This document shows, piece by piece, positions 1-64,000 of a stretch of 64,000 bases of DNA. A program made the translations under genes and the position numbers. Source of the DNA: Hirudinaria manillensis. Lineage: Eukaryota; Annelida; Clitellata; Hirudinida; Hirudinidae. Location of the stretch: the NCBI GenBank assembly GCA_034509925.1, contig CM067527.1:12070001-12134000 (forward strand), read 5' to 3'. The notes beneath the pieces are model-generated. The model ran no database searches. It was not told the origin of the DNA and saw only the letters and a program-made list of their open reading frames with translations. The number at the start of each line of letters is the position of its first letter. Position 1 is the stretch's first letter.

Positions 1-687
1 GATACGTCTGCCAGAGAAATAATAATAATAATAATAATTGAAAACAATCCTCACTCACAGTCAACACTATTTTGTATTGATTGTATTGTATGTAAGGTTG
101 TATTCCACTCAGGGCAGAACATCAGTCAAGAATGAATGCAACAGTTATAACTATGTAAATCAAGACTACGTAATAAGCTGCATAATTAAGATACGTTTGT
201 CAAAGAAATAATAATAATAATAATAATAATAATTCAAAACAATCCTCACTCACAGTCAAGACTCGTATTGATTGTATTGTATGTAAGGTTGTATTCCACT
301 TAGGGCAGAACATCAGTCAAGAATGAATGCAACAGTTATAACTATGTAAATCAAGACTACGTAATAAGCTGCATAATCATGATACGTCTGTCAAAGAAAT
401 AATAATAATAATAATAATAATATTGAAAACAATCCTCACTCACAGTCAAGACTCGTATTGATTGTATTGTATGTAAGGTTGTATTCCACTTAGGGCAGAA
501 CATCAGTCAATAATGAATGCAACAGTTATAACTATGTAAATCAAGACTACGTAATAAGCTGCATAATTAAGATACGTTTGTCAAAGAAATAATAATAATA
601 ATAATAATAATAATAATTCAAAACAATCCTCACTCACAGTCAAGACTCGTATTGATTGTATTGTATGTAAGGTTGTATTCCACTCAG

Positions 688-707
<20 letters not shown>
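1..707. repeat. ~190-bp tandem repeat carrying copies of an exon boundary
   Basis: Four head-to-tail units begin near 1, 190, 381 and 571, so the period is 189-191 bp. Each opens with a GATACGT motif, an (AAT)n tract of variable length and a shared CAATCCTCACTCACAGTCA block. Each then carries a splice-acceptor-like CCACTCAG followed by about 20 bases nearly identical to the first 20 bases of the downstream ferlin exon. Only the fourth unit runs on into the real exon, at 688. The first three diverge after the AAGAA and reach a stop in the next unit's (AAT)n tract. The array sits in the intron upstream of the first visible ferlin exon. Confidence 0.9.
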
Positions 708-10632
<9,925 letters not shown>

Positions 10633-11924
10633 CCCTTTTGGTTGCCCATTTGACGATGCCACCTTGTTCCTAAACGTCATTGCAATGATTATGTGATTAA
10701 CACATCTTAATAGGTAATGTTCATATTACGGCCATGATGAAATTAAAGCGAATGGTAATTAGTGATGGGGTGATAATGATGGTGACATGATGACATCGAT
10801 GCTCAAGACCCGATCACAAACTCCATGGCAATCCATCACTTTTAAAGCTCTCTTTTCCGATCTCAAAAACGAATTTTCTTCATCAGATTTTCAATTTTAA
10901 TCTCGTGAATATTTGCCTCTTTAAAAACAAATTTTTCGAAAACTTTTAGAACAGTTTTTTTTTTCTCGTTTTCTTCATTTCGTCAAGATTAGTTTAGACA
11001 AACCTTGAATGATGGATCGATCGTGAACGAGACGAAATTGCTTTTCCAAATTCCATGGTTATCCAGTTTTCTTCTTTAAAATCCCATGGTTGACAGGTCT
11101 TAGATACCTTTGTCTCTATTCAAAACCACAAAATCATCGATATTTTCCGGATGTGTCGCAATATTTCCAATAAATCAATACAGCTAAATGATATATTTTT
11201 CTAGTCCAATTGTCTTAAATAAATGAAACGTCGCTGGTGTTTAGCTTGTGAAACTGCTCACATTTTCAATTTATTTCTAATGAAACGATTTGTTCAAAAG
11301 TCTCTCGAGCGTTCCTCTAACATCGCCAACGAACAAGCGACTGCGAAACAAAATGGTTTCCTTTCTGTTATGCTTTTCGTCGTGAGCCGTTTTAAATGTG
11401 AATTTACATTTTCAATTTTGTCTATTGCGCCGGATTTTTGCCTTTTTCACTCTTCTTCTTTTTATCCTGTAATTTTTCAAATTCCAAGTGTCGTTCATAA
11501 ATTAGAATATGAAATAAATTATTTGATAATATATTCAGTTGTTTTGCCTGTAACATTTGTTGCATTGATTTCCACAATCTACGGTATATTAAAATATATA
11601 ATTTCGATATTATTAAACTCTTGAATTTCATATAAATAAATGTATTGCATTTAAGCACGAAAATCGATTTACGCAAATCGTCTGTTTTATTTACGAAGCA
11701 CCGATAAAATGTAAAATAAACAAGTTTTGTGGATTAGAAGTCCATGTCAAGACTTAACAATCAGCTTAATAGTTAGAATTTGGAAGCCGAAGCAATTGAC
11801 ATGAATTCTCCGATTAACATCCACGATGTTTACAATTTAAGTAAATATAAACGAAATTGAAATGTGGCACTATTGAATTATCGCACGAGATCCTAAAAAG
11901 TGTAAAAGGTTGTAAACAGAAGTT
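10633..11924. other. Ferlin 3' UTR and intergenic spacer
   Basis: This is AT-rich, non-conserved sequence after the ferlin stop codon. Candidate polyadenylation signals AATAAA occur at 11169 and again near 11216. Overlapping open frames on both strands at 11223-11676 have a biased composition and no recognisable motif. The minus-strand frame ends in a Lys-rich tail and could be a small gene, but I cannot support that. Confidence 0.5.
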
Positions 11925-12766
11925 ATGTCTGAGAGCCAGGGCCTACTGTCGAAGTTGGCGAGACTAGACCACTTCCTTGCGAAACTTCTAAGCGTGTCCA
12001 GCTCGAGCGAGAGCATCCTTGGATACCTCAGACCCTACTTCAAAAGTTTCGAGATGCTAGGATATAGTGGAATATGGATATTTGTCATACCAGTGGTGTT
12101 TTTTATGGCTCATGATCCTGTTGTGAAAGAAAAGTTACTTAACCTGCAGATTGGTTGGTTTTTTTATCCATTGGCTTCTGGATAATGAGCTTAGTGCTGG
12201 GTTCTTTTGATCTTGCTCATCAATGTTTTGTTAAACTGACTATTAAAACTATTTTAAATTACGTCAAAATCTTTCAATGTTAACAATACTTTTAGAGTAA
12301 CTCGAGAATTGCTAATTGAATTGAATATATCACAATTAAGAATACATTTCTGAGGAATTAACAACATTTCCAATGTCGTCCTGCAATTAATGATACAGCA
12401 GTCATCATGGACATAATAGTGATCGGACTTCTCAAGGTCTTGTTCCGCAGGCCCAGACCATCAGAAAACATGGACGACCACCGGTACATCTTATCGGAGA
12501 AGTATAGCATGCCGAGTGGACACTCGTCCTTCGCTGTGCTCCTCTACATATTCGTACTACTCAACTTTCAATTGTCTACATTGTGGATGGATGTTCTTAA
12601 AGTATGGGCCATTTTCGTCATGGCGTCCCGTCTGGCCATGGCGCGACATTATTTGTCTGATGTTGTTGTCGGAGGGATGATAGGTTTCATAGAAGCTCAG
12701 GTTGTCTCGCCTACTATGGTCTGGGTCAATCTGGACGACTTGAAGAAGGCATTATTCTTGGGGTAA
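11925..12766 (+). CDS. PLPP6: PAP2-superfamily lipid phosphatase, PLPP6-like, copy A
   Basis: PLPP6-type enzymes remove phosphate from isoprenoid diphosphates such as presqualene or farnesyl diphosphate in ER and nuclear membranes. Two exons, 11925-12153 and 12399-12766, join in phase 1 to 198 residues. The three PAP2 signature motifs are present: K89 with RRPRP (residues 89-97), PSGH at 115-118, and SRLAMARHYLSD at 153-164 with catalytic His160 and Asp164. Hydrophobic segments lie near residues 46-62, 78-88, 120-132 and 145-152. The protein is shorter than vertebrate PLPP6 (about 295 residues) because it lacks most of the N-terminal cytosolic extension. A possible AATAAA lies at 12948. PLPP7 is the main alternative, but that protein lacks an intact catalytic set. 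Confidence 0.88.
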
Positions 12767-13694
12767 TAGACTCCGGTGTTACTGTTCATATATCTAGTAA
12801 ACCTCATATTTATTTTGATCACTCCATGTTTATGCAATATTATTGGGTGATAGCATCACCTTCCAACTTTTATTTGTGCAACGTAGTGAATACCTTGAAT
12901 AACCAGGTCTCGAAAATATTCCTGTCGCATCTGTTGGAAGATTGGAGAATAAAAAGTTATAAAAAAATCATTTTAACTTGTATAAAATCAATCTAAATTA
13001 TTATTATATTATTATTATATATCGATAAAAGATTTTAATGAATTTGGAATCGTCAAATAACAAATGAGATTAATTAATTTGGTGGAAACACCACAATGAG
13101 TTCACGTCTAAAACATTCTTGTGTTGTTCATTAATACCATTACAATCCGAGAAGTTTAAATCTGGTTGAATATTGTCTATGAGTGATAGCAATAATAGGT
13201 CAATTACATATCAATATCTAACCTGAACTTATTTTGACTCGAAAATGCGTAAAATATAATCTTTAAACGACGTCAATGGTAAGCTTATGTGAATTTCGAA
13301 TAGAATCTGCTCTAAGAAAGTTAAGCGCCTCATATTAAATTGAATTGATTACGCATGTCAACTTTGTTTAGGTTGGAAAGAAGTTTTGGATCTGTTGGTT
13401 TGTAGGCCGGGAGTGGGGTTGTTTGTAAGTACGATGTTCTTCGGCATCAAAAGTACAAAAAAGAAATCCATTGGCGGCTAGAGTCGCCTCTAAACATTAG
13501 CAAAAGCTGGACATTTGATTTATGCAATTCGGAGGTGAAACATATTCCACGATTAAATAAATGTTATTTTGTTTATCATGCTTTCGTAGTTTTAAATTTT
13601 TTAATTTTGCTATCAATTTAACGTGTTCCTACAATTTATTTAATTCTGTTTTCTATATTTCATCTCGTCAAGGAGTTGACTCAAATCAAAAAAG
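12767..13694. other. Spacer between the two PLPP6-like genes
   Basis: AT-rich sequence holding the copy A 3' UTR, with an AATAAA at 12948-12953 preceding a short ATT repeat at 12998-13020. The remainder presumably contains the copy B promoter. I see no open frame with coding character and no mobile-element signature. Confidence 0.5.
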
Positions 13695-14358
13695 ATGTCA
13701 GAATCAGATTCTTTATTATCATATCTGGTAAAAATCGAACTGATGCTTTCAAAGCTGCTAAGCATCTCTAGCACAAATGACAGCATGATGGGGTGCCTCC
13801 GACCTCACCTAAAAACCTCTGAGATAATTGGCAACGGTGCATTGTGGCTGCTTGTCGTGCCCTTCATATTTTTCCTAACCTCTGAACACAACACCAAAGA
13901 GAAACTGCTCAACCTAGAGCTTGGTAAGGCCTTCTATATATTTTCCTGACAGATTAAGATAATATAATCTCAAGTTATTCCATACTCATTTACTATTAGC
14001 TTTGCTACTGGATTTGGCAACTGTTGGGATCTTGAAAGCCATAATCAGGCGCCCAAGGCCTCCGGACAATTTGGATGATCAAGGAAACCTCTTGTCAGAC
14101 AAGTACAGCATGCCTAGCGGTCACACTTCTCGTGCAGTTCTCGTTTATTACTTCATTCCCACGAATTTCCATGTCTCCATGATGTGGCAGGACGTCCTTA
14201 GAATTTGGGTGATTTTAGTCATCGTGTCGAGACTTGCCATGGCACGTCACTATCCCTCGGACATTATCGTGGGCGGCGTGCTGGGCTACCTGGAAGCACA
14301 AATCATCGATCCTACGGCTTTCTGGTTCAATTTGGAGAATTTCCTTTTAGCAAAATGA
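13695..14358 (+). CDS. PLPP6: PAP2-superfamily lipid phosphatase, PLPP6-like, copy B
   Basis: The gene has two exons, 13695-13923 and 14000-14358, encoding 195 residues. Exon 1 is exactly 229 nt, as in copy A, and the intron has the same phase at the same place (after LLNL.LG). This marks a tandem duplication rather than chance similarity. The active-site motifs are intact: K..IRRPRPPDN, KYSMPSGHTSRA and SRLAMARHYPSD. Shared strings include EKLLNL, MPSGH, SRLAMARHY and MGYLEAQ-like ends, while the first third and the region after PSGH have diverged. The intron is only 76 bp against 245 bp in copy A. Confidence 0.88.
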
Positions 14359-14757
14359 CTAGGATATAAATGCAAGCATTGCTTTAAGGCACTCACAAGT
14401 GCTAAGTAAGTTCTAACCAACTTGAGTTTAGTATAGCAAATCAAAATTCAGTTCCTATCTTTGAGAGAAACATCTGGTCTGTGCTCGTACTGATTAAAAG
14501 TATGTGTTGATTAGCATTGCTTTGTCAGTGGTGTTTGGTAAAATTAAGAAGGGATTGCAATTTTTGTTGGCCTATATATTGTCTTTATAAATATAAAATA
14601 TTGGCTTAGAAGATCAAAATAATCAATAATGGTGAGCATAGCAACAGTCCCTGTGACTGACAAGACAAGAAAGACACATATATGTAACAACTGATACAAT
14701 TACCTAACACGATATCATCACATTTGTACGTTAAAGACAATGACTCATAATGAACTA
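14359..14757. other. Convergent 3' spacer between PLPP6-like copy B and PTRH1
   Basis: AT-rich sequence separating two genes that face each other tail to tail. It must contain both 3' UTRs. I find no canonical AATAAA close to either stop codon and no coding signal. Confidence 0.45.
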
Positions 14758-16511
14758 TCAAGACAATAAGTCGGTCAATTGAGTCGCACACTGCTTTCCA
14801 AGATTCTTTTCCACTCTTTTGAGCAACAACTTGAGACAATCCTCCATTTGTCTTTCAATCAATTCATTCTCTTCTTCCTCCCAACCACTCAGCACGTAGT
14901 CAGCTACGTCACTTTTGTCTGCTGGTCGGTCAATGCCAATTAAGAGACGACTCATGACCTGGAACAGTGGATAATAGCATACAGAATTGGTTACCATAGA
15001 TTTTTTTACAGAAACGGCTAGATAGACATCTAGAGCAAGAATGTTATTATTTTCCCTAATTGTTGTATGTTGGAAAACATCTTTAATGAATTAAATTAAC
15101 TGGTTAATTAATGTGTTAAGGTCCCACATGATGTTCAAGTCTCAAGGTAATAAATAAAAGTGGATTCAAATCCAACATGGTGGCACAACCACCATTGAGC
15201 CCGAGCATATGTAAATGTAATGACATGCATGATGCAGCTAATAAAACACTTTCAAAAGTAAGATGTCCGTAGAGTTATAAGAAAAATTCTGAAAATCGAC
15301 TGCTGGCAATGTTGATGGGATTTCTTAAACTCACATTTGTCTGGAAGCAGTCAGCTACTGATCTCACCCCGTTGTGTCCTCTGCAATGAACACATAATAT
15401 TAATTAAAAATTTGCATGAATATTGAGGCATGAATATGTTTGATGACACCCGTCACAAAATTATTAGAGTGCAATAAGGATGACCTCAACCTACCTAGCA
15501 CTTCCTCCTTCCTTGATTGAGAATTTTCCTACTGGTTTGTCGAGTTCATCCTGGATGAGGAAGATATTTTCAGGCTTCGTGTCAAAGTATTTGGCTGTGA
15601 ATGGGAAATATCGGCCATTTTGGAATCGTGTTATTGTCTAGCCCTAAACCCATATTAGTTTAATTACTTTATTGTAATTAAAAATATTCATGTCTCAAAT
15701 ACAAAACAAAAATACAACCTTCCTAAAACAAAATTACATAATTTGAGTTCATACTTATTGGAAATCAGTAACAGTTTTTTATTTATTTATTTATGTAAAC
15801 ATCCTTATGAAGGATCTTATGCAACAGTAAAATGATCACATGCGAAGTAACCAACATTTGAAAACAAGATTACAAGGAGTAATGCAGGAACCAAACCTGT
15901 TTTCAATATGGACTTCCCATTCAAATTCATTGGAAGAGTTGACTTAATAAGGATCATGTTTATTGAGTGGATTGGCTCCTCCCCTTCCATGGAAACCCCA
16001 GCATTTCCTGATGGAGAGAGGTCATTTGGTCCCACTTCCAGTGTCTTAACAGCTATGTAGGCTTTGAATTCTGAACGTTTTACCCATGGACTATCCAGTT
16101 TTTTGGCTAAATAATCCACAGCCTTCATGCCAACACTGTGCCTTGTGTCTGGAATATCTAGATTGCCCAAGCCACATATCTGTTTTGAAAAATCATAAGA
16201 TTCACTCAGTGATGTTATTGTTATAATTATTATGGGTAGGAAGTTAATTCAACAGCAATTACGCCAAAGATATAGTTTAAAAAATCGTTTAATTGAAGGG
16301 CTATATCATGAATAAATTTCACTAAAAGAAAATCTGATGTCAAATTAACATTAAGCTTAAACATGAATTTTACAAATGAGATTGTTACCATCACGGAGGG
16401 AAGACTTTTATTAATCGTTATTACTTCTTTGACCGGCATGCCGGCGTTTGGTTGGAATAGTTTTGCTAGAAAAGATATTAAGCTTCGGCAGTGACTTCGA
16501 ATGGCCAACAT
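14758..16511 (-). CDS. PTRH1: Peptidyl-tRNA hydrolase, PTH1/PTRH1 family
   Basis: The enzyme hydrolyses the ester bond of peptidyl-tRNAs released from stalled ribosomes and recycles the tRNA. Five minus-strand exons, 16511-16389, 16179-15892, 15637-15495, 15380-15335 and 14958-14758, join to 266 residues. Conserved PTH catalytic and binding residues are all visible: Asn47 in CGLGN, catalytic His55 in DTRHSVG, Met125-Asn126 in PMNLNG, the QDELDKP aspartates near 167-170, and Asn188 in GHNGVRS. The motif SRLLIGIDRP follows near the C-terminus. The first exon encodes a basic, Arg/Ser-rich start (MLAIRSHCRS), consistent with mitochondrial import. An extra loop of about 20 residues precedes the MNLNG strand. 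The exon 2/3 junction is the least certain: I chose the GT that keeps the frame. Confidence 0.88.
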
Positions 16512-17109
16512 GGTTCAAAGGTGTTCAGTAGATCATGGAAGTCCAAGTATCATTAATTATATCTTAATTAAGTTCGTCGCAGAAATCCTTCCCAACAGGC
16601 CAACCGTGCTCACAACAACCAAGCTATTTTGATACGACCATAGATATTTAAAAGTACTCAGTATTCGAACAAATAATTTTTACAAATCCCTTAAGAATCA
16701 AACGCAATTAAAATGTTTTAATGCACACCAAAATATTTATACCAGTCATTAATAATAGCTCAATAGTCTTTTCGAACGTAGGTCAAGTAATTTAGCTCAA
16801 ATAAGTATTTTCTTTTTATATAACATAGAATAATGCGCAGACTGCACATCGGCATATCCCAACCGTCCGAGCCAATACCCACTAACTCAATTAAAACTAA
16901 TTTAATAAAGAACTCACAAACAACACACCATTGTATCAATTCACAAATGACAGAATCTTCGATCAAACGCGAATGAGCGCTTGCATCACATTCGATCATT
17001 AGAAATTCTTAAACATCATAACAAAACGTGGAGACATATAGAGGTTGTGACAAATTTAATTCAAAACATAATTTTAACAATAGACAATCATGTCCTAATC
17101 TACCACAAT
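16512..17109. other. PTRH1 upstream region and EIF3J 3' UTR
   Basis: Both flanking genes are on the minus strand, so this stretch contains the end of the EIF3J transcript and the PTRH1 promoter. It is AT-rich with short open frames of low complexity. I recognise no regulatory motif or repeat. Confidence 0.45.
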
Positions 17110-18801
17110 CTACATGTAATCATCAAAGTCATCAAAGTTGGTTGCACCCCTGCTCTGTTCAAAAACATCAACTTCCTTAGGAGCTTGGATTACCTTCTTG
17201 ACTTTCTTCTTACTTTTGACATTCTGAAATGAATCACAAATGTAATGTTTAGAAATGGAGAAATCCATCATTCTTATTGATTTTATGGAAAACAACAGCT
17301 TTATTATACAAGTTACTTATTTAATTAATATAAAATATTTCATTGGGCTGAATAATTAAACATAAGGAAACAAATAGGTTTAATAAATATAAATAAAAAT
17401 AAAGTATATTTAGCACAATATAAATCTATAAAATGCCATACAAAATATTTTGTATGCAGATTACTATAAGCATTGACTCTGACCTTTGATTGCTTGGACT
17501 TTTCATTGGACAGAGCACTCATGCTGTCTGAGATTTTCTTCAAGGAGTCTAGGTCAACTGATGGACAAAATGTTTAATTAATCATACTTAAATACCTTTT
17601 AAAATCATAATTAAACTTAAACTTAAATGAGCATAATTCTGTCAACCAACCATCTTTGCATAGCATCTTGACCATTTCTTCCAAGAACCCAACATAATGC
17701 TTTGACGTCTGCAAACCAACAGCTAATATTAATTATTATTGTATTATATCATTAATTATAATTATTAATATAAGTTACTGTAAGGCAGTTTCAAGACGAA
17801 TAAATCAAGATTATGTAACCATCTTTGTCAAAAATTATCATTAACAAAAAACTTCACAGAAACTAACACTAAATCTAGTGATTTTGTATCTCAGAAGATT
17901 CTTGAACTTCTCCATTCCGTCGCTGTTGGTCGGTTCAAAGGTGTCGATGGATTCCCTCAAACCTGCCGTGACCTCGGATTCGACGTTGCTCGGACACAGA
18001 AACTCCTGGCGAGGAGGTGGCGAATTTAAATATTTATGTAATTAAATTATATATTTAATGAGTACATTTGCATGCAACACAGCAAACATTTATGATAAGC
18101 TAAATAGCATGTTGGTCAACCAAATTACCTCGGTCTCATCTTTCTGATCTTCTTTTTCCAACTTGTTTTGCTGAGTTATTTCGCTTGCAACAACTACAAT
18201 CGAATGGCATGCTTGTATAAAAATGAAATTGAAAAGAACAAACAAAAGTTTGATAAGAATGTATTCAGTATTCCATATATATCCACAAAACATATTCATT
18301 CTTCATTACCTTGGGGCTTCTCTTCTTCACTACCTTGAGGCTTCTCTTCTTCACTATCATCGTCCCATTTGTCCTATGAAGGTAGAACCCATTTAATGAT
18401 AAATGTTATTTTAATTGATTCCATTTCTGACATAAATATTCAGCATTTATAAACATTCACTTGAAAATTAAAAGCGTTCAAAGTGGTAATCTCCTCAAAA
18501 CAATGTGAAATGGCTTATAAAAAATTAAAATCGTATATTGCATTGTTGGTGATATAACGTATGCTTACAAAAGGTCCCAATTAGAGGAGTATATGATTGA
18601 TACAATATCATGATAGATTACGTTCCAATGATAAACCGGCAAGCCATTTACCTTCACAACCTCCTCTTCGCTTTCAAAAGCACGATCTTCCCAGTCATCA
18701 GCTGCAAAATCAATCGTTCGGATAAACACAACGTTTTTTGTTGGTAAAAGTAGATTTAAAACAATTTTCATATATGTCAAAGTAGAGTAATACTCACCCA
18801 T
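17110..18801 (-). CDS. EIF3J: Eukaryotic translation initiation factor 3 subunit J
   Basis: eIF3j associates loosely with the eIF3 complex and binds the 40S decoding centre, influencing mRNA recruitment and subunit recycling. Eight minus-strand exons, 18801-18798, 18701-18652, 18373-18310, 18193-18129, 18005-17868, 17708-17651, 17557-17484 and 17223-17110, join to 188 residues. Recognisable blocks are the acidic MADDWEDRAFE start, DKWDDDSEEE, the FEPTNSDGMEKFKNLLRYKIT core helix, YVGFLEEMVKMLCKD, VDLDSLKKISDSMSALSNEK, a Lys-rich tract, and an aromatic-acidic C-terminus NFDDFDDYM like that of metazoan eIF3j. It is shorter than the human protein (258 residues), mainly in the charged N-terminal half. 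The first coding exon is only ATGG. Confidence 0.9.
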
Positions 18802-19109
18802 AACAAATCTTGATTTTATAGGTTAAAGATAGTATAAATGCAGCAAGAGGCAGAAAAACTATCGCACAGACGTCAGAAGCCAACTTACGTTTTATCGTTT
18901 ATTATTTACAAAGAACTTTAACAACGCGGCTTAAAACTTACAATGTATTCATATTACAATATTATTTAATTAACTTTTGTAAATTTAAAAATTTATTCAT
19001 TACAAAAAATATTGCCATTTTAAGAGGATTAGAGTTGCTTGGAAGACACATCTCTACCGCATAATGGGACGCAAGTCATAGGTAAATAGTTCACATCTCA
19101 AAGAAGCTG
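18802..19109. promoter_or_regulatory. Bidirectional promoter region between EIF3J and VPS33B
   Basis: The EIF3J start codon (minus strand, 18801) and the VPS33B start codon (plus strand, 19110) are 308 bp apart and point away from each other. No separate spacer exists, so both promoters and both 5' UTRs must share this stretch. A GC-richer patch with GACGTCAG lies near 18870 and could be a CRE-like element. No TATA box is obvious. Confidence 0.7.
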
Positions 19110-22100
19110 ATGGCTGGAAAATTCAGTTCTATTGGTCTTCCTAAGACTGACCTGATAAAGCTCCACGCTGAAAATGTCATCGGAAATAAGTTGGACAAAG
19201 TGAGCTGAATTATTTTGCAGAACATTAAACTCTAATTCAAAAAGTAATTAGTTGTGCCACAGTTATGTAATTGCATTCTAGTTTTATCTCTTCTCAGATA
19301 ACTTAAAGTATGATTCCATAATAGGTCGCAATATGACATGATTTCACATCTTCTCAAAAAGCAAAAAGGCAGGCAGATAAATATAAAGCATTGTAATCAT
19401 AAATAGTTCTAAAATGTTTCCATCCAGATTCATGGCTCCAAAGATATCGTCTTGGACCAAGATCTTATGTCCCCTCTTGATAGGATAATGGGGGCTTCTG
19501 CACTTAAGGTTGATGGAATTTTTATAAATTTAGTTGTTCAATATTCATATATTGTTATTTTTGGGTGCTATCTCTTATAAATGTTGGTCTCCATTTTTGT
19601 TTTAATGTGAAGGCACACAACGTAGACAAAATATTCAAGTTGGAAAATCCGACTGCTCCTATTCGACGTTCTACAAAGTGAGTGCCATGTCAGTGACATT
19701 ATGTCATAAGTTAAAGGTATTAATGGAGACTGTTGATGTTATTTACAAGTGATAGGAATAAAAACATTATGCCAACGATCACCTCTGGTATATTTTAAGC
19801 TAAACATAAAAACAATTCAAATCAAGTGAGGATTCTTTATCAATTTAATAACATAACAAGATGAAACTGTAGTGGATCATTGAAGATTTACATTAGCATT
19901 AAATCAATTGCTAGGAGAGTTTACATAGTAAGGAGCAAGCCTCAGCTGATGAGGACCATCTCAGGGCAGATCATTCTGGACAGAGGTGCAGGCGTCCAAT
20001 GCCAGTACATCATTCTTATGGTGCCAAGGAAGGTAGGATCGAGCGAACGGAGGAAGGAAAGGACGACCGACTTGACTTTCATATTAACCGATTCTCGATC
20101 GTTTTGATATTAAACATGCATGGGAAATGAAATTCAGAAGAATTCATGGAGAAAATTTAGGATTTCCTGTAATTTATTAAAAAAAAATCATATTTTTTTC
20201 AACTTTATTTTCCAGCTGCACTTATGCGAGAAGATATTGGAGGAGGAAGGTGTCTATGGATACGTGACTCTCGATGATCTTCCGATCAATTTGATCGTCA
20301 TCGATGAAGACATATTGTCTCTCGAGTCCAAGTCTTTCTATAGATCTTACTTTCTGGTTGGTGCTGGATTGAAATTACAAAACCGATATCATTACCATCA
20401 TCGTTATAATCATCATTATCATCACCACTACCATTATCATCATCAGCATCATCGTTTCTAAGGACAAAGATCAGACGGGCCTGCACGAAGTGGCTCAATC
20501 CCTGTGCGACATTCAGGACATCTATGGGAATTTTGACAACGTGTTCTGCATCGGAAGCTGTTCGCAGGTTGCTATCATTGAGCGCAAAGTTTAGAATTAT
20601 AATCTTAATAATCATAATTTATTTCTTGATTAATTAAAATTAATTAATTAATTTGGCATTTGTTGCCGATTATACGTTAAACTTTAAATATTAATCGTTA
20701 GTGATTTTCGGTTTCACAGAAAGTCGATCACTTGAAGAGCCTGTTGGACCTCAGAGGGGAAAGGTCAAAATTTGGGTCAAAGTCTGACCTCAAGAGCTCC
20801 AATCCAATGACAAAAGCTGGCCACTTCACGCATCTCATTATGGTGGATAGAGGTGATGATGATAGTGCTGGTGATGCCAATGATGATGATGATGATGATG
20901 ATTTAACAAACTCTTCGTGAATTCACGACTATAAACTCCGTAACTTTGTTTGCTTTGCTGGTCGGGTTGATTATTCGTTCATTTATTATGTTAATTTATG
21001 ATATTAATTTATTATGTTAATTTATGCAGACATAGACCTCGTGACGCCACTATGCTCCCAAGTGACCTACGAGGGTCTCATTGATGACACGCTCGACGTA
21101 AACTGTGGTGAGTTCCATCCATCCGTCCACCCATTCATCCACTCACCCACCCATCCATTTATCCAACTACCCATCCATCCACCTACCCATCCATCCATCT
21201 ATCCATCCATCCATCTATCCACCCACCCATCCATCTATCCATCCATCCATCTATCCACCCACCCATCCATCCATCTATCCACCCACCCATCCATCCATCT
21301 ATCCACCCACCCATCCATCCATCTATCTACCCATCCATCCATCTGCCAATCATTATCATCATTTCAACTTTTATCATCTTCTCTTCATCATCAGGATACG
21401 TTCAGCTCGGTCCAGAAGTTACCAACTTACAGAAGTCAACAAAAGTCCTGCTGAATTCAAAGGATAAGGTTGGAATTAAACACTTCTAAAATGGTGATCA
21501 TTGAAATGTGATCATTATTAATGAAATATTATTATTTTTATTATTATTATTATAAATGATTAATTATGTTATTAAAGTTATTAGTAAATATAACCAGTTG
21601 TTCCAAGAGATTCGAGACAGGCACTTCTCCAACGTCTCCATGTTCCTCAGTGCCAAAGCCAAAGAACTGCGCCAAGGATACGAGGTGTTGACGATTATGA
21701 TAATGGTGTCGATGTTTATTATGCAATTATGTCTTAATTTTAATATTAATAATAATAATAGTTAATTTATATAGCGCCATATGCGTAGCGTCGGAGGCGC
21801 TTTGTGTGAATCTTCTGTTTCTAATTTCTAATTAATTTATTTAATATTAATTAATATTAATTTGTTTAATATTAATTAGCCAATGAATATTCAATGATTA
21901 CGCTAATGAGAGGTGATAATCTACCGTTGTTGTCGAACGACCTTGTTGTCATCGTTGCCATAGAAACGCAAGACTTTGGACCTCCCGGGAACGAAGGAGT
22001 TCGTCCAAAATGAACTGAAGGGTCTCCTGAGCCAACACAACTCCCTGTCCATACGTGGGCAGTTCTGATTATGGTGGTGATGATAGTGATGGTGATGATG

Positions 22101-22966
22101 ATGATGGTGGTGGTGATGATGGTCATGGTGATGGTGATATTGATTATAATGATTACTGACTTGTGTGAAAGATTTTATTAACATTGCTCGAACATCACGT
22201 TGATGCTCAATTAATTTGATAAAAAATTAAGTCCGGAAAAAATAGAAGACTAAAAAATTGATGAATGCCATCATAGGTGGCAGAGGAGTGCTTGGTTATC
22301 ATCATTGCAATCATTGCAAAGTAACCAATGCCAATGAGTCATACATGTTATGAGTCATGCATGTCATGAGTCATACATGTTATGAGTCATGCATGTCATG
22401 AGTCATACATGTCATGAGTCATACATGTCATGAGTCATGCATGTCATGAGTCATACATGTCATGAGTCATACATGTCATTGTATTGCAGATGTTGCTGCC
22501 TGTGAATACATTTCTAAGAAGAAGACGAAGGGGGAGATTGATCTTCTACTGAGAGTGGAACACAGTCAGTTTGGATCTTGTTGTTGTTGTTGTTGTTATA
22601 GGAGAACGTGGGATTTCAATTGTTATTATTGTTATTATTATTATTATTATTGTTATTATTATTATTATTATTATTATTGTTATTATTATTATTATTATTA
22701 TTACTATTGTTGTTGTTATTATTGTTATTGAAATTTGTATTTTAAAAATTTTCCTTGATTTATGGTTTAATATGTTTCTTAAATCGATTGGTTATTAAAC
22801 CGTCGTTCATCTTGTCATAGATCTTTTGGAGGGCATCGACATCAAGGATAGTATCACATACATCGAGGAAATGATAAACAGACAGGTTTAGTTGATGGAG
22901 TTGAGCATGATGGTCATAACCATCATCATCACCACCACCACCATCATCATCACCACCACCATCATC

Positions 22967-22997
<31 letters not shown>

Positions 22998-23044
22998 CCA
23001 CCACCATCATCATCACCACCATCATCATCATCATCATCACTACC

Positions 23045-23076
<32 letters not shown>

Positions 23077-24248
23077 CAGATGGACATGATCAAGTGCCTG
23101 AATCTCCTCTGCCTCCTGTCAGTGACCGAGGGTGGTCTCCCGACGCCCACCTACGAGTCACTCGTGCTTCAATTCCTGCAGGTTTGTTGGTCTTTTATTT
23201 CTAATTCTAATTCATTATTAACTATTGTTATTTAATTGTTTTCTTTTATGTTCTTATGTTCTATGGTTTTATATATGTTTTAATAAACGTTTAGAGAAAT
23301 AAATATCTGGTAAAATAAATTAATGCTGGCCTTGTTATTATTATTATTATTATTATTACTATTGTTATTATTATTATTACTATTATTATTATTATTATTA
23401 TTATTATTTGTTTTTATTAGCCATAATTATCGTCATCATCATCATCATCATCATCTCACTCACCAATCACAGAGCTACGGCTACCCGCACCTTCCCAGCT
23501 TCTCCAACCTGAAGAGAGTCGGTCTCCTGTCAGAATCGATTTCACAGAATCTCATCAACAGGGTGGTCAGTCTCAATGCACAGGGAGCCTATAGGACTGT
23601 GGCCAGGAAGATGAATCTGGTTTGTTGTGTTGTTGTGCTGTTGTGATGTCGTGATGTTGTGATGTTGTGTTGTTGTAATGTTGTGTTGTTGTGGTGTTGT
23701 GCTGTTGTGATGTTGTGTTGTTGTGTTGTCGTAATGTTGTGTTGTTGTGATGTTGTGACGGTGCTGATAATGATGCTGAGGACATCATGAGGAATTTATT
23801 CGTCACTGAAATTTATTTAGATTTGTGACATTATTTCTAATATTTATCTGGTTGGGTTCGGTCAGCTTCTGTGATACACTTTGAGGCATACATTGGATGG
23901 CTTATGCTTTTAACTGCTTATCATAAATTATGTTTTTAACTACTTGTCATAAATCATGTTAATTTATTCAGATCCCGCGATCGCCCGAGTTGATAAACTT
24001 GAGGAATCCGAACGACATGTCCTACGTCTTCAGCGGTGCATATTCACCACTCATGTGCAGGATTGTTGAGCAGGTGATGATGATGATGATGATGATGATG
24101 ATGACGATGATGTTACTGATGATGACGATGATGATGGTGATGATGATGATGATGATGATGATGACGACGACGATGCTGATGTTACTGATGCTGATGATGG
24201 TAGTGATGATGATGTTACTGATGATGATGATGATGATGATGATGTTAC

Positions 24249-24279
<31 letters not shown>

Positions 24280-25063
24280 CCCTGTCTGTTGTATTTACAG
24301 ATCCTGGTTCAAGATGGCCTCCAAGGACTAGAGGAAGTTCTCAGACTTTTGAATGTGTCCACGAAATCTTACAAAGACGGTGAAAGTTGGTTTTGATGAT
24401 GATGATGATGATGATGCTGGTGAAGATGATGATGATAACGATGGTGGCGATGATGGTGATGATTACGACAAACAATGTGGTGATGATGATGATGATGACG
24501 ATTGATTGAGGATGGATTGATGGGAATGAGAATATATCGAATGGAACACTGCAAATAAAACTTTAAATAAAAGATTAATTGATAATTATTTACAACAGCA
24601 TCATCATCATCATCACCATCATCGCAGAAGGTCGTAATGGTTTACTTCCTCGGAGGTTGCACTTATTCAGAAATCGCTGCTTTGAGGTTCCTTGCGAAGC
24701 AACGAGGTTCGAATTTATTTGCAATCTTTTTTAAATTTAAAGTTTAATTAAAAAAAAAAAAATCTTTAAATGATTCTCAGAATGTTCAGTTGATAAGTAA
24801 TAATAATAATAATAATAATAATAATTATGTTGATAATAAAATTAATAATAATTATCGTATTTATTATTATTATATATTATTTATATTATTGTTATATAAA
24901 TATATTCTAATAAATAAGTAATAATAATAATTATTCATTATAATTATTATTAACATATATTTATTATTATACGGTGGACAATGATTCGCTCGCAGGTTAC
25001 GTGGCCGTGGTTGCCACGACGTCCATCGTCAACAACCAAAACTTCATCAAGTCCCTGACCTGA
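19110..25063 (+). CDS. VPS33B: Vacuolar protein sorting-associated protein 33B (Sec1/Munc18 family)
   Basis: VPS33B is the SM protein of the CHEVI complex with VIPAS39 and works in late endosomal/lysosomal and apical trafficking. Nineteen exons join to 602 residues (human 617): 19110-19199, 19428-19508, 19613-19677, 19915-20032, 20216-20356, 20463-20567, 20720-20852, 21030-21107, 21395-21468, 21598-21684, 21964-22054, 22490-22564, 22821-22885, 23080-23181, 23473-23619, 23972-24073, 24301-24379, 24599-24706 and 24996-25063. VPS33B-type strings are [89 protein letters not shown] and [18 protein letters not shown]. The GVYG and CSQVTYEGL wording separates it from VPS33A. The acceptor of exon 4 could be 19915 or a few bases later. 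Confidence 0.93.
20863..20904. repeat. (GAT)n microsatellite after a VPS33B donor
   Basis: GAT/GATG repeats begin directly at the 5' splice site following the exon that ends at 20852, with interruptions such as AGTGCTGGTGATGCC. The tract lies entirely in the intron. Confidence 0.85.
21111..21346. repeat. ATCC/ACCC-rich minisatellite in a VPS33B intron
   Basis: An irregular array built of CATCCATC, CACCCACC and CATCTATC units fills the intron between the exons ending at 21107 and starting at 21395. A longer period of about 28 bp (CATCTATCCACCCACCCATC) repeats at the 3' side. Confidence 0.93.
21768..21804 (-). repeat. Dispersed GCGCTATA-type short repeat, inverted copy
   Basis: Read on the minus strand this is GCGCCTCCGACGCTACGCATATGGCGCTATATAAATT, described here in parts: GCGCCTCCGACGCTACGCAT then ATGGCGCTATATAAATT. 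It matches the copy at 7143 with few changes and likewise lies beside ATT-rich sequence. It is intronic in VPS33B. Confidence 0.6.
22335..22478. repeat. 16-bp minisatellite with nine TGAGTCAT motifs
   Basis: Nine units at exactly 16-bp spacing start at 22335, 22351, 22367, 22383, 22399, 22415, 22431, 22447 and 22463. The unit is TGAGTCATACATGTCA, with A/G variation at the ACAT/GCAT position. Each unit contains TGAGTCA, the AP-1 consensus. The array lies in the VPS33B intron and ends 11 bp before the exon at 22490. Confidence 0.95.
22622..22720. repeat. (TTA)n microsatellite in a VPS33B intron
   Basis: A TTA/TTG trinucleotide run between the exons ending at 22564 and starting at 22821. A similar (TTA)n tract occupies 23334-23408 in a later intron. 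Confidence 0.9.
22919..23079. repeat. (CAT/CAC)n microsatellite forming a whole 3' splice-site region
   Basis: About 160 bp of CAT and CAC repeats run directly into the acceptor CATCATCAG before the VPS33B exon at 23080. The tract contains no other AG dinucleotide, so the exon boundary is the first AG after it. There is no conventional polypyrimidine tract. Confidence 0.93.
24074..24282. repeat. (GAT)n microsatellite starting at a VPS33B donor
   Basis: The intron after the exon ending at 24073 begins GTGATGATGATG and continues as an interrupted GAT array, with several GATGTTACT variants, for about 200 bp. A second (GAT)n tract follows the next exon at 24380-24510. Confidence 0.93.
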
Positions 25064-26141
25064 TGACCTGAGACGACCTTCCTGACCTTTCGAACGAAAA
25101 CAAAAAACACATACGAAACACGATTCCGCATTTCCTGTGATGTTTTGTTTCTTTGTTTTAAAAACAATCCGAAAGTTGGCCAATTGGACGTATTTGTTGA
25201 TCAATTGGGATCAATTGGTAATCGTTAGAACCGTCAATTATTATTATTAACTAGTGGTGCCCAGCCACGCGTTGCTGTGGCTCAATATGATTTTCGAATA
25301 AAGCGTATTTTTACATGATATAGTTGTTTTGAAACCTATATAAAAAAGACTCTTCTAATCGAGCACTATGTTGTGTCAAAATTTCAAAGCAATTGGTTAA
25401 GTACGTTCAGAGAACATTTGCATGATACAAACACACATTGCATTTTTATTTATATAGATTATTTATTTAATTAATTAATTGTTATTAATTCAATATGATT
25501 AAAGTCAATTAAAGTGGTTGTTGTTGCTGTTGTTGAAATTCAGAGTCGTCTCGCTGCGACTGATGTCGTGTTTTACGACTACATTCGCTCGAAGCCCGAG
25601 GTTGGTTTCCAAGGAATCGGGGTTTGCTGAGAATCATTGATTGCTTTTTTTAGGGAATTACGAGTCAATTTTAGGTTCGTTGAGATGTAAACAATCAATG
25701 ATTTATCAACTTCTTATTTCAGAGTAAAAAAAAAGGTTTTTTTTTTTATAAATTAATTAAAATGTAAAAACAATTAAATGCTTGTGTGTTTCACTGCCTC
25801 GGAGGTAATGTTACGGTTGTATTATAGTACTAAAGTAGTATTAATAAATGACCTACTTAATTTATAAGTGTATAAGGTTCTTGGAGTCTTGATTGATATC
25901 AATAATAATAATAATGATGATGATCATAATAATAATGATAATGATGACGACGATAATAATAATAATAATGGTGATGATTATAATAATGATAATAATGATG
26001 AGAATAATAATGTTAATGATGATAATAATAGTGATGATGATAATAATAATAATAATGGTGATAATAATAATAATAATAATGATGATGATAATAATAATAA
26101 TGATGATGATGATAATAATAATAATAATAATGATGATGATG

Positions 26142-26173
<32 letters not shown>

Positions 26174-26450
26174 GAAAACAACAACCTCTCAACCTTTTGC
26201 TTCTCAGCTTGAATTAATTTCCAAGTATTTTTTTCTTTTTATATCTTTTTCCGCTCATCATTGATTGTTTCTTCAGCAACACCTGTCAGACGACGATGAT
26301 TAAGAACTCACTTGATGTGAGTCGCTATTCATCCTTGCATGACCGTTTCTTCCTACCTGTTTTACTACCTGTAAATATCTCCGATGCCACCCTCGAGTGG
26401 TATAATGATAAAGTGATTTATTTTTTTTTATAGATTATCTACTTAATTAG

Positions 26451-26514
<64 letters not shown>

Positions 26515-26721
26515 TAATAATAATGATAATGATGATAATAATAATAATAATTGCAACTATTCGTGCACGTGAATATATTAATTAATATTAATTAGTGGGC
26601 GGAGATTATAGCGATTAATGGAGCCTCATTATGCTAATGTCAATAAGCAATAAGTATTTTTGTGCTCTAAAAATGCATATGCTACCTATCACGTGGTGCA
26701 TAGTCATCCATCTGTCCTCAT

Positions 26722-26775
<54 letters not shown>

Positions 26776-27275
26776 TTCCCATCTGGCTCACCAGCCATTC
26801 GTCTGTTGTCGTTATTATGGTGTGCGGTTGAACAGTTGAACAGTTTTCAATATGTTTTCCGACTAATGTTTCAATTTACTGTTTCAAGTACAGTTGTATC
26901 AATTGTATCGTTTGCATAACAATTGTATCGTTTGTATAACAATTGTGTCGTTGTATAACAATTGTATCGTTTTATTATCTTAAAGAGATTTTAAACTCTT
27001 CGGTCGTAAAAAATAATAATTGAAGGATTTCAACAGCAGAGGATTTGAACTTCTTTTCGTGGATTCCTTGACTTTTCAAAGTTGTGAGTTTATATTCGTA
27101 TTTCAGTGATTTGCAGATAAAAATAAAAATAAAATATTTGGAAATGGAAAACCGCCGCTGACGGTGGTGGTGGTGGTGGTGATGACGATCGCAAGTTTGT
27201 AGTTGTATGTAGTTGTTTTGTATCGATGATACAGTCGACAATTTCTTTCACTCTGAAGGATGAATCCACCTGGAA
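25064..27275. other. Repeat-rich spacer between VPS33B and USH2A
   Basis: The spacer is dominated by simple repeats: (AAT/GAT)n at 25900-26173, (AAT)n at 26452-26550 and (CAT)n at 26726-26773. It also holds a probable retroposon fragment at about 25251-25460 and a run of four ATTGTATCGTTT-like units at 26890-26975. The long open frames here are translations of these repeats. The usherin promoter must lie near 27000-27250, but I see no defining motif. Confidence 0.7.
25251..25460. mobile_element. Probable non-LTR/SINE-type retroposon fragment
   Basis: The sequence opens with ACTAGTGGTGCCCAGCCACGCGTTGC, in parts TAGTGGTGCCC and GCGTTGCTGTGGC. It continues with AATTTCAAAGCAATTGGTTAAG and ends ACACACATTGCATTTTTATTTATATAGATT. 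This order (TAGTGGTGCCC start, a caaaatcggttaag-like middle, a TTTATATAGATT end) is typical of widespread invertebrate retroposon 3' ends. No coding region is left. The assignment rests on pattern memory and needs a repeat-library comparison. Confidence 0.5.
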
Positions 27276-27661
27276 ATGATGACGTCACCGTCAGCAATGT
27301 CACAAACGAAAACAAAACTGTTCGCAATGACTCTGATGTCATCCTTACAACATTTCTTCGTCGTCATCGTCATCGTCTTCATTGCAACTCCTTCGAGCCT
27401 CAACTTGTCTGAGGCTGCAGAATCGTCATCATCATCATCGAATTCTCCCCCTCTTTCCAATTTGGCAGTCAACCGACCAATCACGGTTCTCCCATCCGAT
27501 GTCACGTGTGGGGCACAAATACCCACGGTTTTCTGTCAAAGCACTGACAGTCAAGACTCGCTGACCAACTGCCTCCAGTCGACTTGTAGCTCCCTCTGCC
27601 CTTGGAGGTGAGGGAATAACAACAATAACAATATTATTATTATTATTATTATTTATTATTA

Positions 27662-27696
<35 letters not shown>

Positions 27697-28805
27697 AACA
27701 CATTATTATATAATAAATCAATACTAACCACACTGAAACAATGGCATTTAGGTTGGTGTTATCAAGTTTATTAATTAATTACTTCCTGCACGCGACACTG
27801 CAACGGATCGTTATGCATCGTGTTCAACACCTGGCCCTGCACCGCCAAAGACCACTGACCTCGTGTGAAGGTACCCCACAAAGGCGGTCTCTGGACCCCA
27901 TTGGGGCACACATAAGACTGACACTCGAAAGATCGGCTAAATACAAATTAAATACAACAAATTCCAATAAATCATAAAATTAATTAATGAAAACATAACT
28001 AACAAATAAATATTTAAAATTAATAATATTAATAAATAATATAACCTATAAACCTATAAATAATGTTGATAAATAATAATCTTAATTAGGTCATCCACTC
28101 CATCTCCTTCGTTCCTCTTCCAAGGAGACCTGGGCGTAGGAGGGTCATGCATTGGAACTGACCCAATTAACGTGGCACCAACCAACGCCAGCCAATCAAG
28201 CGTGACTTTCGGGTCGAGATGCTACGTGACCCCGGTAGGGTCAGCCAATCACAGACTAGGGCTGAATGGTAGCATGACCTTAACTGCGTGGCTGTGGCCT
28301 TCAGTCACATCCGGTCGAGGGTATTTTACAATTAAATAAATTTAAAATCAATCGTAAATAAAAATATTAATTAAAATTATTTAATGGATATTTATTTCAG
28401 AACGGTGCTAGATAAATACTCCACAAGGAAAGATGGAAGTCAAAAACCTATCGTCAAACTCCTCGTGGGTCCTGATGGATTCACCATCGCAATCCATTCA
28501 TCGGGTTACCTGCAGGAGAGCACACCTGTTGACCTTCCGCTAAACACCTGGAGTTTTGTAGCCGTACAGGTGAGACCGTGCAATCAGTTGTTGCCAAAAC
28601 GTTACGTTACATAAAAATGTCATTGTTAGTGATAAGCGTTGTTTCGATTTATCACAATCATTACCATCACCACCACCATCATCATCGTCGAGATTTTAAT
28701 CATTACCGTCAATGTAACGATAAAAATGTCATCGGTAATGCTAAACTCTGTGTCAAATTATCAACATCATCATCGTCATCGTCATCGCCATCGCCATCGT
28801 CATCA

Positions 28806-28891
<86 letters not shown>

Positions 28892-30029
28892 GTTGTCATC
28901 ATCGCCGAGACTTTAATCATCATCATCGTCATCGTCGTCATCATCATCATCATCTCTAAAAACATTCCTCAACCCAACTTTCATTTGCCAAGAATTGTTC
29001 ATTATTTATTCAATCAATGAATCTTCAAGTTTCCAAAAATTGTTGTTTGCCATAATATGCTTTGCTCGAATTATCACATTTAATTATGATATTATTATTG
29101 TTATTATTATTATTATTATTATTCTTGTTATTGTTATTGTTATTATTATTATTAAAAGTTATTATTGTTATTGTTATTATTATTATTATTATTAAAATAA
29201 ATTATTAAATTGTGTGATATCTTGTACTTGCTTCCTTCACCATATTTTACCTATTCCTACCAACCAAATTCAGATATACCTGGACAGAGTCAGTATTTTT
29301 GTCAATTCCACAACCACCCTGCAGCCAAAGGTGACCTTGAAGTTGTCGTCTGCTTTGGAAAATGAAGGTCAAGATGAAGTGCCCTCAATCAGGATTGGTC
29401 AGAATTTCACAGGTGATGATGTCGTCATGTGACTGATGACATTCCAAGAGTTACAGTGTTAAAAAGAATGAGATTTAAGAAACAATAAACAATAATGAAT
29501 CATTGAATAGATGCTCTTAATACAAGATATGGATGCATGATGCGTTTCTGGTACTGAGGTGCATGAATGCATCGTGAATTGATTCGACATGTGAATTATA
29601 AATAAAAGAATAAAAACCATTAAACACGTGTAAAGATGATAAACATGGTAAATATGGCGCCTCCAAAAAAGATCCGAGTTGAGGCTCCAATCGTTGAAAT
29701 CGATGAAAGTCTTTACAATGACGCAATGACGATAGCGAAACCATTAAGCCACAACAACAATAACAACAACAACAGTGACAACATTAATAATAATAATTAC
29801 TATTTTATTAATAATTAATATTATAATATTAATAATTAATAGTGTTAATAAACGATGACGATGACGATGATGATGATGATGTTGATAATTTGACACAGAG
29901 TTTAGCATTACCGATGATATATGATATTATTAATATTATAATATTAATAATTACAATGACCGCAGGTGGAGAGCAGTACATTGGGCGCATGCAAGACTTG
30001 AGATATTACGACATGGCACTCAGCAACAG
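27276..30029 (+). other. USH2A: Usherin exons 1-5: signal peptide and N-terminal LamG-like domain
   Basis: Exons are 27276-27607, 28090-28320, 28401-28569, 29274-29412 and 29966-30029. The start region contains a hydrophobic FFVVIVIVFIATPSS segment suitable as a signal peptide; several Met codons precede it (27276, 27279 and others), so the exact start is uncertain. CGAQIPTVFC and TCSSLCPWRSSTPSPSFLF parallel the Cys-rich N-terminus of human usherin. The LamG-like fold is marked by SMTLTAWLWP, YLDRVSIFVN and EQYIGRMQDLRYYDMALSNR. Confidence 0.9.
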
Positions 30030-33000
30030 GTGATTTCACAATCAACTGTTTGCTTTGATTTTTATCAATTTCTTTTGAATATTCATACTTATTTATGCCA
30101 TTTCAACGTCAAATATTATTTAATAGTTTAATCTTTATGTATATCTATATGGTATATTTGTTGACCAATCAGAGAGATCGAGGGCGTTTTTCTTGGCTCG
30201 CTTCCGAGAGCTCGCATCCAATCAGAATGTCTGTGTCCAGGGCAGTATCCCTGGGAGCGTGACCTCGATTGTTTTGAGAACGATCCCAACTTTGCTATTG
30301 GAGCATCAGTACCGAGGGTCAGCCAATCGAGTCACGTGATCGAAATGGCAAACGATGGTGACCCATCGACCTATTTTCTGACCAATCCGGTCGAGGGTAT
30401 AACTATGGAGATTGATCTCGGAGACCAATTCGAGGTGGAGAAACTATTTATTATGAAACTATTTTCATAATTTATTATACATATTACACATTATATTATT
30501 TATTATAAATGTTTAATTTATAATAAAAACTTTTAATTTACTAGATTTTCTTCGTCAAGATTACATTCTACAGTCCTCTGCCCGATTGGCTGGCCATGAA
30601 AAAATCAGAAAATTCATACGGAGATGACTTTAAGGCGTGGCAATATTATGCCAGAGACTGCTATAGGTCCTTCAACGTGTCACCTCAATCTCCATTGGTC
30701 AATTCAAGCTCCGTAAACTGCATGCTATTGGACGAGTAACTTGCAACTTTTTATTTTTCATACATTTTAAATTTTTGCTACAATTGTTTTTCAAAAAACA
30801 ATCATATCAATATCAATTTTAGCCCGGGCATGCCCTTTTTGACCGGGGGATCTGTAACCTTTAACCTCTTGAACCCCGACCGGCCGGGTTATCAGAGCCC
30901 GGAGCAGGATCCTGACCTTTTGGAGTTCATGAAGGCACAGAGGGTCAGAGTGACGATGTCGGGTCATCTTCCTGGTCTCTCGTTGAGGCACAGTTATTTT
31001 GGTATCAACGAAATTGAAGTGATGGGCAGGTAAGTGCAGTTGAAAATCATTTTATTAAACATTCGTAATTTTTATATAAAAATATTATTTTTATAATAAA
31101 AACAAATGGTGGAGTAATTAAGCATAAATAAACCTTGTTATGGCAGGTGTGATTGCCACGGTCACGCTTCATCGTGTAACATGACATTGCCGTACGTGTG
31201 TTTTTGTCTTGAATCATCCAACAGCGAAGGAGATAAGGTGATAATGACTTATTAAATGATTAAACTCTGATTAGATAGTTCAATGTATTCATATTATATT
31301 TAAAAATTAATCAAGTGTCAAAGATGTAAACCTATGTACAACGACAAACCCTTCACTCCGGGCTTTCCGTGCCAGCCCTGCGACTGCAACAATCACAGCC
31401 AATCATGTTCGTACACGCCAAGTGCAGACCCATTTCCCACCAATAACGAGCTGGGAGGAGGAGGAGTTTGCAACGATTGTCAAGACAATACAGAAGGGAA
31501 TAACTGTCAATCATGCAAATTGGATTTTTATAGACCAGAAGGGATCAGCCTTACCGCTAAAGATGTCTGCAAACCTTGCAATTGCAGTGTCGTTGGTTCG
31601 ACTGGAGTCTGCAATAAAGTATGGCGTAAAATTTCATACATACCTATCGATAATATTTATGTTTAACGTGATTGGAGATGGAGATAAATTTGTTATTAAT
31701 ATATAGTTTAAATGTTAATCAATTAATTACAACAGACAGGCGGACAATGTCCATGCAAGGAAAACGTCGAAGGCCGTCAGTGCGATCGGTGTAAAGCGGG
31801 ATTCTTCAATCTCCAGCCAAGCAATCCTCTAGGTTGTGAGAGCTGCAATTGTAATCCCGCTGGCACAACAGGTGGCTCCTCGCAATCCCAATGCCAGGGC
31901 TCTCAAGGGCAGTGCCCCTGCAAAACTTTCGTGGAAGGTAGGACACCTTAGGTTGAACCAATCTGTTCGTACAAACTGATATAATTGCATTATCTCCACA
32001 TCTAGGGTTAAAATGCGACCGTTGCCAGTTGGGATATCACGGCCTTGATGCAAACGACCCGAAAGGGTGTCGACCTTGCAATTGCAACGCGCAAAGGTCA
32101 CTGGGCCCTGACTGCGATCAAGCCACGGGTCAATGTCGTTGCAGGGAAAACTTTTCCGGACTCAGTTGCGACACTTGCATTGACAACTACTATCTGCTGC
32201 CTACCACTCAGGTGTGTTCGTGATGAATTGTTTATGAGCGATCATCTTTTGATGATGTCGTTTGATATTTATTGAAGAAATTTAATACAATAAGATCTTT
32301 GAATTTGAGCACCCGAGAATAGGGTAAAATCCGTCCTTAGGGTCAATTTTTATAAGAACTGATTTTATTCCAATGCAATTTAACGCTTATTTACAGTTCT
32401 GAACCCTTAAATAGGGATGTTTAGTTTTTTTCTGAAAATTCCTGAAATGCTTTACATGTTTTAAACATTTTTCACGGAAAAGCATATTTGATTTTTTTAT
32501 TTCGATTTGTATCAACTCTTTTATCTGTGTGTTTTCATGTTTTATGGCGGTAAGTTGGCAAACTTTACCGTCGTTAAGGCGGTTTCGTTATCGATGAATT
32601 TATATCTGTGGATTCACAGATGAAGCATTGGCTTTCATTAGAAAAGAAAATTGAAGTGATTAAAATTTTTGATCGTTTAACAAAGGAAATATCGTTAAGT
32701 TTTCAACTTTGAATGGTGAAAGCGATGATGTTCTATTATGGGCTGTTGCAGACTGGAAAGACTTTCATATCTTTGCAAGGACTACTCCATGGAAGATTTT
32801 CAAATGTGATGAGAGTGCTCGTTTCTACATCAAAGTTCTTTATAAGCAAAGTTTATGGCAGACAATGTAGAAAGTAAAAGACTGAATCACAGTTTTGTTG
32901 ACAGCAAGCATGATTGGAGAGAAGTTAGAGCCACTGAAAGTGATTGGATAGCCCATAAATCAAGATGTTTCAAAAACTTCAGTGAGTAACATAATTTTTT

Positions 33001-36000
33001 ATACTCATCAACAATTCAGAACTCTGGAAATTATGGTCTTGGAGAAGTTGATGATGGCATTTTGGGCAGATTGAAATTGAGAAGGAAGCATTATAAAGTG
33101 AATTTGTCTCTGTTCTTCCTTCAGATATGACCTTTCAGGAATTTATTTAACTGGATGAAGGTTGTGAAACAGTATGATAGTGATGATAATTCTGAAAATG
33201 AAGAACTCCCCTACGAATCTAATCATCCATATCTGATAGCTATTTCTCACAAAGAAGTTTAGAACATGACCCATCAGTAACTTATTTGTGTCCACTCAAG
33301 TATTTCATTGGATAATATTTCAATGGAATCTCTAGAATTCAGGATAAAAGGTTGGAAGGCAAGATTTGTAATACATAGAACAAGCCAAACAAGCTTCAAT
33401 CTCAACTTTTTGTTTTCAAAATAAAGTACAATTTCTATGTTTTTCTCGCATAAATTTCATGAATTTATGTTTGTTTTACCTCCATTGTAATGATTTTCTT
33501 GAAGTTTCCTGTTTTCATTAGTTTAGCACCTGCTAACCTCTCCATAGGGGCACTTTTTTGTGTGTCCCTATGGGCAGTTATTGCTGTATTTTTATTTATT
33601 TTAAACAAAATATAACCGAATGATTTTATTCATTTTAACAAGTTAATGATGTTTAATTATAAAAAATAAAAAAATTAAAAGTAAAGCACCTGAAATAAAT
33701 ATCAATATAAAAAATAATAAACATAATTATTGTCTTTGCAATTAAAAAAATATTTAAAAAAAAAATTAATTATTTATATATTTATTTATTTATTTATTTA
33801 TTTATTTGAAATTAGATTGCCAGTTGCAGGCCTTGCAATTGCGATGCCAGAGGCTCAATACCAGGTTCTCTGTGCAACAAGGTAACAGGTGCTTGTAGCT
33901 GTCAACCTTATGTCATCGGTGCTCAGTGCAATACTTGCATGGAAAATTATTTTAATCTCAGTGAGTATGATGGTGATTTATTGTTAATAAGGTGTTAATT
34001 AATAAGATTTTTAGTTAATAAAGTATTATTTAATAACATAAAGGGTTAAAATGTTTTAACAAACACCAACTCTAAGTTTCAAATCGAATTAAGAATTCAA
34101 ATTTAGAATAAGGACAGACTCTTGAATATGTAAATATTTAGAAGTCAATGAGTGCAAACAATTTAAAACCTCCTCCTCTTCCTCCTCCTCTTCCTCCTCC
34201 TCTGTTCACCTCAAGCTACCACTGGATGCAAACCATGCACCTGCTATCAGAGGGGCGTGGCCAATCCGGACAGCATCTGTGACGTCATCACGGGCACCTG
34301 CAAGTGCCGCCCAGGCGTGGAGGGCATGGCTTGTAATGTCTGCAAACAGGGATACTTCAATTCATCATCAACAACAACAAATGCTGCTGCAGCTGAGGAC
34401 AAAACCCTGATGCAGCCCTGTGCCGTTTGCTCCTGCGATGCCAACGGCACTTTGACCTGCGACCCCGAAACAGGGCGCTGTTCTTGCAAGCCGAACAGAA
34501 CTGGTCCCAAGTGTGACACTTGCCTCACTGGTTAGTCAATGATCCAGTCAGTGAGTCTGCAGTTCTAGTGAATTCAGTTATTGATTGAATGCAATCAATT
34601 CCATCCATAGATCACCACCCAACGATCACGATCAATGATTGATCATGATCAATCACCATCATCATCATCAATCACCAATCAAGTGATCGGTCATGATCGA
34701 CAGTGATCAATGGTGATGGTGATGGTGATATTTAACGTTTTAGTCTTTCCAGGTTATTATGATGACGGATCTGGAAACTGCACTCTGTGCGTCTGCGACG
34801 AAGCGGGTTCGATTTACAATTCGCCCTGCGACCCCGTTACGGGTCAGTGCCAGTGCAAGGGCGGTGGATCTGGGGTCGGGGGGCTGAGTTGCGACGGGTG
34901 TCGACCCGAATACTGGGGTTTCGACTCCCAGCTCGGCAAGTTAGCACGCTCCGTTGCTGTCAAATTTTTTGGTTAAATAATTGATTCGATGCTCATTTGA
35001 TGCAATCAATTGTCTTTTTGAATGATTAATTCTTAAATTAATATTATAATAAAAATAAAATAAATAAAAATAATTTAATTATTGATTATCAGTTTAATTA
35101 CTGATTAAACAAATGATTTGTTACTTGTTTAACAATCGATCGTCTTTTTTTGTTCGTTTTTGAACAATTAATTCTTAAATAAAATAAATACACGCAAAAT
35201 GATCGCGAGTTAAAATTAAAAACACGTGCTCGACAGATGTCAGAGCTGCGACTGCGATCCGTCGGGAAGCGACGGGATGTCATGTGACCTCGTAACAGGT
35301 CAATGTAATTGTAAACTGTTTACAACTTCGAGGCAATGCAATCTCTGCGTCGAGGGAACGTCAAACTTGAATGCATCGAATCCTTTTGGATGCAGCAAAG
35401 GTTTTTTGTTTTTGTTTTTTAAAAATGGAATTCATCCTTTTATTACAAATTTTCAATTTTTTTACTTATTTTAAACAATTATTTTTAATTTTTATTTTGT
35501 ATATCGTAATATGTCTGTAATTAATTGTTGAAATTATTATTATTATTATTAATAATTAAAATTAAATTATAATAGCTCCGGGTGGGGTAAAACCCGTGGC
35601 TGCCAAAGAGCTGAGGTCAAAGTTCATTCTCCTATCATGGGAGCCTCCTTCAGAGCCGAACGGGATCCTCGAAGGATACACGATCCTAAGGAACAGGGTG
35701 TCAGTCTTCAATGCTTCCTTCAATGGTTGGAAAAAGAAAAGAATAAGGAATAATTTATATTAATTAATTTATTAATTAATTAAACTAATATTTTTACTAT
35801 TAATTACGTAATACATAACAAACCACTGCATAATTAGTTTACATAATAATTATGATTAATAAAAATAATTAACGAATTTATTTTTATGTAAAAAATAAAA
35901 CAAACAATTAATAACCGTCCTCAGTCACCGAGTACAACGACACGACCTTGACGCCGTACACGAAGTACACGTACGTCCTGGTCGCCCGAAACGACCTCGG

Positions 36001-37600
36001 CTCGACCCGGTCCCCTCCCGTGACCTTCGAAACCCTCCAGGACGTTCCGGAAGGTTCGTTGGACTTCAAGTTCAAAGAGGTCGCCTCGAGGCAGGCCAAG
36101 CTTTCCTGGAAGTCCCCGAACTCCAGCAACGGGGTGGTACTGAGGTTCGTCGTGAGGCAGCGAAGAGGTTTTAACGAGAAGATTCGAATCATAAACGATT
36201 CTATGCCGTACGCCATAAGGTGATCGAGTACGGTTTTTATTTGTTAACATATTTAATTAATAAATAAGTAAATAGTAAAGTATTTTTTTTAAATGAGATT
36301 AATTATTTTAAAGCAAGAAAGAAAGATCTTTTATGTATATACTTTAAAATGTTTTTGGCGTAGATTTCAAGGCCTGGCTTTTCAAGCGATAATAGACTCC
36401 TTGACGCCCTATTCCAATGTGACCTTTGACCTCCAATGTTGCAACGTCATTGGTTGCCTGACCAGCGAATCAATATCGGCCATTACGTTGGAGGAAGCTC
36501 CGGCCAATCAAAGCCCTCCGATTGTTCAGTCAGCAAATTCTTCATCTCTGCTTGTAACTTGGTCTCCTCCCAATCAGCCAAATGGTAGTGTACTAAATTA
36601 TTCTTTGTGATTGTAATAATTTAATCATCCACATAATAAATTTTAATATTTATTTTCTTAGGTATCATAATTTCTTATCAGCTTTGGATGAGAAAGCAAT
36701 TGGATGGTGGCACCTTTGACCAATCGGTGCTGGTTTTCCAGCCTTTTGGCCAATACAATCCTTTGTTACAATCTCTCAGTTCTCTAAATCCACCAATCAC
36801 AACTTACGTTGCAAACAAACTCTCACCTTTCACTTACTACGAGTTTAAGGTTGTCAGTGAAAATTCCAGAGGCAAAACTGAAAGTTTATGGGCTGGAAAC
36901 ACCACTGGAGAAGCTGGTAAATGAAATTTAAAATATATGTAAATAAATAAATAAATAAAATGATTTACCTTTGTTTGTTTTATTAACACATGAAAAGATA
37001 TATTTTTTAATACTTTATTTATTAATTACATAAAATGATGTAACATTTAACAAAATATTTTCATTCAAATAAAGTATTTTTCTTAATAACCATTTTATTA
37101 TTATTATTTAAGCTCCCTCATTTGTATCTCCTCCGAACGTGACTTCCATAAATAGCTCTGCACTGGGTGTGTCTTGGTCTAATAAAAATTCAAGGCTGAA
37201 TGGAATTGTGACGTCGTATGTCGTCTGCTATTCAATCGGTCCGATTGAATCTCAATCGTGGAAGGTCGTTGCGATTGACGATTGATTCAAACACATTTAA
37301 GGCATTAAATAATAGATTTTTTTTCCATTTTTAATAAAATTGAATTATATACTAAATTTAAATTAATTCTGATAATAAATAAATAAAAAAAAACAAAATT
37401 AGATTATTTATTCATGCAAAATAATTGCTAAACGCTTTCATTCACCAGTGCGTAGACGTCGGTCCCAGCACGACATCTTACGTCTTACGAAACCTTCCTC
37501 CCTTCACCAACGTATCCGTCCTCATCACCGCCTGCAATTCCGCGTCCTGCAAAAATAGTTCCGTTACCGTGGCAACGGTTCTCATGTCGGGTAACCGTTA

Positions 37601-37639
<39 letters not shown>

Positions 37640-37706
37640 TAATTTATGCTTTAAAAGTAAACAAATCGTCCAAAAATACTGTTCATAATTCATCATCACC
37701 ATCATC

Positions 37707-37743
<37 letters not shown>

Positions 37744-40700
37744 TTATGTTTAAAATTAAACAAATCGTCCAAAAATACTGTTCATAATTCATCACCATCA
37801 CCGTCATCATCATCTTCATCATAATCACAAAGCTCCAGGTGAACCTTCAGCTCCGGTGGTGATGCCCCACAATTCCACATCCTTCTTGATATCCTGGGAA
37901 CCCCCCAAGGTCATGAATGGTCCGAACCCATCTTATGTCATCATACGCAACCACCCCTCGTTCAGCACTCCTCCAGTACCCATAGAGAGCGGGGAAAGGA
38001 TCGTACCATTCAACGGTGTGGGGTACTACAAATTACCTGCGGATACGATTCCTCAAGATGCATATTATACGGGTTTGTATGGTTTTGTTTTTTTAGTAAT
38101 TTTCGACCAATAATTAAGTTAAGTTATGAAATACCCTTAATAAAATATTTGAAATACTTTATTATAATTTGATAAATAAATAATATGAATCTATTCTTAG
38201 GTTTCAAGTTTGCCTTTAGATCCACTGCAACTGACGGACTCATCTTATTGGCCACCACGCCAGCCAGTCAGATCGAATATTTGGCCGTTTATCTCGAGAA
38301 TGGTGGTCTGACCTTCGCTTTTAACACACAAGGTCGGAGTTCGATCGAAATAAAATGGACTTTGTTGGAATATCTTAATTATCTTTTGTATGGTTATTTA
38401 TTAATTTTTATAATAATTACTTATTAAAAACAACATATTAATATTAAATAATAATAATATATTAATATTAAATAACAATAATAAATTAATAATAAATAAT
38501 AATATATTAATATTAAATAATAATAACTATTAATATTTTTGTCATAATTTGTCATAATTAGACTGTCCAACTGTCCTGAAATGGAGTGATGGTCCCCTGG
38601 ATATGGATACTTGGAAGTCGGTGGTCATTTTAAGACAAGGAAATTATGCTTCAATCCAGGTCGACCAAGGCCCTCCAGGTAAGACGATGAGTAACAAACA
38701 TGTATAAATATTAATAATTTTAATAAACAATTTAATAATTATTAATAAATATTAATAATTTTAATAAACATTAATATATATTTTATATTATTAATATATA
38801 TAAATAAATATTAATAATTTTAATAAACATTAATATATATTTTATATTATTAATATATATAAATAAATATTAATAATTTTAATAAACATTAATATATATA
38901 TAATTTATATTTAAATATTTGCGTCTTCACTAGCAACAACCAATAGCAGTTGTCCGAACAACATGATTGGTCAGAATTCTGGATTGTACGTGGGTGGACT
39001 GCCAACAGATTTCTTTACGTCTGACTTTTCAAACCTTCAGGTCGATTATTTTTCCATGATTTTCAAATTTAACGATAATAATTTTATTATTATAATGATT
39101 TTATTTACAAACATATTTAATTGCAGAATTTTAAATTCAAAAATTTCTACGGATGTCTCGCCAATTTATCGGCGATGATCCAAGGATATCCGTTGGCTGA
39201 AATGTGGGCACCTGTTGATTGGCAGAAGGTCGACCAATCAAAAGGAAACACACCCATGTGGATGGGTTGCAAAACCAATCAGCAACCTGGAATAAGATTT
39301 CTTGGAACAGGTTTTTGCAGTCATTAATAATAATAATAATGTTATTGTCATATCTAAGGTTGACTGCATTTATAGATTTTTGTATAATTATGTTTTAATA
39401 TTAATAACGTTTTGCGGAACGTAGGACACCTGACCGTGCGCATTGATTCGTTGGATGGGAGGAGTCTCACCGATGTTTTCTTCATTTTTGAGAGCCAATC
39501 GAAGACAGGGGTCATATTATTTGCCTACGGAGCCGTTGGATCGTATTATGCCGTTTACATGTGGGAGGGCTTTTTGAATTGGAACTTGTCAATCAACGGG
39601 GTAATGACCAATTACGTGTATAACGTCACTTCGCTGTGTGATGGAAAGTCCCATCCAATCAGACTCGTTCTTGACCTGCCCTCTGGGTAAGACTTAAATG
39701 TCATTGGTTAAAGTTTGAGTTTACTTTGTATTTTAAGTTCATTTGTTTCGTTGTGTTATGTACGTAATTGTTTGTTTAATATTGTACATGTTCAATTTGC
39801 TATTTGTTCTTTCAGTTGCTTTGATACCTTAATAAACTCATAAACTAAAAAAAAAAGTATTTTCTCTTACATTTTTTTTATGGTTCTTACCTGATGAGGT
39901 TGACTTTTTAGATTTATGGAGTTAAATGTGGATGGCAACAAATACATCCAACAGATCGCCAACGACCAGAATTCCCGAGCTAGTTTCATTTTGTCATCCT
40001 ACCTCCACATTGGTGGAATTTACAGAAACTCTGATGTTCTGCACTTTCTTCAGAGCAGCAGACTGCTATGGTTCCTGGATTATCGTAAGGAGGTTTCACT
40101 TTCGATTTTCGATATTAGCCATTTTGATTTAACATCTAATATTACGAATTTTAAATTGTTCAATTATCATTTTTAAACGGTAATTTATTTATTAAAAATT
40201 AATAAATTGAATCAGATGTTTACCTTGTGCCTCTAATTTTCCAGATTTCTCCGGCTGCATCGACCCAACTCTGAGAATCGCTTCTGGACAAGTCCTGAAA
40301 ATAGGGCAAGTAATCAGTGGCCTTGACATTGATATGGCCGGATGTCCTTCGAGTTCGGCTCCGCCCTCTGGCTGTCAATCAGACGAGGATCGGTTCAAGT
40401 CCGTCTTCAATGGGTCCGATTCCTTCTCGTTCACTGATGAGGGTTTAGACAAGTTTACAGGTTAATTTACAGCTTTTAAAAATTAAAATTAATAAATAAA
40501 TTAATTAAATTAATAATAAGAAAATAATAATATTTTAAATAATTATGATAATAATCATAATAAGAAGAATGATCTTGATGATGGTAATGGTGATAATAAC
40601 AACAATAATAATAATTGTTATTGTTATAATAACAACTATAATAATAATATTTACAGAATACATGTACAGCGTCGAGGCTTATAATTCGGCCGGAAGGACG

Positions 40701-43700
40701 AGAAGCCAGTGGACTCTTAGTCAGACCTTGGCAGGGGGTGCGTTTTTTTCCTTCCCTTCCATGTCCTTGATTGAAGGACATTTCAAAATATAACAAAATA
40801 AAATTAAAATTAAAAAAACAGAATAAAAAACAAATAATTAATAATAATAATTAATTACAAATTTTTAATCGATAAACAAATGAACGGCATTTCTTCTACA
40901 GCACCACTACAGGTTCCAACTCCGAAGGTCGAAAAGCTCGGCAGAGGTCAAGTTCGGGTCACCTGGAGTGCACCTGACCCTTCCTATTATACGGGATCAA
41001 TCACCAACTTTGTCGTCAAATTCAACTGCTATAATGAAAGCAACAACAACAATAACAACAACAACAACAATAACAACAACAAAGTAGCAACGATTCCCCA
41101 GGACCAATGCTTCAACAACGAAACCATAGTGGATAGAAACTCATATGAAAGTTGGATTTTTAATTATTTTTGAAAAAAATAATTATTGACTTTAATTATT
41201 ACTATAAATTATTATTATTATTATTATAAAAATATTATAAAATAATAATTATTAAAATTATTAATTATATACTTGATTTAAACTTTAATCGAATAATTTC
41301 ATATTATCAACCAATATGAGGTCACCACAAAATGATATTCAACCATAATTACCGACTTAACATAATTTATTCGTTTCATTATCAATGCAAGGTGATCTAA
41401 AAATAAACTGCCTCTTATTTGACGTCAGGGTGTTATTCGCGTTGTTGCGATTGAGTTACTAGTTGGTAAATGTTTACGTTTAGCCACGGTGTCCTTTGCC
41501 CTGCCCTACACGAAATACGAAGTACGTTTGGTGGCTTGTACAAGAGGGGGTTGTACTGACAGCAATGGAACTCTAATTGAAACTGACCCAGATGGTGAGA
41601 ACTGTTGATTAATGAGTAGCCATGAGATTAATTATTATTATTATCATTATTATTAATGAGATCTATCAAAACATTTTTTTAGAACTATCAGACTGAATAA
41701 ATTTAAACAATTTAATGGATAAAATAGAAATAAAATGATTTTCTAACTTAAAGCACCCACGGACGTGCGACCTCCATTTGTCCTGAGTAGTGGCCCCACC
41801 CACATCGTCGTCGGGTGGTTCTACCCAGGACGAATCAATGGGGAGATGGTTGGATTCAGTCTGAGCATGAGAGGCATGCTTGTCTATTCTGGCCTTCTCA
41901 CCAGCTTCAATGCCAGCGATTTATCGGTATTTTAGATCTCTTGAAATTTAAATAAATTCGTTTTTTTTAATTCAAAACTAATTAAAATTATTGCATCAAA
42001 ATATGTAATTAATATGGTGATACAAACAAAGCGATGAACGAACGAATAAAAGAATGAATGAAATGGTCCTCCAGGTGTTCACCGCATACCTGTTCAACCT
42101 CATGGTGTGCAACACGATCAGGTGCACAACTAGTGAAGACGTTCAACTCATGACATCACAACTACCTCCTACCAGTGTCGAAGCACCCAGCATCACCTTG
42201 ATTGGTACGTACCCTATATTGTATCATTAGCATGCAAAATAATTTAATCATTCAAAAATAACCCATTATATATTCATAGATGCAAGAAAGATGAGAATCG
42301 ATTGGACGAGACCCAGCCAACCGAACGGCATTCTGAGATTCTACCTCGTTCATTGGTCGCAGAACATCGAAGCTCCTGGCACGGTGGCCTATAACAGTTC
42401 AGATCCAGTGATCACCACGACCTACTTGGGCGATCTGACCCCTGACGAGACCTACTTTATTTCAGTATCTGTTAGTAATATTAACAAGAATACATAGTAA
42501 TATTGATATGAATACAGAGTAATATTAATAGGAATCTATTTTAACTCCAATTAACAGATTTTAAGAAGGCCATTGTAGATTATAATTTTGCAACAATATA
42601 ATATACAATAATAGTATAATATAATATATAATAATAGTATAATATAATATATAATAATAGTATAATATAATATACAATAATAGCATAATATATTATATAA
42701 TATATTCCATTTTAAAGTAATTAAAACAACAAAAACACATCACTAACAATAACACCACTCCACCCGTTGCCTCCAATCCAGGCGTGCACCGACGCAGGTT
42801 GCACCAGGAGCAAGACCTCGTCCCTAAAAATGCCGCAGGGAATCCCGGAAGACGTTCTGCCGCCCGTCGTCGTGGCAATCGGTGCCACGCAACTCAACGT
42901 GTCATGGTCGGCTCCTGGAAAACCCAACGGTTTCGTTTTCTTTATAATTTGAAATTCGACTCGAGGGAACCGATTCATATGAATATTCATGGCAGCCGTT
43001 TTATGGTTCGTGTTGTTAAAAATAAAATTATTAACATTAACAACAAATACTGAAGGTCGAAGGTCATTCTCCTAACAGCATTGTTACCTTTGATTATACA
43101 GGTATCATACAAAACTATCTCATCTTTCAAGATGGTTCCGAAATGGCCAACGTTTCCAGTCCTGGGTATCGAGTGGTCAAAGACTTGCAGCCATGGAGTC
43201 AGCACATCCTTCTAACGAAGGTCTGCACCGCGGTGGGCTGCAGTCAAAGTTCGGAGGTCGCGGCCTTCACCCTCGAAGCCCCGCCCGAGGGGACCGTCGA
43301 CTTGACGATCGAGGAAACGGACGACAAAGACTACGTCGCGGATAATGCGGGACACGACCACGATGTCACGGCTAAGATTTTAAATTTGAAGCTGGTTTTA
43401 AAAAATGCCAGAGCGAAATGGAATCCCGTCCAGCAACCCAATTCTCTGGTCACCTATTGGCTCTTGGTGGATGGACCTTTTTATGACCTAGAAAATGCAG
43501 AATCTGTTTCATCATTTGGTAAAAAAAAATTTGTTACTTGCTTTGGTTATTTACAGGCCTATTATTATTATATATTATTAAAATCACTTAATTTCATAAA
43601 TTGTTATCAGGTGTGTTATTATTCATTATTGACATGTCTATATATATTATATGTATATTATTGACATGTAGTCAAGTAATAATGCTTTCGAATTATTTCA

Positions 43701-46700
43701 GATTTCAAGAAAAAATCGACGACGAAAATACTCTTTTCGACAAACTCAACCACGATCCCGGGGTCGTGGGTCACCGTCGGTGACCTTTTGCCCTTCAGCG
43801 CCTACAGGGCTTACGTCAACGCCTCTAACAGTGTCGGCTTCGTGCTCAGCAACTACGTTACCGTGACGACGACGCCTGCAGGTGATTTCCATGAATGTAT
43901 ACGAGAGATAGCTCATAATATTAATTATTACGTTGAAAGATACCATTATCTGCCAAATAATTAATATTATTATTAATCATATTATTAGGCCATGTATATT
44001 TAATAATTAAATTAATGCTGGAATTGTATTATAAATAATGGAATTGATATTATTATTAATAAACTATGTTCTTTATGATATTTTGCTTTATGATATTAAA
44101 GAACCCGACGGCCTGTTTCCTCCTCTTCTGACTTCACCTTCCTCGACTTCCATATTGGCTTCGTGGAAAAATCCTTTGGTTTGGAACAGCAACGAGGGGC
44201 CTCTGTGTCAACTCCAGTTTAGGGTCACGGGGTCAACAGACAATCAGATTGTAAAGTGAGGTTGATTTTATTTCCTATTAGTTCGCTATTAGAATTAAAT
44301 TTCTCATAAATTTTTTTTTGTAAAAGACTTTTGTTTAAAAAAAACTGTCATAATTTCCTTAATTTTCCATGAATTTAACTTTTAATTCGATTAAAAATCA
44401 TTCAAAAGCCTGTACCCGAGTCCGACCAGTGCCACGTCGTTTCTCAAGAAGGACCTCCTTCCTTTCACTTCCTACTCGTTCCGATTGGTGGCTATAAATA
44501 GCTTCGGGTCAAAGTTCTCCGAATGGGCGGCTCTGGTCACGAGGCAAGATGGTAGGAATTGTGTCAACTTTTTAAAAGAACCATTTATGTTTATCTCTTA
44601 GTATTATTTTATTTTATTATATTATTTTGTTTTTATTATTTATTATATTAATTTCAAATAATTGCAATAAACACTTTCTTTACACAAAAAAAAAACAATA
44701 ACAATATTTTCCACAGTTCCTAGTGGCTTGGACTCTCCACTGCTCCTAAACATAACCTCCCGTAGCATAACGTTGTCGTGGCAGCCTCCTATGGTAACCA
44801 ACGGCATCGTCACGTCGTACGAAATCTTTGGAAGCAACGACGTCAACGAGACGGTAGGTCTTCGGCACATACACGCATGCACGCACATACAAAAATAATA
44901 CAGTGTAGTGTTTTGTTTACTCGAATAAATTATCTCATCCAATGACAACGCATCGGCTACTTGTCACCGTCCAATCAGAGAGAATGATTCGATTTACTTC
45001 AGAAACCAGGAGACACCTTATTGGCCGTGTTCAATGACTTGGTACCGTTCAGTAATTACAGTTTCGGGCTGAGGGCTTGCACCATTGCTGGGTGCACTGA
45101 AACCAAATCAACTCCTGATTTCACAACCCTTCCTGATGGTGAGTGTAGATTATGATTATCATAATTGGTTATTAATTGTGATATTTGAATATATAATGAG
45201 TAATCTATTCGGTCGTATTTTCTATTAAAAATTATGCTTCATTTTGGGCCACACATTAAGTGCATTAAATTGAATTTTTTAGAAATTCTTATATAAATTT
45301 AGCAATAAAATATCATGTAAATATTCGTGTAAATGCAGTGCCAGAAGACGTGGCAATTACCAGCATTGAATCTCCATCTCCAACCAGCGTACTCTTGACT
45401 TGGAAGACTCCAACCAAACGAAACGGTATCATAGTCCAATATGAACTCTGGAGGTCGAACGACTGTCCCGTCAACGACACGGGAAGCGACGACTCGTCCA
45501 ACAACTCGACCGGAACATCCGAAGTCGCGGTTTTTCCGCCCGGGAATTCCACGTCGTTCGTTTACCTGGACGATTCTCGTGACATTCTTCCGTTTACCTG
45601 TTACAGTTATCGACTGATTGTTTACAATCACAAGTTCCATGGTAGTAGCTCCTGGGTATCCATAACAACCAAAGCCGCAAGTAAGTCATTGATTGAAAAG
45701 GTTGATTCAATTATATATCTTTAAATATAATAAAAGATAATTCACTTTATATGTATCTTTATAGGTTCAAATAATTTTTTGTGATTTTTATCTTTAGAAA
45801 ACTATTCAAATTGAAGCGAAATTTAAAATAAAAAAACCTATTGAAATTAAATTTATAAATAAAATTGTCAGACGTAATTAAGAAATAATTTCAATGTGTT
45901 TCCAAATCACCACAAAGGACCCTCAGGTCTGCTGGCGCCATTTTGTGTTGCCTACAACTCAACCGTGGTGTTAGTCACGTGGTTTCAACCGAAACATTCA
46001 AATGGTCTTCTGACATCTTACACCGTCGTCATTGGTCGATTGAAAAGAATTCAAATTTCAAACGTCAGCATTAACTCGTTGGAAGTCTCTGATCTCTCAC
46101 CTTTTACTGAATACAAAGTGTCTGTTGTGGCTTGTACAGGTTTGTTAATTATTTCTATTTAAGAAGTTTTTAATTTATGCAGTTAATTGATGTTTGATAT
46201 TTTAATTTATTTTTATTTAAGTTTTATTTAATTTTTTTCAAGATGGAGGATGCACTGAAAGCCCTCAATGCACAGTCAAAACGGATCCGGCCAATCCCGA
46301 GGGTCTCAGTCCTCCTGTGGCCACGCCCATTTCACAAAAATATGCATCCCTGTCTTGGTCAAAACCTTTAAAACCTAACGGACCAATGAGCAACTTCGAG
46401 CTGTTGAGGATGACAAAAGCTCAGCCACTGATTGGTTGGAGTGTTACGTGCAAATAAATTATCGAGAATTTTTAAATTTAAAAAAAAAAGCATTTAATTT
46501 GCCTTTCAGAAAATCCAGTAGGTCTGGGACAGTGGTTCAGTGTTTATAATGGTGACCTGTTGACCTTTGATGATACTGACCTAGATACCTTCACTACTTA
46601 TGTATACAGGTCAGATATCTGATGAAATATAACTTTTTTAACGATAATTATCCGTTATTTAATCCAAAATCTTTTTGTATTTAATAACAAATAAAAAATT

Positions 46701-49700
46701 GATTTATTAAAGAAATTATTTGGTTTTTATTTTATGTTTCAAAGATTGGATTTCTACAACGGTTTCGGACGCATAACGAGCAACGACTCGTCAGAAATAA
46801 CCACGTTCAGCGGAATTCCCAAGTTGCTACCAAAAATAAACGTCACTGTCTTCAACTATTCATTAGTTCGTGTGTCCTGGGAAATACCAGGCAAGTCAAA
46901 AATGAAATAACCAATTAAATAAATTACAAATAAATTAATCATAATAAATAATTATTCGCGCAGCGGCAAAGGACATCCAAGGTCGCGTGGATGCCATCGA
47001 GGTCATTGTTTTCGATCAAAACGAGAACAACCAGACGTCTCCTAAACCAGTTTTTGATGACCTTTTGACCCGACCTTCAGATCCAAACCTTACCTTACCG
47101 AACCAAGTTGACCTCAGAAACCTTCGACCTCTGACCAATTATTCAGTGAATGTGTCCTTTACGATGTATGGTGGAGGGACTTATGCTGGCGATATCATAT
47201 ATTTCTCCACCCCAGACGGAGGTATGGAAATGTTAATGAGGCAATTATTGTAAAAAAATTAAAAGTAATGAATAAATAAAAAGATAAATAATTAAATAAT
47301 GAAATTATTGTAATTTAATTGAGAATTGCTTAAATGCTCACGACATTCAAGGTTAACAATTTATCAGTTCCAGAAGACCTGCCTCCGCCGACCTTCAAAG
47401 TCATCAACGATTCGTCGGTTCAAATATTCTGGGTGGAGCCGAAAGTCTCGAAAGGACCAATAGTGGCTTATTATATATTCGTAAACGAACGCAAAATTGA
47501 CCCGCAGACCAATCGGTCTGGATCGTACGTACTGGGCAACTTGATGCCTTACATGGTGTACAACATAAGCATAGAAGCTTGCAATGAATACTCGTGCATC
47601 ATTAGCCAAGCTTCTAGTTTCACAACCAGCGAATCTGCTCCAGAATACATGAGTCCGCCAAAGGTCGTCGAGGTCAAAGGTCAAGGCCTGATCAGTATCA
47701 CCTGGGATCCTCCAGAACGAAGGAATGGAATTATTCTGACCTACGAGCTTTACAAAAAACAGGAGTACGCACCTTGCGTTGGGTCGGTCGATTTCCAATT
47801 TTTATAAATTTTTAATTTAAACGATTAAATACGATCTCAAATAAATTATTTATTATTTTAAATTTTAAAACTTATGTGCTTATGTTGCATGGAATTCAGG
47901 ACATCACCTGCAACGGAGAAATGCAAATACATTACCTGCGATGCTTTGCAAGCCTTATGTGGAGACCAGTGCTATTCAGGATATAAGGTGAGTCTGTAAA
48001 CAATGAATCAATGATTATTTTAAATAATAAGTTATCAAAACAATAAAACAAATGTCAAAAAGATACTATTGCAGAAAATATGAAAAATATTATCGATATA
48101 TTATAAAATAAATTTTATAACATAAATATTATATTATAAGCTTAAATGATAATTTATTACAAAATAAAATTTTCAAGATTTGTTGCGACGGAGAACTGCA
48201 TTCCATAAAAGCTGGCTATGAATGCTGTGGCAGCAGCTACGTTCCAGGCAGGGAAAGCGAAAGTGACGTGTGTTGTGGTGGGGAATTCCACAAAAAAATG
48301 GACGACTTTCAATGTTGTGACGGATGGTGAGCAAAGTTCATATTTTCAAAATTTAAAATCGACTGATTAATAATAATAACAATAATAATAATAATAAGAA
48401 GAAGAAGAATCAAAATCTTAATGAAATTAATTAATGATAATAATAAAATAATAATATTAATAATAATAATAATAATAATCAAAATCTTAATGAAATTAAT
48501 TAATGATAATAATAATCAATAATAACATTAACACCCATCAACATAACCATCAACTATTGTAAAAGAAATACAATTTAATAATTTAAAAAAAAATTGAACA
48601 TTTTAATTCAGGTATGTAAAGGTTCTAAGCGGACAAATTTGTTGCAAGGATCCGAACGAAGACAGGATCGTTGTTGACTACGGAGACGTTTGCTGCGGCT
48701 CCTCGCCCTATCATCTCGGAGGATCGCAGTTGTGCTGCAACGGTTAATTATTATTGGTTGTCAGACGGTCTTAATTAATATTATAATTAGTTAATAATTA
48801 ACATAATATTCATATTGACGAGTTGAATATCCATTTTTATTGTATTTTATTTATATTCTTGAATATCTTCACCCTACCATTTCGAGGGTCGCAGTTGTGC
48901 TGTAACGGTTGGTCAGACGGTCTTAATATTATAATTAGTATTATAATTAATTAATAATTAACATAATATTCATATTGACGAGTTGAATATCCATTTTTAT
49001 TGTATTTTATTTATATTCTTGAATATCTTCACCCTACCATTTCGAGGGTCGCAGTTGTGCTGTAACGGTTGGTCAGACGGTCTTAATACTATAATTAGTA
49101 TTATAATTAATTAATAATTAACATAATATTCATATTCACAAGTTGAATATCCATTTTTATTGTATTCATTTATATTCTTGAATATAATTTTTTTTTCATT
49201 ATATAATTTGCTCATTTTCATCCCCTTTAGGTCAGCTGCATTCGAAGTGGATGAGGCAGTGTTGCGGAGGCAAAATCGTCGACTCCGCCCTCGCCTGTTG
49301 CCGTGGATACAGAGATGCCGTTCCTGGAATCGTTTCCGTCGAAAACGAAACCACGTCCGACGACGGCATGAGTTACAAATGGTACACAAGAAGAGAAGGT
49401 TTTGACTGTTGTGGTCAAGATTATGTATCTAGGTCGTCGAGCATCTGCTGTACTGACGAATCATATCGTTGGAAAGTATGTCAACTTACAATCTGCGCCA
49501 TTGATCGTCAGATAGAGTATCTGAGATTAATTAACATATTCTGTTTTTAACTTACTTGCCATAGGTCCATTCGATTCCTAGCGGCAACCAATCGGCATCG
49601 TCGTCGGTCCAAGACGTTCAGAAATGTTGCGGACTGAACCTCGTTTCTGATTCTCTGGGTTGTTGCTCTGGTTCTGCTTACAACACTCAAGCTGAAGTTT

Positions 49701-52700
49701 GTGCTGACAGAGATTCTGCTGAGACGAATTCGGGTAATAATTATTATTTTCATGGAGAATAATATCTGGATAATAACTTCAAATAAATTCCATTATAATC
49801 TCCAAAAGGGTGTGGCTTAGGAAAGGTATGCTCCAAAACCCCATCCACTCAGAACGCTGTCTGCGGAGTCTGCGAATTCGATTGGTTCAACAAGCGTTGT
49901 TACTCCGCCCACAAACCTCGGCCATTGGAAGAGGATGGCGACGGAGTGTCCACGAATTCCCCAGAAAAGGGGTGTTTTGGGACAAGTGTTCTTATTTATT
50001 CTGGGTTGAATCAACAATATGAAGGTTCGAATGTGTTGTTGTTGCTGCTGCTGTTGTTGTTGTTATTGTTGAATACTCCACTTTATGATTTGATTATATA
50101 ATTTATATCATTTTAATAATAATGATAAATAATTAATCATTGCAATATTCATTAAGTAATTAATTAATTAATCACAAATTCAACCTTAACATTCAGACAA
50201 GGGCGTTCGACACTTCACAAACTATTCCTACCACGTGATTGCCATCAATTCCGTCGGCATAGCGACCAGTAACGACACCCTCATAACCACCGCCCCCGGG
50301 ATTCCCCAGGACGTCGATCCCCCCGAGGTCGAGGTCAATCCGTCCGATCCTTTTTACGTCGTGCTCACCTGGGTGTCACCTGGACAGCCAAATGGTAACA
50401 TCTTTAGGCTTTTAAAATTATTTATTTACTACTATTATTTCCACTAGTAATAACGATTGATAATCATGATAACTATTATAATTATTATTATTATTATTGT
50501 CTACAATCTATACCTGAGTAATAATCTATATTATATGAATAATAGTAATAATTATTAAATATTGTTATTATTGAATAAATCAAACAATGCAGTAATATCA
50601 AAGTCCTACCATTAGGTCCCATTCTGTGGTATGCCATCATGAGGGATTCAATGGAAATATCCAGAATATCATCATCATCATCACAACCAGGAAAGTTCAG
50701 CTACCTGGATAACAATGCAGTCGTTCCATTCCAGGTGTACCAATATTCCATCCAGGCGTGTACATCGTCTGGATGTAACAATAGCAGATCGGTTGGTTTT
50801 AAAATATTTTCCTTGGTATTCCAGTGATTAAAATTTAAAATCAAAATTAACTTATTATTATTATGTATTTATTTATTTATTATTTATAATTGGTTAAAAG
50901 TTAATTTAATAATTAACTTAAACAATTCAGGTCTACGTAATGACCAAGCAGGGTCCGCCAGACCAATTTCCACTGCCCACCATCGATCCCCTCAACTCGA
51001 CATCCCTCGAAATAAAATGGAACGATCCGATCAAGCCCAACGGATTCATAACCGGATACGTCCTTCAGATGGTACGACCCGTCAGGAAGGAGATCAAAGT
51101 CGAAGGAGGGGAGAGGATCGGTTATGGTTCTTATGAGCCACTAAGTCACTCCTATGTCATTACAGGTTAAGGATTGTATAGTCATCGAGTGGATTTATGA
51201 ATTATATTTTAATTATTTCTCTAAATATAATAATTAATAATAATAATAAGTGTTTAAGGAAAATAAATTAACATGTATATTAAAAATAAAATGTAAATAA
51301 ACGAACAAAACGATAAATATAGTTTATATATAATTATATTTATTATAATTATAAATTAATTAATTAATTTAAATTAATTAATTCACAAATAAACATTTAC
51401 ATTTGAAGATCTGACTCCGTTCACCAATTACTCGTTCAACTTAAACATTTGCACGATGGCCGGATGCTCCACCAGCGACACCTTTAGTGGTGCCACGTCA
51501 CCTGGAAAACCCGCAGGTAGGTGGAAGCAGTGTTATGGTTGACAATAAAATGAACGAGAATTTTACAAGAATTATTTTAAAGCGATGAAAATAAGATTTA
51601 AAACTTTATGTCGTTTGGAAATAATTATTTAATAATAATTTAATTAATAATTATTGAATTTATTAAATAACTAATATAATTAATAATAATAAATATTAAT
51701 TAATTTAATTTAATAATTAATTATTAGGGCTCATTAAACCTCTGCTGTTGATCGTCGGACCGATTCTCGCGGTCCAAGCATCCTGGTCGCCTCCTGCTCT
51801 TCCGAATGGAAATTTGCTTGAAGTTGGATTGGAAAGATCGCTGGGTGGAATGTCTTACAACAGAATCTTCTCGATTCGAACGACTTCAAACTCTTCCGTC
51901 TCCGTCTACGACGACTTCGGCATTGCCCCCGGCAACCAATACAAATACAGGGTCTACTTTTCCACTTCTGCCGGAACTGGTTATTCTCCCGAGTCGCCCG
52001 TTTTCATCCCGAATTCGATCCCTGCCGACGTCAACCCGGAATTCACGAACTCTAAAACCCTGTCCGACTCCTCGGTCACGGTCGAGTGGTCTTCGGGCGT
52101 AAACAACAGGAGTTCGGCAGTAACTATCGGGTCCTACAACATTTTAGTCATAACCGATCACGTCGTTTACACCGTCATCACGAGAAGAATGCTACCAAAC
52201 GCAACTAATTACACGCAGAATATCACCAACCTCAAACCCTACACTTCATACAACATTAGGATTCAAACCTGTCTTCCCGGCTCGGACAATTCTTGCGGAA
52301 CGAGCCGATCGGAAGTTACTTTGAGAACCGATCCCGCTGCTCCGCTCCGGCAACGGCCGCCGTCGACAAAGTCTCTGAGTCCCCAGTCGATCCTCGTTTG
52401 GTGGAATCCTCCCGCACTGCCGAACGGACCGATAAAGAAGTATCTGCTGTACAGAAATAGTAAATCATCGCCGACTCCCGATTCCTCTCCTCAAATAATC
52501 TTTCCGACCGAAATCCTGGTCGCAGATCTTCCCCCGAACGTCATGGAATTTGTGGATGCTGCCGAGACGTTACGACCGTACTCGGAGTACGAGTACAGAG
52601 TTCTGACGGTCGGCGCGGCAGGGGAGACGTGGAGCAACTACACGACAGTTCGAACCCTCGAATCTCCTCCCGAGATCCTCTCGGAACCCGATGTGACTCT

Positions 52701-55700
52701 CGTGTCGTCGACGGAGGCAGAAGCCTGTTGGAAACCTCCGCTGAAGCAGAACGGTTTGATCGTCGAATACTCGTTGACCTTTTCGAAGGTCGTTTCTCCG
52801 AACTCCACGACCTCCAATCCTCCATCGGTGTTCGTTAGACTTGCTGGGCAGACGACGTGTGCCAACGTGAGTGGATTGGATCCTTACAGTAGCTACATTG
52901 CCAGAGTTACCGCCGCTAACGGTGCAGGATCGGTGACCAGCGACTGGAGTAAGCCTCTGATGACTCGCCAGAGTTCCCCGTCGGGAGTTGAACCTCCGAC
53001 CTGCGAGCCTGTCGTCGGAGGCAGGTCCGTAATTTTGACTTGGAGAGACCCCGTTCTCGAGAACGGCATAATTATATATTACCAAGTCTACCTAAGAAAT
53101 TCTTCAAACACCATGAATTATGACCAACAGATTGAAACCCCAAAATCTGTTTATAAAGGACTGAATCATCAAGTCGAAGTTGGCAATCTTGTGCCATTCT
53201 CAGGTTACTTTTCTAGATTAGAAGCTTGTACGTCGGCAGGCTGCTCGAGGTCGCGATGGAGGTCGTTCTTCACCGCCCCGGCTGCACCCTCCGTGCCCCC
53301 CGAGGTCAAAGGTCCTCCGTCGTCCTCGGTTTCGTCGGTCAGTCTGGAGTGGTCGATTCCACCCCCGACTTACGGTCCTCTGACGAAGTTGGCGGTTTAC
53401 AGAAGCAAGGAGTCGCTTCTTAGAAACACTTCTGTGAACAACGGCACGGGTGGAAACGAAACCGTAAACTCTGGAAATCCCAGGTTCAGAAGGTCAACAG
53501 ACGAAGGAAATTTCGAGCTTCTCTACGAAATGGAAGTCGATGCTGATATGAAGACATTTTCATACAATGATACGAGTGTTCAACCCTTCAACAGTTACAG
53601 GTGAGACGATAGCATGCTAAACTATTTCTTATTTCTTCAGGCAAGCTTCTGCAAAATTATGCATTTTTGTAATTACATTTTTATGACACACTTTTAAATT
53701 AATTTTTATGCATTTGTTCTCAATATCCATCAGTCTTTTAATACAATTACTAAGTTATTTATTTAAATATTTCTCCAAAATTTATTTATTTTTTGACTTA
53801 CAATGCACTTTTCAACTCCAACAAATTTGCATGTAAACTGTCATCTCTACTTTTAGGTACTTCCTACGGATGTTTAATAAAGCAGGCTACATTGACAGCC
53901 CACAAATCGAAGCTACCACGCCCCAGGCTCCTCCTTCATCTATTGCTCCTCCCATCATCGAATTGATTCCGTTTCAATTCGATAGACTCCTCGTTACCTG
54001 GAGTGCTCCGTCCAATCCGAACGGGGTTATCCAAAACTACCAATTAAATCGCTCCGATCTTCGGATGTCTCGGCATTTCTCGGCAAATGCTTCTCTAAGG
54101 TTCGTGGATGCCGGACTATCCGCTTACACGGTTTACCGGTACGCGATTACCGCCTGCACAGAAGGCGGTTGTACGTCGAGCGAGTTCAGCTCGATGAGAA
54201 CATTAGAAACCGCACCTGCCTCTGTCGATCCCCCGCAAGTGTCGGCAGCCACACCCACTACTCTGACTGTCAATTGGAGCGCACCAAGCATGACCAACGG
54301 TGTGCTGAATCACTACGAACTAAAACTCAATTCTCGAATTATCTACAGCGGTATGAATACGTCGTACGAGATACAAAACCTCGTCCCTTATACCGTATAT
54401 TCCCTGTCGCTGGTCGCTTGCACCGACGGCGGTTGCACCGAAAGTGCGGCTACCACGGCAACGACCGACCAAGCGAAACCCGAATCGCTCGAACCTCCCG
54501 AACTCGTTGTCATGTCTTCGAGCGGAATCAAGGTCACGTGGAGTGCACCCAAACGACCCAACGGACCAATGACGCTCTACGAATTGAGACGCAACGGAAG
54601 TCTCGTTTACATGGTCACGCCTGAAAGGACGTCGGGTAAGATGCATGACTCGTGGAGTTACTTAAAGTAGTATACGTTTAAAATAACATATTTGCTGATG
54701 AATTTATCTTTTACATTAGCATTATTTATTTTATTATCACATTAGATAACGAATCCACGGCATTTCCAAATTCCGGAATAGCTTCAAAAATGTGGACCTT
54801 TCTGGACGCGAATCTCTCTCCTGCGACGACTTACTCCTATGACGTTACAGCCTACAATCCAATTGGTCAAGTCTCTAGCCAATCGTCATATGCCATGACT
54901 CCATCCTCTGCCCCTATTGGATTATCACCTCCCATTCTGGAGGCCCAATCAGCCACTAGCATACTGGTTTCCTGGAATCCACCACTGATTCCAAACGGAC
55001 AGATTACCAGTTATGGTGTTTATCTTTCACTCTCCAACATCGACGACAAAAGTGATTTGACTCCTCCCAGCAAACGAATCAAGAGAGATCTTGAAAACCC
55101 CACTGTTCAAAGTCAAGGTCAAAGTGCAAAACTAGTCTACAGAGGACTGGACTTGTCTACTTTGGTAACCGACTTAGAGCCATTTGTAAGTTATTCTATG
55201 AGCGTGCAGGCCTGCACTTCGAGCGGTTGCTCCATGAGCGACGAAAGTCATACGAGAACGCTGGCCGCCCCTCCGACCGACCCGAGCCCTCCTCGGTTGA
55301 CATCGTTTCCCAACCTCCACAATTCTGACCTCCTTCCAGAGGTTGGGGTGGAAGTGACCTGGTTGCCTCCAGGAAAGACGAACGGAATCTTGCTGCAGTA
55401 CATGCTCTTCAGAAAGACGTATCGTCCGGAATCCATGGGTTGGTAATTATTCTTGAGACTTAACGTTACATTCTTATCTTAACTCAAATGATCTGTAAAT
55501 TGCAGAAATTATCTTTTATTCCAATACGAGTTGGTTTTTAAATTAACAGACGAATCTGCTGGAAAGCTGCTGTATGCCGGACTGGATCTCAATTTCACAG
55601 ACCTCGATCCAGCCCTCCTGCCCTTCACCTTCTACCAATACAAGGTGGAGGTGATCAATTCTGCCGGGAGTTCGTCGAGCGATTGGCTCACGATTTTAAC

Positions 55701-58700
55701 TTGGGAGGGAATACCCAAAAATATCTCTGCACCACTAGTCCAGGTGAGTTCCGTGGAATTTTTCACTAGTAAAGAATTTTAGTTCAGTGGAGTTTAAATA
55801 TCATGAAATGTTGTTTATAATTATAGTTACTGTATGTTATTGCTTTATTTATTGGTATTATTTTGAACAGAACATATCGTCAAAGGGTGCCCAGATATTC
55901 CAAGATCCTCCTGGCAGTCCAAACGGGATTATCATCAACTACACTCTCTACTTGAACAACAAACCGGTAACTGGCTTTTTCAAATGCATTGCGATGATGG
56001 TGGTGGTGGTGGTGGTGATGCTCATGATGATGATTACATGTTGAAGAACAATTTGTGTTGTATGTATAAGAAGTTTTGTTAAATCTTTCCAATTTATAGA
56101 TAGCATACCAAGTGATGGTGAATGATAAAATAATATCCACTTCATTATTGTTGTTATTTTTTTTTAAATTAAATATTTAAACAATTATTGTTATTAAAGA
56201 ATTATTATTGAAACAATTAAACATATATTCTACAATCTTATTGTAATCTATTATGAATTAAAATTTTCCATCCAGGAAGCGATGAGCAGTGGTTCACAAT
56301 TCTTTCTTCATGGGTTAACTTCTGCCACCAAGTACATCTCAAAAGTTGTCGTCTGCAACAAAGCGGCTTGCGCGTCGAGCCCCGAGGTCGAATTTCTGAC
56401 CAATGGCGAACCTCCTCAAGGTTCATCACAGCCAATCGTTTCAAACGTGACTTCTGATTCGCTCCTAGTGTCCTGGCTGGAACCGACCAATAAAAATGGG
56501 TTCAATATGAGGTGCTTATCTTTGAAACACAACAAAGTAGTTTAATAATATAAAATATATTTTAATTAATAATGCAATCATTGTAGCTACCATCTTAGCT
56601 ATAGAACTTCTTGTCCACTGCCATATTCTCTGGACGTCAATAACCAGCCAATAGGATATAATTGCCAGGACGGATCGTTTCTGATTGGTTACACTGGTTC
56701 GGACAAGGAATTCCTACTGATGAACCTCATTCCTTATACAAAATATGACCTTCAACTCGTCTCCTGCAATGAAGCGGGATGCTCCGATGCTACGTCATCT
56801 AATGATATCACAACTTTAGCAGATGGTTAATGATAGTACTATTACTAATAATAATAATACCAATATAATAGTACTATTACTAATAATAATACCAATATAA
56901 TAGTACTATTACTAATAATAATACCAATATAATAGTACTATTACTAATAATAATACCAATATAATAGTACTATTACTAATAATAATACCAATATAATAGT
57001 ACTATTACTAATAATAATACCAATATAATAGTACTATTACTAATAATAATACCAATATAATATAGTACTATTACAATGAACCATTACAATCAACCATTGA
57101 CTTTCTTCAACTTTTCTCTAAAACAATATCCAATCGCATATCTTGCAGTACCTCGATATAGAAATGGTCATCCACCAATCGTAGAGCGCCTTCGAAGCTA
57201 TCTCACTTTCAATTGGTCGGAAAGCTTTTATCCGAATGGACGAATCAAATCCTTTTCTTTGTATAAGGACGGCCATCTTCAGTTTTCCGGGTCGAGTTTG
57301 ACGTTCATAGACGACCTTCAAGATAAGAATACGAGTTAGTCGTGAATATTCATTATCCTAATTATCATAACCATAGTTAATTGGCAGAAAGCATTATTGC
57401 TTGTCTAAATTTTAATGCAAATATTTGGAGATTTTATAAAGTTTTTTTGCTCAAATGACAGAAATTGAATTAAAAATGTTTTCCAATCAGGTCACCTTTA
57501 TAAGGTTACCGTGGCAACTGAGTTGGGCTCTGCATCCTCACCAGACCTGCTTTATGATCCCACGATGCCCTACCTTAAAGGTCTCGTGAACTTTTGAATT
57601 TTTTTTTAAATTGAATTTAAACTGTTGATTAATATTTTAAAATTTGAATTATTAATTAATTAATATCTTTAAATTTAAACTGTTAATTAATATTTTTAAA
57701 TATTTATTTACAGAAACAAACAGCACCGGAAGTAAGGATTTTGAGACGTTTGATAACACTGTATTTATGTAATATAATAATTAATAAATTAAGTTTATAC
57801 TATTCAATAAACAATATTATTGTGTTTATAGTATTATAGCTCGTAATGTTTAAACAATTATTTTAACAAATTTTAATTCATTTCTCAACTTATCAATGTG
57901 AAAGTCTGATGTTATCTTTGAATTGATGAGAAACAATGACAAATGAAACATTTAAGTACACATAAGTCATGAGAAATGATGATGATGGTGGTGGTGATGA
58001 CGATGACAGTGATCTCACAAACCTCACTAAAGTTTCAGAGGACGTGACCTTGACCCTTCCATCTTCGGAAGAACCTTGGAGGTTTTACGAGGAAAAGTGG
58101 TTCATCATTTCGATAGCAGTTCCGAGCATCGGCATCGTCTTCTTGTTCTTCTTCCTGTTCGTCTTCTGCTACTGCAAGTGCAGGCGAAAGGGCGTGCCCT
58201 ATTCCAAACAAGATGGCAGCGGAAGCAGTCTCTCTGCTGCGACCAATCGCGGATCCACGACGTCCCGCAACGAACTGGTTTATCAAGTCCCCGTCGATTT
58301 CCAAGAGTACACGAGCCCCGCTTTTAGCGACGATTGGTCCAGCGAGCGAAGCAGTGCCGGAAGCAGCCCCGTCAAAGAGGGCGGTACCGGAAAACCCGAC
58401 GAGTTGCAGCCTTGGAAGTACTTGAAGGATCGGCAGGAAAGGCGACGAAGTTCCAGTCCGCCATTTTCTCCCGCCTCGAGCGGAGAGAGCGTGACGGTGG
58501 CGGAGGTCATCGGCTCGAACGAGGTCAGAGGGAAGGGGGCCGAACCCCTTCAGAAATGGAACAACGATTCGGACAGGATCCACATTCCGGACGTGACGAT
58601 GCCGGGAGTAGACGAGGAAGAAGAAGACAATGATGGACTCCAGAACTTCGTGGTAAGTTATGCTAGGATTTCATTTCTAGATCTTCAATAAATAAATATT

Positions 58701-58933
58701 AAATCATTTTTGTTGAAAATTCAACAAAAAAAATGTTTTGAAGCAATATTTTTCAATATTAATCTTCTGAAAAGAGTCCTTCCTTTGCATCGGTCAGCAA
58801 GTCCTTCAAACTTCTGATATGTTTTGTATTCTCTGAACACATACAATTACTGAAGATTGTTTTGTTTATGTAGGAAAATGTCTTCTTCAGGGGCACTGCT
58901 GATTCAGGCAAACTTCCTGACACCAAGATTTGA
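27276..58933 (+). CDS. USH2A: Usherin, complete gene model of about 72 exons
   Basis: Usherin is a giant type I membrane/basement-membrane protein; in vertebrates it forms ankle links of hair cells and the periciliary complex of photoreceptors. My exon model joins in frame to 5,547 residues (human 5,202) with the canonical domain order: signal peptide, laminin G-like, laminin N-terminal, LE repeats, four FN3, two laminin G, many FN3, a Cys-rich block, more FN3, a transmembrane helix, and a short tail ending in a PDZ-binding motif. Domain blocks are listed separately with exon coordinates. Introns are short and almost always phase 1 between FN3 domains. All junctions are GT-AG except one GC-AG. 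The gene looks intact, with no frameshift or stop inside the exons. Confidence 0.95.
28752..28963. repeat. (CAT/CGT)n microsatellite in an usherin intron
   Basis: A tract of CATCGT and CAT units between the exons ending at 28569 and starting at 29274. A separate (TTA)n/(TTG)n run follows at 29094-29198 in the same intron. Confidence 0.92.
30173..31029 (+). other. USH2A: Usherin exons 6-8: laminin N-terminal domain
   Basis: Exons are 30173-30434, 30545-30735 and 30823-31029. They encode a laminin N-terminal (domain VI-like) module: CLCPGQYPWERDLDCFEND, then EGITMEIDLGDQFEIFFVKITFYSPLPDW, KAWQYYARDC, and finally RVRVTMSGHLPGLSL with YFGINEIEVMGRC. The same order is found in human usherin just before its LE repeats. 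Confidence 0.9.
31147..35400 (+). other. USH2A: Usherin exons 9-16: laminin EGF-like (LE) repeats
   Basis: Exons are 31147-31237, 31316-31618, 31736-31937, 32006-32211, 33816-33960, 34216-34530, 34753-34939 and 35237-35400. They encode a run of about ten LE repeats with C-x-C and CxxC spacing: CDCHGHASSCN, CQRCKPMYNDKPF, CKPCNCSVVG, TGGQCPCKENVEGRQCDRCKAGF, CRPCNCNAQRSLG, TGQCRCRENF, CRPCNCDARG and DPVTGQCQCKGG. Poly-Ser/Thr/Ala residues interrupt one repeat (near 34360-34400). Confidence 0.93.
32560..33300 (+). pseudogene. Degenerate Tigger/pogo-like DDE transposase in an usherin intron
   Basis: The longest usherin intron (32212-33815) contains scattered transposase fragments in shifting frames. 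WLSLEKKIEVIKIFDR (about 32625-32673) resembles the CENP-B/Jerky-type helix-turn-helix start. KIFKCDESARFYIKVL (32792-32840) resembles the catalytic block of Tigger DDE domains around NADETGLFY. ITVLLTASMIGEKLEPL (32887-32940) and SRCFKNFS follow, as in Tigger. Stops and frameshifts throughout rule out function. I did not find clear terminal inverted repeats. Confidence 0.65.
35576..38072 (+). other. USH2A: Usherin exons 17-23: first fibronectin type III cluster
   Basis: Exons are 35576-35725, 35925-36219, 36364-36584, 36662-36916, 37113-37264, 37449-37590 and 37833-38072. They give four FN3 domains with the usual W(S/E)PP..PNG strand B-C motif and the LTPYTKYTYVLVA-type F strand, for example ILLSWEPPSEPNG, LLVTWSPPNQPNG, LGVSWSNKNSRLNG and FLISWEPPKVMNG. 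The last leads into GYYKLPADTIPQDAYYTGFKFAF, as in the human protein just before its LamG pair. Confidence 0.92.
38201..40460 (+). other. USH2A: Usherin exons 24-30: laminin G domain pair
   Basis: Exons are 38201-38332, 38562-38678, 38934-39040, 39127-39310, 39425-39686, 39912-40084 and 40245-40460. The first LamG carries FAFRSTATDGLILLATTP, LYVGGLPTDF and NFYGCLANLS. The second begins at GTGH-LTVRIDS, with KTGVILFAYGAVG, YLHIGGIYR and DYHFSGCIDPTLR. Cys placement at the ends of both domains matches usherin. The splice between 40084 and 40245 is phase 1 and the least certain in this block. Confidence 0.88.
38700..38905. repeat. ~64-bp AT-rich tandem repeat in an usherin intron
   Basis: Units containing TAATAATTTTAATAAACATTAATATATATTTTATATTATTAA, described here as TTTTAATAAACATTAATATA plus TTTTATATTATTAATATATA, occur about three times between the exons ending at 38678 and starting at 38934. 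Confidence 0.8.
40657..47782 (+). other. USH2A: Usherin exons 31-50: central fibronectin type III array
   Basis: Exons: 40657-40737, 40902-41150, 41484-41594, 41754-41926, 42075-42204, 42280-42470, 42782-42929, 43102-43518, 43702-43881, 44102-44255, 44409-44551, 44717-44853, 45003-45138, 45339-45680, 45918-46139, 46243-46434, 46510-46609, 46745-46890, 46964-47221 and 47368-47782. Each FN3 has a W..P...NG motif and a repeated C-T-x-x-G-C hairpin (ACTRGGCTD, ACTDAGCTRS, VCTAVGCSQS, ACTIAGCTET) typical of usherin. A block with IEETDDKDYVADNAGHDHD replaces part of one FN3 linker. The exon ending at 46434 could end slightly later. Confidence 0.9.
42594..42705. repeat. ~33-bp AT-rich tandem repeat in an usherin intron
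   Basis: Units of ATAATAGTATAATATAATAT type repeat three to four times before the acceptor at 42781. No other content is visible in this intron. Confidence 0.8.
47900..50024 (+). other. USH2A: Usherin exons 51-56: unique Cys-rich region
   Basis: Exons are 47900-47987, 48178-48326, 48612-48742, 49231-49475, 49565-49733 and 49809-50024. They encode repeated CC-containing units: YICCDGELH, YECCGSSYVPG, DVCCGGEFH, FQCCDGW, QICCKDPNED, DVCCGSSPYHLG, QLCCNG, RQCCGGKIV, LACCRGYRD, FDCCGQDYVS, SICCTDES and QKCCGLN. They end with VCGVCEFDWFNKRCY. The human protein has the same block between FN3 arrays, at the same place in the domain order, starting from EKCKYITC here. Confidence 0.92.
48706..49200. 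repeat. ~160-bp tandem repeat that copied an exon end and its donor
   Basis: The last ~37 bases of the exon ending at 48742 and about 125 bp of following intron recur at about 48873 and 49033. The copies carry CCTACCATTTCGAGGGTCGCAG and TTGTGCTGTAACGGTTGG, against CCTATCATCTCGGAGGATCG and the GCTGCAACGGTTAA donor of the real exon. A CAGACGGTCTTAAT motif and a TTCATATTGACGAGTTGAAT motif mark each unit. The array sits between the exons at 48612-48742 and 49231-49475. Confidence 0.9.
51728..53600 (+). other. USH2A: Giant 1.87-kb usherin exon
   Basis: A single uninterrupted exon encodes about 624 residues, six to seven FN3 domains, from GLIKPLLLIVGP to VQPFNSYR. It is bounded by TTATTAG at 51721-51727 and GTGAG at 53601. 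Base composition is richer in G+C than the flanking small exons. It is the only exon in the gene above 800 nt. Confidence 0.93.
56833..57075. repeat. 32-bp AT-rich minisatellite
   Basis: About seven head-to-tail units of AGTACTATTACTAATAATAA plus TACCAATATAAT fill most of the intron between the usherin exons ending at 56825 and starting at 57149. The first and last units differ slightly in the (AAT)n length. Confidence 0.93.
57714..58933 (+). other. USH2A: Usherin exons 70-72: membrane span and cytoplasmic tail
   Basis: Exons are 57714-57731 (18 nt, encoding ETNSTG), 57967-58652 and 58874-58933. The 686-nt exon begins with an Asp/Gly-rich stretch. It then encodes EKWFIISIAVPSIGIVFLFF and LFVFCYCKCRRKG, a single transmembrane helix with a basic stop-transfer. 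A Ser/Glu-rich cytoplasmic tail follows. The last exon is in frame, reads GTADSGKLPDTKI and ends in TGA at 58931. DTKI fits a class I PDZ-binding motif and occupies the same place as human DTHL. Confidence 0.85.
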
Positions 58934-59617
58934 TTAATTTTTCTGTTCTCATATCTGACTATAAATTTCTAAATTAATCGATTTATTGAAGTATTTCTGA
59001 AATTATATATTATATTCATATTTATTTATTTATTTAATCTGAAATTTTCAAGATTTAAGCAAATATTTGGCTTAAATACATTTAAACTAGACGTATTACT
59101 TATTATTTAATACTTTCACTATTATTTATCAATTATAATATATATTAATATGTAATATATTTATTATTTCTAATATTTCAAGTCATAAACTCTGACTTAC
59201 AAGAAGGTGCATGCAATTATATTTATAAATTGTCGTATCAGGTCTGTCTCGATTGTTGATTCTTGAAAATGTTGCTTAAGTCGGAATTGAAGCCTCATGT
59301 TTTCTATTTAATGTTTTATTTTGTTTTTTTTCAAATCTTATTTAATGTTTTGTTTTATTTTAAAATATTATTTAATGTTTTTGTTTTCAAATCCTATTTA
59401 ATGTTTTCTTTTCATATTTTATGTTCAACGGCTCCATCGACATCTTTGGTCTCCCGGTCTTTTTTGAACATTGCAAGTTCCCAAAGCAGAACGATTCAGC
59501 ATGTGAATGTTTACGTTTCATGAGTCATTTTGTAAGACTATCTTCGTGTCTTCCACGACAATTTCATATTTCACGTATGCCTCTTGTTTGAATTTCATGT
59601 AAACCTTTGGTGTCAAA
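58934..59617. other. Spacer downstream of USH2A
   Basis: AT-rich sequence that must hold the usherin 3' UTR. Short repeats of TTTAATGTTTT(G/C) type occur at 59309-59420. No clear polyadenylation signal near the stop and no coding signal are seen. Confidence 0.45.
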
Positions 59618-60316
59618 TAGGGATGGTGTACTTGAGTACTTGTGCTTAAGTACTTGTGCTTAAGTACTTGTGCTTGAGTACTTGTACTTGAGTACCTATA
59701 ATTAAGTACTGTTAATGGAGTAAGACTTTAGTAATTCTAATAATAAATTCTACATAATAAATAAAACATGGCAAATGAAATAGGATTCAAGGATCAGTCT
59801 TAATGGTGCACATGACTCAGCTAACAGAATATGAGTAAATACAATTTGAACGACATTTTGAAAAACATGAAAAGTTTAATGGATTGAAATTGTTCTTGGA
59901 TCTTCTGTGGCCATAGCACTGAATATAGAAACATTTGAAGGTAAAGCTAAAATAGACAGGTAGCGAAGTATCTGCATAAGTACTTTTTTTTCTTCTGTAC
60001 CTGTGCTTGATCCTTCGAAACCTGATCCCGTATATATTTATAAATAATATAACTATATAATTAAAAAATGGAAAATTAAATATTTATTTAACGAAATGAC
60101 CCAACATTCGTAGAGGTATCAAAACGATACTTATACCAACCTGGCGAATGAAATATAATCGTGAAGGCGCATGATATTACTTAAAATTGACTATTTGTCA
60201 AGTTTAAAAGGTGTTTATGTTAATTTAAATAACTTAAAAATCTATTTATTAACAAAGACAAATCATAATATAAATATTTAGCAATTTAAGATGACATTAA
60301 ACCCTGATACATCGAG

Positions 60317-60357
60317 ACACCTTTAACAAAGACAGCTTCTAGCATGTATTATATAAA
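60317..60357 (+). promoter_or_regulatory. PSE-like and TATA elements of tRNA-Sec copy 1
   Basis: ACACCTTTAACAAAGACAGC begins 63 bp before the tRNA and matches the ACACCTCTGAYAGGAAACAG block of the other two copies. A TATATAAAT box lies about 28 bp before the tRNA start. This layout is the gene-external type 3 RNA polymerase III promoter known for animal tRNA-Sec. Confidence 0.75.
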
Positions 60358-60379
60358 TAACGCTCGCACCAGCCCTTCT

Positions 60380-60466
60380 GCCCGAACGAGCCTCGGTGGT
60401 CCGGGGTGCAGGCTTCAAACCTGTAGCCGATTTGCGTCGGAGTGGTTCAATTCCACCCTTCGGGCG
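60380..60466 (+). tRNA. tRNA-Sec (anticodon TCA), copy 1
   Basis: An 87-nt gene matching metazoan selenocysteine tRNA. It has the acceptor arm GCCCGAA pairing with TTCGGGC plus a G discriminator, and the anticodon loop CTTCAAA with TCA. It also has a long variable arm (GCCGATTTGCGTCGG) and a T arm with GGTTCAATTCC. tRNA-Sec inserts selenocysteine at recoded UGA codons, so this organism makes selenoproteins. The copy lies inside the putative hAT-like element, and its 3' flank lacks a good T-run terminator nearby. Confidence 0.93.
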
Positions 60467-61349
60467 TTGGGTGTCCCTTTGGGGGTACTTCGGGGGTAGG
60501 GGTGAAGTACCTGGTGTTTGTACTCGCGGCAGGGGTGCCGACCTTTGGTACTTGTGCTCGTGCCTTGGGTACTGTGATCGTACGTGTACTTCAGGTACCT
60601 CTGCTTGCACTCGGTACTTGAGTACTTGTACTCGTGTCTCCGGTACTTGTTCCCGAGTCGTTGGGAGGCAGGTCTGTGGTTTGATAGGGAGGCAGAGGGC
60701 TCGCCCTCCACGTGGTGCTTCCAAGCAAAGCGGCCGGAAGAGCTTCGGCGCCACGCCAACTTTGATGGTGGCTTCCGTTTTAGGCTTATTTTATCTTGTT
60801 AAAATTAAGTGATCAAACGTAAAGTTACTTGACGATTGTTTTTATTACATTGGAACAATTCTGACTGCAAAGCTGCGAGCAGAAAAGTACTGAAAAATAG
60901 ATGGTACTTGACAAAGTACTTGAAAATCCAAGTACTTGTGCTTGGACTTGAATCTTGAGTACTTGTGTACTTTGTCCTCCAGTATTTGTTTCCATCTCTA
61001 CCCATAGGAGTGCTGAAGCAGATGGCTAGCCGTGGGTCGTTACGAAGGAGAGAGAAGGATTTATGGAAATTACGATGATTTTAAATTGATATTGAATGAC
61101 TGTACTAAAATTAATTTATTTTTTAATTTGTTTATTTTCAAGAACCCTTAAAGAAATGATTTGAAATTACTAACAACGTAACTAACCCTTCGCATGTCTT
61201 TCAAAGCTTCCATTCGAATGAAGTAAAAATTATTACAATGTTTTGTTAAACGTTATTATTGGTGAGAATTAAACACAAATCTATCTTAAAGTTGATGATT
61301 CAATGAATAATATCATCAATAGGATTTAATTTGTGTAAACATTATTGAA

Positions 61350-61389
61350 ACACCTCTGATAGGAAACAGCGAAACTGGAGATTATAAAA
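61350..61389 (+). promoter_or_regulatory. PSE-like and TATA elements of tRNA-Sec copy 2
   Basis: ACACCTCTGATAGGAAACAGC starts at position -63 and TATAAAA at -30 relative to the tRNA start at 61413. Position and sequence are the same as upstream of copy 3. Confidence 0.82.
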
Positions 61390-61412
61390 GGACACAGTGA
61401 CGGGCATTCAAT

Positions 61413-61499
61413 GCCCGAACGAGCCTCGGTGGTCCGGGGTGCAGGCTTCAAACCTGTAGCCGATTTGCGTCGGAGTGGTTCAATTCCACCCTTCGGGCG
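61413..61499 (+). tRNA. tRNA-Sec (anticodon TCA), copy 2
   Basis: The sequence is identical over all 87 nt to copies 1 and 3, so every stem of the long-variable-arm tRNA-Sec fold is conserved. A T-run (CCCTTTTTC) about 20 bp downstream is a plausible RNA polymerase III terminator. It has the best complete promoter-gene-terminator layout of the three. Confidence 0.95.
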
Positions 61500-61517
61500 G
61501 TGATTCTGTCGCGGGAC

Positions 61518-61524
61518 CCTTTTT
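61518..61524 (+). terminator. T-run terminator of tRNA-Sec copy 2
   Basis: A TTTTT run after GGGACCC, within 25 bp of the 3' end of tRNA-Sec copy 2, as expected for RNA polymerase III termination. Confidence 0.6.
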
Positions 61525-62046
61525 CTGTTATACTAACATAACAATGCTTGAATAAATTACTTTACTATAAAGGATCAGGTGATAAATTGATATACCTTTC
61601 CCTATTGCTGCACTCCAAAAATTTTGATGATCCAATTGGAATCCAAGAATTCCAGATCCTTGTTGTACTGCCTTGCGTTTTGACATGGTTTTGTTTGTCT
61701 CCAAATAGTTTTATGATAATTATTTTTATCGGCTAATATAATGCATAAAATTTCTCTAAGCGCCTGAAATTACTGGCAATATGGAAAATTATTTGCTAAA
61801 AACGAATGTTTCTTTTTACAAACACAATTAAAAAAAGATAACTGAAGAAAAATTTGCATTTCGTGATCATTCGTGAAGAAACTGATTCAAAGCCAACGTC
61901 TGATACCGATTTGTAAAAATGCATCGAACACCTATTCAATACCACAATAATTCACTATAAATTAGCGTTGACATATCTGATTATTAATAATTGTTTAAAT
62001 TCCTTCAGAAATATAATTTAACCAGCTGTTTCCAATTTAAGTAGAA
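61525..62046. other. Spacer between tRNA-Sec copies 2 and 3
   Basis: AT-rich sequence with no homology that I can see to the other tRNA-Sec flanks. The duplicated flank shared by copies 2 and 3 begins only about 67 bp upstream of each tRNA. No genes or repeats were recognised. Confidence 0.45.
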
Positions 62047-62086
62047 ACACCTCTGACAGGAAACAGAAAATCTGGAGATTATAAAA
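62047..62086 (+). promoter_or_regulatory. PSE-like and TATA elements of tRNA-Sec copy 3
   Basis: ACACCTCTGACAGGAAACAG at -63 and TATAAAA at -30 before the tRNA at 62110. Only a handful of substitutions separate this ~65-bp flank from that of copy 2. Confidence 0.82.
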
Positions 62087-62109
62087 GGACACAGTGACGG
62101 GCATTCAAT

Positions 62110-62196
62110 GCCCGAACGAGCCTCGGTGGTCCGGGGTGCAGGCTTCAAACCTGTAGCCGATTTGCGTCGGAGTGGTTCAATTCCACCCTTCGGGCG
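62110..62196 (+). tRNA. tRNA-Sec (anticodon TCA), copy 3
   Basis: Third identical 87-nt selenocysteine tRNA gene. The 3' flank reads GTGGTATGGG and contains only a TTTT at about 62232, a weaker terminator than that of copy 2. Divergence resumes immediately after the discriminator base, so the duplication breakpoints lie at the end of the gene. Confidence 0.94.
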
Positions 62197-62788
62197 GTGG
62201 TATGGGATTGAAGAGGGTTCCGTACCTAGGGATTTTGCCCGAATTTGCTCAACCTTCTCGGCGTTGGACGTCTCGACATGTGAGTCCCTGGTTACTTAGT
62301 TTTTATGATTTAGGTTAAGCAAGTTTCGGTTGTTTGGGGCGATTAATATTTTTCTATGTATCAGTTTGGACAATCATGCTTTAATGAACGATTTAATAAC
62401 TTCAAATTTTGGGGATTTTAATCATATTGGCGTATAAAATGTAGTGAAGTTTATAAACTGAAAATAATTATATAAATGTTTTCTAGAGTCTTGAGATTGC
62501 AGCAGTTTATAAATTGTTACTTTTTGATTGATTTGGTGGTTTCCAACTTGACCCAGGAATTAAGTAAATAATATAAATTAATATTAAGATATGGGTCTTA
62601 ATTATATAATTTATTGGAATAACCTAAATATAAAATATTTTATTAAAATAACTAAAATCTAAAGTACGTCTTTAGGAATTGAGATTACGCTCACATTTAG
62701 TTCGTTTTTAGTATTGACGCACTCGACGTAAACATTGTAGGTGCCTACAAAAATACTAAAAATTAGGTCTTAAAACTAAACATTGAAG
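62197..62788. other. Spacer between tRNA-Sec copy 3 and CHURC1
   Basis: AT-rich spacer containing the Churchill promoter and 5' UTR. No conserved element or repeat was recognised. Confidence 0.45.
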
Positions 62789-63522
62789 ATGTGCATTGAT
62801 TGCGTTAAAGAAGAATATCCTGAAAGGGTGTGTTTTTGACTTCTTCTGTGGCTTATTTAAAATTTGTTGATAATATTTAATCCAGGAAGTTATTTATGGT
62901 AAATATGTTTGATGAAACAATAAATATATAGCATGATATTAAGTAGAAAAGATAAAACTATGTTGTTAAAGGTAAAGATACTAATGCAAACAATGATTGA
63001 TAACACAAACAGTTGTTTTTGAACAATGTCATTTGGCAACATTTTTCACTTATTGTTTAATGTTTTGCAATTCAAGGATAGCATTTGCCTGGATGGAGGA
63101 GCCTATCTTATGAACTTTGTCTGTTGTTCTCAGTGCCAGAAGCAGGATGCTTTGGAAGTGGTGAACAAGAAGTTTGAAGATGACAGCAATGAAGAAGTCA
63201 CGACATACGACCGTGAGACTCTACCACTTTTATTTGTCGTGATATTTTAAATTGTCTTTGTTGCATGCATCCATCCATCCATTCATCCACCCACCCACCA
63301 TCCATCCATCCAATGAACCTTATGCTCACCTACAACCATCTTTAATTTCATGCAGATGTATGCGGCGAGTGTCAACACATCGTTGCCAGCCACGTTCACA
63401 GGTTCAAGGTCGACTCGAACTACCAGGAATACGAAATGAGTTGCCTCCTCTGCGGAGTCGGGGAGGATTCGAGGTCCGTCATGCCCTACGATCCCAGGAA
63501 GCTCAACCTGGCACTCTGTTAA
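62789..63522 (+). CDS. CHURC1: Churchill zinc-binding protein
   Basis: Churchill is a small zinc-binding transcriptional regulator first described in vertebrate neural induction, where it acts downstream of FGF. Three exons, 62789-62827, 63077-63212 and 63356-63522, join to 113 residues against 112 in human. The protein reads MCIDCVKEEYPER, then CLDGGAYLMNFVCCSQCQKQD, VTTYDHVCGECQHIVASHVHRF and YEMSCLLCGVGEDS, ending DPRKLNLALC. The CxxC pairs (C2/C5, CSQC, CGEC, CLLC) and the histidines that bind zinc are all present. An AATAAA lies 50 bp after the stop (63572). A short ATCC repeat occupies part of intron 2. Confidence 0.95.
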
Positions 63523-64000
63523 CCCAAGCTAATGCTAATGATTGCCATCAATTGGTTACATGAATGTGAATAATAAATGAGCTCATGGAATTAATTATGA
63601 ATTAATTATGCAATAATATGCATCAAATTAGTCTATAAGACAATAAAAAAAACTTTACCTGCAGTTCTTGCATGTCTTACGTGGAGAATCCCAGGGTTCT
63701 GTTTGAATAAAACAGGGGTGGTGGTGGTAATTTGGTTTCTTGAGTGTTTGGATGGATGTGATGCTGATTGTCATGTTGATGGATGGGTGAATGAATGAAT
63801 GAGCGACTGAACGAGTGGTCAAATGGACTGAAGGAATGGAAAGAAGAATTGTTGTCGACCAGGGAGTTATTGGAGTAATAAAATATCTGACGAAACATTT
63901 CATGGCCTCTTTCTGGTGGTTCTGTGAGTGGCTACCTCTCTTGTCCATGAATGTACCAATCCATCCATCCATCCAATCCATCCATCCCATCCATCCATTT
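63523..64000. other. Churchill 3' end and possible minus-strand exons
   Basis: AATAAA at 63572-63577 probably ends CHURC1. On the minus strand, 63698-63661 is bounded by an acceptor-like TTCAAACAG and a donor-like CAG|GTAAAG, and could encode PWDSPRKTCKNCR. A second candidate, 63938-63870, follows CACTCACAG. I do not recognise the protein. (ATCC)n repeats occupy 63958-64000. Confidence 0.3.

Follow-up and report, generated by a model that had tools for sequence, protein, structure and literature searches.

Several intact genes for the selenocysteine tRNA (tRNA-Sec) in one animal genome are already on record (PMC5330540), and the leech cluster described here is a further instance. In that survey, Table 3 gives four copies each for Branchiostoma floridae and Parasteatoda tepidariorum and two each for Lingula anatina and Daphnia pulex, and zebrafish is credited with two identical genes; these animals are like the leech in that intact tRNA-Sec genes with G73 are present in their genomes in more than one copy (PMC5330540). 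Table 3 counts the top gene together with copies bearing compensating mutations, whereas the leech has three identical genes within 1.8 kb. Trypanosomatids also carry several such genes per genome, with two in T. brucei, lying about 4 kb apart, and eight in T. cruzi (PMC2695483). Literature searches brought up no paper recognizable from its listing as dealing with how many tRNA-Sec genes annelids or leeches carry.

Genes for U6, MRP and tRNA-Sec use external Pol III promoters, described as having a TATA box near −30, a PSE upstream of it and T-run terminators, with the tRNA-Sec promoter being a hybrid that also employs internal boxes (PMC8362101). The leech promoters share the TATA box and the upstream PSE of this layout. 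Their upstream element differs in being ACACCTCT at −63, as derived from the leech genome itself.

The three genes occupy positions 60380–60466 (copy 1), 61413–61499 (copy 2) and 62110–62196 (copy 3) of the window, by which we mean the whole stretch of 64,000 nucleotides that was analysed. All lie on the plus strand, as do the promoter elements and T runs given below, and the cluster lies within 1.8 kb. At each site ARAGORN calls an 87-nucleotide tRNA-Sec with anticodon TCA, and each copy matches the full length of Rfam model RF01852 (model positions 1–91; 76.0 bits, E-value of 8.1e-14), for which the cut-off is 47 bits. The three gene bodies agree with one another at every base (87 of 87), and an earlier note on this DNA, which had placed three identical 87-nucleotide tRNA-Sec genes at 60380, 61413 and 62110, was exact in its coordinates.

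In the Rfam alignment the genes show the eukaryotic tRNA-Sec architecture, comprising a long acceptor stem, a 4-bp T stem, a 6-bp D stem and a long variable arm, and copy 1, when folded freely, takes up a structure like the aligned one. The acceptor stem contains one C–C mismatch, at a place where human tRNA-Sec presumably has U–U. The internal B box of all copies is ordinary by its consensus, and the promoter outside the genes is of the animal type. In this the leech genes differ from those of trypanosomatids, in which the internal boxes are reported as altered (PMC2695483). The 87th base, discriminator position 73, is G in all three copies, and G73 is described as essential for tRNA-Sec function (PMC5330540).

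The search for further copies covered a genome of 148.4 Mb in 23 contigs, the window belonging to contig C2. With RF01852, 52 matches were listed and the best candidates scored; three reached 76 bits, all of them in this cluster. A fourth match above the cut-off (49.2 bits) was rejected as a tRNA-Sec, being called tRNA-Ser(GCT) by ARAGORN. The remaining 48 listed matches fall below the cut-off, and the six loci examined from this group are all tRNA-Ser genes located in tRNA-Ser arrays. Among the matches listed, this covariance-model search of the genome returned no tRNA-Sec copy or pseudogene besides the three at 76.0 bits, and a DNA search of the genome with copy 1 and its promoter as the query found the same three places and no others.

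Preceding each gene at fixed distances are two promoter elements. The motif ACACCT begins exactly 63 bp 5′ of every copy (at 60317, 61350 and 62047), as had been claimed, and comparison of the promoters delimits PSE-like elements at 60317–60327 (ACACCTTTAAC, copy 1), 61350–61360 (ACACCTCTGAT, copy 2) and 62047–62057 (ACACCTCTGAC, copy 3). A TATA box begins exactly 30 bp 5′ of each copy, with TATATAA at 60350–60356 in copy 1 and TATAAAA at 61383–61389 in copy 2 and 62080–62086 in copy 3; the earlier note had put this box 28–30 bp upstream, and its presence at each gene holds, with the range narrowing to a single value. When eight distinct promoters are compared, ACACCTTT occurs in copy 1 alone, versus ACACCTCT in the others. 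The sequence ACAG, formerly regarded as the end of the upstream block, is offset by one base in copy 1 relative to copies 2 and 3 and had to be discarded from the shared element, as the promoters of U6, MRP and U6atac lack it at the corresponding position. A STAF-like distal motif, sought as one simple motif from −500 to −60, matched once and briefly, at −280 of copy 1; copies 2 and 3, one U6 gene and one MRP gene gave no match. Spanning the gene start of copies 2 and 3 (61401–61417 and 62098–62114) is an interrupted palindrome, CGGGCAT-TCA-ATGCCCG, which does not occur in copy 1.

A scan of the genome for ACACCTYTNNY followed by a gap of 20–24 bases and TATAWAA gave 13 matches, of which 10 have a gap of exactly 22 bases. 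Nine of these 10 belong to tRNA-Sec (three), U6 (three), RNase MRP (two) and U6atac (one) genes, and in all nine the gene starts 63 bp past ACACCT; the tenth lies in low-complexity sequence and has no Rfam match, and the remaining three, in which the gap is 21 bases, have none either. The Rfam comparison covered those seven of the 13 matches that were not already recognized as tRNA-Sec or U6, yielding 85.2 and 69.4 bits for RNase MRP and 89.6 bits for U6atac. Each of the three U6 genes detected carries ACACCTCT at −63, followed by TATATAA at −30. As the scan pattern was itself derived from tRNA-Sec and U6, the independent finds are those of MRP and U6atac only, and the reversed pattern, used as a control, is commoner than the forward one (25 genome matches versus 13), so that support comes from the nature of the matched genes and not from their number. 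U6atac genes also use an external Pol III promoter. Judged from the sequence, the ACACCT/TATA arrangement serves these genes in common as the genome's external Pol III promoter, and the earlier assignment of a PSE plus TATA promoter to the tRNA-Sec genes is confirmed because the same promoter stands before U6, MRP and U6atac genes. At contig C2:11185617–11185655, a promoter-like ACACCTCTCGC followed after a 21-base gap by TATAAAA, with no Rfam match, is possibly an unknown small-RNA gene and possibly a chance occurrence.

Outside the gene bodies the copies are unequally related. The promoter stretches of copies 2 and 3 are identical at 59 of 63 positions (four differences), and that of copy 1 matches either of the others at 22 of 63. 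The 100-base flanks outside promoter and gene, compared without gaps, agree at 28–40 of 100 positions in all pairs, about as in unrelated DNA, and the identity of copy 1 to the other copies is confined nearly exactly to the gene itself. The stretch separating copies 1 and 2 contains a dispersed repeat (60765–61000, plus strand) with nine partial matches elsewhere, 75–89% identical and spread over six contigs, which we take to be hAT-like.

The 3′ ends differ as well. Copy 2 is followed by a T5 run at 61520–61524 (+21), its likely Pol III terminator, and copy 3 by a T4 run at 62233–62236 (+37), a possible terminator that could be chance, since T4 is present in 1553 of 6396 window 40-mers. After copy 1 there is no T4 terminator for 311 nucleotides, the first T4 run lying at 60778–60781 (+312) and a TTT at 60478–60480. 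Thirteen distinct tRNA-Ser genes (sharing four anticodons and so not independent) have T4 or a longer run at +11 to +19. As a striking feature in itself, the lack of T4 after copy 1 is weakened by its frequency elsewhere: 20.75% of 2000 composition shuffles of these 311 bases are free of T4, as are 186 of 1274 window 311-mers, so the missing run is a caution on copy 1 and not proof of a dead gene. Owing to its divergent promoter stretch, its variant PSE and the lack of a nearby T4 run, copy 1 is of uncertain activity and may be transcribed weakly or not at all. The earlier proposal that all copies have been kept functional is not supported, given the 311 T4-free nucleotides and the ACACCTTT element found in this copy only.

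We consider it quite probable that local duplication in an annelid-like genome has produced this small group of tRNA-Sec genes, which are of the ordinary eukaryotic kind. Two RNase MRP genes lie 8 kb apart (contig C1, about 5.55 Mb) and are 93% identical over 371 bp of promoter and gene, and within the 3-kb loci compared they are unrelated outside this unit. Copies 2 and 3 of the tRNA-Sec gene are likewise alike over promoter and gene only, which makes ordinary local duplication the best explanation. Two U6 genes lie 187 bp apart, with N preceding them, the tRNA-Ser genes are arranged in arrays, and a tRNA array at contig C1:5585951–5622900 contains at least 63 matches with a period of about 585 bp, all 63 scored matches falling there. 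Such large arrays are hard to assemble, and together with the identical gene bodies they might suggest a single gene appearing three times through an assembly artefact. This is, in our estimation, extremely improbable: the flanks differ in all pairs (28–40 of 100 identical), which means that no single assembled piece has been repeated, copies 2 and 3 disagree at four of their 63 promoter positions, and the window contains no N. The sign of such an artefact given in the tRNA-Sec survey, identity that includes the 100-bp flanks (PMC5330540), is absent here.

A different division of the cluster, into two working genes (copies 2 and 3) and a promoter-weakened relic (copy 1) that is identical only through conversion from its neighbours, would account for copy 1 being alone among eight distinct promoters in having ACACCTTT, for its 311 nucleotides without T4 and for a promoter with 22 of 63 positions in common with the others. 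We regard it as unlikely, though with some claim to attention, as the PSE and TATA box of copy 1 still begin at exactly −63 and −30, the identity is bounded almost exactly by the gene ends, as selection would leave it, and about 21% of shuffles of the 311 bases likewise lack T4. Moreover, tRNase Z is still able to cleave read-through transcripts. The same differences might be read as two promoter classes serving one tRNA-Sec, a conserved unit in copies 2 and 3 versus a divergent PSE context and a read-through 3′ end in copy 1, which we hold to be improbable.

The gene content of the genome bears on whether the copies answer a need for dosage. By this content the animal uses Sec. SepSecS is represented by eight exon matches in one stretch of contig C4. 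A C-terminal exon with similarity to thioredoxin reductases (best E-value of 1.7e-11) reads GC-UGA-G-stop, and about 640 bases 3′ of it is a SECIS match of 30.2 bits, below the Rfam gathering score of 35. Five GPx exon matches group as three genes, two with UGA at the ACK-U-G active site and one with Cys. Selenoproteins were sought exon by exon through SECIS, Rdx, SelP_N and GPx, and the counts refer to these families only: the SECIS search of the genome gave one sub-threshold match among the best 134 of 4069 candidates scored, one Rdx exon was found, and SelP_N had no match in the genome, in a search in which no control matched either. A selenoprotein expansion was not found by these searches.

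Selection for a higher tRNA-Sec dosage, imposed by unusually many or Sec-rich selenoproteins, would agree with three intact genes bearing matching promoters and with the evident use of Sec. It nevertheless appears a poor candidate, with little probability in our view, as one Rdx exon and one SECIS-like match were recovered and SelP_N went unmatched in the search in which no control matched either. The annelid Capitella teleta, with a total of 34 selenoproteins, has three Sec-GPx genes to the leech's two; the range for marine invertebrates is 22–40 (PMC3473315). Multi-copy genomes moreover show no correlation of tRNA-Sec number with selenoprotein number in the survey (PMC5330540). On the families searched, the unusual selenoprotein demand suggested in the earlier note is unsupported, given this GPx comparison, the absent correlation and the duplication of several other Pol III genes in the genome.

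Returning to local duplication, copies 2 and 3 would have arisen one from the other, or have been homogenized, recently enough for the promoter-plus-gene unit to be still alike. Copy 1 would represent an earlier split, in which the promoter spacer and flanks drifted while the gene body was kept identical by purifying selection or conversion. The recent local amplification or conversion formerly proposed thus fits copies 2 and 3, with 59 of 63 promoter positions shared, but "recent" does not fit copy 1, with 22 of 63. As to transcription, processing and the factors bound, we infer that Pol III would read each gene from the PSE (−63, bound by SNAPc) and the TATA box (−30) with the internal B box, and that the transcript would be trimmed to the 87-nucleotide tRNA, which on receiving serine would be turned into Sec-tRNA and decode UGA in selenoprotein mRNAs. 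The persistence of three copies is most likely due to drift and the duplication habit of the genome, perhaps with a mild dosage benefit.

Upstream of the tRNA cluster, at about 30165–58691 of the window, are many reading frames resembling extracellular domains, which we take to be usherin-like; the two frames scanned matched fibronectin type III and laminin EGF. Adjoining exons of a PAP2-family phosphatase at 12362–12766 and 13963–14358 perhaps form a tandem gene pair, and a C2-domain exon at 3862–4212 is presumably ferlin-like. The mitochondrial contig C23 (15,581 bases), which is partly N, begins with COX1 and is readable under the invertebrate mitochondrial code. Its readable protein genes share a strand and run cox1, cox2, cox3, nad6, cob, with nad1, nad3 and nad2 following at a distance, presumably the annelid order. 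Five of them, cox2, cox3, cob, nad1 and nad3, have confirming Pfam matches; the frame assigned to nad2 matches the NADH dehydrogenase family in general, and the frame without a Pfam match is one we take to be nad6. A COX1 match at contig C9:3026446–3027786 scores as the mitochondrial contig does, and is either a very recent nuclear copy or an assembly join. Of the 19 mitochondrial tRNAs that ARAGORN predicts on C23, two are on the other strand and some must be false. If the usual order is Y-G and A-S2, the order predicted on C23, G-Y and S2-A, agrees with the swaps in the leech Whitmania pigra. Among the clitellates sequenced by the time of the paper describing these swaps, trnA-trnS2 and trnY-trnG in W. 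pigra are the sole exceptions to a perfectly conserved gene order, and trnA/trnS2 are swapped in nereidid worms too (PMC4866719). Together, these mitochondrial features indicate, with moderate confidence, an annelid that is probably a leech.

With full promoters and long contigs, the leech cluster is a well-resolved addition to the list of animals in which tRNA-Sec is present in several intact copies. One and the same scan establishes, for U6, U6atac, MRP and tRNA-Sec together, what the genome's external Pol III promoter consists of: ACACCTCT at −63 and TATA at −30. Owing to the identical gene bodies and unique flanks of the three copies, precursor reads could reveal which of them is in use. 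Were the two promoter classes to be true, a single cluster would allow the supply of Sec-tRNA to be tuned to the tissue or stage.
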